A stretch of 64,000 nt of DNA from Paenibacillus kyungheensis (GTDB lineage: Bacteria > Bacillota > Bacilli > Paenibacillales > Paenibacillaceae), in assembly GCF_028606985.1 (NCBI RefSeq), contig NZ_CP117416.1:4837001-4901000 (forward strand), written 5' to 3'. This document shows, one piece after another, positions 1 through 64,000 of this stretch. A model generated the notes under the pieces. It saw only the letters and a program-made list of their open reading frames with translations. It was not told the origin of the DNA and ran no database searches. The stretch's first letter is position 1, and each line of letters opens with the position of its first letter. Position numbers and translations under genes: made by a program.

Positions 1-49
1 GACCAACAGTAAATGTAGCAATCGTCAATATTAAGACTTTGAAATTCAT
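1..49 (-). CDS. pbuE: PbuE-type purine efflux MFS transporter, N-terminus only
   Basis: Only the first 16 codons are in the window (reading MNFKVLILTIATFTVG), preceded by a clear AAGGAGA-type ribosome binding site at about 54-64. The residues match the start of Bacillus PbuE, a 12-TM major facilitator that exports hypoxanthine, adenine and related purines. The identification rests mainly on the adenine riboswitch directly upstream, nearly identical to the B. subtilis pbuE (ydhL) leader. The rest of the gene lies left of base 1, so length and integrity cannot be judged. Confidence 0.8.
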   Translation of the reverse strand, partial: MNFKVLILTIATFTVG

Positions 50-136
50 ATCTATCTTCTCCTTTGTTCTTGATGTCAGCAAGTGACTTGCGTCTATTCC
101 ATCAGTGTCCATAGAAGTTTGAGCTCGTAAAGACGC

Positions 137-243
137 AAAAAAATCCTGACTACAAAAGATGGGTGCGACGAGCACACTTAATTTTGTAATCAGGATTGTT
201 CGGTTCCTGGTAGAGACCCTCAAACCATATTATTGAGGTTATA
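137..243 (-). promoter_or_regulatory. Adenine riboswitch with intrinsic terminator (pbuE leader)
   Basis: On the minus strand the aptamer (243 to about 181) carries the purine-riboswitch core: P1 TATAACCTC, ATATGG at J1/2, the TCTACC and CCGAAC segments, and TGATTAC closing P3/P1. The base that decides specificity is U (plus-strand A189), which selects adenine rather than guanine. The 3' P1 strand AATCCTGATTACAAAA (about 197-181) can instead pair with TTTTGTAGTCAGGATT (157-142), followed by seven U residues (143-137), making a terminator. Adenine binding stabilises P1 and allows read-through into pbuE, as in B. subtilis. The aptamer differs from my memory of the B. subtilis sequence at only a few positions. 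Confidence 0.95.
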
Positions 244-460
244 CATTATACATCAATGAATTTTATTTAGTTAGGGTAAAGCTTACAAACCTATAACAAC
301 GTCTACTACTGTAATTGATTATGGAAGAAATTTCAACCCCTATTCTTTAAAATTGAGGCTTTTTTCAAGCTTTTTATGCAAAATATGATGAATAAACTTT
401 ATTTTATTGAATAATCCTGTACTTCTGGAAAATATTCGAGTTTTTCCGTAAAATATAACC

Positions 461-489
461 TTGACGATCAATTGTGCTCGTTATATGCT
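461..489 (+). promoter_or_regulatory. SigA-type promoter of the glcT-nagP operon
   Basis: TTGACG (461-466) and TATGCT (484-489) are separated by 17 bases. Transcription would start near 496, about 30 bases upstream of the RAT element, which is the right geometry for transcription-antitermination control. Confidence 0.6.
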
Positions 490-527
490 ACATAATGAAA
501 TCGCATTCAAAAACTTATAACGTTATC

Positions 528-622
528 GGCGTGTTACCATATAATGGGCATGAGCCAAGCAACGAATACCAGATGCTGTAGAATTTTCTACACGTTTATT
601 ATTCGTGACTTGGCTCTTTTTT
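528..622 (+). promoter_or_regulatory. RAT antiterminator overlapping an intrinsic terminator, upstream of glcT-like gene
   Basis: GGCGTGTTACCATATAATGGGCATGAGCC (about 528-556) has the BglG-family ribonucleic antiterminator pattern: a GTTAC box, a short stem and a GGCAT box. Its 3' end overlaps the left arm of a long hairpin (GAGCCAAG at 552-559 pairing with CTTGGCTC at 609-616) that ends in six T residues, a typical terminator. Protein binding to the RAT would block the hairpin. The switch sits in front of the regulator gene, not between regulator and EII gene as in B. subtilis glcT-ptsG, so the antiterminator probably controls its own synthesis. Confidence 0.85.
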
Positions 623-685
623 GCGTGTTCGCTGTTGCTCGATGGAATAGATAAGCGAATAGGGATGTAAAGGAGGCTCACCACA

Positions 686-1546
686 TTGAGTAAAGAAAGT
701 ATGTTGCTATCGATACAGCGAGTTGTCGGCAACAATATTGTGATGGCTTTTGATGAATCTACAGATATCGAATATGTATTGCTAGGTAAAGGGCTTGGTT
801 TTGCCGCCAAAAATGAAACCACTCTTTCTACTGATGATGATCGTATTGAAAAACGCTTCCGCTTGGAAGATCGAGAACAATTGATGAATCACCCTAGTTT
901 TTTTGAAGATATCGACCATAAAGCGATGGAAGTCTCTGATCAGATTATCCAAATGATCGAACAGCGATTCAACAAAACATTGCATAACAAAATCTATCTG
1001 GCTTTGCCAAGTCATATCCAATTCACTGTGTATCGAGTGCGTCATCATATGGAGATTACCAATCCTTTTCTATATGAGACTCAAGTCTGTTTTCCGCAAG
1101 AATACGAAGTGGCTTTGCAAGCTTTGCAGATGATCTGTAGTGCTTTTGATATTAAAATTCCTGAAGACGAAGCAGGCTTTCTCACTTATCATATCCATTC
1201 GGCTGTCAGTCATGTGCCTGTAGGACAATTGGTCAAAATGTCTACTTTACTCGGTAAATTACAAGCGATGATCGAACAGGAAAAACAGATTACTTTTCAA
1301 CAAGGAAGTATGAATCAAGTCCGCTTAATGATCCATCTACGCTTTTCGTTAGAACGGATTGTACAAGGATCATTAGTAGAAAATCTTCTTATTCAGCCGA
1401 TACGAGAACAGTATGCCGAAGAATATATACTGGCGAATAAAATGAAAGTGGTAATGGAAAAAGAGCTAAATGTCTCGATTCCAGAAGATGAGGTTTGCTT
1501 TTTGACGATGCATCTTTATCGGCTTTTTCGTACGTATCAGCCTTAA
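686..1546 (+). CDS. glcT: BglG/GlcT-family transcriptional antiterminator
   Basis: 286 residues starting at TTG 686, behind AAAGGAGG at 670-677. Residues about 1-60 form the RNA-binding CAT domain (QRVVGNNIVMAF, then LLGKGLGFAAK). Two PTS regulation domains follow at about 70-175 and 180-286. Conserved PRD histidines are visible in SHIQF and YHIHSA (PRD1) and in MIHLRF and TMHLYR (PRD2). EIIB and HPr phosphorylation of such histidines controls RNA binding. The gene is followed 124 bases later by a GlcNAc-type EIICB, its likely partner and target, and preceded by a RAT. GlcT-like is the closest recognised class; given the transporter, the physiological signal may be N-acetylglucosamine rather than glucose. 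Confidence 0.88.
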   Translation: MSKESMLLSIQRVVGNNIVMAFDESTDIEYVLLGKGLGFAAKNETTLSTDDDRIEKRFRLEDREQLMNHPSFFEDIDHKAMEVSDQIIQMIEQRFNKTLHNKIYLALPSHIQFTVYRVRHHMEITNPFLYETQVCFPQEYEVALQALQMICSAFDIKIPEDEAGFLTYHIHSAVSHVPVGQLVKMSTLLGKLQAMIEQEKQITFQQGSMNQVRLMIHLRFSLERIVQGSLVENLLIQPIREQYAEEYILANKMKVVMEKELNVSIPEDEVCFLTMHLYRLFRTYQP

Positions 1547-1670
1547 TCTTTCAGCTTACACCATAATAAGTCGCCTACTTGCACAGCGAAGATATAGAAT
1601 CCTTTTCTATTTTGGTTGTGCAGTAGGTATACATGATACATCTATCATATTTATTTAAGGGGGATTACCA

Positions 1671-3173
1671 ATGTTAGGATTTTTGCAAAAGATTGGACGT
1701 TCTTTAATGCTTCCAGTCGCTACACTTCCAGCAGCCGCTATTTTACAAGGTCTGGGATTGTTGAATTATGAGACTGATATTCCGTTAGGATCAACAGTCG
1801 GAGGATTTATTAATCACTATATCACTCCATTTTTGACAGCAGGAGCAGGAGCCATTTTTAGTAATCTGGCTTTGATCTTTGCAATCGGGGTAGCGATCGG
1901 AATTGCTCGTGATGCAGTAGCTGCGTTATCGGCAGTGATTTCGTATCTGATCTTAGTCAAAATATTAAGTATTGTACCTACGATATTCGGTTATATTGGC
2001 GATGATGTTAAATTAGACATGGGCGTACTCGGCGGGATACTGGTCGGACTATGGTCAGCGTATCTATACCAACGCTTTTACAATATTAAATTGCCTGAAT
2101 GGTTAGGGTTCTTCTCAGGTAAACGTTTTGTACCGATGGTTACTGCATTTACGACTATCATTCTTGCTACATTGTTCGGGATGATCTGGAGTCCTATTCA
2201 AGACGGGATCGCGATTTTTGGTACATGGGTTGTAGGGCTTGGCGGTATTGGTGCTTTTATATTCGGTATGGCGAACCGTTTGCTCGTTCCGATCGGACTG
2301 CATCATGTATTGAACTCTATCGCTTGGTTCCAGATTGGTGATTATACCAATACTTCTGGTGAAGTGGTACATGGCGATCTAACACGCTTTTTCGCAGGCG
2401 ATCCATCAGCAGGAATGTTTATGTCCGGGTTCTTCCCGATTATGATGTTTGCTTTACCAGCGGCGGCGTTTGCGATTATTCATACCGCTCGTCCTGAAAA
2501 GCGTAAAGCTGTAGCTTCGATCTTTATCGGTTCTGCGATCGCTTCATTTTTGACAGGGATTACCGAGCCATTAGAATTTGCATTTATGTTTGTAGCACCT
2601 GGATTATATCTAGTACATGCAATTTTGACAGGATTATCCGGTCTGGTTATGTATCTACTCAATATTAAATTAGGTTTTGGATTCTCAGCAGGTCTTATCG
2701 ATTATCTAGTGAATATGAAGTTAGCGACCAATCCACTTCTTATGATTCCTGTAGGGCTGGTATTTGCAGTCATCTACTATACTTTATTCCGCTTCCTGAT
2801 CGTGAAATTCAATCTCAAAACACCGGGTCGTGAAGATGATGAACCTGTTGCTAATCTGGAAAAAACACCTTCAGATTCGTTGACACCCACTGCGGCGATT
2901 AGTGCACAACCTGAGATTAATGCAAATGATAGCCAAGCGGCTCAAGTGTTGCATCAACTAGGAGGTTCACCAAATATCGAGAGTATCGACGCTTGTATTA
3001 CTCGTCTGCGTCTGGTGGTTAAAGATGATCGTCAGGTCAATGATGCAGAACTTCGCAAGCTTGGAGCGGCTGGCATCATGCGACTCGGACAAGGCGCTGT
3101 ACAGGTTATTTTCGGAACCAAATCTGATGCACTTAAAGATGAAATTAAAGATATTATGGGTGACCATTCATAA
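1671..3173 (+). CDS. nagP: PTS EIICB, N-acetylglucosamine type (NagP/NagE-like)
   Basis: 500 residues with an AAGGGGGA ribosome binding site. Residues 1-385 are the membrane EIIC domain of the glucose/GlcNAc family. Segments such as [43 protein letters not shown] and [12 protein letters not shown] resemble NagE/NagP more than PtsG. After [10 protein letters not shown] and a linker of about 50 residues, the EIIB domain has the phosphocysteine at C442 (ACITRLRL). There is no EIIA domain, so phosphate must come from an EIIA elsewhere, as for B. subtilis NagP. It would import and phosphorylate GlcNAc. It is co-transcribed with the upstream antiterminator; a terminator follows at 3238. Glucose as substrate cannot be excluded. 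Confidence 0.87.
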
Positions 3174-3237
3174 CAGTTTGAACAAGATCGTATCGTACCC
3201 ATAGACTTTATAACATATAACAATAAGATCTATAACA

Positions 3238-3276
3238 AAAAGCAGATATTCTCTTTTATAAGAGTATCTGCTTTTT
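3238..3276 (+). terminator. Intrinsic terminator after nagP
   Basis: AGCAGATA pairs with TATCTGCT around an inner CTCTT/AAGAG stem and is followed by TTTTTATT. It closes the glcT-nagP operon. Confidence 0.85.
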
Positions 3277-3350
3277 ATTATGGATAATTGAAAGTCTCTG
3301 TCCAAAATCGGGTAATAGAGAGTTACTTATCTATCAAAGGAGTTCTTAGT

Positions 3351-3803
3351 ATGCCTGAGAAATTTGATTATACGTTAGACTATACGAAGCTAGATCTACG
3401 CAAACAGCCTGAATTATATCGAGTCGGTAAAGGCGAGCAAGGCGTGTTAATGGTGGAACCCTATAAAGGTGAAATCTTACCGCACTGGCGCTTCAAAACG
3501 CCTGAGATTGCTACCGAATCGTCCGAGAAAATCTATGCGATGTTTCTCGAATATAAGGAAAAAGACGATTTTATCGGGATGGATATGGCTCGTAAATTTC
3601 TACAAATGGGTTATACCCGCGCACGTCGTTACACCAATCACAAAGGTGGTCGCAAATATGATGAGAACGGTGAGATTCTACCTTATACCGATGATCCGAT
3701 CAAAGCCGAAGCTGCTCGCATTTTCAAAGTGAAATGGGATGAAGCCAAAGTCGATCCCGATTATATTCGTATGAAAAAAGAACATCAGCAGAAATACGGC
3801 TGA
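3351..3803 (+). CDS. DUF4385 domain protein
   Basis: 150 residues from ATG 3351, chosen because AAAGGAG lies 8 bases upstream; a longer in-frame reading upstream to 3288 has no ribosome binding site. The whole protein is one DUF4385 domain, recognised by the PELYRVGKGEQGVL, LPHWRFKTPEIA and MDMARKFLQMGYTRARRY segments. It is cytoplasmic, basic and without membrane segments. No biochemical function is established for the family as far as I know. It stands alone between two terminator-like structures. Confidence 0.85.
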   Translation: MPEKFDYTLDYTKLDLRKQPELYRVGKGEQGVLMVEPYKGEILPHWRFKTPEIATESSEKIYAMFLEYKEKDDFIGMDMARKFLQMGYTRARRYTNHKGGRKYDENGEILPYTDDPIKAEAARIFKVKWDEAKVDPDYIRMKKEHQQKYG

Positions 3804-3810
3804 TGTTCTT
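3779..3810. terminator. Hairpin overlapping the DUF4385 stop codon
   Basis: AAGAACATCAGC and GCTGATGTTCTT form a 12-bp perfect stem around the last codons of the DUF4385 gene. A T-run follows only when read on the minus strand (AAAAAAG at 3774-3780), so it may act as a terminator for minus-strand transcripts or simply protect the mRNA 3' end. Confidence 0.55.
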
Positions 3811-3862
3811 CTAATCGTTCATGATATGATGGAGTATAATTTCACACTAAAGGAAGCTGATT

Positions 3863-4900
3863 TTGTTGAAAATCAATGAATTGTCTAAGCGTCTGGGTAT
3901 CTCAACACGCACGATCCGCTTTTACGAACAACATGGCCTATTGCCTTCAGTCCAGCGTGAACACAATCAGTATCGTATCTTCGGAGAAGAAGATATCTGG
4001 CGCTTACAGACGATTATAGCGCTTCGTGAAGCAGGTATGGCGATCAAGGAGATCAAGCAAGCGTTAGAACCGCAAGGATTACCAGATAGTCAGCGTCTGC
4101 GTTATTATCTGGAATTACAGCGTTCACTACTCACAACACAATGGCTAGAAATGAAACGCATGGCAGAAACGACCGAGCAAATGATACATCTATTGCAGAC
4201 CCAGCAGACTTTGCCCATTCAAGAGATTTATCATCTGGCAGATCAAGCCAAACATTTACGTGAATTGCGCCAGAACTGGCAAGACCAGTGGAACTTCGAT
4301 CAGCGTGCGACTACTCATGACCAGGATGTGCATATTCGTCGTGAAGAATATCCTTATTATGAGCAAGCACTGACCTCTACAGCAACATTTATTCATGCTA
4401 CAGCCGGTGAACATGGACTTGATCTCGGCATTGGTACAGGTAATCTAGCTGGCAAATTAGTAGCATCAGGTGTGCATATGTCTGGTGTTGATCAATCACA
4501 GGAAATGCTCAAGCAATGTAAGCACAAATTCCCGATGATCGAGACAAGGATAGGCAATATGCTAGCGATTCCTTATCCAGATGATCATTTCCATTTTGTC
4601 GTATCTAGCTTTACATTCAGACATTTGAATCAACAACAACAATTGTTAGCACTGACCGAGATCCATCGTGTACTCAAGCCACATGGACGGCTTTGTTTGA
4701 CAGACCGTCTGATTGTAGATCAAGCGGTTGTAGAAGATTTATTAATTGATTTATCTGCTAATGGTCTTGAACGCCAATCTGCATATCATCAATGGCAACA
4801 TCCTGCTTTGCAACAGTGGTTTGAAGAACATGGATATATCACTAAATATCATACGATCGAGCAGAAAGTCGGCTGTGTGCTGGCGGTTTCTTTACATTAA
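3863..4900 (+). CDS. MerR-type HTH fused to SAM-dependent methyltransferase
   Basis: 345 residues starting at TTG 3863 (a second TTG follows at 3866; both fit AAAGGAAG at 3850). Residues 2-70 are a MerR winged helix (LSKRLGISTRTIRFYEQHGLL). A helical dimerisation stretch covers about 75-135. A class I methyltransferase fills 165-345, with motif I around D187 (LDLGIGTGNL), the acidic loop (GVDQSQEML) and a post-motif RVLKPHGRLCLTD. Such fusions occur in Bacilli; here the SAM enzyme replaces the usual effector domain. It may sense SAM or a methyl-acceptor, or regulate by modifying a ligand. The gene overlaps convergent hcp by 4 bases. Confidence 0.85.
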   Translation: MLKINELSKRLGISTRTIRFYEQHGLLPSVQREHNQYRIFGEEDIWRLQTIIALREAGMAIKEIKQALEPQGLPDSQRLRYYLELQRSLLTTQWLEMKRMAETTEQMIHLLQTQQTLPIQEIYHLADQAKHLRELRQNWQDQWNFDQRATTHDQDVHIRREEYPYYEQALTSTATFIHATAGEHGLDLGIGTGNLAGKLVASGVHMSGVDQSQEMLKQCKHKFPMIETRIGNMLAIPYPDDHFHFVVSSFTFRHLNQQQQLLALTEIHRVLKPHGRLCLTDRLIVDQAVVEDLLIDLSANGLERQSAYHQWQHPALQQWFEEHGYITKYHTIEQKVGCVLAVSLH

Positions 4901-6183
4901 GAAAGCATATCTGCCATATCAGTCGCCGCATCGCCGATTAATTTCAGTCCAAATGTCGATTGCAATACTTCCATTACACCGTCTGAAATAAATTCAGGTG
5001 GCTTCGGCCCAATCCGAATATCTTGAATTCCTAGACTGAATAAGCCAAGTAAAATCGCTACTGCTTTTTGTTCAAACCATGACAATACAATACTGACAGG
5101 CAATTCAGCCATCGTACAACCGAATGCTTCAGCAAGTGCCATCGCTATTTTGACAGTTGAACCTGAATTATTACATTGCCCCAAGTCCATATAACGAGGA
5201 ATGTCTGTGCCAGGTACTGTGCCATAATCGATATCATTAAAGCGGAATTTACCACAAGAAGTCGTTAAGATGACGGTGTCTTGCGGAAGTGAGGTTGCAA
5301 GTTCACGATAATAATCTCCACCTTTGCCCGGTGCATCACAACCTGCGATCACGAAGAAATGACGAATTTTTTTACTTTGAACAGCTTCAATAATCTCCGG
5401 TGCTAATCCTAATACATTGGCATGATGATAGCCTGTGGTCATAACAGCATCGGATTGCATATGTGCTTCAGGTAAAGATAATGCTCTGGCGATCACTTCG
5501 CTAAAGTCCTCGGTCTCCATCTTAGTAACCCCTTCTAACCCTGTCACTCCATAAGTGAAAAAGCGATCTGCATAACTACCTTTAATCGGCATTACACAAT
5601 TGGTTGTCGCTAAAATAGCTCCGGGGAAATTTTCAAATAAACGGCGCTGATCATACCATGCTTTACCGATATTCCCTTTAAGATGAGTGTACTTTTTGAG
5701 ATGAGGATAACCATGTGCAGGCAACATTTCCGAATGAGTATAGATATTGATACCCAGTCCTTCGGTCTGTTGTAATAAAGCTTCTAAAGCAAATAGATTG
5801 TGTCCTGTGACAACGATACATTTGCCTTCGACTTGATTAGAACTGACTGTCACTGGCTGAGGAATCCCGAAGCGATCGGTATGTGCTTGATCCAGTGTAT
5901 CCATAATATGAAGAGTCGCTTGTCCGACTTGCAACGCCATATCGATATGTTCTTGTACATTGAAGTTAGAATTCGTTAATGTTAAATACAATGCTTCATG
6001 TGTGATGCGGTCAACTTCTGGATGGGTATATCCTAATTGACGAGCATGTGTAGCATAAGCTGCTACCCCTTTGAGTCCAAAAATAATCGTATCTTGCAGA
6101 CTGGCTACCGTCTCATTTTTTCCGCATACGCCGATCACTTTGCAACCACCTGTTGGTGTCTGTTCACATTGATAACAAAACAT
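4897..6183 (-). CDS. hcp: Hybrid-cluster protein (hydroxylamine reductase family, short class III form)
   Basis: 428 residues; ATG 6183 is chosen because AAGGGGG lies just upstream and homologues begin MFCYQCEQ. The N-terminal cluster ligands are C3, C6, C14 and C20 (CX2CX7CX5C). Further cysteines in TTNCVMP, IAGCDAPGKGGDYY, LTTSCGKFRF and DLGQCNNSGS belong to the hybrid Fe-S-O cluster. The length fits class III Hcp, which lacks about 110 residues of the class I and II enzymes. Hcp handles nitric oxide and hydroxylamine under low oxygen and often protects from nitrosative stress. A palindromic FNR/CRP-like site sits at the correct activating distance upstream. No hcr reductase gene is adjacent. 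Confidence 0.93.
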   Translation of the reverse strand: MFCYQCEQTPTGGCKVIGVCGKNETVASLQDTIIFGLKGVAAYATHARQLGYTHPEVDRITHEALYLTLTNSNFNVQEHIDMALQVGQATLHIMDTLDQAHTDRFGIPQPVTVSSNQVEGKCIVVTGHNLFALEALLQQTEGLGINIYTHSEMLPAHGYPHLKKYTHLKGNIGKAWYDQRRLFENFPGAILATTNCVMPIKGSYADRFFTYGVTGLEGVTKMETEDFSEVIARALSLPEAHMQSDAVMTTGYHHANVLGLAPEIIEAVQSKKIRHFFVIAGCDAPGKGGDYYRELATSLPQDTVILTTSCGKFRFNDIDYGTVPGTDIPRYMDLGQCNNSGSTVKIAMALAEAFGCTMAELPVSIVLSWFEQKAVAILLGLFSLGIQDIRIGPKPPEFISDGVMEVLQSTFGLKLIGDAATDMADMLS

Positions 6184-6221
6184 GATGTGTATCCCCCTTA
6201 GTTGTATGTTTCTTTGATTCA

Positions 6222-6263
6222 AGCATAGACGGATACCCAAAGAGGCAGGGTGATTGTAATCAC
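6222..6263 (-). promoter_or_regulatory. hcp promoter with FNR/CRP-family operator
   Basis: The palindrome GTGATTGTAATCAC (6250-6263) has the TGAT-N4-ATCA core of FNR-class sites. On the minus strand a -10 hexamer TATGCT (6227-6222) puts the start site near 6215, so the palindrome is centred about 41.5 bases upstream, the classic class II activator position. No good -35 is present, as expected for an activated promoter. The binding protein (Fnr, HcpR/NnrR-like or another CRP relative) is not in the window. Confidence 0.6.
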
Positions 6264-6321
6264 TTTTTGCAAAATAATCACCAGATGTGACCAAGTGTGT
6301 ATATACATAAAAATAGAATAC

Positions 6322-6376
6322 AAAAAAACCGTTTTAGCACTTTCTACAGAGTGTAGAAAAAGCACTAAAACGGTTT
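6322..6376 (-). terminator. Terminator after the MATE gene
   Basis: Arms 6326-6348 and 6352-6376 form a long stem (AAACCGTTTTAGTGC paired with GCACTAAAACGGTTT). Seven T residues follow on the minus strand. It ends the MATE transcript before hcp's upstream region. Confidence 0.85.
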
Positions 6377-6419
6377 GTACGATATTAGTATCTTTTACCG
6401 ATCCATCTTAATAATGATA

Positions 6420-7835
6420 TTATACCGATGCAACAGCTGGAACATTGTCTAGTGATTCCGGTTCATCATGCTGAATAAGAGAATGTTTCTCCCATGCTCT
6501 GCTCTTCCAGCGGAAGTACATAATAACAGCACGTACCCATTCATCTGCCGCAATCGCTAACCAGATGCCTGCAAGCCCTAGATTCATTTTGAAAACAAAT
6601 AGATATCCAAGTGGCAAGCTCATGCAGACCATCGAGATCAATCCCATATAGACAGGGAACTTGGCATCTCCTGACGCACGAAGTGAGTTAATAATAACAA
6701 TATTACAGGTTCGTCCGGTCTCCAGTAAGAAGCTGAGCAATATGACCTGTGATGCCATTCGAATAATTTCAGGATTATCTGTGAACATACCGATCAATGG
6801 CACGCGGAAAATGATAATCAAAATATCCATTACCAGTGTAGCCGCCATCGCCCATTTCACACTGGACCATACGCGTTTGTACGCTTGGTCTTTCAGATTC
6901 GCTCCAACAAGACGACCGACAATAATCGCTGTCCCCATTCCAATCGCAATACTGAACAGATAGATAAAGGTCGAGATATTGTTAGCATACTGACGGGAAG
7001 CCATTGCTTCACTACCTAGATAAGTAACATAGAATACAAATACCAACTGACATAATTGGTAGGTTACTTGTTCTACCGCAGAAGGTACACCGATTTTCAA
7101 AATTTGCATAATATATTTCTTGGTCATACGGAAGTAATCTTTAATCTGAATACGTACTTCCATCACACGATACAATAACCAGAAGAAAATCACTGCACAG
7201 ATTAGACGACTAACAATCGTAGAGATCGCTGCACCTTGTACACCCATTTGTGGCAGACCCCAATGACCGAAGATCAACAAGTAGTTACCTACAACGTGGA
7301 TCACGTTCATAAATACCGATACAAACATCGTTTCTTTCGTAAATCCATACGTACGAATCACTGCTGCTAATGTGTTGATCAATGCTTGTAAGAAAATCGC
7401 TCCACCAACAATCGCTATATAACTTTCAGCAAGTGCAAGAATCTCACCTTGCAAATGCATTTTCTCCATTAAATGTCCGCCCAACAAAAGGAATGTACCA
7501 CTGAGCAACAATCCAACTGTTAAATTAAGCGTAATCGCTACTGCTGTAATACGACTAGCTTCTAACACTTTACGAGAACCTATATATTGTGCGACAACGA
7601 TTGCTGCTCCGTTCCCGATCACTTCCAATACCAGTATTGCAATCGAGATAACCTGATTGGATGTTCCAACAGCAGCGACTGCATTATCCGATACATCACT
7701 TAACATTAAAGTATCAACAATTCCCATTAACATGAACAGAAATACTTCTAAAAAGATCGGCCATGTTAACCGGAAAAGATTAAATTGTTTGTTAATTACT
7801 GCGTTGCTTTCATTGGTGGATGTCATAGCGCTCAT
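6420..7835 (-). CDS. MATE family multidrug/cation efflux transporter
   Basis: 471 residues, ATG 7835, preceded by AAAAGGAAGGTG. About twelve hydrophobic helices in two repeated halves cover residues 15-440. The N-half reads FRLTWPIFLEVFLFMLMGIVDTLML, and GNGAAIVVAQYIGSRK is typical of the NorM/DinF-like family. It would sit in the cytoplasmic membrane and exchange Na+ or H+ for organic cations; the real substrate cannot be read from sequence. It is monocistronic: a terminator follows, and a 17-base inverted repeat lies 41 bases upstream, either an operator or a leader hairpin. Confidence 0.9.
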   Translation of the reverse strand: MSAMTSTNESNAVINKQFNLFRLTWPIFLEVFLFMLMGIVDTLMLSDVSDNAVAAVGTSNQVISIAILVLEVIGNGAAIVVAQYIGSRKVLEASRITAVAITLNLTVGLLLSGTFLLLGGHLMEKMHLQGEILALAESYIAIVGGAIFLQALINTLAAVIRTYGFTKETMFVSVFMNVIHVVGNYLLIFGHWGLPQMGVQGAAISTIVSRLICAVIFFWLLYRVMEVRIQIKDYFRMTKKYIMQILKIGVPSAVEQVTYQLCQLVFVFYVTYLGSEAMASRQYANNISTFIYLFSIAIGMGTAIIVGRLVGANLKDQAYKRVWSSVKWAMAATLVMDILIIIFRVPLIGMFTDNPEIIRMASQVILLSFLLETGRTCNIVIINSLRASGDAKFPVYMGLISMVCMSLPLGYLFVFKMNLGLAGIWLAIAADEWVRAVIMYFRWKSRAWEKHSLIQHDEPESLDNVPAVASV

Positions 7836-7875
7836 GAAATCACCTTCCTTTTGTTCGTATTCGGGTGTTACTTAT

Positions 7876-7892
7876 ACAGGCTATCAGCCTGT
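7876..7892. repeat. Inverted repeat upstream of the MATE gene
   Basis: ACAGGCT-ATC-AGCCTGT is a perfect 7-bp inverted repeat 41 bases before the MATE start codon. It could be a repressor operator or a 5' leader stem-loop. No neighbouring regulator gene points to one of the two. Confidence 0.5.
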
Positions 7893-8123
7893 TTATTTTC
7901 ACGTTTTTACATAACGTTTTTCAAACAATTCCGACGGGTTCCTCTTAAACTCTTGGTATCTTAGCACACTATTTTTGCGAATGCACTACCTATTTTGAAA
8001 TTTTCTGAAAATTTTACATGTTTTTTGATTCTAATTTGCTCAAAGTGGGTATTGTGAAGCTTTTCTCATGAAAAGGTATGATTTTCAATCATTTTACAGT
8101 ATCGTTTTCACGCTATGATCAAC
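7893..8123. other. Intergenic region upstream of MATE; two small hairpins
   Basis: AT-rich, without a coding frame that has a ribosome binding site. It holds the adjacent short inverted repeats CTTTTC-TCAT-GAAAAG (8060-8075) and ATGATT-TTC-AATCAT (8078-8092). Nothing else recognisable; it should contain the MATE promoter. Confidence 0.4.
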
Positions 8124-8168
8124 AAAAAAGCATACGATGTCTTGAATAATAACAAGGTCGTATGCTTG
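8124..8168 (-). terminator. Terminator after stalk-domain gene
   Basis: AAGCATACGA pairs with TCGTATGCTT, with an inner CTTG/CAAG pairing, and is followed on the minus strand by TTTTTTG. Confidence 0.85.
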
Positions 8169-8182
8169 ATTAGTTGTTTCTA

Positions 8183-9064
8183 TTATTGTTGTACTAAAGT
8201 GACTCGAATCTGATTGTAACCTGGAGCTACCGAACGTGGATTGCCTTGAATAGAAACGCCAAATGCATCATCTTTGGTGCCAACTAGACTAAGTGCATCC
8301 GGCTGAATACGGTTATTGGATTCCACTACACCTTGCGCACCATAATAAGCTTGATATGCTTTTCCAAGTGTAACGAGATCCATTTGAGTTGCATAGATCA
8401 TTAACAATTGTTTTTTATCGCCTGCTACCGATTCTCGTAAGCTAATCGATGTCGCATCGGATGGGAAAGGGAAATCCAGTGGCAAATATTTGGTCGTAAT
8501 CAACGGTGTGTTGACTATGCTCAGTGCTGGATTCACAGGTACAATATTAGTTACTACTTCTGGAGCTGTGCCTGCGGCATCAATACGACCGCTATCATTC
8601 GGATTCAATGTTTCTATAGCAGGCGGCGGTGTGGTAGCAGATGGTGTAGATGTATTGATACTAGCTTTATCGGTTACGGTTGGAGTCGTCGTGGCAGTAT
8701 TAGGAGTCGTTGAAGTACTATTTGAAGTGCCTGTTGAAGTGCTAGCAGGTTTGCTAGTGGCACTAGCATTAGACTTGGGTGTGATCAAAATTTTGTTATT
8801 GCTTGAATCATAATTTACATCTGTATTTAGTGCTTCACTGATTGAACGCACTGGTAAATAAGTCGTTCCTTGATACACAATCGGAGACAGCGATTCTCCA
8901 TTAGGTCCAGTCGGCTTATACGCTTTACCACTGATTTCAATATTAAGATTATGATTAAGCGAAGCTGTAATACTTTCGAGTGTAGAACTTGCATAGACGC
9001 CAGCTGATCCTGTTAATGCCATAGCCGCTATATAAATAGGAATAATCCACTTCTTTTTAGACAT
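8183..9064 (-). CDS. Secreted protein with copper-amine-oxidase-N (stalk) domain
   Basis: 293 residues. Residues 1-26 are a signal peptide (basic MSKKK, then a hydrophobic core ending VYA-S). Residues 27-95 are a 'copper amine oxidase N-terminal' or stalk domain (IVYQGTTYLPVRSISEAL, then a strand ending KILITPK). A low-complexity Thr/Ser/Pro/Ala linker of about 100 residues follows. The C-terminal region at 200-293 has no family I recognise, but it is clearly shared with the protein at 18293-19006 (KYLPLDFPFPSDA, LVTLGKAYQAYY, FGVSIQGNPRS). Copper binding should not be assumed from the domain name. Likely exported or wall-associated. Function unknown. Confidence 0.75.
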   Translation of the reverse strand: MSKKKWIIPIYIAAMALTGSAGVYASSTLESITASLNHNLNIEISGKAYKPTGPNGESLSPIVYQGTTYLPVRSISEALNTDVNYDSSNNKILITPKSNASATSKPASTSTGTSNSTSTTPNTATTTPTVTDKASINTSTPSATTPPPAIETLNPNDSGRIDAAGTAPEVVTNIVPVNPALSIVNTPLITTKYLPLDFPFPSDATSISLRESVAGDKKQLLMIYATQMDLVTLGKAYQAYYGAQGVVESNNRIQPDALSLVGTKDDAFGVSIQGNPRSVAPGYNQIRVTLVQQ

Positions 9065-9083
9065 AATTGTTCCCCTCCTGCTG

Positions 9084-9150
9084 ATTACTAATGAAGTTAG
9101 TATTAGTAATATCGGTCAGCGGAAGAGAAACAATTATATGTTATAACTGG
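9084..9150 (-). promoter_or_regulatory. Promoter and 5' UTR stem-loop of stalk-domain gene
   Basis: On the minus strand TATAACATATAATT (9146-9133) contains a TATAAT -10 box. Between it and the AGGAGGGG ribosome binding site lies a perfect 9-bp inverted repeat, ATTACTAAT and ATTAGTAAT (9084-9110). The same arrangement and the same TATAACATATAATT sequence occur before the paralogue at 18293-19006, so the layout looks selected. Confidence 0.6.
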
Positions 9151-9172
9151 ATTAAAATAGTTTTTATTAATA

Positions 9173-11788
9173 TTATAGTTTCCAGATACTTTGGAGACGA
9201 TACACTGTTACATTTATGATTTTGATTTCTCCATTTTTGCTATACAAAAGCATACCGGTATCCTGTGAATCTGGCAAAATCAGATCAGAAAAAACGACCT
9301 GACCATCATTGGCAAATACTTCAACCGAAGAAGCATCGACAAAGATACGTAATTGGACTCGGCGATTGATCGGTTGTAGGATTGCAGATTGCCTTTTCGA
9401 AAATAATTCAGCAAAGCTGGTATTGCCTGACAACGATCGATCGATAAATAGTGACTGTTCTGCACTGTTATAGCCGATATCTGTTTTGTGGTTATTGCCT
9501 TTACGCACTTCAAATCCCCAAGCTTGTGCAGGAGAGGTTGCTGGTAATTCGATTTCGGCTTCAATCTCATAACTGCCTGCTTGCAGATCAGCCAATACAT
9601 TAGGCGACTGCTCTGAGATCACTTGATTCGTAATCGTTCGTAAAGGTGTACGTAACGAAGACAGTTCAGTCAGTGGTTTTTGGAATAAACGTAACCCTTC
9701 TGCTGTATTGCGTAACGATAATTCTCGCGGAATCGTCATTTCACCTTTCCATGCTGTTGTTGGAAAAGCAAATGGATAATCCCAATTGGTCATCCACGCC
9801 ATCGTTATCCGTCGTCCATCCGGTACATGAGCAAATGACATTGCCGCATAAAACTCTTTTCCCCAGTCTACTTTTAATACTTTACCAGCTGGATTGCTAT
9901 TGATAAATGTACCCGCAGGAGTGAGATCGCCGATAAAGTATTCTGCATCTGAACCTGCTGTTTGCGGATTGGCTCCTGTGCTGATCATCAACACCCATTT
10001 GATATGTCCTTGATCGTCGGGTAAAGGAAATAGATCAGGGCATTCCCATACTCCGCCTCGGATATAATCGCCATAGCCAAAATTATCTGTCCATGTCCAA
10101 TCGATCAAATTGGTTGAAGTAAAAAAGCGAATATGATCTCCGCCAGACACCACCATTACCCAGCGTTGATTGGCTTCATCTCTTACTACTTTAGGATCAC
10201 GGAAGTCCCATCCACCAGCTTCAGTAGACGTATGACCTGGATTTTGGATAACGATCGGATGGTCTTGTGAATATTGCCATGTGCGTCCTTTATCTGTGCT
10301 GTAAGCTAATCCTATTTTCTGATTGCCATTAGGCGCATCAGGATCATAAGAAGTATAATAAGCAATCAATCCTTTGCCACCCGAAGAACCAAATAGACCG
10401 GAAGCATTTGTAGTATCAGCGATAGCCGATCCTGACCAAATATGCCCTAGATCGTTCCATTTTAGAGCAAACGGAAGCCTTTTCCAGTGAACAAGATCTG
10501 TGCTTACTGAATGTCCCCATTGTCCTCCATCTTGATAAAATAAATGATATTCGCCTTCAAAATACACCATTCCATTTGGATCGCTGATCCAGTTACGTGA
10601 AGCAGAATAATGATATTGTGGACGATATTGTTCTGTATAATAATCGGCTGGTGCTGTAACAAACACATCTTGAAAAATAATCTGGCCGCCTTGCGCAATC
10701 ATACCGGTATACCCTTGGGTGTAACTGTTGTCTGTTACTGTAATAGCGGCTGGTGTGTATCCATCGATAAAGACTTGAATACGATTTTGGATCATTCGAA
10801 TTTCTAGATGATGATTACTGCTGAGCTGATGCATATAATTTTGAGCAGATTTGGCGATCAGTGTTCCATCTCTTTTTCTCAACTCGACACTGATAGTATT
10901 GCCTTGATTGCGTAGATAAGCGATATAACCTGTAGTCGCTTTATCGTTAGCATGGAAAATCAGACCTGCTGTACTGCCCTGTCTATTGTCTGCAAACGAA
11001 ATATCTGCTTCGGCGATCAGATCGGTTGAACGCAGATTGTATACTTTTATAGACTCTTGCGTTGCAGTGACGATCTTTCCAGAGATATGAGGCATCCATA
11101 TCCCTGTAGTAAGCAAAGGGGTTTTTAGATTGGTATTGAGATCGCTAAGAATAACATTTTGAAAAGTTACACTTCCATCCCATACATGCAAGCCCAGATA
11201 ACCGGAATGATAGGTGGTATCTGTTACTTGCATCACAGGACGATACTGCTTATCCCAATAGACGCTTAACTGAGAGCCGCTGGCTTTGACTTTCAAATGA
11301 TACGTCTGCCCAGCTTGAACATCGACATCATATGACTGTTGCAAAGTACTATTCGTTCCTGAAGCATCTCGAAGCTGAAGCTGCCCGGATGTTGGCTTAA
11401 TCTGTAACCAGTAACTAGCTCCCCCTTCAGCATCAGAGCGAAAAACAAGTGAAGCATCTGTCTGCATATCTTGAATAGTCACATCGGCTTCATAGACAAA
11501 ATCAGCCGATAATGTCGCTGATATCGCACTGACATTTTCTTTGGTATCTGAAGTTAATACGATCCCTGCTGTACTGTCTCTCATCGTTCCTTTTCCTTTG
11601 ATCATCCATGAGGAGATATTGGTTTTGGCCTGAGTAATCGTTACTGCACTACTTGATACAAGAGTAGTCTCTGGTGTTGCTGTCGCCTGTGCAGAAGTTA
11701 TCCCTACCAGACTGAGACTGCATAATATCAGCATGATGACCGCTATCAATCTATACGTGAAGATAGATAAGATACCTGTATGCTTCAT
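9173..11788 (-). CDS. Secreted GH32 levanase/exo-inulinase with two N-terminal beta-sandwich modules
   Basis: 871 residues. A signal peptide spans about 1-34 (cleavage near ITSA-QA). Two related jelly-roll modules follow at about 40-215 and 216-378, each ending in a Y-x-GY-x-G ... FQ(N/D)V pattern like LamG/DUF1080-type carbohydrate modules. The GH32 beta-propeller begins near 385. The nucleophile is D403 (WISDPNG), the transition-state residue D531 (FRDPKV) and the acid/base E582 (WECPD). A C-terminal beta-sandwich ends the protein. The loop after YHLFYQ is short (DGGQWGHSVS) compared with sucrases, as in some levanases. It probably releases fructose or short fructans outside the cell for the neighbouring importer. 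Confidence 0.9.
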   Translation of the reverse strand: MKHTGILSIFTYRLIAVIMLILCSLSLVGITSAQATATPETTLVSSSAVTITQAKTNISSWMIKGKGTMRDSTAGIVLTSDTKENVSAISATLSADFVYEADVTIQDMQTDASLVFRSDAEGGASYWLQIKPTSGQLQLRDASGTNSTLQQSYDVDVQAGQTYHLKVKASGSQLSVYWDKQYRPVMQVTDTTYHSGYLGLHVWDGSVTFQNVILSDLNTNLKTPLLTTGIWMPHISGKIVTATQESIKVYNLRSTDLIAEADISFADNRQGSTAGLIFHANDKATTGYIAYLRNQGNTISVELRKRDGTLIAKSAQNYMHQLSSNHHLEIRMIQNRIQVFIDGYTPAAITVTDNSYTQGYTGMIAQGGQIIFQDVFVTAPADYYTEQYRPQYHYSASRNWISDPNGMVYFEGEYHLFYQDGGQWGHSVSTDLVHWKRLPFALKWNDLGHIWSGSAIADTTNASGLFGSSGGKGLIAYYTSYDPDAPNGNQKIGLAYSTDKGRTWQYSQDHPIVIQNPGHTSTEAGGWDFRDPKVVRDEANQRWVMVVSGGDHIRFFTSTNLIDWTWTDNFGYGDYIRGGVWECPDLFPLPDDQGHIKWVLMISTGANPQTAGSDAEYFIGDLTPAGTFINSNPAGKVLKVDWGKEFYAAMSFAHVPDGRRITMAWMTNWDYPFAFPTTAWKGEMTIPRELSLRNTAEGLRLFQKPLTELSSLRTPLRTITNQVISEQSPNVLADLQAGSYEIEAEIELPATSPAQAWGFEVRKGNNHKTDIGYNSAEQSLFIDRSLSGNTSFAELFSKRQSAILQPINRRVQLRIFVDASSVEVFANDGQVVFSDLILPDSQDTGMLLYSKNGEIKIINVTVYRLQSIWKL

Positions 11789-11834
11789 CTGTTCTTTCCT
11801 CTCTATGCGCCCATGATGATACGAGATTGTTGGA

Positions 11835-13298
11835 TCAAGAAGGTATTAGCTGATAGATATGAAATGATGCCACTGGTAGATCTTGACTCAGTGATTGAAT
11901 ATCTAACCCCTGTGCATCAGGTTCTGGAAAAATAAGATCGGTGATAACGACTTGTCCATCATTAGCAAATAGTTCAATAGAAGAGCGATCTACGTAGATA
12001 CGTAAATCAATCACCGATTGATCTTGATGCACGTTGGCTATATGTTTTCCTGCAAAGTCAGGGTGGAAATGATGATCTCCTGAATCGGTGCGATCGATAT
12101 AAATTTCACCTTTATCCCCTTCATACCCGACAACAGTCGCTTGATGCTGTGATGTACGTAATTTCAAAGCAAATTGACTATGAATATCAGCGGTCATATG
12201 AATCTCATAACTTTCCAATAGTAAAGTGTTCAGCTTGCTCTGAATATCTGCGATAGTGACATGTTCTAACGATAGTATCGTGTTACGCATCGGGAGTAAC
12301 TCTTGTACAGGTTGTTGAATAAGGGTTATGCCTTGAGCTCGCTGTTCTAACGTAAGTTCGCGCGGTAGAGACATCGCCCCACGCCACAATTCGGTAGGCG
12401 TTAGATTGGCATATTTCCAATTGCTCATCCAGCCGATACATATACGCCGACCATCTTCAGCCGGAATATCTGACCAGCATACACCTGCATAATGATCTCG
12501 CCCATAATCAAGCCAGCGCACCTTATAAGAAGAAGCATCCGGTGTAAATGTAGTTCCATCAAAGTCTCCGATAAAATATTGAGTTCGTGACCCTTCGATA
12601 TATTCATCACTGCTTCCAATACTGACTAACATCACCCATTTGGTGATTGCCGATTGACCATCGACCACTAATGGGAACAGATCAGGGCATTCCCACACTC
12701 CATCATGCGAACCTATCCCTTCTCCAAATTCACTAAGAAATGTCCACTCTTTCAAATTCGGTGAACGATACAAATGAACGGTCTGCCCGCAAGCTAGAAT
12801 CATAATCCACTGTTCCGTAGCTTGATGCCAGAATACTTTGGGATCACGAAAATCGATCAGTTCCTTATGTTCTAATACAGGATTGCACTGATATTTGATC
12901 CATGTTCGACCTGCATCCAGACTGTACGCTAGACTTTGTCGTTGCTGAGCACGATCCAATTCATGGTTATGATCATGATGGGTAAAGATAGCGACTAATC
13001 CAGCTTGTCCGCCAAAAAAACCTGTAGAATCGTGCCAATCGACCACTGCACTGCCAGAGAAAATAGTGCCGTACTCATCAGGTGCTAGTGCGATAGATTG
13101 TTCCTGCCAGTTCACCAGATCTGAACTGATGGCGTGTCCCCAATGCATCGGTCCCCATGTTGTTCCATCGGGATGGTATTGAAAAAAGAGATGATACTCA
13201 TCATTAAAATAGACCAATCCATTCGGATCATTGATCCACCCTTGCTGAGGGGTAAAATGATATAGCGGTCGGTATTTTTCTTGTGATTGAATAATCAT
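11835..13298 (-). CDS. Cytoplasmic GH32 beta-fructosidase
   Basis: 487 residues, no signal peptide, ribosome binding site AAGGAGC. The catalytic triad of GH32 is complete: D24 (WINDPNG), D152 (FRDPKV) and E203 (WECPD). The canonical FFQYHPDGTTWGPMHWGHAIS segment is present. A beta-sandwich domain covers about 345-487, with the SSIELFANDG motif near its end. It would hydrolyse imported fructo-oligosaccharides or sucrose. It lies between the importer's binding-protein gene and the secreted GH32 gene, all on one strand with gaps of 42-47 bases, so one operon is likely. Sucrose-6-phosphate hydrolase is less likely because no sucrose PTS is nearby. Confidence 0.9.
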   Translation of the reverse strand: MIIQSQEKYRPLYHFTPQQGWINDPNGLVYFNDEYHLFFQYHPDGTTWGPMHWGHAISSDLVNWQEQSIALAPDEYGTIFSGSAVVDWHDSTGFFGGQAGLVAIFTHHDHNHELDRAQQRQSLAYSLDAGRTWIKYQCNPVLEHKELIDFRDPKVFWHQATEQWIMILACGQTVHLYRSPNLKEWTFLSEFGEGIGSHDGVWECPDLFPLVVDGQSAITKWVMLVSIGSSDEYIEGSRTQYFIGDFDGTTFTPDASSYKVRWLDYGRDHYAGVCWSDIPAEDGRRICIGWMSNWKYANLTPTELWRGAMSLPRELTLEQRAQGITLIQQPVQELLPMRNTILSLEHVTIADIQSKLNTLLLESYEIHMTADIHSQFALKLRTSQHQATVVGYEGDKGEIYIDRTDSGDHHFHPDFAGKHIANVHQDQSVIDLRIYVDRSSIELFANDGQVVITDLIFPEPDAQGLDIQSLSQDLPVASFHIYQLIPS

Positions 13299-13340
13299 AA
13301 TAATAAAGCTCCTTCGGTATCGTTATAGTCACTGTTGATG

Positions 13341-14918
13341 CTATTGCTGATTGCGGTCATATCCTGATTGTTTGATTTGTAGCCATTCTTGTAGTCCCAG
13401 ACGATCTAATTCTTGTAGATATGCAGGCCATTCTTCATTCACTTTGCCATTTTGATACCATTCTGTACGTTTGCGTTGGACATAAGCGAACAGATCCGTT
13501 TCTATCGTCGATAAGCGATCCAACTCTTCAATAGAAAAGAATACTTTAGGATAAATATGATCAGCTTGCATATGCGGAACCATTACTTTCTTCATTAGTT
13601 TTAATCGTGCTGCCGCATCATCAGGCATTGTTGTGTATTTGCCGTAATACTCATTGAGAACTGCTAGCGGGCCAGCGATATTGGTTTTTTGACGTACTTC
13701 AACAGGCGCTGATCCTTCTAAAGAAAGATGTTCTAACATGCCTTTCTTTTTATCGAATTTGAAAATATTTTGCTCTTTAGTATCTCCATACGTTCCCCAG
13801 TTATCTTGTACCGATTGTAGTGGCTCGTATAATTGATCGATCCATTTAGCTGTTGCTTCTATTTGTTGATTGGTACTGGTAATGACCATCTTACCGCGGT
13901 CAAATCCCATTCCATTTGTACGGGTTACATTAATCTGTCCATTTGGGCCAGCCAACGGATTCATCAATTCATAATCATCATTAGAACCGGTAATATTGGC
14001 TTTGTCCCATGTGAAATACAATCCGTAACGTTTGTCTTTTCCTTTTGCTAGATACGTATTCCAATCTTGTTGAGAAGATTCCACATCAATTAGACCTTCT
14101 TGATACAAGCTATGAATATAATTGATCGCATCTTTGTATCCGTTATCCGATGCGGTAAAAACAACTTTGCCATCATTGGTAACGACAGTATGATCCCAGT
14201 TATCGCCGAGTCCAAATGATCCATACAAAAAGGTCAAATCTTCGCCACCTGGCTTATCGATAAAAGATAGCGGAATTTCATCAGCTTCTCCGTTACCGTT
14301 CGGATCTTGCGTTTTGAAAGCGATCAATACTTGTTTTAACTCTTCTGTCGTTTTAGGCATTTTAAGCCCTAACTTTTTGAGCCATGCTTGGTTGATCCAA
14401 GGGAAATCATCTACCGATTGAATCGCTTCTTTACCTGTCCCTAATTCTTCAATCCATGGGAAAGAATAAATATGTCCGTCTGGCGCTGTAATCATTTTTT
14501 TGTACTCAGGTGCTTTTTTTAATACTTTTTGAAAATTAGGCATATAGTTGTTGATCAGATCATCTACCGGAATAATCACGCCATCTTTAGCTAATTTGAG
14601 CAGATCGTAATCGCTATATCCAGCATCAAAGATACCATCTGGAAGATCGCCACTCGCAACTGCCAAATTTCTTTTTTCCACAAACTGATCGGTCGTGTAA
14701 TTTTTCCAGTTGATATGAATACCTGTTTTTTCTTCCAACCGTTTATTGATTAATTTATCGTTCGGATCAGCAGGAGCAAGCGCAGAACTTTGGGTCAAAA
14801 AATTCAAAGTCACTTTACCATTGGGATCGGTATTTTGATTGGATGCACCCGAGTTGCAACCTGTTAAAAGTAGCGCTATTGTTAAGCCAGAGATAGACAC
14901 TTTTTGGATCATTTTCAT
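13341..14918 (-). CDS. Extracellular solute-binding lipoprotein (LplA/LipO-like)
   Basis: 525 residues from ATG 14918; the in-frame ATG at 14933 is rejected because GGAGG lies inside that extension, 8 bases before 14918. The signal peptide ends in the lipobox LLLTGC, with lipidated C21 by this numbering. The rest is a large family 1-type binding protein of the class that pairs with LplB/LplC permeases. Calcium-type loop DPNGNGEADEIPL appears near residue 205. It should bind a fructan-derived oligosaccharide, inferred from the two GH32 genes downstream. No ATPase gene is present; a shared MsmX-type ATPase would be needed. Confidence 0.88.
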   Translation of the reverse strand: MKMIQKVSISGLTIALLLTGCNSGASNQNTDPNGKVTLNFLTQSSALAPADPNDKLINKRLEEKTGIHINWKNYTTDQFVEKRNLAVASGDLPDGIFDAGYSDYDLLKLAKDGVIIPVDDLINNYMPNFQKVLKKAPEYKKMITAPDGHIYSFPWIEELGTGKEAIQSVDDFPWINQAWLKKLGLKMPKTTEELKQVLIAFKTQDPNGNGEADEIPLSFIDKPGGEDLTFLYGSFGLGDNWDHTVVTNDGKVVFTASDNGYKDAINYIHSLYQEGLIDVESSQQDWNTYLAKGKDKRYGLYFTWDKANITGSNDDYELMNPLAGPNGQINVTRTNGMGFDRGKMVITSTNQQIEATAKWIDQLYEPLQSVQDNWGTYGDTKEQNIFKFDKKKGMLEHLSLEGSAPVEVRQKTNIAGPLAVLNEYYGKYTTMPDDAAARLKLMKKVMVPHMQADHIYPKVFFSIEELDRLSTIETDLFAYVQRKRTEWYQNGKVNEEWPAYLQELDRLGLQEWLQIKQSGYDRNQQ

Positions 14919-14954
14919 TATATTTGCCTCCATTACTGTATTGAGATGCCCTGC

Positions 14955-15836
14955 TTATTTGAGCGAACCGACCATAACACCTTTTTCAAAATACTTTTGG
15001 AAAAATGGATACATCACTAACAACGGCAGACTTGAAATCACAATCGAAGAATATTTGATCATTTCAGATAGACGCTTCAGCTCTGCCATCGCCAATTGAT
15101 CACCGATCATACCGGGCATCGTCTGGTTCTGAATCAAAATAGAACGCAACACCAATTGCAACGGATACAGCTTCGCATTATCAAGATAGATCATGGCATC
15201 AAAATAAGAATTCCATTGACCGACAAATGCATATAAAGCGATGACAAAAATAATAGGCTTGGACAGCGGCAATACGATACGGAAAAAGATCGTCCAATCG
15301 TTTGCTCCATCGACATTCGCGGCTTCTTTTAATTCATTTGGAATACCTTTGAAAAACGTACGTGCTAGAATAATATCCCAGACATTCACAATCCCCGGTA
15401 ATAAGATCGCCCAGACTGTATCTAACATGCCTAGATTTTTGACTAGCAAATACGTAGGAATCAATCCACCGCCAAAAAACATCGTGACTATAAACATGGT
15501 CATAAATAGATTGCGACCTTTTAATTCATTTACAGATAACGCATAACCTGCAAATACAGACACAATCACTGTTAAAATCGAAAAGCTAACCGAGTAAAAC
15601 ACAGAATTGATAAATCCGCGCGTCATCGCTTCATTGCCCAAAATTTTGCGGTATCCTTCTAAGCTCCAACTGGATACATTAAAGGAAATCCCTTTATTGA
15701 GTAGAGCGATAGGGTCCATAAAGGAAGCGATTACAATATAGATAAGCGGTACGATAATAATCAGTACTGAGAACGTCAGCAGAATATAATTTAAAATAAT
15801 AATGAACCGATCCATACGTGAGGATGCCATATTCAT
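14955..15836 (-). CDS. Carbohydrate ABC permease, LplC/MalG type
   Basis: 293 residues from ATG 15836. The upstream in-frame GTG (15845) sits inside the AAGGAAGG ribosome binding site and is rejected. Six membrane helices; the EAA loop reads ELKEAANVDGANDWTIFFRIVLPLSKP, contacting the ATPase. The C-terminus KGVMVGSLK is typical of this family. It forms the channel with the permease encoded 14 bases upstream. Confidence 0.92.
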   Translation of the reverse strand: MNMASSRMDRFIIILNYILLTFSVLIIIVPLIYIVIASFMDPIALLNKGISFNVSSWSLEGYRKILGNEAMTRGFINSVFYSVSFSILTVIVSVFAGYALSVNELKGRNLFMTMFIVTMFFGGGLIPTYLLVKNLGMLDTVWAILLPGIVNVWDIILARTFFKGIPNELKEAANVDGANDWTIFFRIVLPLSKPIIFVIALYAFVGQWNSYFDAMIYLDNAKLYPLQLVLRSILIQNQTMPGMIGDQLAMAELKRLSEMIKYSSIVISSLPLLVMYPFFQKYFEKGVMVGSLK

Positions 15837-15850
15837 CTGGTACACCTTCC

Positions 15851-16804
15851 TTAATAGAGGCCTTCGCCTTCATTGAGTTTTTTCACTACAAAGTTGACAG
15901 CTACTAATAAAAAGACGTTGATCACAGAATTAAATAATCCAACTGCCGCAGAATAAGAATAATCACCTGCTTGTAGCCCTACTTTGTATACATAGGTTGC
16001 AATAATCTCAGAGGAAGGTAAATTCATAGATGTCTGCATTAAGTATGCTTTTTCAAAACCTATCGACATAATGCCTCCTGCCGCTAAAATAAACACAATC
16101 GCCATAATCGGTCGAATCGTTGGTAGATCAATATGCAGAATACGTTGTAGTAGATTAGCTCCATCCAGACTTGCCGCATGATGTAGCTCAGGATCAACAC
16201 CTGCCAAAGCCGCCACATAAATGATAGAAGACCATCCTGCACCCTGCCAGATTCCTGACAAAATATAGATCCATCTAAAATATTCGGGTTCTGACATAAA
16301 CATCAGCGGTTGACCAAATATCGCACTGACCAGTTGATTGATAGGACCGACAGGCGATAAAAAGATAAATAACATCCCGACAATAACAACAACAGAGATA
16401 AAGTTCGGTGCATACAACACCAGTTGTACATTTTTCTTTATTTTGGCTTGTCGGACTTGATTGAGCATTAGCGCTAGTACAATAGGAATAGGAAAGCTAC
16501 AGATTAGACCTAGCAAGCTTAACGAAATCGTGTTGGTAAAAATATCTGTGAAATTCGGTGAATGTAAAAACTTTTCGAAATATTTAAGCCCGACCCAATC
16601 ACTTCGCAAAATACCTTTGAGTGGACTGAAGTCTTTAAAAGCAATAATCGCTCCGTACATCGGAATATATTTAAATACGATCGTCAGTATAAGAGCCGGG
16701 GCTAACAACGCGTATAGAAAATAATGATTTTGCTTTTTTTTCAATGTTTTCCTGTGTATCGTTTCACCTTTTCCTGCTTTTATTTTCTGTCCTACTCCAT
16801 CCAC
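15851..16804 (-). CDS. Carbohydrate ABC permease, LplB/MalF type
   Basis: 317 residues from GTG 16804. AAAGGAG lies 9 bases upstream, and an ATG six bases before it is out of frame and stops after four codons. Six helices start at about residue 28; the EAA loop is ELHHAASLDGANLLQRILHIDLPTIRP. First gene of the presumed fructan operon, facing a LacI regulator across a region with several palindromes. Confidence 0.92.
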   Translation of the reverse strand: MDGVGQKIKAGKGETIHRKTLKKKQNHYFLYALLAPALILTIVFKYIPMYGAIIAFKDFSPLKGILRSDWVGLKYFEKFLHSPNFTDIFTNTISLSLLGLICSFPIPIVLALMLNQVRQAKIKKNVQLVLYAPNFISVVVIVGMLFIFLSPVGPINQLVSAIFGQPLMFMSEPEYFRWIYILSGIWQGAGWSSIIYVAALAGVDPELHHAASLDGANLLQRILHIDLPTIRPIMAIVFILAAGGIMSIGFEKAYLMQTSMNLPSSEIIATYVYKVGLQAGDYSYSAAVGLFNSVINVFLLVAVNFVVKKLNEGEGLY

Positions 16805-16848
16805 ATGATTTCACTCCTTTAAGTCCTATTCTGTTTTTAAGAAAGGGC

Positions 16849-17020
16849 TTACATTTTGTAATACATGACTATGATTTACAATTTAACAAACAAATTGTTC
16901 ATTCGTCAATACGTTTTGTAAAAATATTATTTTACATTTGCATTTAATTAATTGACATTAATTCATTAAATAAAGATAATAAATGTACATTATGCACAAA
17001 TTTAAGTTTACATTTGTAAA
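16849..17020. promoter_or_regulatory. Divergent control region with TTACA/TGTAA palindromes
   Basis: The gap between the importer operon and lacI (16805-17142) is very AT-rich and holds related inverted repeats: TTACA-TTT-TGTAA (16849-16861), TGTAAAA-N6-TTTTACA (16917-16936), AATGTACATT (16982-16991) and TTTACA-TT-TGTAAA (17007-17020). All share the TTACA/TGTAA half-site. They are candidate operators for the divergent LacI protein. The exact set of bound sites cannot be decided by reading. Confidence 0.55.
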
Positions 17021-17142
17021 ATCAGTTTGCTATTCAATGCGAATTATTATACATTTAATACAAATAACGAATACACAATATAGACCTGATAACGAATCGT
17101 TTCTTTTGAAAATATGTGATGATTAAAGGTGGACAAACGATC

Positions 17143-18207
17143 ATGAAGAAAGAAAAAGTGACTATTCAGGATATTGCAGACGCTCTAAATATATCCCGCA
17201 ATACCGCTTCCAAAGCTATTAATGGCAATACAACGATCCCGATTGAAACACGAAATAAAGTCATTCAAAAAGCAGCCGAATTAAAATATAAACAATTTGC
17301 TTATGTAGAATCTGACTATTTAATGCCCAAGTCTACCGGTAATGTCGCTCTGTTAACGTCAAGTCTGCCTAACAATTCGCATTTTGGTTCTTTTCTGATT
17401 AGTGGATTTGAAAAGCGAATGAGTATGGAAGGATATACGATCTCTATTCATATTGTGCGTGAAGCAGATATTCAGTCCTTGACGTTACCTAACAATTTTG
17501 AAGCTTCCAAAATGGATGGTATTATTTGTATCGAATTATTTGATAGCGATTACAGTAAAAAGATCACCAGTCTCGGATTGCCTACGATCTTTATTGACTG
17601 TGCAGTCGATCTACCTTCGCCTTCATTACAAGCCGATCTACTCCTTATGGAAAATGAACATAGTGTATACGAAATGACCAAAACGTTAATACAGCAAGGC
17701 CATCAACGAATAGGTTTTGTAGGCGATTATAATCACTGTAAAAGCTTTAACGAACGCTGGATCGGCTTCAATCGAGCTTTGGTAGAGGCAGGGATTGCTT
17801 TGGATCGATCTTGTTGTATTTTGGGTAAAGATAGAGAATTTTTCGAGGAAAAAGATTGGATCGATCGTCACTTCAAAGCGATGTCTCACAAACCTTCTGC
17901 TTTTGTATGTACGAATGATTTTATCGCTGTTCATCTTGTACAAGTACTCAAAGCCAATCAAATAAAAATACCTGAAGACATATCGGTCTGTGCTTTTGAT
18001 GATGCTTCAGAATCTCGGATTGTCGATCCTCCTTTAACTACAGTGCACATCTTTAGTACTGATATGGGAATCAATGCCGCAGAAACATTGTTAGCTCGTA
18101 TCAAAAATCCGAATCGTCCGTATCAAATATCGCATGTACAGACTCATCCTATTTTTCGTGAATCTTCGGCTGTACTGCATCAATCATCGCTTCCATCTCA
18201 ATCTTAA
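17143..18207 (+). CDS. LacI-family transcriptional regulator of the fructan locus
   Basis: 354 residues from ATG 17143, 10 bases after AAAGGTGG; the in-frame ATG at 17116 lies before that site. Residues 4-55 are the LacI helix-turn-helix and hinge (VTIQDIADALNISRNTASKAING). The periplasmic-binding-like effector domain follows, with HQRIGFVGD, KPSAFVCTNDFIA and VCAFDDASESRIVDPPLTTV. Divergent from the importer operon, so it most likely represses it until a fructose-containing ligand appears. The hinge residues NTAS differ from the usual SxxTVSRALN pattern, suggesting a non-standard operator. Confidence 0.9.
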   Translation: MKKEKVTIQDIADALNISRNTASKAINGNTTIPIETRNKVIQKAAELKYKQFAYVESDYLMPKSTGNVALLTSSLPNNSHFGSFLISGFEKRMSMEGYTISIHIVREADIQSLTLPNNFEASKMDGIICIELFDSDYSKKITSLGLPTIFIDCAVDLPSPSLQADLLLMENEHSVYEMTKTLIQQGHQRIGFVGDYNHCKSFNERWIGFNRALVEAGIALDRSCCILGKDREFFEEKDWIDRHFKAMSHKPSAFVCTNDFIAVHLVQVLKANQIKIPEDISVCAFDDASESRIVDPPLTTVHIFSTDMGINAAETLLARIKNPNRPYQISHVQTHPIFRESSAVLHQSSLPSQS

Positions 18208-18209
18208 GC

Positions 18210-18257
18210 AAAAAGCTTGCAACGACCCTTTAAACAAGGATCAGTGCAAGCTTTTTT
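18210..18257 (+). terminator. Terminator after lacI
   Basis: AAAAAGCTTGCA pairs with TGCAAGCTTTTTT; an inner CCTT/AAGG stem is possible. Six T residues close it. Confidence 0.85.
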
Positions 18258-18292
18258 GGTTATTCTATATTCAAATCTAATCTGTATCACAA

Positions 18293-19006
18293 TCAATCAG
18301 CAGAAGCAGGTTGTTCGGTCCATGTGAAATTGATCTGATTATAATTCGGTTGATTTGGTAATGGATTGCCTTGAATCGAAATTCCGTAACTTCCTTCTAC
18401 TTCTCCTACAATACTTAATGAATCGGAATCAATAATCGAGTTGGTCTCATTTAATCCTTGTCCCTCAAAATAGGTCTGATAAGCGTTGCCCAAAGTCACC
18501 AGATCTTCCTGGGTAGTATAAATAATAAACGATTGCTTTTCTCCATTACCAGCCAGATCTTCATTCACACTTGTGGCATGCGCATCCGATGGAAACGGAA
18601 TATCTTGCGGTAAATACTTGGTTGGAAATACCTGTGTCGTCATCGTAATCGGTGCAGTATTCATACTTGTATTCGCAGAGGTTGTGCTGGTTGTTCCATT
18701 TGCAGTACTGGTTGGTGGTGTAGAATTGATAACCACTTGATTAGCTGTAGCATCATATTTGACTCCCACTTGAAGGGCATCTGCTATAGAACGTACAGGA
18801 AGATACGTTGTGCCTTGATACGTGATCGGTGCTAATGTCTGTCCATTCGCTGTTGGCGTATATGCACTTCCATTGACTTGAATCGAAAGACCGTTATTAA
18901 GATAAGCACTTATCGATTGCAAATTAGCTCCTGCATAGACTCCTGTTGATCCAATCAGTGTTGCTCCTGCTATACAAGCGGTAACGATCCATTTACGTGA
19001 AATCAT
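18293..19006 (-). CDS. Secreted stalk-domain protein, paralogue of 8183-9064
   Basis: 237 residues, AAGGAGG ribosome binding site. Signal peptide about 1-25 (VYA-G), stalk domain at about 28-95 (ITYQGTTYLPVRSIADAL), a short Ser/Thr/Asn linker (much shorter than in the paralogue) and the same unnamed C-terminal region (KYLPQDIPFPSDA, LVTLGNAYQTYF, YGISIQGNPLPNQPNYNQI). Same strand, same promoter sequence and same 5' UTR hairpin position as the paralogue, indicating duplication with the control region. Function unknown. Confidence 0.75.
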   Translation of the reverse strand: MISRKWIVTACIAGATLIGSTGVYAGANLQSISAYLNNGLSIQVNGSAYTPTANGQTLAPITYQGTTYLPVRSIADALQVGVKYDATANQVVINSTPPTSTANGTTSTTSANTSMNTAPITMTTQVFPTKYLPQDIPFPSDAHATSVNEDLAGNGEKQSFIIYTTQEDLVTLGNAYQTYFEGQGLNETNSIIDSDSLSIVGEVEGSYGISIQGNPLPNQPNYNQINFTWTEQPASAD

Positions 19007-19018
19007 TCATATCCTCCT

Positions 19019-19080
19019 TATGATATATAACGTTATATATCATATCGGACAATCAGCTTTACCTAATTATATGTTATATA
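19019..19080 (-). promoter_or_regulatory. Promoter and 26-bp perfect palindrome before stalk-domain paralogue
   Basis: TATGATATATAACGTTATATATCATA (19019-19044) is a perfect 26-bp palindrome ending directly at the AAGGAGG ribosome binding site. A TATAAT -10 box (19071-19066) lies within TATAACATATAATT, identical to the one before 8183-9064. In RNA the palindrome forms a stem-loop at the start of the leader. Confidence 0.6.
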
Positions 19081-19142
19081 TGGTTTTTTTAACCATTTTC
19101 TAAAAAGACGATTGTTGTTGCTATACAACATTACATTCAAGC

Positions 19143-19385
19143 TTATTCTTCTCGATTGCGTTGGTGTCGCTCAATCTGTTCTCTCATATGACGATCATAT
19201 CCATTTTGGTGCATCCACACACTATTATTAACTTGTGCAATCTGCCCGATCCCAAATAAAATGCTGATCACCAGAAAAATTAAACCGTAGGCATACATAA
19301 AATATCCCATATAAAAGCACGTTATAATTCCGATAAAAACAATAATGGATAATCCCCATAATATCCGGCGCATGACTTTTTTCAT
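19143..19385 (-). CDS. Small membrane protein of unknown function
   Basis: 80 residues, ribosome binding site AAGGAG. Two hydrophobic helices (about 9-27 and 31-50) follow a basic N-terminus; the C-terminal 25 residues are strongly charged (MREQIERHQRNREE), predicted to face the cytoplasm. No family recognised. It stands alone between the stalk-domain gene and kimA. Confidence 0.6.
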   Translation of the reverse strand: MKKVMRRILWGLSIIVFIGIITCFYMGYFMYAYGLIFLVISILFGIGQIAQVNNSVWMHQNGYDRHMREQIERHQRNREE

Positions 19386-19678
19386 ATAGTTCTCCTTGCT
19401 ATTTTTGTATGATCTCTTAATGTCTTATATACGAAGATAGAAGTAGGATGGGTTCAAAATATCGCTTTGTATATTTTTACTTATAAAATTTGTTTAAAAT
19501 AGGTGATGACTTTTTACAAAGCTAGAGTATAATGATATACGCTTGCCTAAAAAGCTAGCTTAAACAAGCATTATTTGCTGTGCTTGATTCGTAGGAAATG
19601 CGTGTATATAAAACGTAAATTGATTAGTCTTTCTAAATGCTAAAATTCTAAATTTCAAGAAATGAAGGTGTGCACAAG
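19386..19678 (+). promoter_or_regulatory. kimA upstream region with TATAAT -10 box
   Basis: A strong -10 box TATAAT lies at 19528-19533, giving a leader of about 140 bases. The -35 is poor. The leader contains a small stem GCTTG/CAAGC (about 19541-19569) but none of the conserved blocks of the ydaO (c-di-AMP) riboswitch that precedes kimA in B. subtilis, as far as I can see. Confidence 0.45.
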
Positions 19679-21496
19679 ATGTTGGGTAAGTTCAAGCGTA
19701 TATTAATCGGAAGGCCGATGAAGTCAGCAGAACTTGAAGCTGAAAAATTAGGTCGGCTTAAAGCACTAGCAATTCTTTCTTCCGATGCGCTATCCTCGGT
19801 GGCATACGGAACAGAGCAAATTTTGCTAGTCCTCATGGTTGCTGGATTTGCTGCTTTGTGGTATTCGGTTCCAATCTCGATCGCGGTGCTTGGTTTGTTG
19901 GTTATTTTAATTATTTCGTATCGCCAAACGATTTTTGCGTATCCAGCAGGTGGTGGTGCGTACATTGTAGCCAAGGATAATATCGGTAAAGCCCCCAGCT
20001 TAATAGCCGGTGGATCGTTACTTGTTGATTATATCCTAACTGTAGCCGTAAGTTCATCCGCCGGAACAGATGCAATTACTTCTGCTTTTCCAGTATTGCA
20101 TGATCACCGGGTTCTGATCGCGCTCGTGATGATCGTATTCTTAACGATTATGAATCTACGTGGTGTAACTGAATCTGCATCTGTACTCGCTATTCCTATT
20201 TATTTATTTGTTGTCGCTATTTTTGTACTGATTATTACAGGAGTTATTCGTTACTTTACAGGCGGAATCGAAGCCGCTGCTCCGCAATTTGATAGTACAG
20301 TCTCGAATGTAAGTCTATTCTTATTGCTCAAAGCATTTAGCTCGGGTTGTTCGGCACTGACAGGGGTAGAAGCTGTATCTAATGCTATTCCTAACTTCCG
20401 TAAGCCTGCTGAGAAAAATGCAGCTGCTACACTTCTAATGATGGGTATTATTTTGGGTGCTATGTTTATCGGAATTACATTGCTTGCTTACTGGTATGGT
20501 ATTCATCCAAGTGCAACCGAAACGGTTATTTCTCAAATTGCCCGAATGACGTTTGGTCATGGGACACTGTATTATGTGATTCAAGGTGTCACTGCACTGA
20601 TTCTATTCCTTGCAGCCAATACAGCGTACTCTGCGTTCCCACTACTTGCCTTTATGTTAGCAAAAGATAAATATATGCCACATATGTTTATGGTACGTGG
20701 TGATCGTCTAGGTTTCTCTAACGGTATTATTATTTTGAGTCTATTATCTGCTTTGTTAGTTATTGTATTTAAAGGAGACACTGAGAATCTTATTCCACTG
20801 TATGCGGTTGGTGTATTTATTCCATTTACCTTATCACAATTAGGAATGATGATTCGCTGGATTCGTCTCAAGCCATCGAACTGGGGATTGAAGTTAACGA
20901 TTAACACTGTCGGTATGTTAACGACATTATCGATCACATTGATCTTTATTTTCACCAAGTTCTCGCAAGTATGGGTTATCTTTCTGTTCTTACCGTTCGT
21001 GGTATATATTTTCTACAAAATCTATACGCATTATGAAAATACAGCAGAACAATTACGTATCGATATCAAAGTCGATAAGCCTGAAGTCAAAGGAAATACG
21101 ATTATTATTCCAGTTGCCGGCATTACACGTGTAGTGATGAACACGATCAGCTATGCGAAGACGTTATCTCCTAATGTCGTTGCTGTCTATGTTGGTTTCG
21201 ATGATGAAGCGATTCATAAGATGGAGCAGAAATGGGAAGAATGGAATCCAGGTGTACGTCTGATTGTACTGAAATCACGTTACCGCAGTATTCTAGGTCC
21301 TTTACGTCGCTTTATTGATACCGTTGAATGGAAAACATCAGCAACCGATCATATTACCGTCCTGATTCCACAGTTTGTCACTCATCACTGGTGGGAAACG
21401 ATTTTGCATAATCAGACCAGTCTATTGATGCGTGCTTATCTGATTAACTACAAAGACGTTGTTGTTGCGACTGTTCCATACCATTTGAATAAATAG
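19679..21496 (+). CDS. kimA: KimA-type high-affinity potassium importer (YdaO family)
   Basis: 605 residues from ATG 19679 (AAGG ten bases upstream; the in-frame GTG at 19670 is too close). Twelve helices of the APC/KUP superfamily span about 25-455. Signature stretches match KimA throughout: LAILSSDALSSVAYGTEQIL, YPAGGGAYIVAKDN, LLVDYILTVAVSSSAGTDA, SGCSALTGVEAVSNAIP and VRGDRLGFSNGII. A soluble C-terminal domain (about 460-605) ends VATVPYHLNK. In B. subtilis the homodimer imports K+ with H+ and is inhibited by c-di-AMP. It is a single-gene unit. Confidence 0.92.
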   Translation: MLGKFKRILIGRPMKSAELEAEKLGRLKALAILSSDALSSVAYGTEQILLVLMVAGFAALWYSVPISIAVLGLLVILIISYRQTIFAYPAGGGAYIVAKDNIGKAPSLIAGGSLLVDYILTVAVSSSAGTDAITSAFPVLHDHRVLIALVMIVFLTIMNLRGVTESASVLAIPIYLFVVAIFVLIITGVIRYFTGGIEAAAPQFDSTVSNVSLFLLLKAFSSGCSALTGVEAVSNAIPNFRKPAEKNAAATLLMMGIILGAMFIGITLLAYWYGIHPSATETVISQIARMTFGHGTLYYVIQGVTALILFLAANTAYSAFPLLAFMLAKDKYMPHMFMVRGDRLGFSNGIIILSLLSALLVIVFKGDTENLIPLYAVGVFIPFTLSQLGMMIRWIRLKPSNWGLKLTINTVGMLTTLSITLIFIFTKFSQVWVIFLFLPFVVYIFYKIYTHYENTAEQLRIDIKVDKPEVKGNTIIIPVAGITRVVMNTISYAKTLSPNVVAVYVGFDDEAIHKMEQKWEEWNPGVRLIVLKSRYRSILGPLRRFIDTVEWKTSATDHITVLIPQFVTHHWWETILHNQTSLLMRAYLINYKDVVVATVPYHLNK

Positions 21497-21530
21497 ACTG
21501 TACAATGGTTGAGCGACTCCGCTACATGAT

Positions 21531-21650
21531 CGATATTGTTCTTATCGTCGCTTGTTGTCAATCGATATCTGGAATAACCGCTCGGGCGGTACATATCGAT
21601 TGACAAAGGCGATCGCTTCGCTCTTTCAGAATAATATCGCTCCCTCCGCT
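21531..21650 (+). repeat. Structured intergenic element, copy A
   Basis: Contains a perfect 14-bp stem TTGTCAATCGATAT (21555-21568) and ATATCGATTGACAA (21593-21606), capped by an inner ACCGC-TCGG-GCGGT hairpin (21577-21590) with an 8-base bulge on the 5' side. It is followed by GCGATCGCTTCGCTCTTTCAG and an ATATCGCTCCCTCCGCT tail. CGATATT near the start (21531) can pair with AATATCG in the tail. Copy B at 59411-59580 has the same layout, a nearly identical 3' block and entirely different but equally paired stem sequences. It could be a small RNA, a REP/MITE-like element or a processing signal. Confidence 0.65.
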
Positions 21651-21733
21651 TTGAAGGTCTTTGCAACAAGTATTTTATCTTCTATTTGGGTAGAGTAGAC
21701 GTTAAAAAATAAAACATCTACAGAGCTCAAAAT

Positions 21734-21773
21734 AAAAAGAGGTAGATCCCTTAGACGGGGTCTGCCTCTTTTT
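21734..21773. terminator. Bidirectional terminator between kimA and EamA gene
   Basis: AAAAAGAGGTAGATCCC and GGGGTCTGCCTCTTTTTT form the stem; T-runs occur on both sides. On the minus strand the left arm overlaps the last codons and stop of the EamA gene. Confidence 0.85.
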
Positions 21774-22638
21774 TGGGTTTATTGAAGTTCCAATTGACTA
21801 GAAAGATGCCGAGGAATACAAAAATACCACCGATATAGACGTACCATTGAACTTGTTCGCCAAGTAGTAACCAGCCGGAGAGTACGCCGAAGAATGGTGC
21901 TAGAAATAGAAAAGCACTGGTCTGAGCAGCATCGCCTTTACCCAGCACATAAAACCAACCTGCAAATTGAACGATAGAAGCCATAATAGCTAACCATAAT
22001 AAAATATCTGTAGAGATTAGATTCCATTCAAAATATGGCTGTTCCAGTACAAGACTAAGTAGTAACAATAGTATTCCACCACATAACATCTGATAAGCAG
22101 TCAGTACCCAGACATTACATATGCCTGACCAGCGCTTCATCAGTAGAGTAGCAATCGCCCATGAGCAGGCTCCTATTACTCCTAGAATCGTGCCTGACTT
22201 TAATTGCATATTAAGCCCCATTGTGATGGCTACACCGAGTACACCTAGGACTACACCGAGCCATTGTGTCCAACGGTAACGAGCACGTAAAAGCAATGAA
22301 CCGAACACAACCACTAGCAATGGATTGGTAAATATTAAAATAGAAGATTCGCCAGCAGTAATCGTACGTAGGCTGAGAAATGTACATGCCATTACGCCTG
22401 TTGTCTGTAGTGTACCTATAATAGCTATTTTTCCCCAATCGATTGAACGTTTGGGTACAGGCAAGCCTCGCAGTGATACGATCAAGGTCATTAATCCACC
22501 TGCTATCAGAAATCGTAACGATACTAGAAATAAGGGCGAACTGTAATGTAAGCCTATTTTACCGACAGCAAAAGAAGAACCCATCAAAAAAGTAGTCAGC
22601 AGAATAATCAATAAAAAGGCAATTGGATGGATTTTCAC
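21751..22638 (-). CDS. EamA/DMT family transporter (RhaT-like)
   Basis: 295 residues from GTG 22638 (AAAGGAAG 7 bases upstream). Ten helices in two EamA repeats (about 10-140 and 155-285), with PLFLVSLRFLIAGG and ESSILIFTNPLLVVVFGSLLL in the first and AGWFYVLGKGDAAQTSAFLFLAPFFGV in the second. Probably an exporter of amino acids or other metabolites; substrate unreadable. The terminator stem overlaps its stop codon. A hypothetical gene lies 32 bases upstream on the same strand and may be co-transcribed. Confidence 0.88.
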   Translation of the reverse strand: MKIHPIAFLLIILLTTFLMGSSFAVGKIGLHYSSPLFLVSLRFLIAGGLMTLIVSLRGLPVPKRSIDWGKIAIIGTLQTTGVMACTFLSLRTITAGESSILIFTNPLLVVVFGSLLLRARYRWTQWLGVVLGVLGVAITMGLNMQLKSGTILGVIGACSWAIATLLMKRWSGICNVWVLTAYQMLCGGILLLLLSLVLEQPYFEWNLISTDILLWLAIMASIVQFAGWFYVLGKGDAAQTSAFLFLAPFFGVLSGWLLLGEQVQWYVYIGGIFVFLGIFLVNWNFNKPKKEADPV

Positions 22639-22670
22639 GCGGTTTCTTCCTTTCTGCGCTATAAAATATG

Positions 22671-23075
22671 CTATTCTGTTACCTTATTTTCATTTTTTTC
22701 TACATCATGTATCTTCTCCACCCACACCATATACCAATTCGGTGTAGCCTCATAATCGATATCGGTATAGATGCGATGAGTGGCTTCTCTGATCGTCTGT
22801 AATCGAAGCAATTGAAAAGCTAATGTTTCTGCCATTTTAGGATCATGGCTACGGTAGCCATCATAACATTTGCCGATTTCATTATATGCTCCACTACTGA
22901 TCCATTCGTATGCTTCTCGCTGCGTTTCAAACGCTACGGTTTCCTCTGCCCAGCGAATCCAATCGGCTTTATATTTAGGTGGTTGATCAAAAGGTGAAGC
23001 TTGATTCATGCGAATTTCTTCGCGGTAATGATAGCCCTGATCTGCTGGTTTGGGAGGTTGATCCGATGGATTCAT
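22671..23075 (-). CDS. Hypothetical cytoplasmic protein
   Basis: 134 residues, AAAGGAG ribosome binding site 7 bases from ATG. The first 40 residues are rich in Pro, Gln and Asp and look disordered. The rest is a helical, acidic, aromatic-rich domain (YKADWIRWAEETVAFETQRE, then WYMVWVEKIHDVEK). No family recognised, no signal peptide or membrane segment. It is probably transcribed with the downstream EamA exporter gene. Confidence 0.6.
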   Translation of the reverse strand: MNPSDQPPKPADQGYHYREEIRMNQASPFDQPPKYKADWIRWAEETVAFETQREAYEWISSGAYNEIGKCYDGYRSHDPKMAETLAFQLLRLQTIREATHRIYTDIDYEATPNWYMVWVEKIHDVEKNENKVTE

Positions 23076-23254
23076 AGGTGTCTCCTTTCTAAGATATATC
23101 TTTTAGAATTTGAATTTTATGGCATTTTACGATGACTATCCTGTTACTTTGCCATGACTATATTGTTGTTTTACAAGTGACTGCAATCTATTGAATAATG
23201 TTTCTAGACGATATGTTCTCGTCCATTCAATCTATATATTTCTGGAGGCAACCT

Positions 23255-23779
23255 ATGATGAAAAATACAAAAACAATCAAAATCATGCTCACTTCTGTTA
23301 TGGCTTTATCGCTTACGATCCCTGCATTATCATCTGTTTCTGCACAAGCCAATACGACTACCAAGTCTATTTCTACCCAAGCAACAACTAAGACGAAAGT
23401 CGACAAACTCACGCCTGAACAAGAAAAAAGTCTGGTTGATATTGCTGGATTTGATAATGTAAAACAATTTACTGGATTTTATAACAATCTTCGTCGTTCT
23501 GTCGCTAAAAATGATAAAGAAGCGGTAGCTAATCGTATCTCTTACCCTTTGTCAGTCTATAGCAATAATCACCAACGCAAAATTTTGAACAAAAAACAAT
23601 TTATTGCTGAATACGATACAATTATGACTGCGAAAACGAAAAAAGCATTAGCTGATCAACGCTTAGATAATCTATTTATTCGTGATCAAGGTGTCAAGAT
23701 TGGTAGTGGCGAAATGTGGATAGCTATGTTAGATGATAAACCAGGTGTATATACTATTAATCAAAATTTACATGATTAA
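23255..23779 (+). CDS. Small secreted protein, tandem copy 1 (NTF2-like fold suspected)
   Basis: 174 residues from ATG 23255, 6 bases after TGGAGG; upstream in-frame codons lack a ribosome binding site, and this start gives the same length as copy 2. Signal peptide about 1-31 (SVSA-QA), a Thr-rich linker, then a conserved domain at about 55-170: LTPEQEKSLVDIAGFDNVKQF, DKEAVANRISYPL, KQFIAEYDTIMT, LFIRDQGVKIGSGEMWIA. The YPL ... F...YD ... IG.GE.WI pattern is common in small exported proteins with an NTF2-like alpha+beta fold; this is inference. Function unknown. Confidence 0.7.
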   Translation: MMKNTKTIKIMLTSVMALSLTIPALSSVSAQANTTTKSISTQATTKTKVDKLTPEQEKSLVDIAGFDNVKQFTGFYNNLRRSVAKNDKEAVANRISYPLSVYSNNHQRKILNKKQFIAEYDTIMTAKTKKALADQRLDNLFIRDQGVKIGSGEMWIAMLDDKPGVYTINQNLHD

Positions 23780-23984
23780 TCATCCATAGAAAAGCTTTGC
23801 CTATAAGAAGCGTATTTCTATACTTAACGAAGCTAGCTATAAATAGCTCTATACTAAGATCCTTCTTTTACTTTGTTATTATTTTACGTTATTGTTATTT
23901 TATAAGTCATTATCATGTAGCCTAAATGAAGTTAGCGTATTGTCATGAGCTTTTGAATATATCAGTCTCTAGGAGGTATGAATA

Positions 23985-24509
23985 ATGAATATCAAAAAAG
24001 GAATAACAATCGTGATGACTTCTGTATTAGCTGGATCTATTGCTATCCCTGCTCTGTCTGTATCAGCACAAGCGGATACAACTACAGCCCCTGTTTCTAC
24101 CGTCGCTTCTACTGAATCTACTGCTACCACCAAAGCAAAAGTAGACAAACTCACCGCCGAGCAGGAAAAACGACTGGTGAGTGTAGCTGGATTTGATAAT
24201 GTCAAACAGTTCACAGGATTTTATGCTAATCTGCGTCGTGCAGTAGCCAATGGAAATAAAGAAGCGGTAGCGAATCGTATTTCTTACCCGCTGGTGATCA
24301 ATAGCAATAACAAAAAAAGAAGTATTCTTAATCAGTCTCAATTTATAAAAGAATACAATACGATTATGACTGCTAAAGTTAAAAAAGCATTAGCCAACCA
24401 ACGTCTCGATAAATTGTTTATACGTGATATGGGTGTCATGATTGGCGATGGCGAGATTTGGATCGCTCCGATGAATAATAAGCCTGGTATTTATGCAATT
24501 AATCAATAA
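23985..24509 (+). CDS. Small secreted protein, tandem copy 2
   Basis: 174 residues, AGGAGG ribosome binding site. Signal peptide about 1-26 (SVSA-QA), Thr/Ser linker, then the same domain as copy 1 (DNVKQFTGFYANLRRAVA, KEAVANRISYPLVI, FIKEYNTIMTAKVKKALA, LFIRDMGVMIGDGEIWIA). The mature domains are about 70 percent alike by eye, so the pair is a local duplication; each has its own upstream spacer of about 200 bases. The hairpin at 24525 ends the second transcript. Confidence 0.7.
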   Translation: MNIKKGITIVMTSVLAGSIAIPALSVSAQADTTTAPVSTVASTESTATTKAKVDKLTAEQEKRLVSVAGFDNVKQFTGFYANLRRAVANGNKEAVANRISYPLVINSNNKKRSILNQSQFIKEYNTIMTAKVKKALANQRLDKLFIRDMGVMIGDGEIWIAPMNNKPGIYAINQ

Positions 24510-24524
24510 TCATTTTATGTAATC

Positions 24525-24570
24525 TATACACAGAAAGACCTCCTAGCAGATGGAGGTCTTTCTGTGTATA
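24525..24570. terminator. Convergent terminator hairpin
   Basis: A perfect 19-bp inverted repeat (TATACACAGAAAGACCTCC, loop of 8, reverse complement) between convergent genes. It lacks long T-runs, but its position and stability fit a bidirectional terminator. Confidence 0.75.
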
Positions 24571-24574
24571 CACT

Positions 24575-25531
24575 TTAATTTTTGTAGACTTTGATGATCG
24601 GGGTATTTTTGTCTTTGGTTGCTTTTGACGATTGGCTTGCAAATAACGAACGCAATGTCTCGATATTCGTTAAAATGACACCGATCAGAATAATCATAGC
24701 TCCTAATCCCATTACCCAATTTAGTGGTTCTTTATAGATCAACCATCCAAGTACAAGAGCAATCACTGGCGAAATGTATAACCATGTCGATGGAAATACA
24801 GGATTAGTCCGCGAGATCAGCCAGTAGAATAACGTATGCCCTCCCATAGATCCCAACACGATCAAATACACCATTGAGCCTATCGCCGCTGAATTGAACA
24901 TCGTTTCGATATGTATTTGACTATGCTCGGTAATCAAAGACAACACCAATAACATCCAACCACCATGTATCATTTGAGCTGCATTTTGCGCAATCGGTGA
25001 ACTCCCTTGTAATTTAGAAACTACCTGCTTGGAATACACAGCTCCTGCTGCATAGCCAAATTCCCCTAACACGACAACCAGACAAGCAATTACCCATAGT
25101 GCATGATACTGACCGGATAACCCGGGTAACATCAGCAAAGCGACACCGACTAATCCAATCAGCGCTCCAATAAATGAAATGCTTGGTGCTTTATCTTTCA
25201 ATATCACTGCTCGAATCACTAAAATAATAGCTGGAGCCGTAGCAGACAGAACAGCACCTACGCCGGACGTAATATATTGTTCAGCCCAGTATAAGGCTGC
25301 AAAAGTAAAAAAGGTTAGACCTGACCCTATAAATAGTGTTTCTTTACGTAATAATAAAGAGAAGCTTACCTTTTTACGTGCATACATCCAGATCATTAAG
25401 ATCAATCCAGCGAGTAGAAACCGAACGCCTGCGGAAAAGAAAGGCGGTAATCCTGCATCGACCCCAATCTTAATCGCTAGAAAGGTTGTTCCAAAAATCA
25501 AACACATAATTGCATAACCCAGTAATACCAT
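24575..25531 (-). CDS. EamA/DMT family exporter next to MocR-type regulator
   Basis: 318 residues, GGAGG 8 bases before ATG. Ten helices; first repeat FGTTFLAIKIGVDAGLPPFFSAGVRFLLAG, with GVGAVLSATAPAIILVIRAVIL; second repeat TLFYWLISRTNPVFPSTWLYISPVIALVLGW. The 30-residue tail is polar. Divergent from a GntR-aminotransferase fusion regulator across 177 bases with shared operator-like repeats, so export of an amine or amino acid under that regulator is likely. Distinct from the EamA protein at 21751-22638. Confidence 0.88.
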   Translation of the reverse strand: MVLLGYAIMCLIFGTTFLAIKIGVDAGLPPFFSAGVRFLLAGLILMIWMYARKKVSFSLLLRKETLFIGSGLTFFTFAALYWAEQYITSGVGAVLSATAPAIILVIRAVILKDKAPSISFIGALIGLVGVALLMLPGLSGQYHALWVIACLVVVLGEFGYAAGAVYSKQVVSKLQGSSPIAQNAAQMIHGGWMLLVLSLITEHSQIHIETMFNSAAIGSMVYLIVLGSMGGHTLFYWLISRTNPVFPSTWLYISPVIALVLGWLIYKEPLNWVMGLGAMIILIGVILTNIETLRSLFASQSSKATKDKNTPIIKVYKN

Positions 25532-25547
25532 CTTCCATTCCTCCTCT

Positions 25548-25605
25548 GTGTTCTGTTATTGTAAAGGAACATCAATAGAACAGATGGAATGTCACAGAAC
25601 AGATG
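25548..25605. promoter_or_regulatory. Direct repeats AGAACAGATG, candidate MocR operator
   Basis: AGAACAGATG occurs at 25577-25586 and again at 25596-25605, 19 bases apart (nearly two helical turns). A third, inverted CAGAACA half-site is at 25548-25555. MocR/GabR-type regulators are known to bind direct repeats of this spacing. Confidence 0.55.
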
Positions 25606-25708
25606 ATATGATACAGGGATATATAAGCGTTACACTAGGATACACTTTCTACTCTTGATTGAACTTAATAATCTATGATCTGCTATAGACTCAGAAAGGA
25701 ATGTGGAT

Positions 25709-27175
25709 ATGACAAATAAACCGCTGATTGAACCGCAAAAAAAACAGTCCCATCTTACAGTCGATTCATCATCCTATAAGTCACAAAGTAAACATTCTTT
25801 TCAAACCGTTTATACTTATATCCAAACACGTATCCAGCGTGGAGACTGGCAAGCTCATGCCAAATTACCTTCGGTTCGTCAGCTGGCAGAAGATACAGGA
25901 ATGCACCGTTTAACGATTTTCAAAGCGTATCAACATCTCAAAGAAGATGGCCATGTCTATGCTCGTGATAAATCCGGCTATTATGTGCAACCACCTGCTC
26001 TGCAAGTCTTAACCAATGAAGCTGAATTAGGTCTGCCTTTATTTCAGGGAAATCTAGGCGAACTGCATCGAATAGAAGCTACTTATCAATTCTCCAAAGC
26101 GCTTATTACACCGAATCTATTACCAAATCATTATTTTGCTGAATACGTCAAACAAGTATTCGATCTGTATCCCAAGTTGTTAGGTACATATGCTACCGCA
26201 CAAGGCGATCTGGAGCTCAGAGAGATGCTTCAACGCTACTTTACAGATACCGCGCAGTTTCATGTGCATGCCGATGAAATCTTGATTACAACAGGTGCTC
26301 AACAAGCGATATCGCTCATCGCAGAAGTATGGATACGTCCGGGTGATCATGTGCTGATTGAAACCCCTGCTTATGCTAGTGCTTTGGATGTTTTTGAGCA
26401 AAAAGGAGCCAAATTGGTTCCGATCACTATTGATGCTAACGGTTATGATCTTGTTCAGATCAAAGAGGCGATGAAAAAGTACAAACCTCGCTTCTTTTAC
26501 CTTAATCCTACATTTCACAATCCAACAGGTGTCTGTATATCAGCAGAACAACGCAAACAGCTAGTCGATCTAGCCGCTCAATATGAATGTTTATTGATAG
26601 AAGACGATACTTGTCATGATATTTATTTTGATCAAAAGCCGCCGCTTCCGCTATTTGCTTATGATACTGAAGGATACACGATCTATATTCGTAGCTTTAG
26701 CAAATATGTGTCTCCAGGACTGCGAATGGCTTGTATTGTAGCTAGACCGGAGTGGTTCACTCCTTTACTCGCTGCCAAGTCACTTGCAGATGGCGGTACA
26801 CCGTTGCTGAATCAGAAAGTGTTTTTGCTATATTTTACATCTAGTCGTCTGCAACAACATATTGAAAAGCTACGAATCGCTTTACGGATTCGCTTAGAAA
26901 TTATGGAAGAAGAACTCTCTTCAACCGGCTGGTATTATGAAACCCCTCAAGGCGGATTCAACCTCTGGGTTCGATTGCCTGATCATCTATCTGTTCCTGA
27001 ATTACTGGCTCGTTGTCTCAAACAATCGATTTCTTTTGTGCCTGGATCACTATTTGATCGTAACGATACATCACAGCAATATATCCGTCTTTGCTTTTCA
27101 TTTGCCAGTGAACATGAGATTCGGCAAGGTATTCAGCAGTTAGTATCCATCGCTAAAGAAATGGAATCTACTTGA
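25709..27175 (+). CDS. MocR/PdxR-type regulator: GntR HTH fused to class I aminotransferase domain
   Basis: 488 residues from ATG 25709 (AAAGGAA 7 bases upstream; the in-frame GTG 25703 is inside the spacing). The first 25 residues are polar; a GntR winged helix covers about 30-98 (KLPSVRQLAEDTGMHRLTIFKAYQHL). The fold-type I aminotransferase domain covers 120-485, with TGAQQAISL, FYLNPTFHNPTG, EDDTCHDIYF and the PLP lysine K332 (SFSKYVSPGLR). Such proteins use PLP and an amino ligand to regulate a neighbouring gene, here the divergent EamA exporter. Not obviously PdxR or GabR itself: no pdxST or gabT is adjacent. Confidence 0.9.
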   Translation: MTNKPLIEPQKKQSHLTVDSSSYKSQSKHSFQTVYTYIQTRIQRGDWQAHAKLPSVRQLAEDTGMHRLTIFKAYQHLKEDGHVYARDKSGYYVQPPALQVLTNEAELGLPLFQGNLGELHRIEATYQFSKALITPNLLPNHYFAEYVKQVFDLYPKLLGTYATAQGDLELREMLQRYFTDTAQFHVHADEILITTGAQQAISLIAEVWIRPGDHVLIETPAYASALDVFEQKGAKLVPITIDANGYDLVQIKEAMKKYKPRFFYLNPTFHNPTGVCISAEQRKQLVDLAAQYECLLIEDDTCHDIYFDQKPPLPLFAYDTEGYTIYIRSFSKYVSPGLRMACIVARPEWFTPLLAAKSLADGGTPLLNQKVFLLYFTSSRLQQHIEKLRIALRIRLEIMEEELSSTGWYYETPQGGFNLWVRLPDHLSVPELLARCLKQSISFVPGSLFDRNDTSQQYIRLCFSFASEHEIRQGIQQLVSIAKEMEST

Positions 27176-27986
27176 TCTGAATCGCTGAGCGATACGGTTC
27201 ATCTAACTCTAGTTGGAAAGAATGGGCTTGTAATCTGCCTTGCTGATACTGATACACTGTAGTGAGTTCACCCAAAATATTCATCATACCGACTTGAACA
27301 GAACCTGCAACGACCAGTTGTCCATTTTCGATTTTGTATTGACGAACCGCACCTATTTGTAGTCCATTTGCTACCGAATCTGTAGGGTCTTGTAGAATAG
27401 AAGTCGGCAATATCATCTGTTTTTGGTTCCATGTTATATCCATCTGTTGCTTATTTATCTGTGTTTGAAAAGAAGTATTCCAGCTTTGCTGTGCATCTTC
27501 TACGGGAATCAACGTACCATCTTGCCGATAAACTTTAACTTCTGTTCTGTCTATGCCAGTGCCATATCCGTTCGTTAGAACAACGATCACTTCCGGTTCA
27601 CCATCACCGTCCAAATCTGTAGAATACAGTTGCGGTGCATATGCTGGATTCACGACTTGTACACCATCTAACAAACCAGTAAATGTAGGTGCATGGATAG
27701 ACATATTTTCGTACGTACCGTCCGATTTTTCTTTGCCACGAATCGTAATATGAAGATCAGGATCGCTTGCAATTACTTTTGCATCTTCCATAATGTTAAA
27801 TAGGTTAGATTGAGCGATCGGAAAATCTAATTGTTCTATATTAACAGTGTTCACCATTAAAGGTTCACCATTTTCAGTGACTTGTTGGTTAGAATGAAAC
27901 TTTGCTGCAGATACCGTTTCTAGTGAAAGGGCACATAAAATAATAGTAATCATCAACCATTTTGTAGCGTTTTTCTTTATATTCAA
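27168..27986 (-). CDS. Secreted protein with FG-GAP/VCBS-like motif
   Basis: 272 residues from TTG 27986, 8 bases after GGAGG. Signal peptide about 1-27 (VSAA). DLDGDGEPEVIVVLTNGYGTG near residue 122 is an FG-GAP/VCBS-type calcium-binding loop. The C-terminal half has YKIENGQLVV and YQYQQGRLQA strands typical of extracellular beta-rich proteins of Paenibacillus. Named family not recognised. Its 3' end overlaps the convergent regulator gene by 8 bases. Confidence 0.7.
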   Translation of the reverse strand: MNIKKNATKWLMITIILCALSLETVSAAKFHSNQQVTENGEPLMVNTVNIEQLDFPIAQSNLFNIMEDAKVIASDPDLHITIRGKEKSDGTYENMSIHAPTFTGLLDGVQVVNPAYAPQLYSTDLDGDGEPEVIVVLTNGYGTGIDRTEVKVYRQDGTLIPVEDAQQSWNTSFQTQINKQQMDITWNQKQMILPTSILQDPTDSVANGLQIGAVRQYKIENGQLVVAGSVQVGMMNILGELTTVYQYQQGRLQAHSFQLELDEPYRSAIQIK

Positions 27987-28192
27987 AAGGAGTGCCTCCT
28001 TGATCGTTCGATATTCATTTTTATAGTAAACGTAAATTCAATTCCAACGTGTGTCATGCTAGCTTCTATTACATGCTAAGCCTTAATCGATGTAATTACC
28101 AGAAAAAAATGCTGTTCACAGCAAGTTCCTTACAAATAAGTAGCAAATCATCACTTTTACTTTAGATTACCTACAATAACGGAGGAATAAAC

Positions 28193-28633
28193 ATGATTAC
28201 ACTCAGAGAAATGAAAATTGAAGATTATAATGAAATTATTGAGCTTTGGGAGCATACTGAAGGTATGTGGTTAAGCGAAGCCGATTCATTACCTCATATT
28301 CAAACATATTTAGAGCGTAATCCTTATTGTTCGTTTGTAGCGGAAGAACAGCTAGATACCCAGACGACTGTTCTAGCAGGAACATTACTTGCCGGTCATG
28401 ATGGTAGGCGTGGATATATGTATCATCTGGCAGTCGATCCTGCATATCGAGGACAACGAATTGCGACACAATTGATTGAAAAAGCAATGAAAGGCTTAAC
28501 TGATGCCGGAATCGATAAATGCCATATTTTCGTAATGGCAACAAATGTGGAAGGTCAACACTTCTGGGTAGCAAACGGTTGGGAAAAACGAGATAGTTTT
28601 TACGTCTTTTCAAAAGATGTTCCACAACACTAG
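28193..28633 (+). CDS. GNAT family N-acetyltransferase
   Basis: 146 residues, GGAGGAATAAAC before ATG. A single GNAT domain: MYHLAVDPAYRGQRIATQLIEKAM (motif A, acetyl-CoA pyrophosphate loop RGQRIA) and the C-terminal HFWVANGWEKRDSFYVFSKD (motif B). Residue pattern is close to YpeA/RimI-type enzymes. Acceptor substrate unknown. The parS-like site begins 3 bases after its stop codon. Confidence 0.9.
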   Translation: MITLREMKIEDYNEIIELWEHTEGMWLSEADSLPHIQTYLERNPYCSFVAEEQLDTQTTVLAGTLLAGHDGRRGYMYHLAVDPAYRGQRIATQLIEKAMKGLTDAGIDKCHIFVMATNVEGQHFWVANGWEKRDSFYVFSKDVPQH

Positions 28634-28635
28634 AA

Positions 28636-28651
28636 TGTTCCACATGAAACA
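28636..28651. promoter_or_regulatory. parS-like 16-mer (one mismatch to Spo0J/ParB consensus)
   Basis: TGTTCCACATGAAACA differs from the Bacillus parS consensus TGTTCCACGTGAAACA only at position 9 (A for G). It is intergenic, just after the GNAT stop codon. The altered base lies in the central CACGTG core, so binding may be weak; function is not shown by sequence. Confidence 0.45.
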
Positions 28652-28728
28652 TTTTGCAAAACAGCGCTATTTTTGACTGATTTGCAGGAAATATAATTAG
28701 CCCTACTGGCTTAAAGGATGGACGACGA

Positions 28729-29691
28729 TTGGATCAACAACATGCAAGTCCGCAATATATTTATACGTACTCTCACCGTCAGGATGAACATTCACTTTGT
28801 TATCTGGAAATGAGAGCATTTTTTGGACAGGAAACCGATCAATTTATTCTTAAAAGTGATATCGCTGTTATGCCTAGCCGTAGCCCGTTTATCAAAGAAC
28901 GCATCGAAGTATTGTACGAAGGCGATACGTTAGAAGAAATATATACTCAAGCAGAACAGATCGATATGCTTGATCAGACATTCAAAGTTGTTTTTGTCAA
29001 AATCAACGATCTGGATCAAGATCACAAAATTGAGTATCAAGAACGATTAGGTATTGAACGCGAAATAGGGATGCGTATTCATGGAGAAGCCGATGTGAAG
29101 CATCCTCAACATACGTACGGCATTGTTCCTTTTGGTGGACGCTGGTATTTGGGTCATTATTTTAAAAATGAAGCTGTCTGGTTCCACAATATGCGCAAAC
29201 CGCAAAATTACTCTATTGCTCTCAATACCCGTCTTGCTAGAGCGGCTGCCAATATTTTGGTTCCTAATCCTGTAGGGATCAAAGCTATCGATCCTTGCTG
29301 TGGCATCGGCACTGTACTGGTAGAAGCATTATCTATGGATATCGATATTGTGGGACGCGATATCAATCCGCATATTGCACAAGGAGCACGAGCCAATATT
29401 AAGCATTTTGGCTTAAAAGGAGAAGTAACTTTAGGCGATATTGCAGATATTACAGAACATTATGATGCGGCAATTGTTGATATGCCTTACAATTTATTTT
29501 CAACTACTACTCCTGAAGAACAATTAAGTATTCTACAACATGCTCGCCGAATCGCTGATAAAGTGGTCGTGATCACAATTGAGAATATTGATGAAATGAT
29601 AGCAACCGCTGGATTCTCGATTACAGATCGTGGAGAAGCGAAAAAAGGAGCTAAAGGCGTATTTTCCCGTCAGATTCTTGTGTGTCATTGA
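28729..29691 (+). CDS. TRM11-type SAM-dependent RNA methyltransferase
   Basis: 320 residues from TTG 28729 (AAAGGATGG upstream). The N-terminal 165 residues resemble a degenerate THUMP/ferredoxin-like RNA-binding part. The Rossmann domain begins at about 180: motif I IDPCCGIGTVLVEAL, motif II DINPHIAQGARANIK, and catalytic motif IV DMPYNLF, a variant of (N/D)PPY. By family it would make an N2-methylguanosine-type modification in tRNA, or a related base methylation. A DNA-methylating role is less likely because no target-recognition domain is present. Confidence 0.8.
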   Translation: MDQQHASPQYIYTYSHRQDEHSLCYLEMRAFFGQETDQFILKSDIAVMPSRSPFIKERIEVLYEGDTLEEIYTQAEQIDMLDQTFKVVFVKINDLDQDHKIEYQERLGIEREIGMRIHGEADVKHPQHTYGIVPFGGRWYLGHYFKNEAVWFHNMRKPQNYSIALNTRLARAAANILVPNPVGIKAIDPCCGIGTVLVEALSMDIDIVGRDINPHIAQGARANIKHFGLKGEVTLGDIADITEHYDAAIVDMPYNLFSTTTPEEQLSILQHARRIADKVVVITIENIDEMIATAGFSITDRGEAKKGAKGVFSRQILVCH

Positions 29692-29714
29692 TAAGTAGAA
29701 ACACAGTACAACCC

Positions 29715-29755
29715 AAAAAAGCATCTGTAGCAGAAATGTCTACAGATGCTTTTTC
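29715..29755. terminator. Terminator between TRM11-type gene and gpmA
   Basis: AAAAAAGCATCTGTAG and CTACAGATGCTTTTT form a 15-16 bp stem, flanked by A and T runs, able to stop both convergent transcripts. Confidence 0.9.
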
Positions 29756-29795
29756 GTTTTACAAATGAGGTCTGATATGCATGAGTTCCTCCTCA

Positions 29796-30545
29796 TTATT
29801 CGTTTACATTGTGTTCATTAGCCACTTCATTTGTTTTGCGTTCAATATGCTCATCTTCGCCTAAATAAAAGCGTCGAATCGGATTGATATTATCATCTAG
29901 TTCATACACAAGTGGAATACCTGTCGGAATATTAAGTTCGGTTAATGTTTTTTCATCAATATCTTCTAAATATTTAATTAAAGCACGTAAAGTGTTGCCA
30001 TGAGCGGCTATTAAAATATGTTCTTTTTTCTGAATCAAAGGAACAATACAGTCATGCCAGAACTCTCCAACACGTTCTACTGTATCTTTGAGACTTTCGC
30101 CATATGGAATCTGATCGTCTGGAATCTCGTTGTACCGTACTTCATGACGTGGACTACGTGGATCATTTTTTTCCAATAAAGGAGGACGAACCGTAAGACT
30201 TCTGCGCCAGAGTTGAAGTTGTTCTTCTCCATATTTCTTAGCAGTATCAATTTTACTTAATCCTTGCAAAGCTCCATAATGACGCTCATTTAATTTCCAT
30301 GACTTCTGTTCAGGAATCCATAGCAAATCCAGTTCGTCGAGTATGTAGTGCATAGTCTGAATCGAACGTTTTAACACTGAAGAAAAAGCAAGATCAAATG
30401 TATATCCTGCTTCTTTTATTAATTGTCCAGCTATTCTTGCTTCTTCTATTCCACGATCACTAAGCGCTACATCGGTCCATCCTGTAAACAAATTCTGTTG
30501 ATTATATACACTTTCTCCATGACGAACAAGAATAATTTTGTACAT
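29796..30545 (-). CDS. gpmA: 2,3-bisphosphoglycerate-dependent phosphoglycerate mutase
   Basis: 249 residues. The catalytic histidine is H9 (LVRHGES), the second H182 (IAAHGNTLRAL), the proton donor E87 (LNERHYGALQG). WTDVALSDRG and the long 2,3-BPG insert (RRSLTVRPPLLEKNDPR) are typical of true dPGM rather than of broad phosphatases. It interconverts 3- and 2-phosphoglycerate in glycolysis. Bacilli usually rely on the Mn-dependent GpmI, so this is probably a second isozyme. The tail of about 15 charged residues is not conserved. Confidence 0.93.
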   Translation of the reverse strand: MYKIILVRHGESVYNQQNLFTGWTDVALSDRGIEEARIAGQLIKEAGYTFDLAFSSVLKRSIQTMHYILDELDLLWIPEQKSWKLNERHYGALQGLSKIDTAKKYGEEQLQLWRRSLTVRPPLLEKNDPRSPRHEVRYNEIPDDQIPYGESLKDTVERVGEFWHDCIVPLIQKKEHILIAAHGNTLRALIKYLEDIDEKTLTELNIPTGIPLVYELDDNINPIRRFYLGEDEHIERKTNEVANEHNVNE

Positions 30546-30746
30546 TAGTCTCTACTCCTTTTTCTTTACTTCTTCTAATGGAGAAGTATCTATACTCTTT
30601 AACCCACATTATGCTTTTACGTAACCATTTGCAACTAACGCTCAATTGACTGCATTTTACTGTACACCCTTCTGAATAGAAAATGCTAAAATACAAATGA
30701 GGTATGATGTTAGACAAGATATTGTAAGATGAGGAGGCACTATACG

Positions 30747-32084
30747 ATGATACCGCCTAATATGACAGAGCAAGTGATACATACGCGTACTAAATTACGC
30801 AAAGAAACATTAATCTCGGTGCTAGATGAATTTGATCGTAAAATTATGACGTTGAGCCCACCCAAAAGAGCAGAGAAATATCGCAAAATGAGCACGTCTG
30901 CTTTTTCTTTTTTCCGCGGAAGTTCGTATTTGTTTTACTTTGATGCGACCCGCCATTACTTTCCTTATCATACTTCTACCGAACGTCCTACATGGATTCA
31001 AGGAGATTTGCATTTCGAAAATTTTGGTGCTTTTCGTAATGAATCGAAGCAGATTGTGTATGATGTCAATGATTTTGATGAAGGGTATATCGGTTCATAT
31101 CTGTATGATGTGCTACGCATGTCGGTCAGTATCGCATTAGTTGGACGACAGCTTCAATATACCGATGAGCAACAATTGCACCTGTTAGAACATTATGTTA
31201 AAGGTTATCACAAACAAATCTCTTGTTTTGTAGAAGACAAAGACGATCCCGCCAAATTTGTTATGAATGAAAACAAAGCTAAAGGCCCTGTACGCAAATT
31301 GTTACGGAAGTTAGAAAAACGCCGTAACGGGCATTTCCTAGAAAAAGTTACTGCGGTTATGCAAAGTGATCGTGTTTTTCAAGAAACTGCGGAATTGGTT
31401 ACTCCTTCTGAACAAGAACATACATTGTTAGAGCAAGCATGGGATTTTTATCAACAGACTTTAGTCTGTCATCAAGGCGAAGCAGATCATTATCGGATCA
31501 AAGATATTGCGATTAAGCATGGTTCCGGTACTGCTTCAATCGGGCTGGATCGGTATTATGTATTGATCGAAGGTGGGCTACGAGGAGCAGGCGAAGATGA
31601 TGCTGTATTGGAAGTAAAAGAAGTACGGACTCCTGTGCCTGCTTATTTTCTACCTTATGCCGATTCATTCTGGCAGACATTTAGCCATCAAGGTAAGCGT
31701 GTAACTACAACACAACAAGCGATGCATCACAAAGCCGATCCTTATCTTGGTTTTCTGACGTTAGACGGTCGAGATTTCTATGTGCGAGAACGTTCACCTT
31801 ACAAAAAGCGTCTAAAATTAGAAGATATCGAAACGATAGAAGATATGGAAAGTGTACTCAGTACAATGTCTAAATTAACTGCCAAAATGCATGCACGTGC
31901 TGATGCCGATGTGAACAAAGGCATTCTGCCATATCATAGTGAAAAAGAAATTCTAAAAGCGATGGGACGCAAACCCGAAGCGTTTGTGCAACATATTTCA
32001 CGTTGGGCGTTCGCTTATGCCGATCAGGTCGAGAAAGATTATGCGATTTTCTGTGACTGGGCGCAGACATTTCAAACGCAATAA
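30747..32084 (+). CDS. DUF2252 family protein
   Basis: 445 residues from ATG 30747; GAGGAGG lies 9 bases upstream, so the in-frame ATG at 30729 is rejected. The DUF2252 signature is clear: FFRGSSYLFYFD, WIQGDLHFENFGAF, VYDVNDFDEGYIGSYLYDVLRMSVS and a late KLTAKMHARAD. The H-x-ENFG and ND-D patterns resemble the catalytic and metal-binding motifs of protein-kinase-like/APH folds, which fits a phosphotransferase, though no substrate is known. Soluble; transcribed alone, divergent from gpmA. Confidence 0.88.
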   Translation: MIPPNMTEQVIHTRTKLRKETLISVLDEFDRKIMTLSPPKRAEKYRKMSTSAFSFFRGSSYLFYFDATRHYFPYHTSTERPTWIQGDLHFENFGAFRNESKQIVYDVNDFDEGYIGSYLYDVLRMSVSIALVGRQLQYTDEQQLHLLEHYVKGYHKQISCFVEDKDDPAKFVMNENKAKGPVRKLLRKLEKRRNGHFLEKVTAVMQSDRVFQETAELVTPSEQEHTLLEQAWDFYQQTLVCHQGEADHYRIKDIAIKHGSGTASIGLDRYYVLIEGGLRGAGEDDAVLEVKEVRTPVPAYFLPYADSFWQTFSHQGKRVTTTQQAMHHKADPYLGFLTLDGRDFYVRERSPYKKRLKLEDIETIEDMESVLSTMSKLTAKMHARADADVNKGILPYHSEKEILKAMGRKPEAFVQHISRWAFAYADQVEKDYAIFCDWAQTFQTQ

Positions 32085-32109
32085 GAGATCACCTATATAA
32101 TGTAACCAT

Positions 32110-32151
32110 AAAAGGGACAGTTTATCGTAACGATAGATCTGTCCCTGTTTT
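32110..32151. terminator. Terminator between DUF2252 and amidohydrolase genes
   Basis: AAAAGGGACAG pairs with CTGTCCCTGTTTT around an inner TATCG/CGATA stem; convergent location, with T-rich sequence after it on the plus strand. Confidence 0.8.
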
Positions 32152-32188
32152 ACTTTTTCGTTCTATTTCAGCTATATCAGTAGAACGG

Positions 32189-33574
32189 TTATGAATAGAT
32201 CACTCGACCTGCATCACTTAATACATATTGAGTATCCAGATACGCTCTACTTTCTGATACAAGACGACGTACACGCTCGATATCCACACCTACCAACTGA
32301 CCATGTTGCTTCATCAGACGACCGCCAACGAATACAGTATCTACATTCGATGGATTAGTGAATTGAACTACGGCTCCAATAGGATCGATAACCGGAAATA
32401 GATTCAAATCTGTATTCAGATCAGAAGTGCTAATCATGATTATATCCGCTTGTTTGCCCGGTGTTAATTGACCAATTTGAGAATCTAATTGTAATGCTTT
32501 GGCTCCACCTACTGTAGCGAACTCAAGCACTTGCTGAGATAATAGATTCAATTCACCTGGCATATTACCACTATTCAGAATCTCTTCATTGACTCGTGCC
32601 CGTTCTGCTTGCAACATAAATTTCATTTGTGCAAATAAATCACCACCGGTTGAAGTCACTACATCTACGCCCAGTGAAGGCATTCCACCTTGTTCTAAGA
32701 AAAATCCAGTTGCAGGATATCCATGTCCCATCATCATTTCAACTTCAGGGGTTACCGATAACGATGCTCCTGTATCTGCTAGCATTTTATATTCTTCCGT
32801 CATCATTTTGTTGCCATGTACCATATTAAGATCGGGTCCAAGTAATCCTGCTTCATATAGCTTGGTGACTGAATGATCGACAGCTCCCCAGTTGCCAAAT
32901 CCGATATGCATCGAACAGATCGCTTCCAGTTGGCGGGCGATGCCGATTTCAGTAACCGTAGTATCCCAATGGCTAAATTCAGAGCCACGTATCGCTAGCC
33001 CCATCGTTAACAATTGATCTTGCGAAGTAAAATATTGCTTTTTGACACGCTCTGCATCAGAGATCACCAATCGACTATCTCGATTCCAATATTCTGTCTC
33101 GCCCGGCACACCAAGAGCAAATACAGAGCGTATCCCTGCTTCTTGTAATCCCCGAATCAACTCATCGGTATGTTCTGGAGAATAAGGCATACTCCAATCC
33201 AGTACTGTTGTGACACCAGCATGAAGCGCTTCTAAAGAACCAAGCAAGTTGGCGATATAACTGTCTTGAGGACGTAATCGACTTCCCAACCCACCATAGT
33301 ATAAATTTTGCAAATAGACAGGCAGTGACCAATTGGTTCCTGCTGTACGTACTAGCGATTCCCACATATGCCGATGAGTATCTACTAAGCCCGGCATAAT
33401 AATATGTTCTGACGCATCAATAATATGATAAGCGGATTCATCAAGTTGTAGATTATTTCCTATAGCTTCAATCGTTGAACCGTTAATCACTACATCTGCT
33501 TTCTTTACGTTACCAATCGCATGATCCATAGACAACACAGTTCCACTTTTTAAAATATAGCCCTTTTTCTTCAT
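32189..33574 (-). CDS. Amidohydrolase (TrzA/AtzB, aminohydrolase-like)
   Basis: 461 residues, GGAGG before ATG. Metal ligands of the superfamily: HRH near residue 67 (GLVDTHRHMWES), H near 223 (SMHIGFG), H near 255 (MVHGNKM) and D near 305 (GVDVVTSTGGDLF). The N- and C-terminal beta-sandwich is marked by LKSGTVLSMD and GKQADIIMIS. The pattern fits single-metal deaminases/hydrolases of heterocycles (cytosine, guanine, triazines, SAH). Exact substrate not readable. Its promoter is adjacent; an MFS exporter follows upstream on the same strand. Confidence 0.82.
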   Translation of the reverse strand: MKKKGYILKSGTVLSMDHAIGNVKKADVVINGSTIEAIGNNLQLDESAYHIIDASEHIIMPGLVDTHRHMWESLVRTAGTNWSLPVYLQNLYYGGLGSRLRPQDSYIANLLGSLEALHAGVTTVLDWSMPYSPEHTDELIRGLQEAGIRSVFALGVPGETEYWNRDSRLVISDAERVKKQYFTSQDQLLTMGLAIRGSEFSHWDTTVTEIGIARQLEAICSMHIGFGNWGAVDHSVTKLYEAGLLGPDLNMVHGNKMMTEEYKMLADTGASLSVTPEVEMMMGHGYPATGFFLEQGGMPSLGVDVVTSTGGDLFAQMKFMLQAERARVNEEILNSGNMPGELNLLSQQVLEFATVGGAKALQLDSQIGQLTPGKQADIIMISTSDLNTDLNLFPVIDPIGAVVQFTNPSNVDTVFVGGRLMKQHGQLVGVDIERVRRLVSESRAYLDTQYVLSDAGRVIYS

Positions 33575-33625
33575 CTTTAATTCCTCCTTTTTCCTTTTTT
33601 AAGAATAAATAGATGTTACTTATTT

Positions 33626-33654
33626 ATCATAACTCATTATTCTAGTTAACTCAA
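33626..33654 (-). promoter_or_regulatory. Promoter of the amidohydrolase gene
   Basis: Minus-strand TTGAGT (33654-33649), 17-base spacer, TATGAT (33631-33626). Several GTTAA/TTAAC half-sites (GTTAACT at the -35, GTTAAGTAACTT upstream) flank it and could bind a regulator. Confidence 0.55.
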
Positions 33655-33697
33655 TAAAAGGAAGTTACTTAACTTTATAAAGCATTTGATTTCCAAT

Positions 33698-34882
33698 TTA
33701 TTTGATACGAATGCACAAGCTTGCTATAACGGCTACAGTAAGCACTAATGCACTATATATAAAGGACTGAGTAGGATGTAAAGACAGTATATAGACTGAC
33801 CAAATTGGTGCAACACTTGTGCCTGCAAAAAGGAAAAAGGTATATACAGAAACAGCAATTCCGCGATAACTCCCTCCCAATTGTCCAACTAAAGCCACTA
33901 AAGAAGGCACAGCAATCGCAATACCTGCGACAAAAATTACGCTACATATAACGATTAATACTAAGTGATGTAGCCAGCCCATCATCAATAGGCTTATAAT
34001 TCCTAGTCCAAGTCCCAAAAGCAACGTATTTCGTACCCCTATTTTACGAGAAATCGTCCCTGAAAATGGTGAACATATCATTCCTAAAATCCCTATCATT
34101 CGAATCCATAACATTTGCAAAGGTGTTACCCCGAAAACATCACTTTGCAAATTATTTCCTAGTAATATGTACATTACAATAAAAGAAAATAACAAAAGGA
34201 AGGCGATGATATACGTAAATATCAGATTTCTTTGCCTAATAACAATCGTTAATTGCTTAAGATAAGACCAGATGTTGAGGTCAGGTTGTTGAATACTATC
34301 TTGGGTTAATCCTATTTTAAGCCAAAGTATTGTCAATATATAAAGAACTCCAAATAGTATAAATATCAGATTCCATCCGTAATACGTACTGATCCAGCTT
34401 GAAATGACCTGTCCTAAAATTCCTGCGATCAGGAAGCCTGTACTAATAAACCCGATAGTAGTTACTTTACGATGATTAGGAAATATAGCTACAACATAGG
34501 CAAGTGCTACAGGTGAAAAAGAAGCTGCCGCTAATCCTTGTACACTTCTGAGTAGCAATAAAATCACAAAATGATGAGTATATCCGATCAACATCGTAAT
34601 CAATGCCAATGCACACAAACCGATAGTCATTACCTTTTTACGACCATATTTATCAGCTAGAGCACCATAAAATAAACAACCAATCGCAAAGCCTAATGAA
34701 AATAAACTACCTGTTAATCCTGCTTGAGCAGAATTAATATTGAATTGTGTGATAAATGTAGAACTTAAAGGAATAGTAAGATACAGACTACACATAATGA
34801 CCATGCCTGTCCAACATAATAAGATAGTCATTTTAGAATAATTTACTTCGGCAAGAGTTGAATTTTTATTATTGATTTTCAT
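33698..34882 (-). CDS. MFS transporter (drug-efflux type) under MarR control
   Basis: 394 residues, GGAGC before ATG. Twelve helices. Motif A after helix 2 is GALADKYGRKKV, a later copy is GTISRKIGVRNT, and LRSVQGLAAASFSPVALAYV fits the drug:H+ antiporter family (YnfM-like). Substrate unknown. A palindrome identical to that before marR lies 27 bases upstream of its start codon, so the downstream position from marR and the shared operator make a regulator-exporter pair. Confidence 0.88.
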   Translation of the reverse strand: MKINNKNSTLAEVNYSKMTILLCWTGMVIMCSLYLTIPLSSTFITQFNINSAQAGLTGSLFSLGFAIGCLFYGALADKYGRKKVMTIGLCALALITMLIGYTHHFVILLLLRSVQGLAAASFSPVALAYVVAIFPNHRKVTTIGFISTGFLIAGILGQVISSWISTYYGWNLIFILFGVLYILTILWLKIGLTQDSIQQPDLNIWSYLKQLTIVIRQRNLIFTYIIAFLLLFSFIVMYILLGNNLQSDVFGVTPLQMLWIRMIGILGMICSPFSGTISRKIGVRNTLLLGLGLGIISLLMMGWLHHLVLIVICSVIFVAGIAIAVPSLVALVGQLGGSYRGIAVSVYTFFLFAGTSVAPIWSVYILSLHPTQSFIYSALVLTVAVIASLCIRIK

Positions 34883-34909
34883 AGGTAAAGCTCCATTCTT
34901 TTTATATAG

Positions 34910-34922
34910 TTAGATAATCTAA
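34910..34922. promoter_or_regulatory. MarR-type operator before the MFS gene
   Basis: TTAGATAATCTAA, a perfect palindrome around a central base, placed just upstream of a TATATA -10-like box on the minus strand. It matches the site at 35525-35537. Confidence 0.65.
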
Positions 34923-34941
34923 TTACTTTATTAAAAAAAAT

Positions 34942-35499
34942 TTACCTCCCTATTTGGAATCTTTTCTCTATCTGGTTATGCAATTTATCTATAACTTTAG
35001 ATAATATTTGCTGTTCATCTTCGTTTAGATCTTCTACCAATGAAGCACATGCAGACCAAAATACAGGTAATACACGTTGAACAAACATTTTACCTGCGGT
35101 GGATAACTTAACATAAATTTTCCGACCATCTTCCGCACTGGACTCGCGTATAATCCAACCCTTTTTTTCTACACTATTCAAAAGTGCTGTGACTGATGCT
35201 CTACGGATATTTAAACGTTCAGCAATAGCAGATGGAGTGACTTTTTCACTATTTTCATGTAATTGAATCAGTAGTAATAAATCCAGCTTACTTTCTGTGA
35301 TATCATAATCAGCAATTTCATTATCGACGATATCAAGAATATGATCACTTGTCCAAAGCATTAATAGACCTAATTGAGCAGAAGCAATCGAGGTACCCGC
35401 TTCAGCTGTCTGTTCGCACAGCTTGTCGTAAGGTTCTTTACCTAACTTAGGTAATTGATGATTATGTACAGACTGCTCATTAAAATGTTTACGAACCAT
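34942..35499 (-). CDS. MarR family regulator
   Basis: 185 residues. A 45-residue N-terminal extension precedes the winged helix. Recognition region: VTPSAIAERLNIRRASVTALLNSVEKKGWIIRE, with the wing at SAEDGRKIYVKLSTAG; long helices at both ends form the dimer. Gene order and two identical operators indicate autorepression and repression of the downstream exporter, relieved by a toxic ligand. Confidence 0.88.
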   Translation of the reverse strand: MVRKHFNEQSVHNHQLPKLGKEPYDKLCEQTAEAGTSIASAQLGLLMLWTSDHILDIVDNEIADYDITESKLDLLLLIQLHENSEKVTPSAIAERLNIRRASVTALLNSVEKKGWIIRESSAEDGRKIYVKLSTAGKMFVQRVLPVFWSACASLVEDLNEDEQQILSKVIDKLHNQIEKRFQIGR

Positions 35500-35524
35500 A
35501 TATCCTACCTACTTTCTTAAATGA

Positions 35525-35569
35525 TTAGATTATCTAACTATATTATACGTAGAAACGTAAATTAAGCAA
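35525..35569 (-). promoter_or_regulatory. marR promoter with operator
   Basis: Minus-strand TTGCTT (35569-35564), 16-base spacer, TATAAT (35547-35542). The palindrome TTAGATTATCTAA (35525-35537) covers the expected transcription start, a position that blocks initiation. Confidence 0.65.
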
Positions 35570-35625
35570 TACCTATCTTAACTACAATTAGATACTAGAT
35601 AAATAGTATGGATATGATCAAAAAA

Positions 35626-35670
35626 ATCCTTAAATGTATACCTGTAAGATCAAGGATACATTTAAGGATT
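35626..35670 (-). terminator. Terminator of the CUT1 operon at 35684-38640
   Basis: AATCCTTAAATGTAT and ATACATTTAAGGATT, a 15-bp perfect stem, followed by TTTTTTT on the minus strand. Confidence 0.9.
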
Positions 35671-35683
35671 CAAGTAGCTCATT

Positions 35684-36508
35684 TTATTTCACTGAACCGC
35701 GTGTAACACCACTAATAATCCATTTTTGAGCAAAGAGATAAATAATAATCATTGGCAACATCGCTAATAGATACGATGCAAATGCTAGATTATAATCGGT
35801 ATTGAATTGCCCCTGGAAAATGTACTGCACTAGCGGTAATGTGTACATGTTCTGATCGCTAATAATAATCAATGGTAATAGGAAATCATTATATGTCGAT
35901 AAGCACACCAGTATTCCGACGGTTGCATTGATCGGAGCCATCAGCGGGAAAATGATACGCCAGAATGTTCCCCATGTGGTTGCTCCATCTACCGTTGCCG
36001 CTTCTTCAAGCACTGCTGGAATAGAGCGAATATATCCTACATATACAAATACATTAAATGCTAGAGCATATACCGTATGCAAAATAGTCAATCCCACGAG
36101 ATTGGTCATATGTAGCGCAGATGTTAATTTAACAATCGGCAACATAATAATCGGAAAAGGAATAAACATTGCACTGACAAAGTAAAAGTATAATCCTTTA
36201 AAAAATTTACGATCCATATTACGTCCAATTGCATAAGCAACCATCGAGTTGGTCAGCAATGTAAGTACTACTGTCGCTGTCGTTACCAGTGCACTGTTAC
36301 GAAAAGCTTGGAAAAAGTTAGTCAGCTCTATCGCACTGGCAAAGTTATCAAACCGCCATGTGGTCGGTAATCCAAATAGAGATTGCGACATCTGTTGCGG
36401 ATCTTTCAAAGCAATCGTAATCGCCATATATAATGGGAAAAGAACGATAATAGTGCCGATTGCTACAAGAATATTTACTGTCCAATTGGTACGTTTATGT
36501 GTTTCCAT
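35684..36508 (-). CDS. Sugar ABC permease, MalG/CUT1 type
   Basis: 274 residues; its ATG overlaps the stop of the upstream permease by one base (TAATG). Six helices; EAA loop VLEEAATVDGATTWGTFWRIIFPLMAP. C-terminus WIISGVTRGSVK is the typical CUT1 ending. Part of a three-gene importer without its own ATPase. Confidence 0.93.
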   Translation of the reverse strand: METHKRTNWTVNILVAIGTIIVLFPLYMAITIALKDPQQMSQSLFGLPTTWRFDNFASAIELTNFFQAFRNSALVTTATVVLTLLTNSMVAYAIGRNMDRKFFKGLYFYFVSAMFIPFPIIMLPIVKLTSALHMTNLVGLTILHTVYALAFNVFVYVGYIRSIPAVLEEAATVDGATTWGTFWRIIFPLMAPINATVGILVCLSTYNDFLLPLIIISDQNMYTLPLVQYIFQGQFNTDYNLAFASYLLAMLPMIIIYLFAQKWIISGVTRGSVK

Positions 36509-37377
36509 TACATATCCATCTCCCTTCTTTGCAGGAATCGAATTTGAAGAATAGAGATAACTGCGATCACGATAAAGTAAATCACCGAGTTCGCTGATTG
36601 ATAAGCAAATTCTCCACCTTCAAATCCACCTGTATAGATCAAGAATGAGATCGATTGAGTGGCACGGCCAGGCCCACCATTGGTCAAAGCGACGATTTGG
36701 TCAAACACCATCAACGCATTTTTCATCGCTAATACCATATTGATTGTAAAAAATGGAGCAATCAACGGGAACGTAATACTCCAAAATTCACGCCATTTGC
36801 CAGCGCCATCCAGACTAGATGCTTCATACAGATCATGCGAAATTGTCTGTAAGCCCGCTAGATACAGAATCGTATTTAATGCAATACCTTGCCATACCGC
36901 AACAATCACGATACCGATCCAAGCCAGACTGTCATTTCCAAGAATATTCGTGGACAACCAGTTGATCCCCAGTGTCTGTCCCCAGACGGTAAATACATTA
37001 GAGAACAAATAGTTAAATATGTAACCCACAATCAATACACTAAGAATATTAGGCAAGAAATATACGCCTCTAAAAAAATTACGGAATTTGATACGAGAAT
37101 TGAGTCCTACTGCAATCAATAAGCTGAAGATATTAATAAAAATCGTAACCACAACTGCATATTTGATCGTAAACCAGTAAGCTTCACCTACTACATTATC
37201 GGTAAACAAACTGACGTAATTACGAATACCTACAAAATCATATTCTTTACCAAATCCATTCCAGTTCGTAAATGAATAAAAAATCCCTTGAATCGCAGGT
37301 AAAGTTAGAAATAAGAAAAATAACAATACCGCAGGAATCGTCATCCAATAATAAGTTGCCATGCGTTTGCTAGACAT
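36508..37377 (-). CDS. Sugar ABC permease, MalF/CUT1 type
   Basis: 289 residues, AAGGAG before ATG. Six helices; EAA loop DLYEASSLDGAGKWREFWSITFPLIAP. GGPGRATQSISFLIY is the usual MalF-type segment. Translationally coupled to the following permease; 24 bases downstream of the binding-protein gene. Confidence 0.93.
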   Translation of the reverse strand: MSSKRMATYYWMTIPAVLLFFLFLTLPAIQGIFYSFTNWNGFGKEYDFVGIRNYVSLFTDNVVGEAYWFTIKYAVVVTIFINIFSLLIAVGLNSRIKFRNFFRGVYFLPNILSVLIVGYIFNYLFSNVFTVWGQTLGINWLSTNILGNDSLAWIGIVIVAVWQGIALNTILYLAGLQTISHDLYEASSLDGAGKWREFWSITFPLIAPFFTINMVLAMKNALMVFDQIVALTNGGPGRATQSISFLIYTGGFEGGEFAYQSANSVIYFIVIAVISILQIRFLQRREMDM

Positions 37378-37401
37378 CGTATCACTCCTTCCATGTATCG
37401 A

Positions 37402-38640
37402 TTAGCTTGCTCTGCGTGCCGCTACTTTATCCCACTCTTTATCCAGTGTACTGAGGAACCCATTGATATCTTTGTTTTGCAAAAAGGCTTGTACCGTTGG
37501 ATTCAATTGCACCGCACTTGGAATATAGTGATCGACAAAATCGACAATTTTACCCTGTTCAAAATAAGGCAGTAATTCCGCTACACTGCTGTCTTTTTGC
37601 TGTACTCCACTAACCGCAGAAAATAAATTTTGTTGGTCGATATATTGTTGACTATTTTCCGGTTTCAATAAGAACGCGATAAATTCTTTCGCTTGTTCTG
37701 GATATTCTGTCTGACTGGAAATCGCCAGTAATGTATCAATACCAGCCGTCAGTTTATTTTTGGATTCGTTATTGCTACCAGGTAACGGGAAGAATCCTAA
37801 TTGAATATCTGGATTCACTTTGCGAATCTCAGAGATCGCCCAGCTTCCTTGAATATACATCGCTGCTTCTCCGTTCGCGAACGCACGATTACCATCCGAG
37901 TATGCTTTACCAAAGTTATCATTGTGACCGTAATTAAGTAACTCCAATTGCTTTTTAGCCACTTCTTGATAACCAGCTACAAACGTTGTATTCCCTTCAC
38001 GACGCTCTTTGTAAAAGTCTGTTCCGACCAACGTGCCTCCCATATCGTTAAAAGGAAGATTCGTTTGCCAGTCGTCTTTGTACGTAAAGTAAAAAGGAAT
38101 TGTACCTTCTGCTTTCGCCTTTTTCGCTGTTGCTATCAGCTCATCCCACGTTTTGGGTACCGTCAGGTTCAGTTTTTTGAAAATGTCTTTGTTATAGATG
38201 ATACCGCTTGCATTCAAAGCAAAAGGAACTCCTGTTACTTCTTGCATCCCGGTCACATCCTGTAGCATTTGTGCATATTTAGGATCAATATTTTGCAATA
38301 ATTTATCGCCAGTTAGATCCATAAAAATATCACTTTGCGCGAGTAACGAATATGTATCTGTAGCCCCCAAGCCAACAATATCAGGAATATCGTTTTTGAC
38401 GACTCGTGTTTTTAGCACTGTCTCTGCATCCGGTGGATTTACTTGTGAGACATGAATATTCGGATGTTCTTGATTGAATTTGGCAATCAATTCATCGAAG
38501 CTAGCTTTGGCTTCCGGCTTATTCTGGAAAAACTCCAATTGCACTACGCCATCTTTACTACCACTATTGCTCATACTGCAAGCCGATAATAATCCAACCA
38601 GCAACAGCCCGATCAGCAATATACTCCCCCATCTTTTCAT
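37402..38640 (-). CDS. Sugar-binding lipoprotein of CUT1 ABC importer
   Basis: 412 residues; signal peptide with lipobox LLSAC (C21). Family 1 solute-binding fold: FNQEHPNIHVSQVNPPDAETVLKTRVVKNDIPDIV, SGIIYNKDIFKKLNLTVPKTWDEL and GEAAMYIQGSWAISEI. First gene of the operon; a cre-like site lies 73 bases upstream. Substrate not readable. No regulator or hydrolase gene is adjacent, so control may be mainly by carbon catabolite repression. Confidence 0.9.
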   Translation of the reverse strand: MKRWGSILLIGLLLVGLLSACSMSNSGSKDGVVQLEFFQNKPEAKASFDELIAKFNQEHPNIHVSQVNPPDAETVLKTRVVKNDIPDIVGLGATDTYSLLAQSDIFMDLTGDKLLQNIDPKYAQMLQDVTGMQEVTGVPFALNASGIIYNKDIFKKLNLTVPKTWDELIATAKKAKAEGTIPFYFTYKDDWQTNLPFNDMGGTLVGTDFYKERREGNTTFVAGYQEVAKKQLELLNYGHNDNFGKAYSDGNRAFANGEAAMYIQGSWAISEIRKVNPDIQLGFFPLPGSNNESKNKLTAGIDTLLAISSQTEYPEQAKEFIAFLLKPENSQQYIDQQNLFSAVSGVQQKDSSVAELLPYFEQGKIVDFVDHYIPSAVQLNPTVQAFLQNKDINGFLSTLDKEWDKVAARRAS

Positions 38641-38712
38641 CTAACCATCCCCTCCATTGTTCCTTTTACTTGTATAAACAATATAAACAAAAAATACCCT
38701 ATTCCGACAAAA

Positions 38713-38726
38713 AGGAAACGATTACA
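38713..38726. promoter_or_regulatory. Candidate CcpA cre site
   Basis: AGGAAACGATTACA matches the cre consensus TGWAANCGNTNWCA at all but two positions and lies upstream of the CUT1 binding-protein gene. Confidence 0.5.
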
Positions 38727-38918
38727 ACAAATTTTTACCCTACTTTTACATTTCAAAAGTTCAACATCTATAAATTTCAAAAAATATTTTTCCATTTTTG
38801 ACACCTTTTCTTATCAAATACAGTATGTAGATATATAAAAATAGTTATAAAGATGGAGAGTATTTCAAAATTAATCAGAATTGAAGTTGTATTTGCCTCC
38901 ATTTTTTAAACTTTATAG

Positions 38919-38963
38919 ATAAAAAGATATAGATTCGTACTTTTTAGGTACATATCTTTTTAT
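38919..38963. repeat. Hairpin in the leader of the sigma-factor-like gene
   Basis: AAAAAGATAT (38921-38930) pairs with ATATCTTTTT (38952-38961), with an inner GTAC/GTAC pairing. It resembles a terminator on the plus strand, 47 bases before the start of the sigma-like gene. No gene upstream on that strand needs it, so it could be an attenuator or an end signal for an unseen transcript. The rest of 38727-39009 is AT-rich with nothing recognisable. Confidence 0.5.
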
Positions 38964-39009
38964 TTCAATAGATTTGCACTGATTCTATACAGTGTTGGAG
39001 GTCATACGT

Positions 39010-39543
39010 ATGAATATAACTACTGAACAAAATCCAATTATCCATTCTTTTTTGAGTATACAAAGTAATAAGCAACTTTTGGAACAAGCGATGTATTATC
39101 CCACAGCTCAAAATAAGCAAAAACTCAATCAAGCGTTTAAGCTTTTCTTTTTAGAAGCTCGTTTTACGTCTTATATTGCTTCTCTTATTCATTTCAGTGC
39201 TATTAATTATGATAAGAAAAACCGTCTATATAAAGATCGATATCAATTAATCGTAGATCAAAATAGAGATTCAGATCATGCTTCTGCTTCTATTTTTCCT
39301 GCTGATACCGATACATATCATTTTGTAGAACAAAGTTGGCAGCAAGTGATGACAGAAAAACGGATGTACGAAGCTATTGAGCAATTGACCAGTCGCGAGC
39401 AATCTATTCTTTGTTATCTTTATATTTATGAAATGACCGAGAAAGAAATTTCTACTAAGCTTCAAGTGACACAACAAGCTATTTCCAAAACAAAACGATT
39501 AGCACTCAAAAAATTACAAACGTATCTTCAATGTTTAGATTGA
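39010..39543 (+). CDS. Sigma-O-like split sigma factor subunit (region 4 protein)
   Basis: 177 residues from ATG 39010, with GGAGG 10 bases upstream. The C-terminal 60 residues are a sigma region 4 helix-turn-helix (LTSREQSILCYLYIYEMTEKEISTKLQVTQQAISKTKRLALKKL) that would read a -35 element. The N-terminal 110 residues are helical and contain no region 2, which is supplied by the small protein encoded 37 bases downstream. This matches B. subtilis SigO (YvrI) with its co-sigma RsoA (YvrHa). No YvrL-like anti-sigma gene is adjacent. Target genes unknown. Confidence 0.75.
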   Translation: MNITTEQNPIIHSFLSIQSNKQLLEQAMYYPTAQNKQKLNQAFKLFFLEARFTSYIASLIHFSAINYDKKNRLYKDRYQLIVDQNRDSDHASASIFPADTDTYHFVEQSWQQVMTEKRMYEAIEQLTSREQSILCYLYIYEMTEKEISTKLQVTQQAISKTKRLALKKLQTYLQCLD

Positions 39544-39580
39544 CCATCAGTATATAAAAGGTACGTGAGGAGGAATCACG

Positions 39581-39838
39581 ATGGCACATGCTCTATTATC
39601 CTTAATTCAAAAAGCTAAAAATGAAGATGAAGAAGCTATTTTATTTTTAATCAACAAATTTTCACCCAAAATTATGAGATCACTACAACAAACGACTTAT
39701 CAAGAACAAGAAGATTTACGTCAGGAAATTCATCTCAAAATTATTGAAGCAGTACGCAAATATGATCTGGAGCAGATACCGGATATTTGGAATTTTATTA
39801 ATCCAGATGATTTTTCAGCCCGAAAGATGTCTTCGTAA
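39581..39838 (+). CDS. RsoA-like co-sigma subunit (region 2-like)
   Basis: 85 residues, GAGGAGG before ATG. It resembles a sigma region 1.2-2.2 segment: LLSLIQKAKNEDEEAILFLINKFSPKI, then YQEQEDLRQEIHLKIIEAV, the helix that contacts the beta' coiled coil in sigma factors. The length and position directly after a region 4-only protein match RsoA of B. subtilis (79 residues). It should form a two-subunit sigma factor with the preceding gene product. Confidence 0.75.
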   Translation: MAHALLSLIQKAKNEDEEAILFLINKFSPKIMRSLQQTTYQEQEDLRQEIHLKIIEAVRKYDLEQIPDIWNFINPDDFSARKMSS

Positions 39839-39854
39839 ATCATTTTATCGCAAA

Positions 39855-39887
39855 CAAAAAAGCCAGAGTAAACTTACACTCTAGCTT
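39855..39887 (-). terminator. Terminator of the GGDEF gene
   Basis: GCTAGAGTGTA and TACTCTGGC arms (minus strand), followed by TTTTTTG. It also separates the gene from the convergent RsoA-like gene. Confidence 0.8.
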
Positions 39888-39910
39888 GCTGTTTATAACT
39901 ATTATTCATG

Positions 39911-41572
39911 TTAGCCGATAGATTTAGGCGAAAGTGGCTCTGTGTAAAAAGTAAGACGGTTTTTACCAGAACGTTTGGATTGATACAATGCCTGATCTGC
40001 CATACGGATAATTTCGATCGGGTTGTCACTATCATACGGATAGACAGCTCCGCCGATACTACAGCCGATATTCACTTTTTCGTATTCTACAATAAATGGT
40101 TTGTTCAGACTGCGAATAATATCATTCGCATAGGCAACTGTATCTTTCTGGATATCCAATTGAGCTGGATCGGTATGCAGAACGACTAGAAATTCGTCGC
40201 CACCCAGACGCACTGTAATATCTTTTTCACGCGTGAGATGACATAGACGCTGAGCTACTTTTTGTAATAACATATCGCCGCTCTGGTGTCCTAGTGTATC
40301 GTTGACCTTTTTGAATCCATCCAAATCAATATAGAGGAACGACAAGCATGGCTGTTGTTCAGGATTTTCAAAAGCTTCTTCCAAATACATTTCTAACGCA
40401 TTCCGATTCGGCAGACCTGTTAGATGATCATAATGTGCTAGACTTTGCATATTATCCAGTTCTACTTCTTTTTGACTGAGCGACGTTACCATCGTCTGCA
40501 AAGAAAAGGATAATAATTCAATATCATTAAAACTTTTGTGAGCCGGTATTTCAATATTTTCTCCAGATGCTAAGCGATCTGCAGTGCGTGTTAATGCACG
40601 AATAGGTAACGAAATACGCTCTGCTAACCACCAACCAATCAGTGCAAATAGAACAGCAGCTGCTATCGTAATCCAGATATTAAAATGCATCAATTCAGAT
40701 ACAGATGCTAATGCTGTAGATTCAGGTTGTCGTACAATAACAGTCCACCCTAGCCCTGGATAATCCAAGTATCCATCTCCATAGGCATACCCTGTTAAGT
40801 ATGTATTGCCGTCCGGCCACTTTTCCAATTCCCAACCATCTTTTTGTAATTGGGCTTTCTCTATACTTTTCAAAGGTAAAGGCTTGCCTACCATATCACG
40901 CGGTCCTAATAAAACAGTCTGATCCTTTTTGCTTACAATCAGCATATCGACATCCTGGTCTGCCCATTTGTTTGGCAATAAGACACTTTCTTGTACTTCT
41001 TTCGCCCATGCCCAACTCATATGTGCAGCCAGTACACCAATCGTTTGGTTCTGACTGTTGCGAATCGGTAGACTCACATCAACGAACTGTAACGGTTCTC
41101 CGCTCGGATTTGGTAACAATTTGGCAAGCAATACAGCATCATGCACATCACCGATAAATTTGCCTTGAATCCCTTGTTGAAATACAGGACGCTCCGACAA
41201 GTCTTTGCCTAATAAAATGCCATCTGTTGCTGCCAGTACTTTGCCTTTAGTATCCGTATATCCGATCCATGAAAAAGATGGAAAATGGGATTGCAATTGA
41301 TCTAGCATTTGTTGAATATTTCCGATATTTTGATTATTTTCAAAAACAGGCAAGCTCCCCAACAATTCTACTTCACCTGATCTGGACCACATAAAATTAT
41401 CTAACTTATCTGCTGTCTGATAAGCTGTTCCTGCTAGAGATTCCCCAATCTCATTTTTGATACTTTTTGAAGAATAGTAACTAATCGTTGTGCTCAGTAC
41501 AAAAGACAGTAACAACGACAATGCAATAAATGTAACAATTAACGCAGTTCTCAATTTGACAGACACCGACAT
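39911..41572 (-). CDS. Membrane diguanylate cyclase, dCache-HAMP-GGDEF
   Basis: 553 residues from ATG 41572; a GTG at 41566 has better spacing to CGGGGG and may be the true start. Helix 1 at about 10-32, extracellular dCache sensor at about 35-300, helix 2 at about 300-318, HAMP at about 318-370, short coil, GGDEF domain at about 390-545. The active site is intact (RLGGDEFLVV) and the inhibitory I-site RxxD is present (REKD five residues before GGDEF). It should make c-di-GMP in response to a small ligand. No EAL domain; monocistronic. Confidence 0.93.
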   Translation of the reverse strand: MSVSVKLRTALIVTFIALSLLLSFVLSTTISYYSSKSIKNEIGESLAGTAYQTADKLDNFMWSRSGEVELLGSLPVFENNQNIGNIQQMLDQLQSHFPSFSWIGYTDTKGKVLAATDGILLGKDLSERPVFQQGIQGKFIGDVHDAVLLAKLLPNPSGEPLQFVDVSLPIRNSQNQTIGVLAAHMSWAWAKEVQESVLLPNKWADQDVDMLIVSKKDQTVLLGPRDMVGKPLPLKSIEKAQLQKDGWELEKWPDGNTYLTGYAYGDGYLDYPGLGWTVIVRQPESTALASVSELMHFNIWITIAAAVLFALIGWWLAERISLPIRALTRTADRLASGENIEIPAHKSFNDIELLSFSLQTMVTSLSQKEVELDNMQSLAHYDHLTGLPNRNALEMYLEEAFENPEQQPCLSFLYIDLDGFKKVNDTLGHQSGDMLLQKVAQRLCHLTREKDITVRLGGDEFLVVLHTDPAQLDIQKDTVAYANDIIRSLNKPFIVEYEKVNIGCSIGGAVYPYDSDNPIEIIRMADQALYQSKRSGKNRLTFYTEPLSPKSIG

Positions 41573-41685
41573 TTCCCCCGAAAATTCGACTTTTATTTTA
41601 ATATCGGTTTCTGGTAGCAGAGAGATTAATTATTTTTCATTCCTATTAAATGTTGCAACAATTATATATTTAAAAATACATATAG

Positions 41686-41716
41686 AAAAAGACTAACAGT
41701 TAAAGTTAGTCTTTTT
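41686..41716. terminator. Terminator after the toxin gene
   Basis: AAAAAGACTAAC and GTTAGTCTTTTT with a 7-base loop; effective on both strands. It ends the toxin-antitoxin transcript. Confidence 0.9.
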
Positions 41717-41725
41717 ATTGTAAAA

Positions 41726-42040
41726 CTATATTCTTTTTTGACGTCTTGCTTCAGCTATTCTAAATACTTTACCTTCATCCCTTGCTCCAATAACGATAAT
41801 TTCAACAATTTCTATCTCTTCATTTTGCGAAGCTTTAAATATAAGACGGATTCCCAACTTATCATATTTCAACTCTTTCATACCTGCTAAGTTAGAATAA
41901 CTATTGTTATGTAGAGGCTTTCCGATCTCAGAGCCTCTTTCTTCTAATCTTTTTTTAGCTACATCTACCCATTTTTGTAGGTTTCCATCTAGCCGATGAT
42001 AATCTTTTGCAGCTTCTTCCCAAAATTCAACTTTAGCCAT
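41726..42040 (-). CDS. RelE/ParE-superfamily toxin
   Basis: 104 residues, ATG overlapping the antitoxin stop by one base. VEFWEEAAKDYHRL at the start, KELKYDKLGIRLIFKA in the middle and basic GKVFRIAEARRQKR at the end fit the RelE fold (helix-helix then four-strand sheet). Members either cleave ribosome-bound mRNA or inhibit gyrase; which applies is not evident. Second gene of a two-gene module. Confidence 0.8.
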   Translation of the reverse strand: MAKVEFWEEAAKDYHRLDGNLQKWVDVAKKRLEERGSEIGKPLHNNSYSNLAGMKELKYDKLGIRLIFKASQNEEIEIVEIIVIGARDEGKVFRIAEARRQKRI

Positions 42041-42363
42041 TAATCAAATAACTCCTCATCGCTTAGATTCGCATAAGGATTATCTGTTAAATCCGTATTC
42101 ACAACTTCATCAGCAGATATTAAGCTTGAGTTCCCATTTTGCACTCGTTGAGAAGCATAGGCATATAATAATTCACTTTCAAGTTGCTGATTGCGTTCAA
42201 CAATTTCCTGATAAATTTGAGCATCTAAAATAACTGCACTTGGTTCATTGTTAGACAAAATATATATAGGTTCATGAGTTTCTCGGACTTCTTTAATTAC
42301 TTTATTAAAATTAGCACGTGCTTTAGTGATCGATTCTGTGCGTACATTTAACACTTTATACAT
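42040..42363 (-). CDS. Phd/YefM-type antitoxin
   Basis: 107 residues, AAAAGGAGG before ATG. The N-terminal 70 residues are a Phd/YefM DNA-binding domain (TKARANFNKVIKEVRETHEPIYILSNNEPSAVILDAQIYQEI). The acidic C-terminus (VNTDLTDNPYANLSDEELFD) would wrap the toxin. Usually the antitoxin represses its own promoter, here 27 bases upstream. Confidence 0.85.
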   Translation of the reverse strand: MYKVLNVRTESITKARANFNKVIKEVRETHEPIYILSNNEPSAVILDAQIYQEIVERNQQLESELLYAYASQRVQNGNSSLISADEVVNTDLTDNPYANLSDEELFD

Positions 42364-42389
42364 CGTTATAACCTCCTTTTACTATGATA

Positions 42390-42422
42390 AGCATAACTCT
42401 TAAGAAGCTTATATTCAAGCTT
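42390..42422 (-). promoter_or_regulatory. Toxin-antitoxin promoter with AAGCTT repeats
   Basis: Minus-strand TTGAAT (42418-42413), 17-base spacer, TATGCT (42395-42390). Two AAGCTT palindromes (42405-42410 and 42417-42422), 12 bases apart, straddle the -35 and are candidate antitoxin operators. Confidence 0.6.
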
Positions 42423-42451
42423 TAATAAAAGCTCTTTTTTAATATATAAAA

Positions 42452-42480
42452 AAAAGATTGATCTATTAGATCAATCTTTT
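42452..42480 (-). terminator. Terminator of the nucleoside hydrolase gene
   Basis: AAAAGATTGATC-TATTA-GATCAATCTTTT, perfect 12-bp stem, with eight T residues on the minus strand. Confidence 0.9.
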
Positions 42481-42515
42481 CTTGTGTACATTTATGTGTA
42501 AATGTTGTACTTCTT

Positions 42516-43484
42516 TTACTTGATCGCACCCAGCACATCTAACAACATCTGCTTGAACACAGGGCGATCGACTTGCTCACAAACTCTTACGTTGGGTGTC
42601 TGTCCAAGTCGTCCATTGATATCGACTACACTATAGCCACGTGTCCATTCGCCTTTCGTTTCTACATCGACAAAGTAGGTGTGGCTTTCCGTCATTACTG
42701 CTTCATTTGCCGCTACAGCCATGAGCAATGTATCGGGATGAGTTGTACCGTTAAGACGGTGAACTTCTTTGTTGAATGTCATAACCACTTGATTGACCGC
42801 TTTGAAAAAGTCTGCGCCTGCTGTGCCTAGCTGTGCAATCTCTGCATGATCTTCATCATCCATCAGCGAATAGCGGGTACACATTTCCCAACCTACCATC
42901 GTAGTTGGAATCCCTGAACGAAGTACAATATGAGCGGCTTCGGGATCTACATAAAAGTTGTATTCAGCGGCTGGTGTAATATTGCCCAGTGCATTGTTGG
43001 TTCCACCCATTACATATAGATGAGGAATTTTGGGCACAATAGTTGGATCTTTTTGGATAGCCATCGCAATATTGGTCAATGGTGCAATCGCAAGCAGATG
43101 AATTTCACCCGGATATTTATGTACACTTTCGATTAGAAAATCGACAGCATGTCCATCTGCTGGACGTTGGATCGCTTTGGGGAAGTTAGAACCACCCATC
43201 CCATCGCTACCATGCACATCTTCTACTGTACGATGTTGCTCTTGGTTCCATGTGGTCATCAGTGGACGTTCGCATCCTTTGTAGACCGGAATCTGTCCGT
43301 CTGCTCCACCTTTGCCTGCGACTTGAATCGTATATAGCGCATTCTCTACTTCCTGATCAAATTGTACATTTCCACCTGTCATCATAATGCCTTGCACATC
43401 AAAATGGTGAAGTGCTGTCAAAATAGCGATTGTGTCATCGCCAGCGGTGTCTGTATCAATAATAGCTTTGCGTAATGCTGTCAT
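42516..43484 (-). CDS. Nucleoside hydrolase (IUNH family)
   Basis: 322 residues. The calcium-binding and catalytic motif DTDxxxDD is at D10-D17 (IIDTDTAGDD). LLAIAPLTNIAMA, VMGGTNNALGNITPAAEYNFYVDPEAAHIVL and the late HPDTLLMAVA are all family-typical. It splits ribonucleosides into base and ribose. It follows the beta-glucoside PTS gene by 91 bases on the same strand; no terminator is visible between them, so partial read-through is possible, although the functions are unrelated. Confidence 0.9.
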   Translation of the reverse strand: MTALRKAIIDTDTAGDDTIAILTALHHFDVQGIMMTGGNVQFDQEVENALYTIQVAGKGGADGQIPVYKGCERPLMTTWNQEQHRTVEDVHGSDGMGGSNFPKAIQRPADGHAVDFLIESVHKYPGEIHLLAIAPLTNIAMAIQKDPTIVPKIPHLYVMGGTNNALGNITPAAEYNFYVDPEAAHIVLRSGIPTTMVGWEMCTRYSLMDDEDHAEIAQLGTAGADFFKAVNQVVMTFNKEVHRLNGTTHPDTLLMAVAANEAVMTESHTYFVDVETKGEWTRGYSVVDINGRLGQTPNVRVCEQVDRPVFKQMLLDVLGAIK

Positions 43485-43575
43485 GCTTGTTCCACATCCT
43501 TACTATTTCTTAGAATAATCCTTTTAAAATCATAGCAATCCTGTACGCATTTGACTACTATTTTATCAATACTGT

Positions 43576-45528
<1,953 letters not shown>

Positions 45529-45573
45529 TCATTTTGATTGATATTATCTGCTGATTTCTGTTTTTGAGCACAC

Positions 45574-45662
45574 AAAAAACCTAAGCCCTGAAAAATAGCG
45601 GATCAATCGATCGCACTACTTTTCAGAACTTAGGTTTTGCCTGCATCACCAGTAACAACCCC
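45574..45662 (-). promoter_or_regulatory. LicT-type RAT and terminator upstream of bglP
   Basis: On the minus strand GGGTTGTTACTGGTGATGCAGGCAAAACCTAA (about 45662-45631) is a textbook LicT RAT. Its 3' part is shared with a long terminator stem, AACCTAAGTTCTGAAAAGTAG and CTATTTTTCAGGGCTTAGGTT, ending in TTTTTTG (45574-45636). The two structures are mutually exclusive. Confidence 0.95.
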
Positions 45663-45714
45663 GGCTGTACTATTTGATTGTGTAGTTAGCTGTTCTTGTT
45701 ATTTCAATGTGCTT

Positions 45715-45751
45715 AGAATATACTGATTTTTTATATTTGTCAACGCTTACA
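45715..45751 (-). promoter_or_regulatory. bglP promoter with overlapping cre site
   Basis: Minus-strand TTGACA (45743-45738), 17-base spacer, TATTCT (45720-45715). The cre TGTAAGCGTTGACA (45751-45738) matches the CcpA consensus at all positions and covers the -35 box, so CcpA would block polymerase when glucose is present. Confidence 0.85.
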
Positions 45752-45773
45752 TGTATAGATGAATAGACAAGGG

Positions 45774-46604
45774 TCACCGATTAATCACACGTTCTAGATG
45801 AACCGTTAAGTATAATAACTCTTCGTTGGTGGATTGATAATTGTATTCTTTGGCTACAAATTTTTGGATTTTTTCGGCACAGGCTGCTGCTTCGTGATGC
45901 TTTTCTTTGATCATCGTATATAAATGATCATAATTATCGTTATAATGAGTGCCTTTCAATACCCGTTGTGCAAAAAACTTCAAATGTGTCACAAAGCGAA
46001 AATAACTTAATGAATCTTCATCAAACTCTTTTTTGAAATGATATTTTACGATATTGAGCGTTTGTTGAATAAACTTGGTGATCGTCATGGTGGTCGAGAC
46101 TTCTTCATTCATTTCTGCGTTAATAATATGAATAGCGATAAATGCTGCTTCATCTTCAGGCAATTCGATTCCAAGCTTATGCTTAATCTGTTCTAACGTT
46201 TTGAGTCCGATACCAAATTCTTCTCTGTAAATTTGCTTAATTTCCCATAAAAGCACATTTTTAATTTCCAATCCTTGTTGATAACGTTCGATGGCAAAAT
46301 TAATATGATCGGTTAGGGAGACATACAGATTTTCATTCAACTTTTTACCTAACGTTTCTTTGGTATACACGATCATATTTTCTACAATTTCGATCAATTC
46401 AATCGGTACTTCTCGCAAGAGCATTTTGAAATTATCCGATGTCTGTTTGTTTTTTAGTGCAAATACTTTTTGGATTTTACTTTCATCAATCTTATCATCC
46501 GGTTTCTTTTTAAAAGCAATTCCTCGCCCCATAACCACTAGCTCTGAACCATCAGCTTGATAAATACTCACTACATTATTATTAATGACTTTGGCAATTC
46601 GCAT
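45774..46604 (-). CDS. licT: LicT-type transcriptional antiterminator
   Basis: 276 residues, AAGGGGG before ATG. CAT RNA-binding domain 1-56 (MRIAKVINNNVVSIYQADGS, VMGRGIAFKKK). PRD1 about 65-170, with DHINFAIER and FIAIHIINAE. PRD2 about 175-276, with VTHLKFFAQRVL and YLTVHLERV. It binds the RATs before the GH1 gene and bglP; phosphorylation by BglP silences it and HPr-dependent phosphorylation activates it in known systems. It has its own promoter with a cre. Confidence 0.93.
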   Translation of the reverse strand: MRIAKVINNNVVSIYQADGSELVVMGRGIAFKKKPDDKIDESKIQKVFALKNKQTSDNFKMLLREVPIELIEIVENMIVYTKETLGKKLNENLYVSLTDHINFAIERYQQGLEIKNVLLWEIKQIYREEFGIGLKTLEQIKHKLGIELPEDEAAFIAIHIINAEMNEEVSTTMTITKFIQQTLNIVKYHFKKEFDEDSLSYFRFVTHLKFFAQRVLKGTHYNDNYDHLYTMIKEKHHEAAACAEKIQKFVAKEYNYQSTNEELLYLTVHLERVINR

Positions 46605-46662
46605 AGCTTGCCCCCTTGATTTCTTTACAATACATCTTTGTCTGATCTATAAAGTTACGTCT

Positions 46663-46699
46663 AGTGTATTCAGGTGATACATCCTTGTCAACGCTTTAA
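46663..46699 (-). promoter_or_regulatory. licT promoter with overlapping cre site
   Basis: Minus-strand TTGACA (46691-46686), 17 bases, TACACT (46668-46663). The cre-like TTAAAGCGTTGACA (46699-46686) has one mismatch to consensus and overlaps the -35, the same arrangement as at bglP. Confidence 0.8.
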
Positions 46700-46717
46700 C
46701 ATCTATAGATAACCAGA

Positions 46718-46751
46718 TGGAAATCAGCTTTCCACTGCATTTCCATCCGGC
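46718..46751 (-). terminator. Hairpin after the GH1 gene
   Basis: GATGGAAAT pairs with ATTTCCATC with an inner CAG/CTG; no T-run follows, so it may reduce rather than end transcription from the GH1 gene into licT. Confidence 0.5.
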
Positions 46752-46777
46752 ATCATTTTACTGTATATCAGCGATAA

Positions 46778-48356
<1,579 letters not shown>

Positions 48357-48382
48357 ATGAGAAGTCTATTCTGTTCAACAAA

Positions 48383-48411
48383 ACTGTATCAAGGATATGA
48401 AGCGATGTCAA
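48383..48411 (-). promoter_or_regulatory. Promoter of the GH1 gene
   Basis: Minus-strand TTGACA (48411-48406), 17-base spacer, TACAGT (48388-48383). Start site about 20 bases before the RAT. No convincing cre overlaps it. Confidence 0.75.
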
Positions 48412-48436
48412 TCAACATCAAGGCTGATCTATGCTG

Positions 48437-49435
48437 TTATTTTAGCCATTCAGAAAAGAACTGACGGTACCCTTCTCTCATAATCGAACTGGAAAACGTA
48501 TCAAACGCATAATCTCGATTATCCTGTGAAAAAGAGCGTGGAGAAGCCGCCGCCATATTCACCAGTTCAAACCAGTTACGTTCATTACCAGCAAAAGCGT
48601 GGGTTGAGCTGATATGGTCATAACAAGGATGCTCTGGTTTGACTACAATTTTGCCCATCGCCAGTGCTTCGGTCAGTGGCATCGCAAAGGTATCAAATTT
48701 GGAGCAACTCCAATACACTTTACTGGAATTCATTAACTGGAAAATCTCATCTTGTGATAGGGCAAATCGTAAATGAATATTGGAAGGGATATCGTACTTC
48801 TGCATACTTTCACGGTAACGCTCACCACCAAACACCATAAATACTTCTTTGTCTGGATTCTGACGAGCATACTTGAGCACTAGATCAGGACGACGATTTT
48901 CTTCATCCCGTCCAATCCATAAGATACGGTTTTCCACCACTTGAGAAGGATCAAAATGCTTATTCGCTAACGTCTCGCTAAACCCGATAGGAATCACATC
49001 TACATCGGTAATATTAAATTGCGAAGCCAATTGCCGTTTGAGAAAAGGAGTCTGTACCACCGCTTTGTCGACCATATTATAAAATGGCTTCATCATCTCA
49101 TATCCTGTCAGTGCCGGATCAGGGAAACTATGCGGAAACAGCACACTTTTAGGCAAAAACATTTTCAAATACGTAAATCCAGAAACGGTATAAATAACAT
49201 GTTCAATCTGTTCCTTATGAATCTGATCTAAAACGATATCATAGTTAACAAGATCGCTTTTTTCATGCTCATATCCAGGAAGCCAATCATATCCACTCAC
49301 ATGACGTTCTGGTGAAATAAATACGATATCTACACCTAATTCTCGTCCTAACGCTTGTAATCGCTCTGCAAATACACGTGGACCTTGATTTTCAGTAAAT
49401 TGAATTTTGCGCATAAGAAGTCCAACTTTTTGCAT
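48437..49435 (-). CDS. Glycosyltransferase, GT4-like
   Basis: 332 residues from ATG 49435, 6 bases after TGGAGG; the upstream in-frame ATG lacks a ribosome binding site. GT-B fold: N-domain with PKSVLFPHSFPDPALTGYEMM and AVVQTPFLKRQL; C-domain begins near 170 (ENRILWIGRDEENRRPDLVLKYA). The donor-binding segment is FDTFAMPLTEALAMGKIVV, the E-x7-E-like motif of GT4. Donor and acceptor are unknown. It stands alone, not in a polysaccharide cluster. Confidence 0.82.
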   Translation of the reverse strand: MQKVGLLMRKIQFTENQGPRVFAERLQALGRELGVDIVFISPERHVSGYDWLPGYEHEKSDLVNYDIVLDQIHKEQIEHVIYTVSGFTYLKMFLPKSVLFPHSFPDPALTGYEMMKPFYNMVDKAVVQTPFLKRQLASQFNITDVDVIPIGFSETLANKHFDPSQVVENRILWIGRDEENRRPDLVLKYARQNPDKEVFMVFGGERYRESMQKYDIPSNIHLRFALSQDEIFQLMNSSKVYWSCSKFDTFAMPLTEALAMGKIVVKPEHPCYDHISSTHAFAGNERNWFELVNMAAASPRSFSQDNRDYAFDTFSSSIMREGYRQFFSEWLK

Positions 49436-49595
49436 AACGTTCCTCCAGATGGTATCTCTATTATTTTGCATCATTTGCGTCTATTGTCTTGTAGCGTGTA
49501 TATTCTAAATATAACGTTAAATGAAAAAAAGAGGAACCTTCGCCGCTGGAGATGCGTATGTAATATCATAAGTAACACACTTTGGAGGGAACATT

Positions 49596-49805
49596 ATGTA
49601 TAGTCGTAAAAGTAATCTAGTCAGCTTATTGTTGTGTATTTTCTTCGGATATTTAGGGATACACCGTTTTTATGTAGGTAAAGTAGGAACAGGATTGTTG
49701 ATGTTATTTACAGCTGGTCTAGGCGGTGTCTGGGTTATTGTTGATATTATCATTATTATTTTAGGTAAATTCCGCGATAAAGAAGGATACCAATTGAAAT
49801 TCTAA
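49596..49805 (+). CDS. TM2 domain protein
   Basis: 69 residues, TGGAGGG before ATG. A single TM2 domain: helix, turn FFGYLGIHRFYVGKVGTG, second helix ending VIVDIIIIILGKFRD. Membrane protein of unknown function found in many bacteria. Confidence 0.9.
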   Translation: MYSRKSNLVSLLLCIFFGYLGIHRFYVGKVGTGLLMLFTAGLGGVWVIVDIIIIILGKFRDKEGYQLKF

Positions 49806-49862
49806 GCTCATTTTGGAAATGATCATATACAAGATTCACAGTATACAATATTTAAACTATCC

Positions 49863-49901
49863 AAAAAACCTCGTTGGCTACTCAGCCAAAGAGGTTTTTT
49901 T
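49863..49901 (+). terminator. Terminator after the TM2 gene
   Basis: AAAAAACCTC and GAGGTTTTTT with an inner TTGGCT/AGCCAA stem; flanked by A and T runs, so it also serves the convergent kinase gene. Confidence 0.9.
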
Positions 49902-49925
49902 GTATTCACTATCTACAAGTCTATA

Positions 49926-50969
49926 TCATCTATAAGAAAGCCATAACTGGATACACTGCTCTAGATGCTCCCATACTTCGGCTTGTTGCACATATAACTG
50001 AGCATGCGTCCAGATCGGTTGCTCCATCTGCAAATCTCGCTCTATCAATAACAACATCCAACTAGAAAAGATTATAGCAAATACGCTATATTGCTTTATC
50101 ATATAGGACTTTGATTGTACCGGATTCACCTGTTGCTCCCAATATCGTGATAATAATCGTATCCGTAAATGTGTGTTCATCGCCCGCGGAAATAGGGGAT
50201 GAGACAGATCGATCATATGATATAAATCCCATAACGGTATATTAAGATGACAATGCTCCCAGTCTAATATCATTAAGCGTCCTGTAGGCGTAACACCATA
50301 ATTGCCTGCATGCAGATCACCATGACACAGCACAGTAAATTGGTTCCATTTACTTTGCTGAATCGCTTGCTTGAGCTGTGGCATCAAAGGTAACCAGTTG
50401 GTATGCGTCTTACCTTGTTGTACACGATCTTGCATCAATTGATGAATATCATCCCATTGTGATAATACTTGTTGTTGTAACACTGTAATCGATGGCTTTT
50501 GTCCTTCCGTCGGCATATTATAAATCGACGAAGTAGAGATTTGATGATAGATTGCCATCTGATCGATAACATCGATCAAAGTCTGTTCATGATGGACATG
50601 CTGAATCTCTCCCACATCTTCCATAACGATCCATGAAGACGTATACCTTTTATCATCTTGATCTGCATTGGCATCACTTGATAGATTATCGTTCCAGTCA
50701 TGCGTAGCATACGCGATTAATTGCGGATATTGATCAGGCAATAGGGGCATAATATGCTTGTATACCCATAGTTCTCGGTACTGGTCTTGATGAACAGGTA
50801 ATCTTTTTAAAATATATGATTGCTGATTGGCTTTTAAGCGAAATCGTTCGATATTAGTTCCATGTAGACTGGTATAGATCACTTCTTGTTCACTTACATA
50901 ATGATCATCTAATAACACATTCGCTGTAATCGCTTGTTTTACTATTTGTTGTAGATCTGATTGTTCCAT
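49926..50969 (-). CDS. Phosphotransferase of the APH/choline-kinase fold
   Basis: 347 residues. The N-lobe has RFRLKANQQSYILKRLP (ATP-binding lysine) and WIVMEDVG at the hinge. Catalytic loop: TVLCHGDLHAGNYGV with Brenner motif HGDLHxxN; the metal-binding segment is LMILDWEHCHLNIPLWDLYHM. Similar proteins include CotS-like spore-coat kinases and aminoglycoside phosphotransferases; no resistance claim can be made. Stands alone. Confidence 0.85.
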   Translation of the reverse strand: MEQSDLQQIVKQAITANVLLDDHYVSEQEVIYTSLHGTNIERFRLKANQQSYILKRLPVHQDQYRELWVYKHIMPLLPDQYPQLIAYATHDWNDNLSSDANADQDDKRYTSSWIVMEDVGEIQHVHHEQTLIDVIDQMAIYHQISTSSIYNMPTEGQKPSITVLQQQVLSQWDDIHQLMQDRVQQGKTHTNWLPLMPQLKQAIQQSKWNQFTVLCHGDLHAGNYGVTPTGRLMILDWEHCHLNIPLWDLYHMIDLSHPLFPRAMNTHLRIRLLSRYWEQQVNPVQSKSYMIKQYSVFAIIFSSWMLLLIERDLQMEQPIWTHAQLYVQQAEVWEHLEQCIQLWLSYR

Positions 50970-51310
50970 CTATATTTCACCTGCCGTTGGTCAAAATGCT
51001 TGATATGTTGCTATTTATTATACGGTAAAGGGTTTGGAGTTGAAGATCAAGGTGACACCTATATGTTGCTGAAACAGCTAATGCCAAAGATGTTGCTGTG
51101 AATGAGTACTCTGATTACAGAGATGTTTGTATGTCTTTGTATATGATTAATCATCAATTGACAGCCTTTTGCAAAAAAATTAGTATTAGTCTGTTACAAC
51201 TACAACTTTGGATATAGTGCTGAATAATATGATATTCGTATTCTTAATCATAAGTGACCGATAAACGTCCATATATAGATGCAATAGATCCAGTATAAAG
51301 GGGTGGGCTT
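50970..51310 (+). promoter_or_regulatory. lacI-type gene upstream region with promoter
   Basis: A strong promoter lies at 51158-51186: TTGACA, 17 bases, TAGTAT. It gives a leader of about 118 bases before the GTG at 51311. The rest of the interval (50970-51157) shows nothing I recognise. Confidence 0.6.
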
Positions 51311-52327
51311 GTGAATCATAAAGTAACGATGAAAGATATCGCAGATCGGTTGAATATTAGTAGTGTAACCGTCTCCAAAGCGCTTGGAGATAAAGATGGT
51401 GTAAGCGATAGTCTAAAAGCAAAGATCAAACAAGTCGCCGAAGAAATGGGCTATCGCTATAATACAGCCGCCAAATCAATGAAAGACGGTCTATCCTACA
51501 ATATTGGAGTGATGATCCCGGAGCGATTTACCGGCACCAATCATTCTTTTTATTTTCGCATGTATAAATATATTGCCAAAATTCTAGAACAAGGTGGTTA
51601 TTACGGTATTATGACCACGTTAGGGGAAGAAGAAGAATCTACACTTACTTTACCTCGATTGTATTATGAGCAAAAAATAGATGGTTTGATTATTTTGGGG
51701 CAGATCGGCAAGCCTTATATCGAAGCGATGCAGGAAATGCAGTTACCTAAGATTTTTCTCGACTTCTATGATGAGCATGTCGATATGGATGCTGTTGTTA
51801 CCGATAATTTCTATGGAGCGTATGAGTTGACTAATCTGTTGATCCGCGGAGGTCATCGGGATATTGCTTATGTAGGTACACTTTATTCAACCAGCAGTAT
51901 TCAAGATCGTTTTCTAGGATATTACAAATCATTGTTGGAGCATCGTATCCCTTTACAATCTCAATGGATATTGGATGATCGGGATGAAGACGGAACTTAT
52001 ATTGATATTCAATTACCTGATCCTATGCCTAGCGCATTTGTATGTAATTGTGATCAAGTAGCGCATAATCTGATTAACAAATTGCAAGATTTAGGCTATA
52101 CCGTTCCTCACGATTATTCTGTTACTGGATTTGATAATGATATTTATGCGACACTTACCAGACCACCGCTTACTACGGTTGAAGTCGATGTAGAACGAAT
52201 GGCCAAGCTTGCTGTGCAATCTATTTTAAAAAAAGTAAGCAATCCTTATTATACTTTTGGTCGTGCACTTGTGCCTGGACGTGTAGTTGAGCGTGAATCG
52301 GTGATTCCACTGCATACAGCGCCTTAA
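51311..52327 (+). CDS. LacI family regulator, orphan
   Basis: 338 residues from GTG 51311, after AAAGGGGTGG. HTH and hinge 4-55 (VTMKDIADRLNISSVTVSKALG), then the effector-binding domain with GGHRDIAYVGT, MPSAFVCNCDQVAHNL and YSVTGFDNDIYATLTRPPLTTVEV. No sugar gene is adjacent on either side (a kinase and padC), so its target lies elsewhere. Terminator at 52360. Confidence 0.9.
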   Translation: MNHKVTMKDIADRLNISSVTVSKALGDKDGVSDSLKAKIKQVAEEMGYRYNTAAKSMKDGLSYNIGVMIPERFTGTNHSFYFRMYKYIAKILEQGGYYGIMTTLGEEEESTLTLPRLYYEQKIDGLIILGQIGKPYIEAMQEMQLPKIFLDFYDEHVDMDAVVTDNFYGAYELTNLLIRGGHRDIAYVGTLYSTSSIQDRFLGYYKSLLEHRIPLQSQWILDDRDEDGTYIDIQLPDPMPSAFVCNCDQVAHNLINKLQDLGYTVPHDYSVTGFDNDIYATLTRPPLTTVEVDVERMAKLAVQSILKKVSNPYYTFGRALVPGRVVERESVIPLHTAP

Positions 52328-52359
52328 CTATTAGCAGCAACGTAATAGAACATAAAAAT

Positions 52360-52389
52360 AAAAGGAACGTCATGATGACGTTCCTTTTT
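52360..52389 (+). terminator. Terminator after orphan lacI
   Basis: AAAAGGAACGTCAT-GATGACGTTCCTTTTT, nearly perfect palindrome with T-run. Confidence 0.9.
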
Positions 52390-52443
52390 GCTGTATACAT
52401 GATCCATAGAACTTATGAGGGTCATCCTGTATATTATTAAATT

Positions 52444-52932
52444 TTATTTGAATTTACCTGCGCGAATATCATCTGTCATGCCTGGATATGGAGCTTTGGC
52501 AACGACTTGTTCATTGTCTACACCAGCATTTTCGATAAACGTAATATCTGCAAATTCAGGTACTACATATTTAGGATACGTTTCGTATTTTTCGCGGGAT
52601 TCTTCCATCAAAGCGATATGGTCATTCTGGTAACACACCGTAATTTCAGGATGTTCATGTACCCATTTCGGGAAGAAAATAATACCATGCATGCGTTTTT
52701 CAAGTGGCATAAAGTTAAGCGCTACATCTGTACCTGTTGGTTCTGTCCATGCTACTTTGTATACACCTTCTGTTAATTTCACCAAATCTACTTCTTGATC
52801 GCGCACCCAACGTCCAGCTACCATACCACTATGAATACGGTAATCGATCGTATGATCATTTTTGATATAAATCTCATATTCCCAACCATTCTCATACGTA
52901 TAAATCATGTGACTTCCTACAAAGTTTTCCAT
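52444..52932 (-). CDS. padC: Phenolic acid decarboxylase
   Basis: 162 residues from ATG 52932 (homologues start MENF at this codon). Almost residue-for-residue like B. subtilis Pad[56 protein letters not shown]. Active-site residues Y11, Y13, R41 and E64 are all present. It decarboxylates p-coumaric, ferulic and caffeic acids to vinyl phenols, a detoxification of plant phenolics. Divergent from its repressor gene padR. Confidence 0.97.
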
Positions 52933-53001
52933 TGTACAGCACCTGCTTTCTGAAATGTAAATGCGATAATGATTTGTTTCTGATGTATTACTACTCCAAT
53001 A

Positions 53002-53025
53002 AAACATGTAAATATCAACATGTTT
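53002..53025. promoter_or_regulatory. PadR operator between padC and padR
   Basis: AAACATGT-N8-ACATGTTT, a perfect dyad with the ATGT/ACAT half-sites known for PadR of Bacillus. On the minus strand it overlaps TTTACA, a possible -35 for padC (with TAATAC as -10). Confidence 0.85.
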
Positions 53026-53087
53026 ATTTTAACACTATGGTATGCTATGGTCAAATATACGAATTGATATACAAAGGGGATTATAGA

Positions 53088-53648
53088 ATGAGAGTATTAA
53101 AATTTGCGATTCTCGGTCTACTTTACCGTCAAGAGTACAGTGGTTACGATATAACCAGTCAATTCAAAAAAGAAATCGGACAGTTCTGGAGCGCCAAGCA
53201 CAGTCAGATCTATCCAGAGTTGCGTAAGCTGGTAGATGAAGGGCTTCTTCATTTTCGCACACAGATTCAAGGAGAAAAGTTAGAAAAGAAAATGTACACT
53301 ATCACTGAAGCCGGGCGAAAAGAATTATTAGCGTGGGCGATATCTCCAGAACCTTTACCTGAAACAGAAAAAGATGCGTTTATGCTCAAAATGTATTTTA
53401 TCCATACATTATCCAAAGAAGAAGCAAAGACTCTTTTTCAAGATCAGCTTCAACAGCGACAAGACAAATTGGTATATTTACAACAGCAATATGATGACCT
53501 GATCCCTGTATTCGGTACAGAAAATACAGCTGATGCTATGTACTTCGATCATCCTCATCTGGGACATTATCTTGTGCTAACCAAAGCGATAGCGCGTGAA
53601 CAAAGTTATGTAGTGTGGTTGGAGCAACAAATGAAGTTGTTTTTGTAG
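53088..53648 (+). CDS. padR: PadR phenolic-acid-responsive repressor
   Basis: 186 residues from ATG 53088 with AAAGGGG upstream; the frame continues back to 52932 but has no ribosome binding site there. N-terminal winged helix 1-85: LKFAILGLLYRQEYSGYDIT, KHSQIYPELRKLVDEGLLHF; C-terminal helical dimer domain (LPETEKDAFMLKMYFI). Phenolic acids release it from the padC operator in Bacillus. Position and operator support the same role here. Confidence 0.95.
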   Translation: MRVLKFAILGLLYRQEYSGYDITSQFKKEIGQFWSAKHSQIYPELRKLVDEGLLHFRTQIQGEKLEKKMYTITEAGRKELLAWAISPEPLPETEKDAFMLKMYFIHTLSKEEAKTLFQDQLQQRQDKLVYLQQQYDDLIPVFGTENTADAMYFDHPHLGHYLVLTKAIAREQSYVVWLEQQMKLFL

Positions 53649-53682
53649 GCGATAGATCGAATATGTATAGACTACTTGAACC

Positions 53683-53714
53683 AAAAAAAGACATCCATTA
53701 CGGATGCCTTTTTT
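53683..53714 (+). terminator. Terminator after padR
   Basis: AAAAAAAGACATCC and GGATGCCTTTTTT with one internal mismatch. Confidence 0.85.
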
Positions 53715-53768
53715 GTATAGTTTACGTTGGTTGTATAATCATAATCAGTGCTTCAAGATATGCTTGGT

Positions 53769-54617
53769 TTAAAATTCTTCGTACTCTGCTGGATCTTGAT
53801 CCCATAAACGTTTGTTGTCTTTACTGAATGCAGAAATCGTACTCATTTGCTCTTCAGTTAACTCAAAATCGAAAATGTTCAAGTTCTCTTGTTGATGCTC
53901 TAGTGATCCTGCTTTCGGAATCGGTACAGCGCCTAGCTGAGTATGCCAGCGTAAAATAACCTGTGTCGGTGTTTTGCTATGAGCGTCTGCAATTTCTTGC
54001 ACACCTGCATCTTCAAGTACACCTTCTCCGCGACCACGACCGAGTGGACTCCATGATTCAGTAATAATGTTATGCTTATCATTTGCTGCACGCTGTTCTG
54101 TTTGTTCAAAATACGGATGCAATTCTACCTGATTCAGAACAGGCGCTACTCCTGTCTCTGCAATAATACGTTCTAGATGCTCAGGCAGGAAATTACTTAC
54201 TCCGATCGAACGTACATAACCGCGTTTTTGCGCTTCAATCATCGCTTGCCATGCTTCTACATATTTATCTACTTTTGGATTAGGCCAGTGAATAATATAG
54301 AGATCAAAATAATCCAGCCCTGTGCGAAGGAGCGATTCTTCGATCGTTACTAACGCTTTATCATACGCATGATGTCGTCCGGGTAATTTGGAGCAGACAC
54401 GTAGTTGATCGCGTGGTACCGAGCTTTCGCGTACTGCTTTACCAACTGCACCTTCATTTTCATAATTAAAAGCAGAGTCAATCAGACGATAACCTGCTTC
54501 AATACCTTGTTTGATCGATTCAGCACCTTTGTAACCATTCAGCGAATAAGTACCCAGCCCGATTGCTGGAATATCCAGTCCGTCATTCAGCTTTTTTGTT
54601 GGAACGTTCGTTTGCAT
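53769..54617 (-). CDS. Aldo/keto reductase
   Basis: 282 residues from ATG 54617 (AGGAGGG 8 bases upstream). Catalytic tetrad D47 (RLIDSAFNYENE), Y52, K77 (SKLPG) and H110 (IIHWPNP). NADPH site: PIPKAGSLEHQQENLNIFDF. Resembles the YtbE/YvgN group of glyoxal and 2-keto aldehyde reductases. Cytoplasmic, transcribed alone; substrate not readable. Confidence 0.92.
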   Translation of the reverse strand: MQTNVPTKKLNDGLDIPAIGLGTYSLNGYKGAESIKQGIEAGYRLIDSAFNYENEGAVGKAVRESSVPRDQLRVCSKLPGRHHAYDKALVTIEESLLRTGLDYFDLYIIHWPNPKVDKYVEAWQAMIEAQKRGYVRSIGVSNFLPEHLERIIAETGVAPVLNQVELHPYFEQTEQRAANDKHNIITESWSPLGRGRGEGVLEDAGVQEIADAHSKTPTQVILRWHTQLGAVPIPKAGSLEHQQENLNIFDFELTEEQMSTISAFSKDNKRLWDQDPAEYEEF

Positions 54618-54753
54618 ATCAAAAGCCCTCCTCTTATTTTGCTTCAATCATTATTTAAACCATTGAACCATTGGTAAACATGGCTAGCTTTGAAGAAGCT
54701 CGATATTGAGGAGTACTTTTCCGAATAGACTACTGATTCTATGACTGTATTAT

Positions 54754-55284
54754 TTAACGCTTAATGGCTTTAGTCCAGAAACCACCATGGAATTCGCGCG
54801 GCTCAACCATAATTACAAACGCTTTGGGATCGACAGACAGGATAGTTTTATACAGGCTGTCCTGATTTTTGCGTTTGGCTAGAATCTCCATCACGATCCG
54901 GTCACCATCACGCCCTTGTCCAAGCCAGGATGTTACGCCATAACCTTTGTCTCGCAATACTTCTGCTAGTCGTTGATTCGGCACATCGCTAATTACTTTG
55001 ACCGTAATATACCCGAGCGCAATCTTTTCCTCGATCCATGAACCGAGTAAAATCCCTAGCCCATATCCGATCGCATATACGGTGAGACTTAGCGGTTGAT
55101 CCAGATATTTGAGCACCAGATTTAGTCCCATAACATAAATAACGACTTCGACAATACTGATCGCAGATGCTACATATTTTTGTCCTTTGAGTGTGAGTAT
55201 TGTTCGTAACGTATATGCCGTTACATATACAATCTGAATCAGAAAAATAAACATTAGAATTTTAAGCATAACGTGCAAAAACAC
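54754..55284 (-). CDS. DUF2179/DUF5698 membrane protein (UPF0316, YebE-like)
   Basis: Up to 176 residues. The start is uncertain: GTG 55284 overlaps AAAGG, TTG 55278 has 5-base spacing and ATG 55269 has 14. Three helices at about 6-90, with YVTAYTLRTILTLKGQKYVASAISIVEVVIYVMGL and GYGLGILLGSWIEEKIALGY. The C-terminal half is a soluble DUF2179 domain (LRDKGYGVTSWLGQGRDGDR, VDPKAFVIMVEPREFHGGFW), often a small-molecule or nucleotide-sensing fold. Function unknown. Confidence 0.85.
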   Translation of the reverse strand: MFLHVMLKILMFIFLIQIVYVTAYTLRTILTLKGQKYVASAISIVEVVIYVMGLNLVLKYLDQPLSLTVYAIGYGLGILLGSWIEEKIALGYITVKVISDVPNQRLAEVLRDKGYGVTSWLGQGRDGDRIVMEILAKRKNQDSLYKTILSVDPKAFVIMVEPREFHGGFWTKAIKR

Positions 55285-55544
55285 CTTTCTTCTTCAAAAT
55301 AATCGTGTATGTCATTAGTGATCTATAGATATTCAACCTCTACACTATCTCTTTCTACACATGGGATCAAGTATCAATTAAGGTTTTTCCAGAACGTCCA
55401 TCTTTTTCCTCGCTCTAAATCAGCTTATAAATCGCTATAAATTACCCGTATCTCCAACCTCATTAGTTCTTTTTTATTATAAGATAAGAACATAAGTTCC
55501 CTTAAGTAACAAAATAAGGAAATCAATATAAAGGAGCTATTAGG

Positions 55545-55898
55545 ATGGAACAGACCCTTTCGTTATCCGAGCAGTATCGTAGACAACTCAAACAGATTGC
55601 ATGGCGTATCCAGTATCGGAACAAAGTACGGATTCGTTCTGAACAGCAGTCACTCCATACACTAACCGAAAGCAATAAGTATACACCTTACCATATGGAA
55701 GAGTCCTATTCACATATTCTTCTTCAAGAACTTATTGATACCTTGCCTTCTGCGCAAGGAAAACAAATTATTCGAGGATTGTATCTACACCAACAGACCG
55801 AAGCTGAATTAGCAGAACAATTACAAATTAGCCAACAGGCGGTGAACCGATGGAAACAGAAAAGCTTGCAGTATCTATCTCAGAAGATCAGTTCGTGA
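55545..55898 (+). CDS. Second sigma-O-like region 4 protein, small
   Basis: 117 residues, AAAGGAG before ATG. C-terminal half is a sigma region 4 helix-turn-helix (IRGLYLHQQTEAELAEQLQISQQAVNRWKQKSLQYL); the N-terminal part is short and basic with no region 2. The next gene begins inside its 3' end. This is the same arrangement as the pair at 39010-39838, but shorter and with overlapping genes. It probably forms a two-subunit sigma factor with the following product; a plain HTH regulator is the alternative. Confidence 0.6.
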   Translation: MEQTLSLSEQYRRQLKQIAWRIQYRNKVRIRSEQQSLHTLTESNKYTPYHMEESYSHILLQELIDTLPSAQGKQIIRGLYLHQQTEAELAEQLQISQQAVNRWKQKSLQYLSQKISS

Positions 55899-56074
55899 AT
55901 CTATTAGACTTGGTTCAGCACCATCAGGATCAAAGTGCTATGTTAGAGTTACTTGATTATTATGAAGAAGATATGAAGCATTTGAGTAAATACTTAAGAA
56001 TGCCTTATGAAGATGCTATGCAGACGTTACGTATTGAATTGTTAGAACTGGTCACAGCAGGATTAGCAGAATGA
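55850..56074 (+). CDS. Second RsoA-like region 2 protein, overlapping its partner
   Basis: 74 residues, starting 49 bases before the previous gene ends in a different frame; AGGCGGTG is a weak ribosome binding site, so coupled translation is likely. LLDLVQHHQDQSAMLELLDYYEEDMKHLSKYL, then YEDAMQTLRIELLELV, align by eye with the RsoA-like protein at 39581-39838 and with sigma region 2. Without the overlap and partner this would be hard to call. Confidence 0.6.
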   Translation: METEKLAVSISEDQFVNLLDLVQHHQDQSAMLELLDYYEEDMKHLSKYLRMPYEDAMQTLRIELLELVTAGLAE

Positions 56075-56145
56075 TCTTCGTATTCAATTATGACAATCAT
56101 AACGATATCTATTGTTCTACACGTTATCGTTCTATGCTGTATCCA

Positions 56146-56190
56146 AAAATAGCCTTCTGTCCATCGATCATACGGACAAAAGGCTATTTC
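56146..56190. terminator. Terminator of FAD oxidoreductase gene
   Basis: AAATAGCCTTCTGTCC and GGACAAAAGGCTATTT; five T residues on the minus strand. Serves convergent genes. Confidence 0.8.
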
Positions 56191-56224
56191 ATATATTAAA
56201 GATTAACAAAAGAAAAAGACTATA

Positions 56225-57841
56225 TTACTGAGGATTCAATACTTCTTGTTCTACATCTTCCGGCCAGTGAATTACTACACCTGCTTCAAGCAACATCTCT
56301 TGATAGCGACTGACATGTTCTGTTGATTCGTAGACTTCACGCGGTGTAATACCTTGCTGAATCGCATAAGCGACTAGATATCCTGCGGACTCTCCGATAT
56401 TCCATTCCACCGGATGCAGACGATAGCAACCGCCAGCAATCTGAGTCATGCCAATATTTTTACAAGCGGGCAACAGATTTTTGACCCGTACCGGAATCAA
56501 TGATCCTAATGGAATTTCAAATGGATAGTTAGGAATATAGAATGTACGATGTGATTTGACAGTTGGATGTAGATCCAGTGAATAACTACCTACACCGATA
56601 CTATCTTCATATCGCTTGATTCCTTCTGCTCCGCGTAACTCTTTGCTTACATCATGCTCGGTAATCGTATATAACGCTTTGATCCGGCGAGATTCACGAA
56701 TATAAGGCGCTTTGGCAAGTCCATCGGCAGTCCCTAGAATATCACCACGCAAACGAATACCCGGGAAGCCTTTGCCTCCATCCAGACGTGGCGCTTCGGT
56801 CTGCAACCAGTACACTAATGAAAATGTAAGCTGGCGTGCACTTTCGAGGTTTTGGGTACGTTCGTAGATCGGCACACCTGTTACAGCCCCTGCATAATAA
56901 TCATTTTGCGCCCAGTTCAATAGACTAACTTCCTGAATCTGTTCACGAAGGGGTTGTTGCCAGATCGCCGGATCAATAATACGGCGATAATCCCATAATG
57001 ACGTTACCCCTTGATCATTTGGAAAAAGAGTAAATTCTTTTAACTTGGTCGTATCATTCGCATCAGAAGCATACCAGCTCAAAATCGGAAAGCGAGAAAA
57101 CGAAGGCATATATTCACGCCAGTAGTCATACTCGGCGGGCTTGTCGATTGTAAAATCTTCACCTTCTACATAATCTACTGCTGCTACATGAGTGATCGAC
57201 TGCATATCCAGTGGATCTGCATGTTCTAGAGCATGCGGTTCATTAGTGTCTGACTTCGATTCAGCTCCACTAACAAATTCTGTTCCCGATTGTGCCAACA
57301 GGTCGCCTTCTTCGGTAGCATCCAGATAGTATTGACCGATCAATTGCGTGTACTCACTTACTTTACCGACTGCTTGCGTATGACTTACAGTAACCGATAC
57401 GATATGGTCATATTCTGTAGCTACTTCCACAGGCACAGTATGATATAACACTTGAATACGCTGCGTATGCAGATACGGAGACATCATTTCGTGCAGTACA
57501 GCAAGTGCTATCTTAGGCTCATGAGCTAATCGACTCACCCAGCCGTTACCCGGATTCAAGATCGGATTGTTCATCGCTTCATCAGTTAATGGGTAGTTAC
57601 GACGATAATAATCGCGGACACGTTCACGAAATTCACGAAATGTCGCTGTTGCTCCAGTACGTTCGATCCAGCGATGTTCATCTGGCGGAACTGCTTGTGA
57701 TGTAAGCTGTCCACCTAACCAGTCAGTCGGTTCCGTTAAGGTGACTGTTAATCCTTGCTTGGCTGCGGCAAGAGCTGCCATACAGCCTCCTAGACCGCCA
57801 CCGATTACAACAACATCTGTTTGTCTGATTTGTTCTGTCAT
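56225..57841 (-). CDS. FAD-dependent oxidoreductase (PF12831-type)
   Basis: 538 residues, AAAGGAG before ATG. Dinucleotide-binding start VVVIGGGLGGCMAALAAAKQG (G14-G19) and TEPTDWLGGQLTSQAV, the signature of the FAD_oxidored family that includes putative glycan- or polyol-acting enzymes. YYLDATEEGDLLAQSG and the late AGGCYRLHPVEWNIGESAGYLVAYA bind FAD. Its start overlaps the stop of the DUF4127 gene by 4 bases, so both act together, probably on the solute taken up by the ABC importer upstream. Chemistry not known. Confidence 0.85.
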   Translation of the reverse strand: MTEQIRQTDVVVIGGGLGGCMAALAAAKQGLTVTLTEPTDWLGGQLTSQAVPPDEHRWIERTGATATFREFRERVRDYYRRNYPLTDEAMNNPILNPGNGWVSRLAHEPKIALAVLHEMMSPYLHTQRIQVLYHTVPVEVATEYDHIVSVTVSHTQAVGKVSEYTQLIGQYYLDATEEGDLLAQSGTEFVSGAESKSDTNEPHALEHADPLDMQSITHVAAVDYVEGEDFTIDKPAEYDYWREYMPSFSRFPILSWYASDANDTTKLKEFTLFPNDQGVTSLWDYRRIIDPAIWQQPLREQIQEVSLLNWAQNDYYAGAVTGVPIYERTQNLESARQLTFSLVYWLQTEAPRLDGGKGFPGIRLRGDILGTADGLAKAPYIRESRRIKALYTITEHDVSKELRGAEGIKRYEDSIGVGSYSLDLHPTVKSHRTFYIPNYPFEIPLGSLIPVRVKNLLPACKNIGMTQIAGGCYRLHPVEWNIGESAGYLVAYAIQQGITPREVYESTEHVSRYQEMLLEAGVVIHWPEDVEQEVLNPQ

Positions 57842-59385
57842 GATTGTTCTCCTTTGTGATCTTGTACCGATTGATGCGTACGAATCGATAACCCTACTTC
57901 AAACATACGATTCCATGGCATATAGCAATCTTGAATATCAATACGAACGCCATTTTCTTGCAAATGTTCCACAATAAATTGCTCCAAATGACTACGCACC
58001 ATTTCGGCAACATATCCTCGTTCACCGTCTAATTGAAATTTATCCAGACCTAATTCTTGGATCGGCCCATTGCTCAAATACTTACGTACTACCGAATCGT
58101 AGCCCAGATCTTCCACATACCGTAAGGCTAGAAAATCCATATGTTCTTGAGTAGCACCATACATACGGTAGATCATCGATTGTGCTATCACCGTACCTAA
58201 CGTATTAGAACTGGTATTCCATCCTGCATATCCTGCCAGTTGATACAGAATTCCACGCTGACGAAGCAAATCCAGTAATTCAAGATCGCCGCCATTGGCA
58301 TAAGCGATATCACCAATCGCTACAACAGCATCTGGATTACGATCCAATATGTAACCTGCATACTCGACCAGCTCTACAGTGGTTCGTTCTGTATCATAGT
58401 TAGCTGAAGGTGATCCTTGATAGACCGCTTCACCCATTTTCTCTCCTGCGGTGTTCAGCAGTAACAAGATATCTGCGCTTTGTTCGTCTGAAGCCACCAT
58501 GCCTCCTGCGGCAATAATCTGGTACTTCAATGTTTCATATAATCGGCGATCTTCATAAGCAGGAATAATAAACGCTCCGTTCACCGAACTAAAGCGAACA
58601 TAGACTTGCGGAATATGGTTACTTAACTGATTGATCATACGAGCAACCAGTGTACAACCTACTTCATCTGCTCCTGGATACATATAGACGCGTAATCCGA
58701 GACGTAATGCTCGAATACGTGTCCGCACTTCTTGTTGATCTCTAGCTGTATAGCCATAAGGAGCTGAATCGTCTTGCGGGAAAATCAGAAAATCGATCAC
58801 ACCTTGCTCTACATAATCCAGTGCCAATCGATTGATTTCTCGATTTACTGCACGCCGACCTAGATAATCATCCAGTACCTCTTGTGGCAAACGGCTATTG
58901 ATATCATCCAGTTCTTGCTGTTCTTCTGTCGTTAATGTGTGCTCTTCACCATAATGTTCTAGATATCCTTTGCGGAAAATTTCTCGTCCCCAATCGGCAT
59001 AATAATCCGGCTCTTCATCAGAAGAAGAGTATTGCGGACATCGCATAATCAGTTGAAAAGCAAACAATTTGAGTGATGGATTCTGCTCTTTCAGTTGTTT
59101 TAATTGATCAAGCCGGCGTGTTAGCTCATCCATATCTAGTTCGTGCAGACGGGAAGGAACAATTCCACCATATAGCAATGTATCTAATGCAATCACTGCT
59201 CCGTCAGCCGATTGACATTCCAGCTTGGTCCATGTCCACAAGCGCTGTGTATCTGCGGCAATCTTTTTGCGACCCATCCATTCATGAGGCGGACGGACAG
59301 CCTGATAAGAGGTTCCTCGTGTCAGTTCATAAGGAAAATGATAATTACAAGGTCTTTCGTCTAAAGGTACAATCACCAATTTCAT
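57838..59385 (-). CDS. DUF4127 family protein
   Basis: 515 residues, AAAGGAG before ATG. MKLVIVPLDERPCNYHFP is the strongly conserved DUF4127 opening; later ALDTLLYGGIVPSR, FLIFPQDDSAPYG, MYPGADEVGC and IAYANGGD. The acidic and His/Asp-rich conserved loops suggest a metal-dependent or sugar-acting enzyme, but no function is established that I know. Coupled to the FAD oxidoreductase by ATGA overlap. The 494-base gap to the ABC genes holds structured element B. Confidence 0.85.
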   Translation of the reverse strand: MKLVIVPLDERPCNYHFPYELTRGTSYQAVRPPHEWMGRKKIAADTQRLWTWTKLECQSADGAVIALDTLLYGGIVPSRLHELDMDELTRRLDQLKQLKEQNPSLKLFAFQLIMRCPQYSSSDEEPDYYADWGREIFRKGYLEHYGEEHTLTTEEQQELDDINSRLPQEVLDDYLGRRAVNREINRLALDYVEQGVIDFLIFPQDDSAPYGYTARDQQEVRTRIRALRLGLRVYMYPGADEVGCTLVARMINQLSNHIPQVYVRFSSVNGAFIIPAYEDRRLYETLKYQIIAAGGMVASDEQSADILLLLNTAGEKMGEAVYQGSPSANYDTERTTVELVEYAGYILDRNPDAVVAIGDIAYANGGDLELLDLLRQRGILYQLAGYAGWNTSSNTLGTVIAQSMIYRMYGATQEHMDFLALRYVEDLGYDSVVRKYLSNGPIQELGLDKFQLDGERGYVAEMVRSHLEQFIVEHLQENGVRIDIQDCYMPWNRMFEVGLSIRTHQSVQDHKGEQS

Positions 59386-59410
59386 TTGGGATAGACTCCT
59401 TTGAGTTACA

Positions 59411-59580
59411 CTGCTTTGGGAACGATATCTTGCTTGTCGTCGCTGGTAAAGATGGATATCTTGATTTGACTGCTGGGCAGTCGATATCCATCTTAGGTGT
59501 ATGCTTACGAAGTAGTTTTCTAAAGAAAACTTGTAAAGCGAGCGCTTCGCTCTTTCAGCATGATATCGTTCCCTTCGCTC
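59411..59580 (+). repeat. Structured intergenic element, copy B
   Basis: An outer 12-bp stem GGGAACGATATC (59418-59429) pairs with GATATCGTTCCC (59562-59573). Inside, AAGATGGATATC (59449-59460) pairs perfectly with GATATCCATCTT (59483-59494), capped by GACTGC-TGG-GCAGTC, with a 7-base bulge on the 5' side. A third hairpin AGTTTTCT/AGAAAACT (59513-59530) is an insertion relative to copy A. GCGAGCGCTTCGCTCTTTCAG and TCGTTCCCTTCGCT match copy A. The inner stem sequences differ from copy A at nearly every position but are paired in both, which is covariation at the level of architecture. Confidence 0.65.
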
Positions 59581-59879
59581 AGAGTAAGCTCGGCAATTTT
59601 CTATTTGGTGGGGCAGGAAAAGATGGACTGCTTGTTGTAAAGTTACTTTTTTTGTTTTAAGGAATAGTTATAAAAGAAATAGTTTATTTTAAAGAAAAGA
59701 GATAGTTGAAAATGAATATTTGAAATAGAGCTTATTTTATTAAAAAGTATAGTGTTGATAAAATTTTCACTTGGAAATTATCAAAATTCTTTTCCACTTT
59801 AACGCTATCACTTTTGATTAAGATATGCTTTCAGCAAGATTCTTGATAGTGGATCGTTTATATAGGTGTATTAATTTTG
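59581..59879. other. AT-rich interval after element B
   Basis: It shares TTTTCTATTTGG (about 59597-59608) with the 3' flank of copy A. Farther on, TTGATAA ... TTATCAA-like arms (about 59754-59782) could form a weak hairpin that ends the ABC transcript on the minus strand. Nothing else recognisable. Confidence 0.4.
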
Positions 59880-60761
59880 TTATCCTTTCACGGCTCCTGC
59901 TAAGCCTTCCATGTAGTAGCGTTGGGTGAACAGGAATACGACGATGATTGGGATTACGGAAATGATGGTTCCTGCGGCGATCCAGCCGAAGTTGTAGGAA
60001 AATTGTCCGTTAAGATATGTTAGTGCTGATGCTAATGGGTATTTTTCGGGATCATCTAGCACAACAATTGGCCACAGGAAATTGTTCCAGAATGCCATCA
60101 CTTCGAGTAGCATAATCACGGCAATGCCCGGTTTGACGAGTGGTAATACCAGTTGCCACCAGATGCGTAATTCAGATGCACCGTCCATTTTACCGGAGTC
60201 TCGAATTTCAGTCGGAATCGTTAAGAACGTCTGGCGCATTAAGAAAATATTAAATACCGATACTGCCGCAGGTAGTACTACACCTAGATACGTATTACCT
60301 AGATTCATCCATTGGATCGTTAAGTAATGCACGATCATTGCAGTAGATGATGGAATAATCATCGTAGCAATCAGCAGGGTAAACACCATATCTCTACCTT
60401 TAAACCGGAATACAGCTAACGGATAAGCCGTCATACAGGACAGAACAATATTAAATACAACACCCATCACTGTAATAATGACCGTATTCATAATGTATTT
60501 AGGAAAGTTCATAAAGTTCCACACTTGCGCATAATTGCCGAAATTAATAAACGTCGGGAAAATCGCAGGTGGATTGGAAAATACATTACGACCTGGCATT
60601 AGCGATACACTGAGCAACCAGAGAAAAGGGCCGGTCATAAACAGCGCCAAAGCAATCAGCAAAATATACGTAATCGTATATCGAAATCCTTTTTTCCATT
60701 TACGTGCTTGCGGACTGGGCGTTTTGTAATTAGGTTTGGTATTTATCGTTGGATTATTCAT
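59880..60761 (-). CDS. Sugar ABC permease, MalG/CUT1 type (third importer)
   Basis: 293 residues, start overlapping the previous stop by one base. Six helices; EAA loop EIRDSGKMDGASELRIWWQLVLPLVKP; C-terminus YYMEGLAGAVKG. The first alanines of the EAA motif are replaced (RDSGKMDGAS), as in many CUT1 permeases. Pairs with the permease immediately upstream. Confidence 0.92.
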   Translation of the reverse strand: MNNPTINTKPNYKTPSPQARKWKKGFRYTITYILLIALALFMTGPFLWLLSVSLMPGRNVFSNPPAIFPTFINFGNYAQVWNFMNFPKYIMNTVIITVMGVVFNIVLSCMTAYPLAVFRFKGRDMVFTLLIATMIIPSSTAMIVHYLTIQWMNLGNTYLGVVLPAAVSVFNIFLMRQTFLTIPTEIRDSGKMDGASELRIWWQLVLPLVKPGIAVIMLLEVMAFWNNFLWPIVVLDDPEKYPLASALTYLNGQFSYNFGWIAAGTIISVIPIIVVFLFTQRYYMEGLAGAVKG

Positions 60762-61648
60762 CAGTACGTTTGCACACCGCCTTTCTTGTTCAGACGGAAC
60801 ACCAGTATACTCAAGATACCGACGATCACACTTACAATCAGACCAAGTGCTGACGCATAACCAAAGTTAAATTGCACCAATCCTTTTTGATAAATATACA
60901 GACTGGACGTCAAAGTAGCCGTTCCCGGGCCACCTTTACCATTGGTTAGTACAAACACTTCATCAAATACACGAATAGCCCCCATTAACGAGATTAATGT
61001 ACAAAATAAAATATGCGGACGCAGTAAAGGGATTGTAATCCGGTAAATGGTCTGCCAGCGACTTGCTCCATCGATCATCGATGCTTCATACAGATCGGTT
61101 GGAATGGATTGAAGTCCAGCCAGATACAGCATCATATAATAGCCAAGCCCTTTCCACATCGTAATAAACATAATGACATACAATGCTGTGTTACTACTGG
61201 ACAACCAGCCAACTTGCTCTTGAATAACACCCAATTGAATCAACGCATAATTGATTACACCATTACTGCTAAATAACCAGCTCCACATCAGCGCGACCGC
61301 CACCATTGAGGTGACGACCGGGATATAATACGCTGCGCGAAAAGCTTTAATTAATGGAATTCGGCTATTGACCAGAATAGCCATCAAGATCGAAATAATC
61401 TGAATAATCGGTACAATCAACACATACACCATTGAATTCCATAACGAAGCCAAAAAACTTTTATCTTGAAAAGCTGTTACATAATTGTCTAGACCTACAT
61501 AATGCGTTTCTCCAATGACCGAATAATCGGTTAAAGATAACGGAAGTCCGTATACAATTGGCCATAACACGAATACAGCGACAATTAGCAGTCCAGGAGC
61601 CATAAATGCCCATGCGGCAAATGTTTCTGTTCTCATCCATTTCTTCAT
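60761..61648 (-). CDS. Sugar ABC permease, MalF/CUT1 type (third importer)
   Basis: 295 residues, AGGCGGTGG before ATG. Six helices; EAA loop DLYEASMIDGASRWQTIYRITIPLLRP; GKGGPGTATLTSSLYIYQKG downstream. No ATPase gene in the operon. Confidence 0.92.
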   Translation of the reverse strand: MKKWMRTETFAAWAFMAPGLLIVAVFVLWPIVYGLPLSLTDYSVIGETHYVGLDNYVTAFQDKSFLASLWNSMVYVLIVPIIQIISILMAILVNSRIPLIKAFRAAYYIPVVTSMVAVALMWSWLFSSNGVINYALIQLGVIQEQVGWLSSSNTALYVIMFITMWKGLGYYMMLYLAGLQSIPTDLYEASMIDGASRWQTIYRITIPLLRPHILFCTLISLMGAIRVFDEVFVLTNGKGGPGTATLTSSLYIYQKGLVQFNFGYASALGLIVSVIVGILSILVFRLNKKGGVQTY

Positions 61649-61711
61649 GTTCGTCCACCGCCTTTAAAGGGTCCGTCTTTGGTTAGGTTGCTGATCTGCT
61701 TGCATAGCCCT

Positions 61712-62986
61712 TTAGTTTTGCGACAGAATTTGGTTTACTTCTTGTTCAGCTTCTGTCAATCCTTGTTTAGGGTCTTTCCCATTCATAAAGATTTCTTGCA
61801 ATTGACGTGCAATCGCCGAGTTCACATCACCAGCATTCGGTACACCGACCATATAATCGACTGCTTTATCCAAACTTTCAGCAGAGACCACTTTGGCTTC
61901 GGATTCTAATGTGCCATCATTTTCAGTAAAGAAGGAATCTTTGATCGATTCTTTGGTACTTGGCAATGTATTTGCTGCTTTAGCAAATGCGGTCTGGTTG
62001 GTCGCATTGGTCAAAAATTTCGCAAATTCAGCTGCTTGTTCTGCATTCGCTGATTTTAAAGGAACCACCACATTCATCGTATTCGACAAACGCACATCAG
62101 CTTTCCCTGTAGGAAGTGGAACAGCAATCGTATTTTTATATACATCTGGTGCTGATGTTTTGATAAAATTAATAAAAGTAGGGCCTGCAATTTCAAAAGC
62201 GGTCTGTTCACTGGAATAGTATTGAATCTGCTTATCAAAGTTAGCATCTTCTTTGACCAGTACGCCTTCTTGGATCAATCCTTGCATTTTCTGAATTAAA
62301 GCTAGGGTAGCAGGCGTATTAAATGCTGCTGCTGTTTTGTCGTCGTTTAAGATTGAAATGCCTTCAACCGGGAACATTCTAGCTGCAAATGTAGTTGCAT
62401 ATCCAGTGGCTCCTGTTTTGGCTTTGATCTGACGGGACCATTCATTGAGCTCATCACGCGTTTTTGGCGGATTTTTGGGATCAAGCCCTGCTTGCTTCAC
62501 CAGACGAGTGTTCATAAATAACACTTCTGTTCCGGTATACCACGGCAATGCATAGGCTTTGTTATCAAATACCGTCGAATTAAAAATACCATCAAAATAT
62601 GATTTTTTCTCATCATCGCTCATCCATTGTCCTAGATCAGCAAGTGCACCTTTAGAAGCCATTTGATTAGCAAATTCTGTATTTAAATTTACAACATCAG
62701 GTACGTTACCACTTGCGATTCCGGTTAATAACTTATTAGAAATGGCATCATATGGATAATCGCTCCATTCTACAGTTACCCCAGGGTGACTTTTTTGGTA
62801 TTCTGATATTAAGCCATTAAAATAGTCATTGAACGTAGGTTGAAGAGCAATCGTCCAGAACTTCAATGTAACTTTGCCATCTTGTGCCTCATTATCTTTG
62901 GCGTCTGAACCACATGCACTGAGTAAAGATACAAATAATGCAGCGAGTAGACATACTGACATCCAACTTCTAAATTTCTTTTTCAC
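61712..62986 (-). CDS. Sugar-binding lipoprotein of third CUT1 importer
   Basis: 424 residues from GTG 62986, 9 bases after GAGAGGA; the ATG 62995 abuts that site and longer readings have none. Signal peptide with lipobox LLSAC (C24). Family 1 fold: VTLKFWTIALQPTFNDYFNGL, VPDVVNLNTEFANQMASKGAL, LPWYTGTEVLFMNTRLVKQAGLDP. Substrate unknown; the DUF4127 and FAD oxidoreductase genes downstream probably process it. Confidence 0.9.
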   Translation of the reverse strand: MKKKFRSWMSVCLLAALFVSLLSACGSDAKDNEAQDGKVTLKFWTIALQPTFNDYFNGLISEYQKSHPGVTVEWSDYPYDAISNKLLTGIASGNVPDVVNLNTEFANQMASKGALADLGQWMSDDEKKSYFDGIFNSTVFDNKAYALPWYTGTEVLFMNTRLVKQAGLDPKNPPKTRDELNEWSRQIKAKTGATGYATTFAARMFPVEGISILNDDKTAAAFNTPATLALIQKMQGLIQEGVLVKEDANFDKQIQYYSSEQTAFEIAGPTFINFIKTSAPDVYKNTIAVPLPTGKADVRLSNTMNVVVPLKSANAEQAAEFAKFLTNATNQTAFAKAANTLPSTKESIKDSFFTENDGTLESEAKVVSAESLDKAVDYMVGVPNAGDVNSAIARQLQEIFMNGKDPKQGLTEAEQEVNQILSQN

Positions 62987-63095
62987 AATCTTCATTCCTC
63001 TCGTGTGGCAGTTATACTTTCTACGACCATCATGTAATATGTAAGATATCGCGGTGTTGATGCCAGAAACAGGCACCGTTCTACCTATGACACGA

Positions 63096-63156
63096 ATTAT
63101 AGCAAAACTAAATGTAACAAAAAAGGGATAGATAGGAATTAAAAGGTAATCCTTTT
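63096..63156 (-). promoter_or_regulatory. Promoter of the third CUT1 operon
   Basis: Minus-strand TGCTATAAT (63104-63096) is an extended -10. Upstream, AAAAGG-TAAT-CCTTTT (63141-63156) is an inverted repeat at about 50-65 bases before the start site, a possible activator site. Confidence 0.45.
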
Positions 63157-63208
63157 GTAATTAATTGTTTTTTTCTTACTAAATATGTGTAAAAGAAGGT
63201 GAATGTCT

Positions 63209-63706
63209 ATGCAACCAGGATCGATTATATTGACCGGTATTATTGTAGTAGCCGTGGTTGCTGTTGCTGTTGTTCTCTGGATTGTTTTCCCTCTCAAAAA
63301 GGTAACGATACATCCGGCAGATCCTATATTGCCAGCTCAAGAACCACAACCAGATCACACAACACAAGAGCATCCAGCGCATCATCCCAATATTGTAGAT
63401 TTATCTGCTTTTCGTGAACGCAAACATCTGACATCAGAACAAAAACATTCTGCTAAATCTGCTGATATCCAACCTAAAGATACAACTGTACCACCGGTAT
63501 CTATTCCTCCCAAATTAGCAACTGTTCGCAATCTACATCAACCCAAGCAAGTCCAATCTTTTTCCAGTGGACGACTTCAAAAATGCTCGTATTGCAAAAA
63601 AGATGTCAAACACCTCACTTTTTATGCTAATGACAATGGTGGATTGGTAGGCGTCTGCAAAGACTGTGAACATATTGCCAAACGCCAAGATTTGCTCCCT
63701 TTATAA
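63209..63706 (+). CDS. Membrane-anchored protein with C-terminal zinc-ribbon-like motif
   Basis: 165 residues from ATG 63209, better spaced from AAGAAGGTG than ATG 63203. One N-terminal helix (about 6-28), then a Pro/His/Gln-rich linker of about 90 residues, then CSYCKKDVKHLTFYANDNGGLVGVCKDC near the end, a CxxC ... CxxC metal-binding pair. Family and function not recognised. Confidence 0.65.
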   Translation: MQPGSIILTGIIVVAVVAVAVVLWIVFPLKKVTIHPADPILPAQEPQPDHTTQEHPAHHPNIVDLSAFRERKHLTSEQKHSAKSADIQPKDTTVPPVSIPPKLATVRNLHQPKQVQSFSSGRLQKCSYCKKDVKHLTFYANDNGGLVGVCKDCEHIAKRQDLLPL

Positions 63707-63927
63707 ACGTAAGATGTAAGGCTGAAATTCTATGAATGTATAACCGCTGATTGCTGTGAAAATAGCTTTGCTATTTCTTGCGATTGTATTTATTTTCCAA
63801 TTACACAGAAATAGTCTTGCGACTCTTTTATGAATACGCTATTATTTAGAAATAGTTGTCATGTTCGGATAGATGTGGGTATTGTCATAACATTGATTTT
63901 AATACCGTTACTAATGTGGAGGTCATG
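63707..63927. other. Intergenic region with small hairpin
   Basis: GAAATAGCAAAGCTATTTTC-type arms (AAATAGC/GCTATTT, about 63761-63777) and GTC-TTGC-GAC (63813-63822) are visible, with AAATAG repeated three times. No clear relation to elements A and B. The promoter of the next gene should lie here. Confidence 0.35.
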
Positions 63928-64000
63928 ATGAGTAAGTATCAATTTATATGGAGCGAAGGTGTATTAGGCTACGGTGGGACAACATCTCTCGGCATGATCG
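63928..64000 (+). CDS. Unidentified protein, N-terminus only
   Basis: ATG 63928, 5 bases after GGAGG (an ATG at 63925 is too close). The 24 visible codons read MSKYQFIWSEGVLGYG and on, open to the window edge. Too short to assign. Confidence 0.55.
   Translation, partial: MSKYQFIWSEGVLGYGGTTSLGMI

Follow-up and report, generated by a model that had tools for sequence, protein, structure and literature searches.

The two structured elements lying in a 64,000-nucleotide stretch of the Paenibacillus kyungheensis genome (the window), referred to here as copies A and B, are members of a single family of hairpin repeats that is dispersed between genes, appears to be unnamed, and is restricted, at the sensitivity of our searches, to Paenibacillus and to genera related to it within the same order. 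We consider it somewhat probable that this family is a non-coding palindromic intergenic repeat of a MITE- or REP-like kind, mostly inherited in place, whose hairpin probably acts at gene borders and whose mobilising enzyme is putative. The repeat has nevertheless been left out of the MITE and REP classes proper, because neither conserved ends nor consistent target duplications were found, this genome has no RAYT and searches of limited reach gave no matching transposase. In the first-pass annotation of the window, REP and MITE families had been named only as an outcome that would count against its reading; the family does behave like a dispersed palindromic repeat of that sort. As far as our tools reach, none of the adverse outcomes listed there (no further copies, no covariation, a match to a known REP or MITE family) occurred, the named REP and MITE families having been compared by description.

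Inspection of the sequence together with folding indicates that each of the two copies is one long imperfect hairpin (Table 1). An outer stem of 12 bp in both copies encloses an inner stem of 14 bp in copy A and of 12 bp in copy B, and both carry a small capping hairpin with a bulge of 7-8 nt on its 5' side, as well as GCGAnCGCTTCGCTCTTTCAG, ATATCGnTCCCTnCGCT and TTCTATTTGG, so that every part of the layout of stem, cap, bulge and motifs initially described for the two copies was found. Two details of that description have to be amended. The ATATCGnTCCCT block is present, but it cannot be read as single-stranded since it contains the 3' arm of the outer stem, and the statement that the stem sequences differ almost completely is truer of the family at large than of this pair, the inner stems of A and B both carrying GATAT(C) at their inner ends. 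Both copies fold better than their shuffled counterparts, copy A with a z of -2.67 (3 of 200 shuffles equally good) and copy B with a z of -3.77 (0 of 200). Copy B has an additional hairpin of about 40 nt between the inner stem and the conserved block. A longer hairpin (around AAGTAGCTTTC...GAAAGCTTGTAGCTC) was also observed to replace or join the small 3' hairpin in copy B and at the sites corresponding to 4543167 and 654881 in the genome G006, taken to be that of Paenibacillus nuruki.

Table 1. Positions of copies A and B and of their parts, numbered from the first nucleotide of the window.
Feature	Position	Strand	Basis or remark
Copy A, whole unit	21511..21703	+	Bounds by eye against the G006 site without element; final GTT may be a target duplication
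Copy A, covariance-model core	21520..21648	+	118.3 bits
Copy A, outer stem, 5' arm (partner 21628-21639)	21531..21542	+	Fold; outer-stem pairs covary
Copy A, outer stem, 3' arm	21628..21639	+	Fold
Copy A, conserved junction stem, 5' side, GTCGCTT (partner 21607-21613)	21547..21553	+	Fold; columns mostly invariant
Copy A, inner stem, 5' arm (partner 21593-21606)	21555..21568	+	Fold; covariation
Copy A, inner stem, 3' arm	21593..21606	+	Fold
Copy A, capping hairpin ACCGC/GCGGT	21577..21590	+	Fold
Copy A, conserved block GCGATCGCTTCGCTCTTTCAG	21609..21629	+	Mostly invariant or nearly so in 28 aligned copies
Copy A, distal TTCTATTTGGGTAGAGTAGAC module, within the unit	21680..21700	+	Lacking in G006, like the whole unit
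Copy B, covariance-model core	59412..59577	+	67.3 bits
Copy B, outer stem, 5' arm (partner 59562-59573)	59418..59429	+	Fold
Copy B, outer stem, 3' arm	59562..59573	+	Fold
Copy B, inner stem, 5' arm (partner 59483-59494)	59449..59460	+	Fold
Copy B, inner stem, 3' arm	59483..59494	+	Fold
Copy B, extra hairpin, missing from most copies	59495..59534	+	Long insert in 2 of 35 alignment rows

A search with a covariance model built from 28 copies (from this genome and G006) located the element at no fewer than 58 places in this genome of 5.26 Mb, where blastn within the genome found 25. The model search returned 59 rows, one of them a reverse-strand shadow, and the resulting 58 places are a lower bound, 150 of 1769 candidates having been scored. 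Matches were found in all 16 genomes of the genus (3-68 each). The order was sampled evenly, 29 candidates or fewer being scored in each genome, and 80 of the 119 genomes and 18 of the 34 genera gave matches. A sample of the phylum, which doubles as a specificity control of the model, rendered 4 matching genomes out of 149, all four in the Paenibacillaceae, the family to which the window belongs. In a pattern scan of public genomes, 78 of the matches listed (80 of at least 120 stretches) were titled Paenibacillus and 2 Saccharibacillus; two queries of plasmid records and one of phage records gave no match to the element. What had first been noted as a pair of structured twins is thus, after a model search of the genome and its relatives, one dispersed family with many more copies, to which both A and B belong. 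In Paenibacillus polysaccharolyticus (L228, 2204-2773), three complete copies were seen in tandem with a period of about 221 bp, followed by the start of a fourth.

The family has a common layout which, from the outside inwards, consists of CGCTnCG, a variable outer stem, a conserved junction, a variable inner stem, the bulge (often CCTTGAAT) and the small capping hairpin. In the junction, CGTCGCT forms the left side and GGCGAnCGCTTCGCTCTTTCAG the right side, with CGTCGCT opposite GGCGAnCG, plus CTTCGCTCTTTCAG. Conservation is highest in the internal parts and lowest in the end sequences and outer arms, the latter being paired and yet the most variable part of the element, a pattern that differs from that of a typical MITE. 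In the alignment of 28 copies, 95.4% of the cells pair and 25 of the 39 pairs show double-sided changes, the covariation score of 0.535 lying above those of all 500 shuffles (0.164) and of all 6 slid controls (0.125 or less). Since related rows inflate tests of this kind, orthologous sites of this genome (G000) and G006 were compared. In 39 ortholog pairs, 63 base pairs had changed on both sides, where the rate of change at single sites predicts 9.4. Of these 63, 53 still pair, the structure having been predicted from the G000 copy, which somewhat favours pairing in G000. After dropping six ortholog pairs with less than 85% identity, 28 double changes were counted in the remaining 33, where 3.0 were expected, and 26 of the 28 still pair. 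Covariation of the stems, suggested at first from two copies, therefore holds statistically both against shuffled and slid controls and at orthologous sites. The accompanying proposal that structure is selected rather than sequence is only partly supported: the sequence is conserved as well, 37 of the 136 alignment columns being invariant, and selection of the structure as RNA is no more than putative.

The element is mostly old, a copy or a remnant being present in P. nuruki at 50 of the 52 sites assessed (out of 58, the other six lying outside the assessment). For 39 of the 58 copies, flank matches led to an element recognised by the model at the same place in G006. Thirteen further sites were inspected by eye, of which one is intact (4543167), ten are partial (copy B, 2242271, 3281121, 3967465, 1239987, 654881, 1151306, 209011, 229846 and 743451) and two, those of copy A and 1194975, are without trace. 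The remnants at 2242271, 3281121 and 209011 end right after CGTCGCT, that is, at the base of the inner hairpin, and this hairpin has been lost at several G006 sites, including that of copy B, which indicates that not every copy is needed. Where the element persists it is better conserved than the noncoding DNA beside it: over the 39 ortholog pairs the elements diverge by 9.0%, the 3' noncoding flank by 29% and the short 5' noncoding gap by 16%, the element being the less diverged in 30 of 34 loci when compared with the 3' flank and in 23 of 31 when compared with the 5' gap, figures that cover the orthologs recognised by the model and not the decayed ones and are thereby biased toward constraint. 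An inverted pair of elements is located between purC and purS (named from sequence and gene order) in this genome and in the Paenibacillus loci L209, L276 and L272, the last of which carries a duplicate of one member; of the second member only a remnant is left in G006, and by eye the stems of the pair differ largely between genera. In the case of G000:C1:1151306 and 3106618, two genes with near-identical starts have the element at the same upstream place, as if gene and element had been duplicated together.

Evidence that members of the family have moved is thin. Copy A is the best candidate for an insertion, as it offers the sole reasonably clean pair of a filled and an empty site: a unit of about 190 bp with a possible 3 bp GTT duplication, which could be due to chance, is missing from the corresponding place in G006. 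The edges of the site at 1194975 are not clean, and a GTT-like duplication was not seen there. Around the gene of copy A, the covariance model found no match in nine relatives (G006, G004, G009, G011, G001, G014, G008, G003 and G005). In G005 (L183), right after the gene that matches window positions 19670-21496, a shorter and divergent hairpin (CACTGCGGGAGAAATTC ... CCTCCGCT, with AAAGGCG...CTTTCA) was nevertheless identified by eye, which shares its end motifs with copy A and occupies the same site, and which the model left unscored. The model therefore misses divergent copies, and it is possible that the site was occupied earlier, that it has been used twice, or that the element has been lost in other relatives. 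Short hairpin variants like the one at L183 may be a further subfamily.

Genes were defined by choosing the longest ORFs, of 100 codons or more, that do not overlap one another. If overlaps of 20 nt or less at the edges are disregarded, 57 of the 58 copies lie outside genes so defined, and only that at 1235009 overlaps a chosen ORF. A 195-codon ORF that covers copy B (59073-59660) was dropped by this procedure, a longer gene on the opposite strand (DUF4127) overlapping it. In a second set of copies (the named set: 99 of 101 copies, from Paenibacillus and Saccharibacillus loci, two P. nuruki copies being left out), 8 of 99 overlap an ORF. The element is placed with an unusual polarity, its 5' end lying at a median of 54 nt from a coding region and its 3' end at 330 nt. 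The 5' end is the nearer one in 53 of 57 copies, in 48 of 57 after discounting the longer 3' tail, and in 42 of 57 with a tail of 120 nt; in the named set, where 76 copies have a clear neighbour on either side, the polarity is weaker (49 of 76). Among genes in tandem, the element tends to be antisense to its neighbours, both in this genome (30 of 40) and in the named set (47 of 59), and all six pairs of elements separated by less than 1.3 kb are arranged tail to tail. Strand and position relative to genes are not fixed, 37 of the 57 genes beside the 5' end reading away from the element and 20 toward it. Some copies are separated from a start codon by 26-61 nt that hold little beyond a Shine-Dalgarno-like sequence, so that they probably lie in transcribed leaders, and others directly follow stop codons. 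Copies A and B are flanked by genes of different families (amino acid permease, EamA transporter, DUF4127 and ABC permease component), and no single function recurs next to most copies among the 18 largest clusters of neighbouring ORFs. Orientation is also biased by replichore (40 of 58 copies, with the origin placed near coordinate 0 from dnaA and the terminus assumed at the midpoint). A rule based on the replication strand was considered and not retained: the five tandem regions with genes that run against replication follow the gene rule by 4 to 1, too few to decide.

A comparison of both strands of the window with 4227 Rfam families, at E up to 1, rendered no match at copy A or copy B, which bears out the initial impression that they represent no known riboswitch or tRNA-like family. 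The repeat has in common with the structured RNAs of Rfam a consensus structure with covariation and differs from them in that lack of a match. Neither four core-motif strings of the family nor a description of it were found in the literature searched, which mostly left subscription papers outside its scope. Among the repeats compared by description, bcr1-bcr3 of the Bacillus cereus group are likewise dispersed and intergenic and belong to the same bacterial class, and they are described as often forming part of UTRs or operon gaps (PMC3446304). The first of them, bcr1, is counted among MITEs in PMC3733652 and is specific to the B. cereus group according to a title cited in PMC3446304, whereas the Paenibacillus family spans many genera of another order. 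Correia/NEMIS, ERIC, RUP and YPAL/RU-2 are presented in PMC2229807 as similar non-coding mobile units of about 100-200 bp, mostly intergenic and giving rise to long stem-loop transcripts, but most of them have terminal inverted repeats, a terminal TA and target duplications, while in the Paenibacillus repeat the ends are variable, conservation lies in the inner junction and no duplication was observed consistently.

According to the explanation that we favour, the family would probably derive from a miniature element mobilised in trans, of about 190 bp as judged from copy A, whose copies would have been spread by an enzyme and are now inherited mostly in place. The hairpin, either as DNA or in transcripts, would act where genes begin and end. 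In leaders and trailers it may, for instance, be a stem-loop that serves processing or protects the ends, as has been discussed for other bacterial MITEs, and action at gene borders would explain why the element is retained beside both start and stop codons.

Other origins can be envisaged for a repeat of this kind. The size, palindromy and intergenic dispersal of the family are also those expected of a classical MITE, moved via its terminal inverted repeats by the transposase of a DDE insertion sequence, and both the empty G006 site of copy A and the clear matching end arms (CTATATAAGTTGAAC ... GTTCAACTTATATAG) detected by strict patterns in 5 of the 99 named copies point in the same direction. 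We regard this origin as unlikely, however, because the ends are variable and the inside is conserved, target duplications are not consistent, at most 2 of 52 assessed copies are traceless in G006, and a related hairpin stands at the site of copy A in G005. Moreover, when the 576 ORFs lying 2 kb or less from 157 copies were clustered, the 18 largest clusters included no transposase-like partner, and no matching insertion sequence came up in this general survey; the clusters that recur resemble sugar ABC permeases and pur operon proteins, as judged from sequence and order. Mobilisation as REP or REPIN elements by a RAYT, a Y1 HUH transposase, would fit the tail-to-tail pairs of hairpins and the CGTC motif from which the hairpin rises, a sequence that tags one superfamily of REPs (PMC3733652, in whose main text the word Paenibacillus does not occur). 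This origin is highly improbable and is largely refuted for this genome, since Y1_Tnp (PF01797) has no match anywhere in it (5 of 14 control genomes do match) and the unit of about 190 bp is far from the 20-40 bp of GTAG- and CGTC-tagged REPs.

The way in which the stems have changed bears on whether the hairpin works as RNA or as DNA, a genuine RNA being expected to favour G.U over A.C. Single changes in the 39 ortholog pairs led to G.U in 24 cases and to A.C in 28; those departing from a Watson-Crick pair in the 33 closer ortholog pairs gave 16 G.U, 17 A.C and 21 transversion mismatches, and 1x1 mismatches within the helices of 100 copies amounted to 50 G.T and 39 A.C. Such near-equal numbers are as expected of an unselected or DNA-level process. 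The T-boxes of the same two genomes, folded in the same way and used as a control (15 ortholog pairs), also rendered a weak asymmetry, with 33 G.U against 25 A.C and 10 to 2 static, so that the test has low power and gives a lean only, and the wobble asymmetry was dropped as proof of a DNA-level cause. It is conceivable that the palindrome is maintained by mutation, with template switching during replication copying one arm to the other and thereby producing covariation without selection, a process of quasipalindrome correction described in PMC7202029 and PMC8604942. The excess of double changes and the near-neutral spectrum of single changes are those anticipated from it, but there is no significant clustering of the double changes (2 adjacent, 0.8 being expected, with 370 of 2000 shuffles as high), the conserved unpaired blocks and the low divergence with respect to the flanks are left unexplained, and the T-box control also shows an excess of double changes (33 against 7.1 expected, 18 of them pairing), so that the spectrum is not unique to such a process; we find it rather unlikely, while giving it a real chance. 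Conversion of stems in blocks was likewise considered and found no support. A cis-regulatory RNA, with the reverse-complement strand folding in the 5' leader before the ribosome-binding site and controlling the downstream gene, would account for the antisense orientation in tandem contexts, for the short gaps with a Shine-Dalgarno-like sequence and for the strong covariation. In this pair of genomes, however, no clear wobble preference appears on either strand, 20 of 57 copies follow a stop codon in the sense orientation, and the neighbouring gene families of A and B differ, with no function recurring beside most copies. The 64 A.C against 7 G.T of the named set would be compatible with the reverse strand, but a single mismatch in a single sequence context, common to related copies, accounts for 44 of the 64, and we hold this explanation to be decidedly improbable. 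It can also be the case, doubtful as it seems to us, that the hairpin is a conserved and polarised device of gene borders, spread over the order and retained at the same borders even as its stems change sequence, for example in the pair between purC and purS, with the junction read by a putative protein or nuclease and the 5' side turned toward the coding region irrespective of the direction of the gene.

If the polarity and the constraint in place hold, the family is a natural collection, and a large one, of hairpins that were rewritten independently of one another at known gene borders, on which it could be tested directly whether covariation in bacterial intergenic repeats reflects RNA function, DNA-hairpin function or templated mutation. 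It would also give a name to an apparently unannotated element, of which genomes of this important soil and plant genus carry dozens of copies.

Some additional features were observed in the flanks of the copies and elsewhere in the window. A G-rich module (approximately GGGTGGGGGCAGGG) is found about 10-60 nt 3' of several G000 copies, for instance in L025 after 2602 and in L022 after 2501. A similar stretch persists at the element-free G006 site of 1194975, so that the module could represent a target or else an independent motif. Sequences of 7-8 bp (such as TCTTACC or ATTGAAGG) form short tandem repeats in the 3' flanks of several copies, in L018 (below 6814), L022 (after 2501) and L124 (copy 6488-6616). 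On the minus strand of the window, positions 45557-45686 give a weak match to a bglG/LicT cis-regulatory element (27.9 bits, below the gathering score of 80), and positions 167-266 contain a purine riboswitch aptamer, with 65.9 bits against a gathering score of 37.
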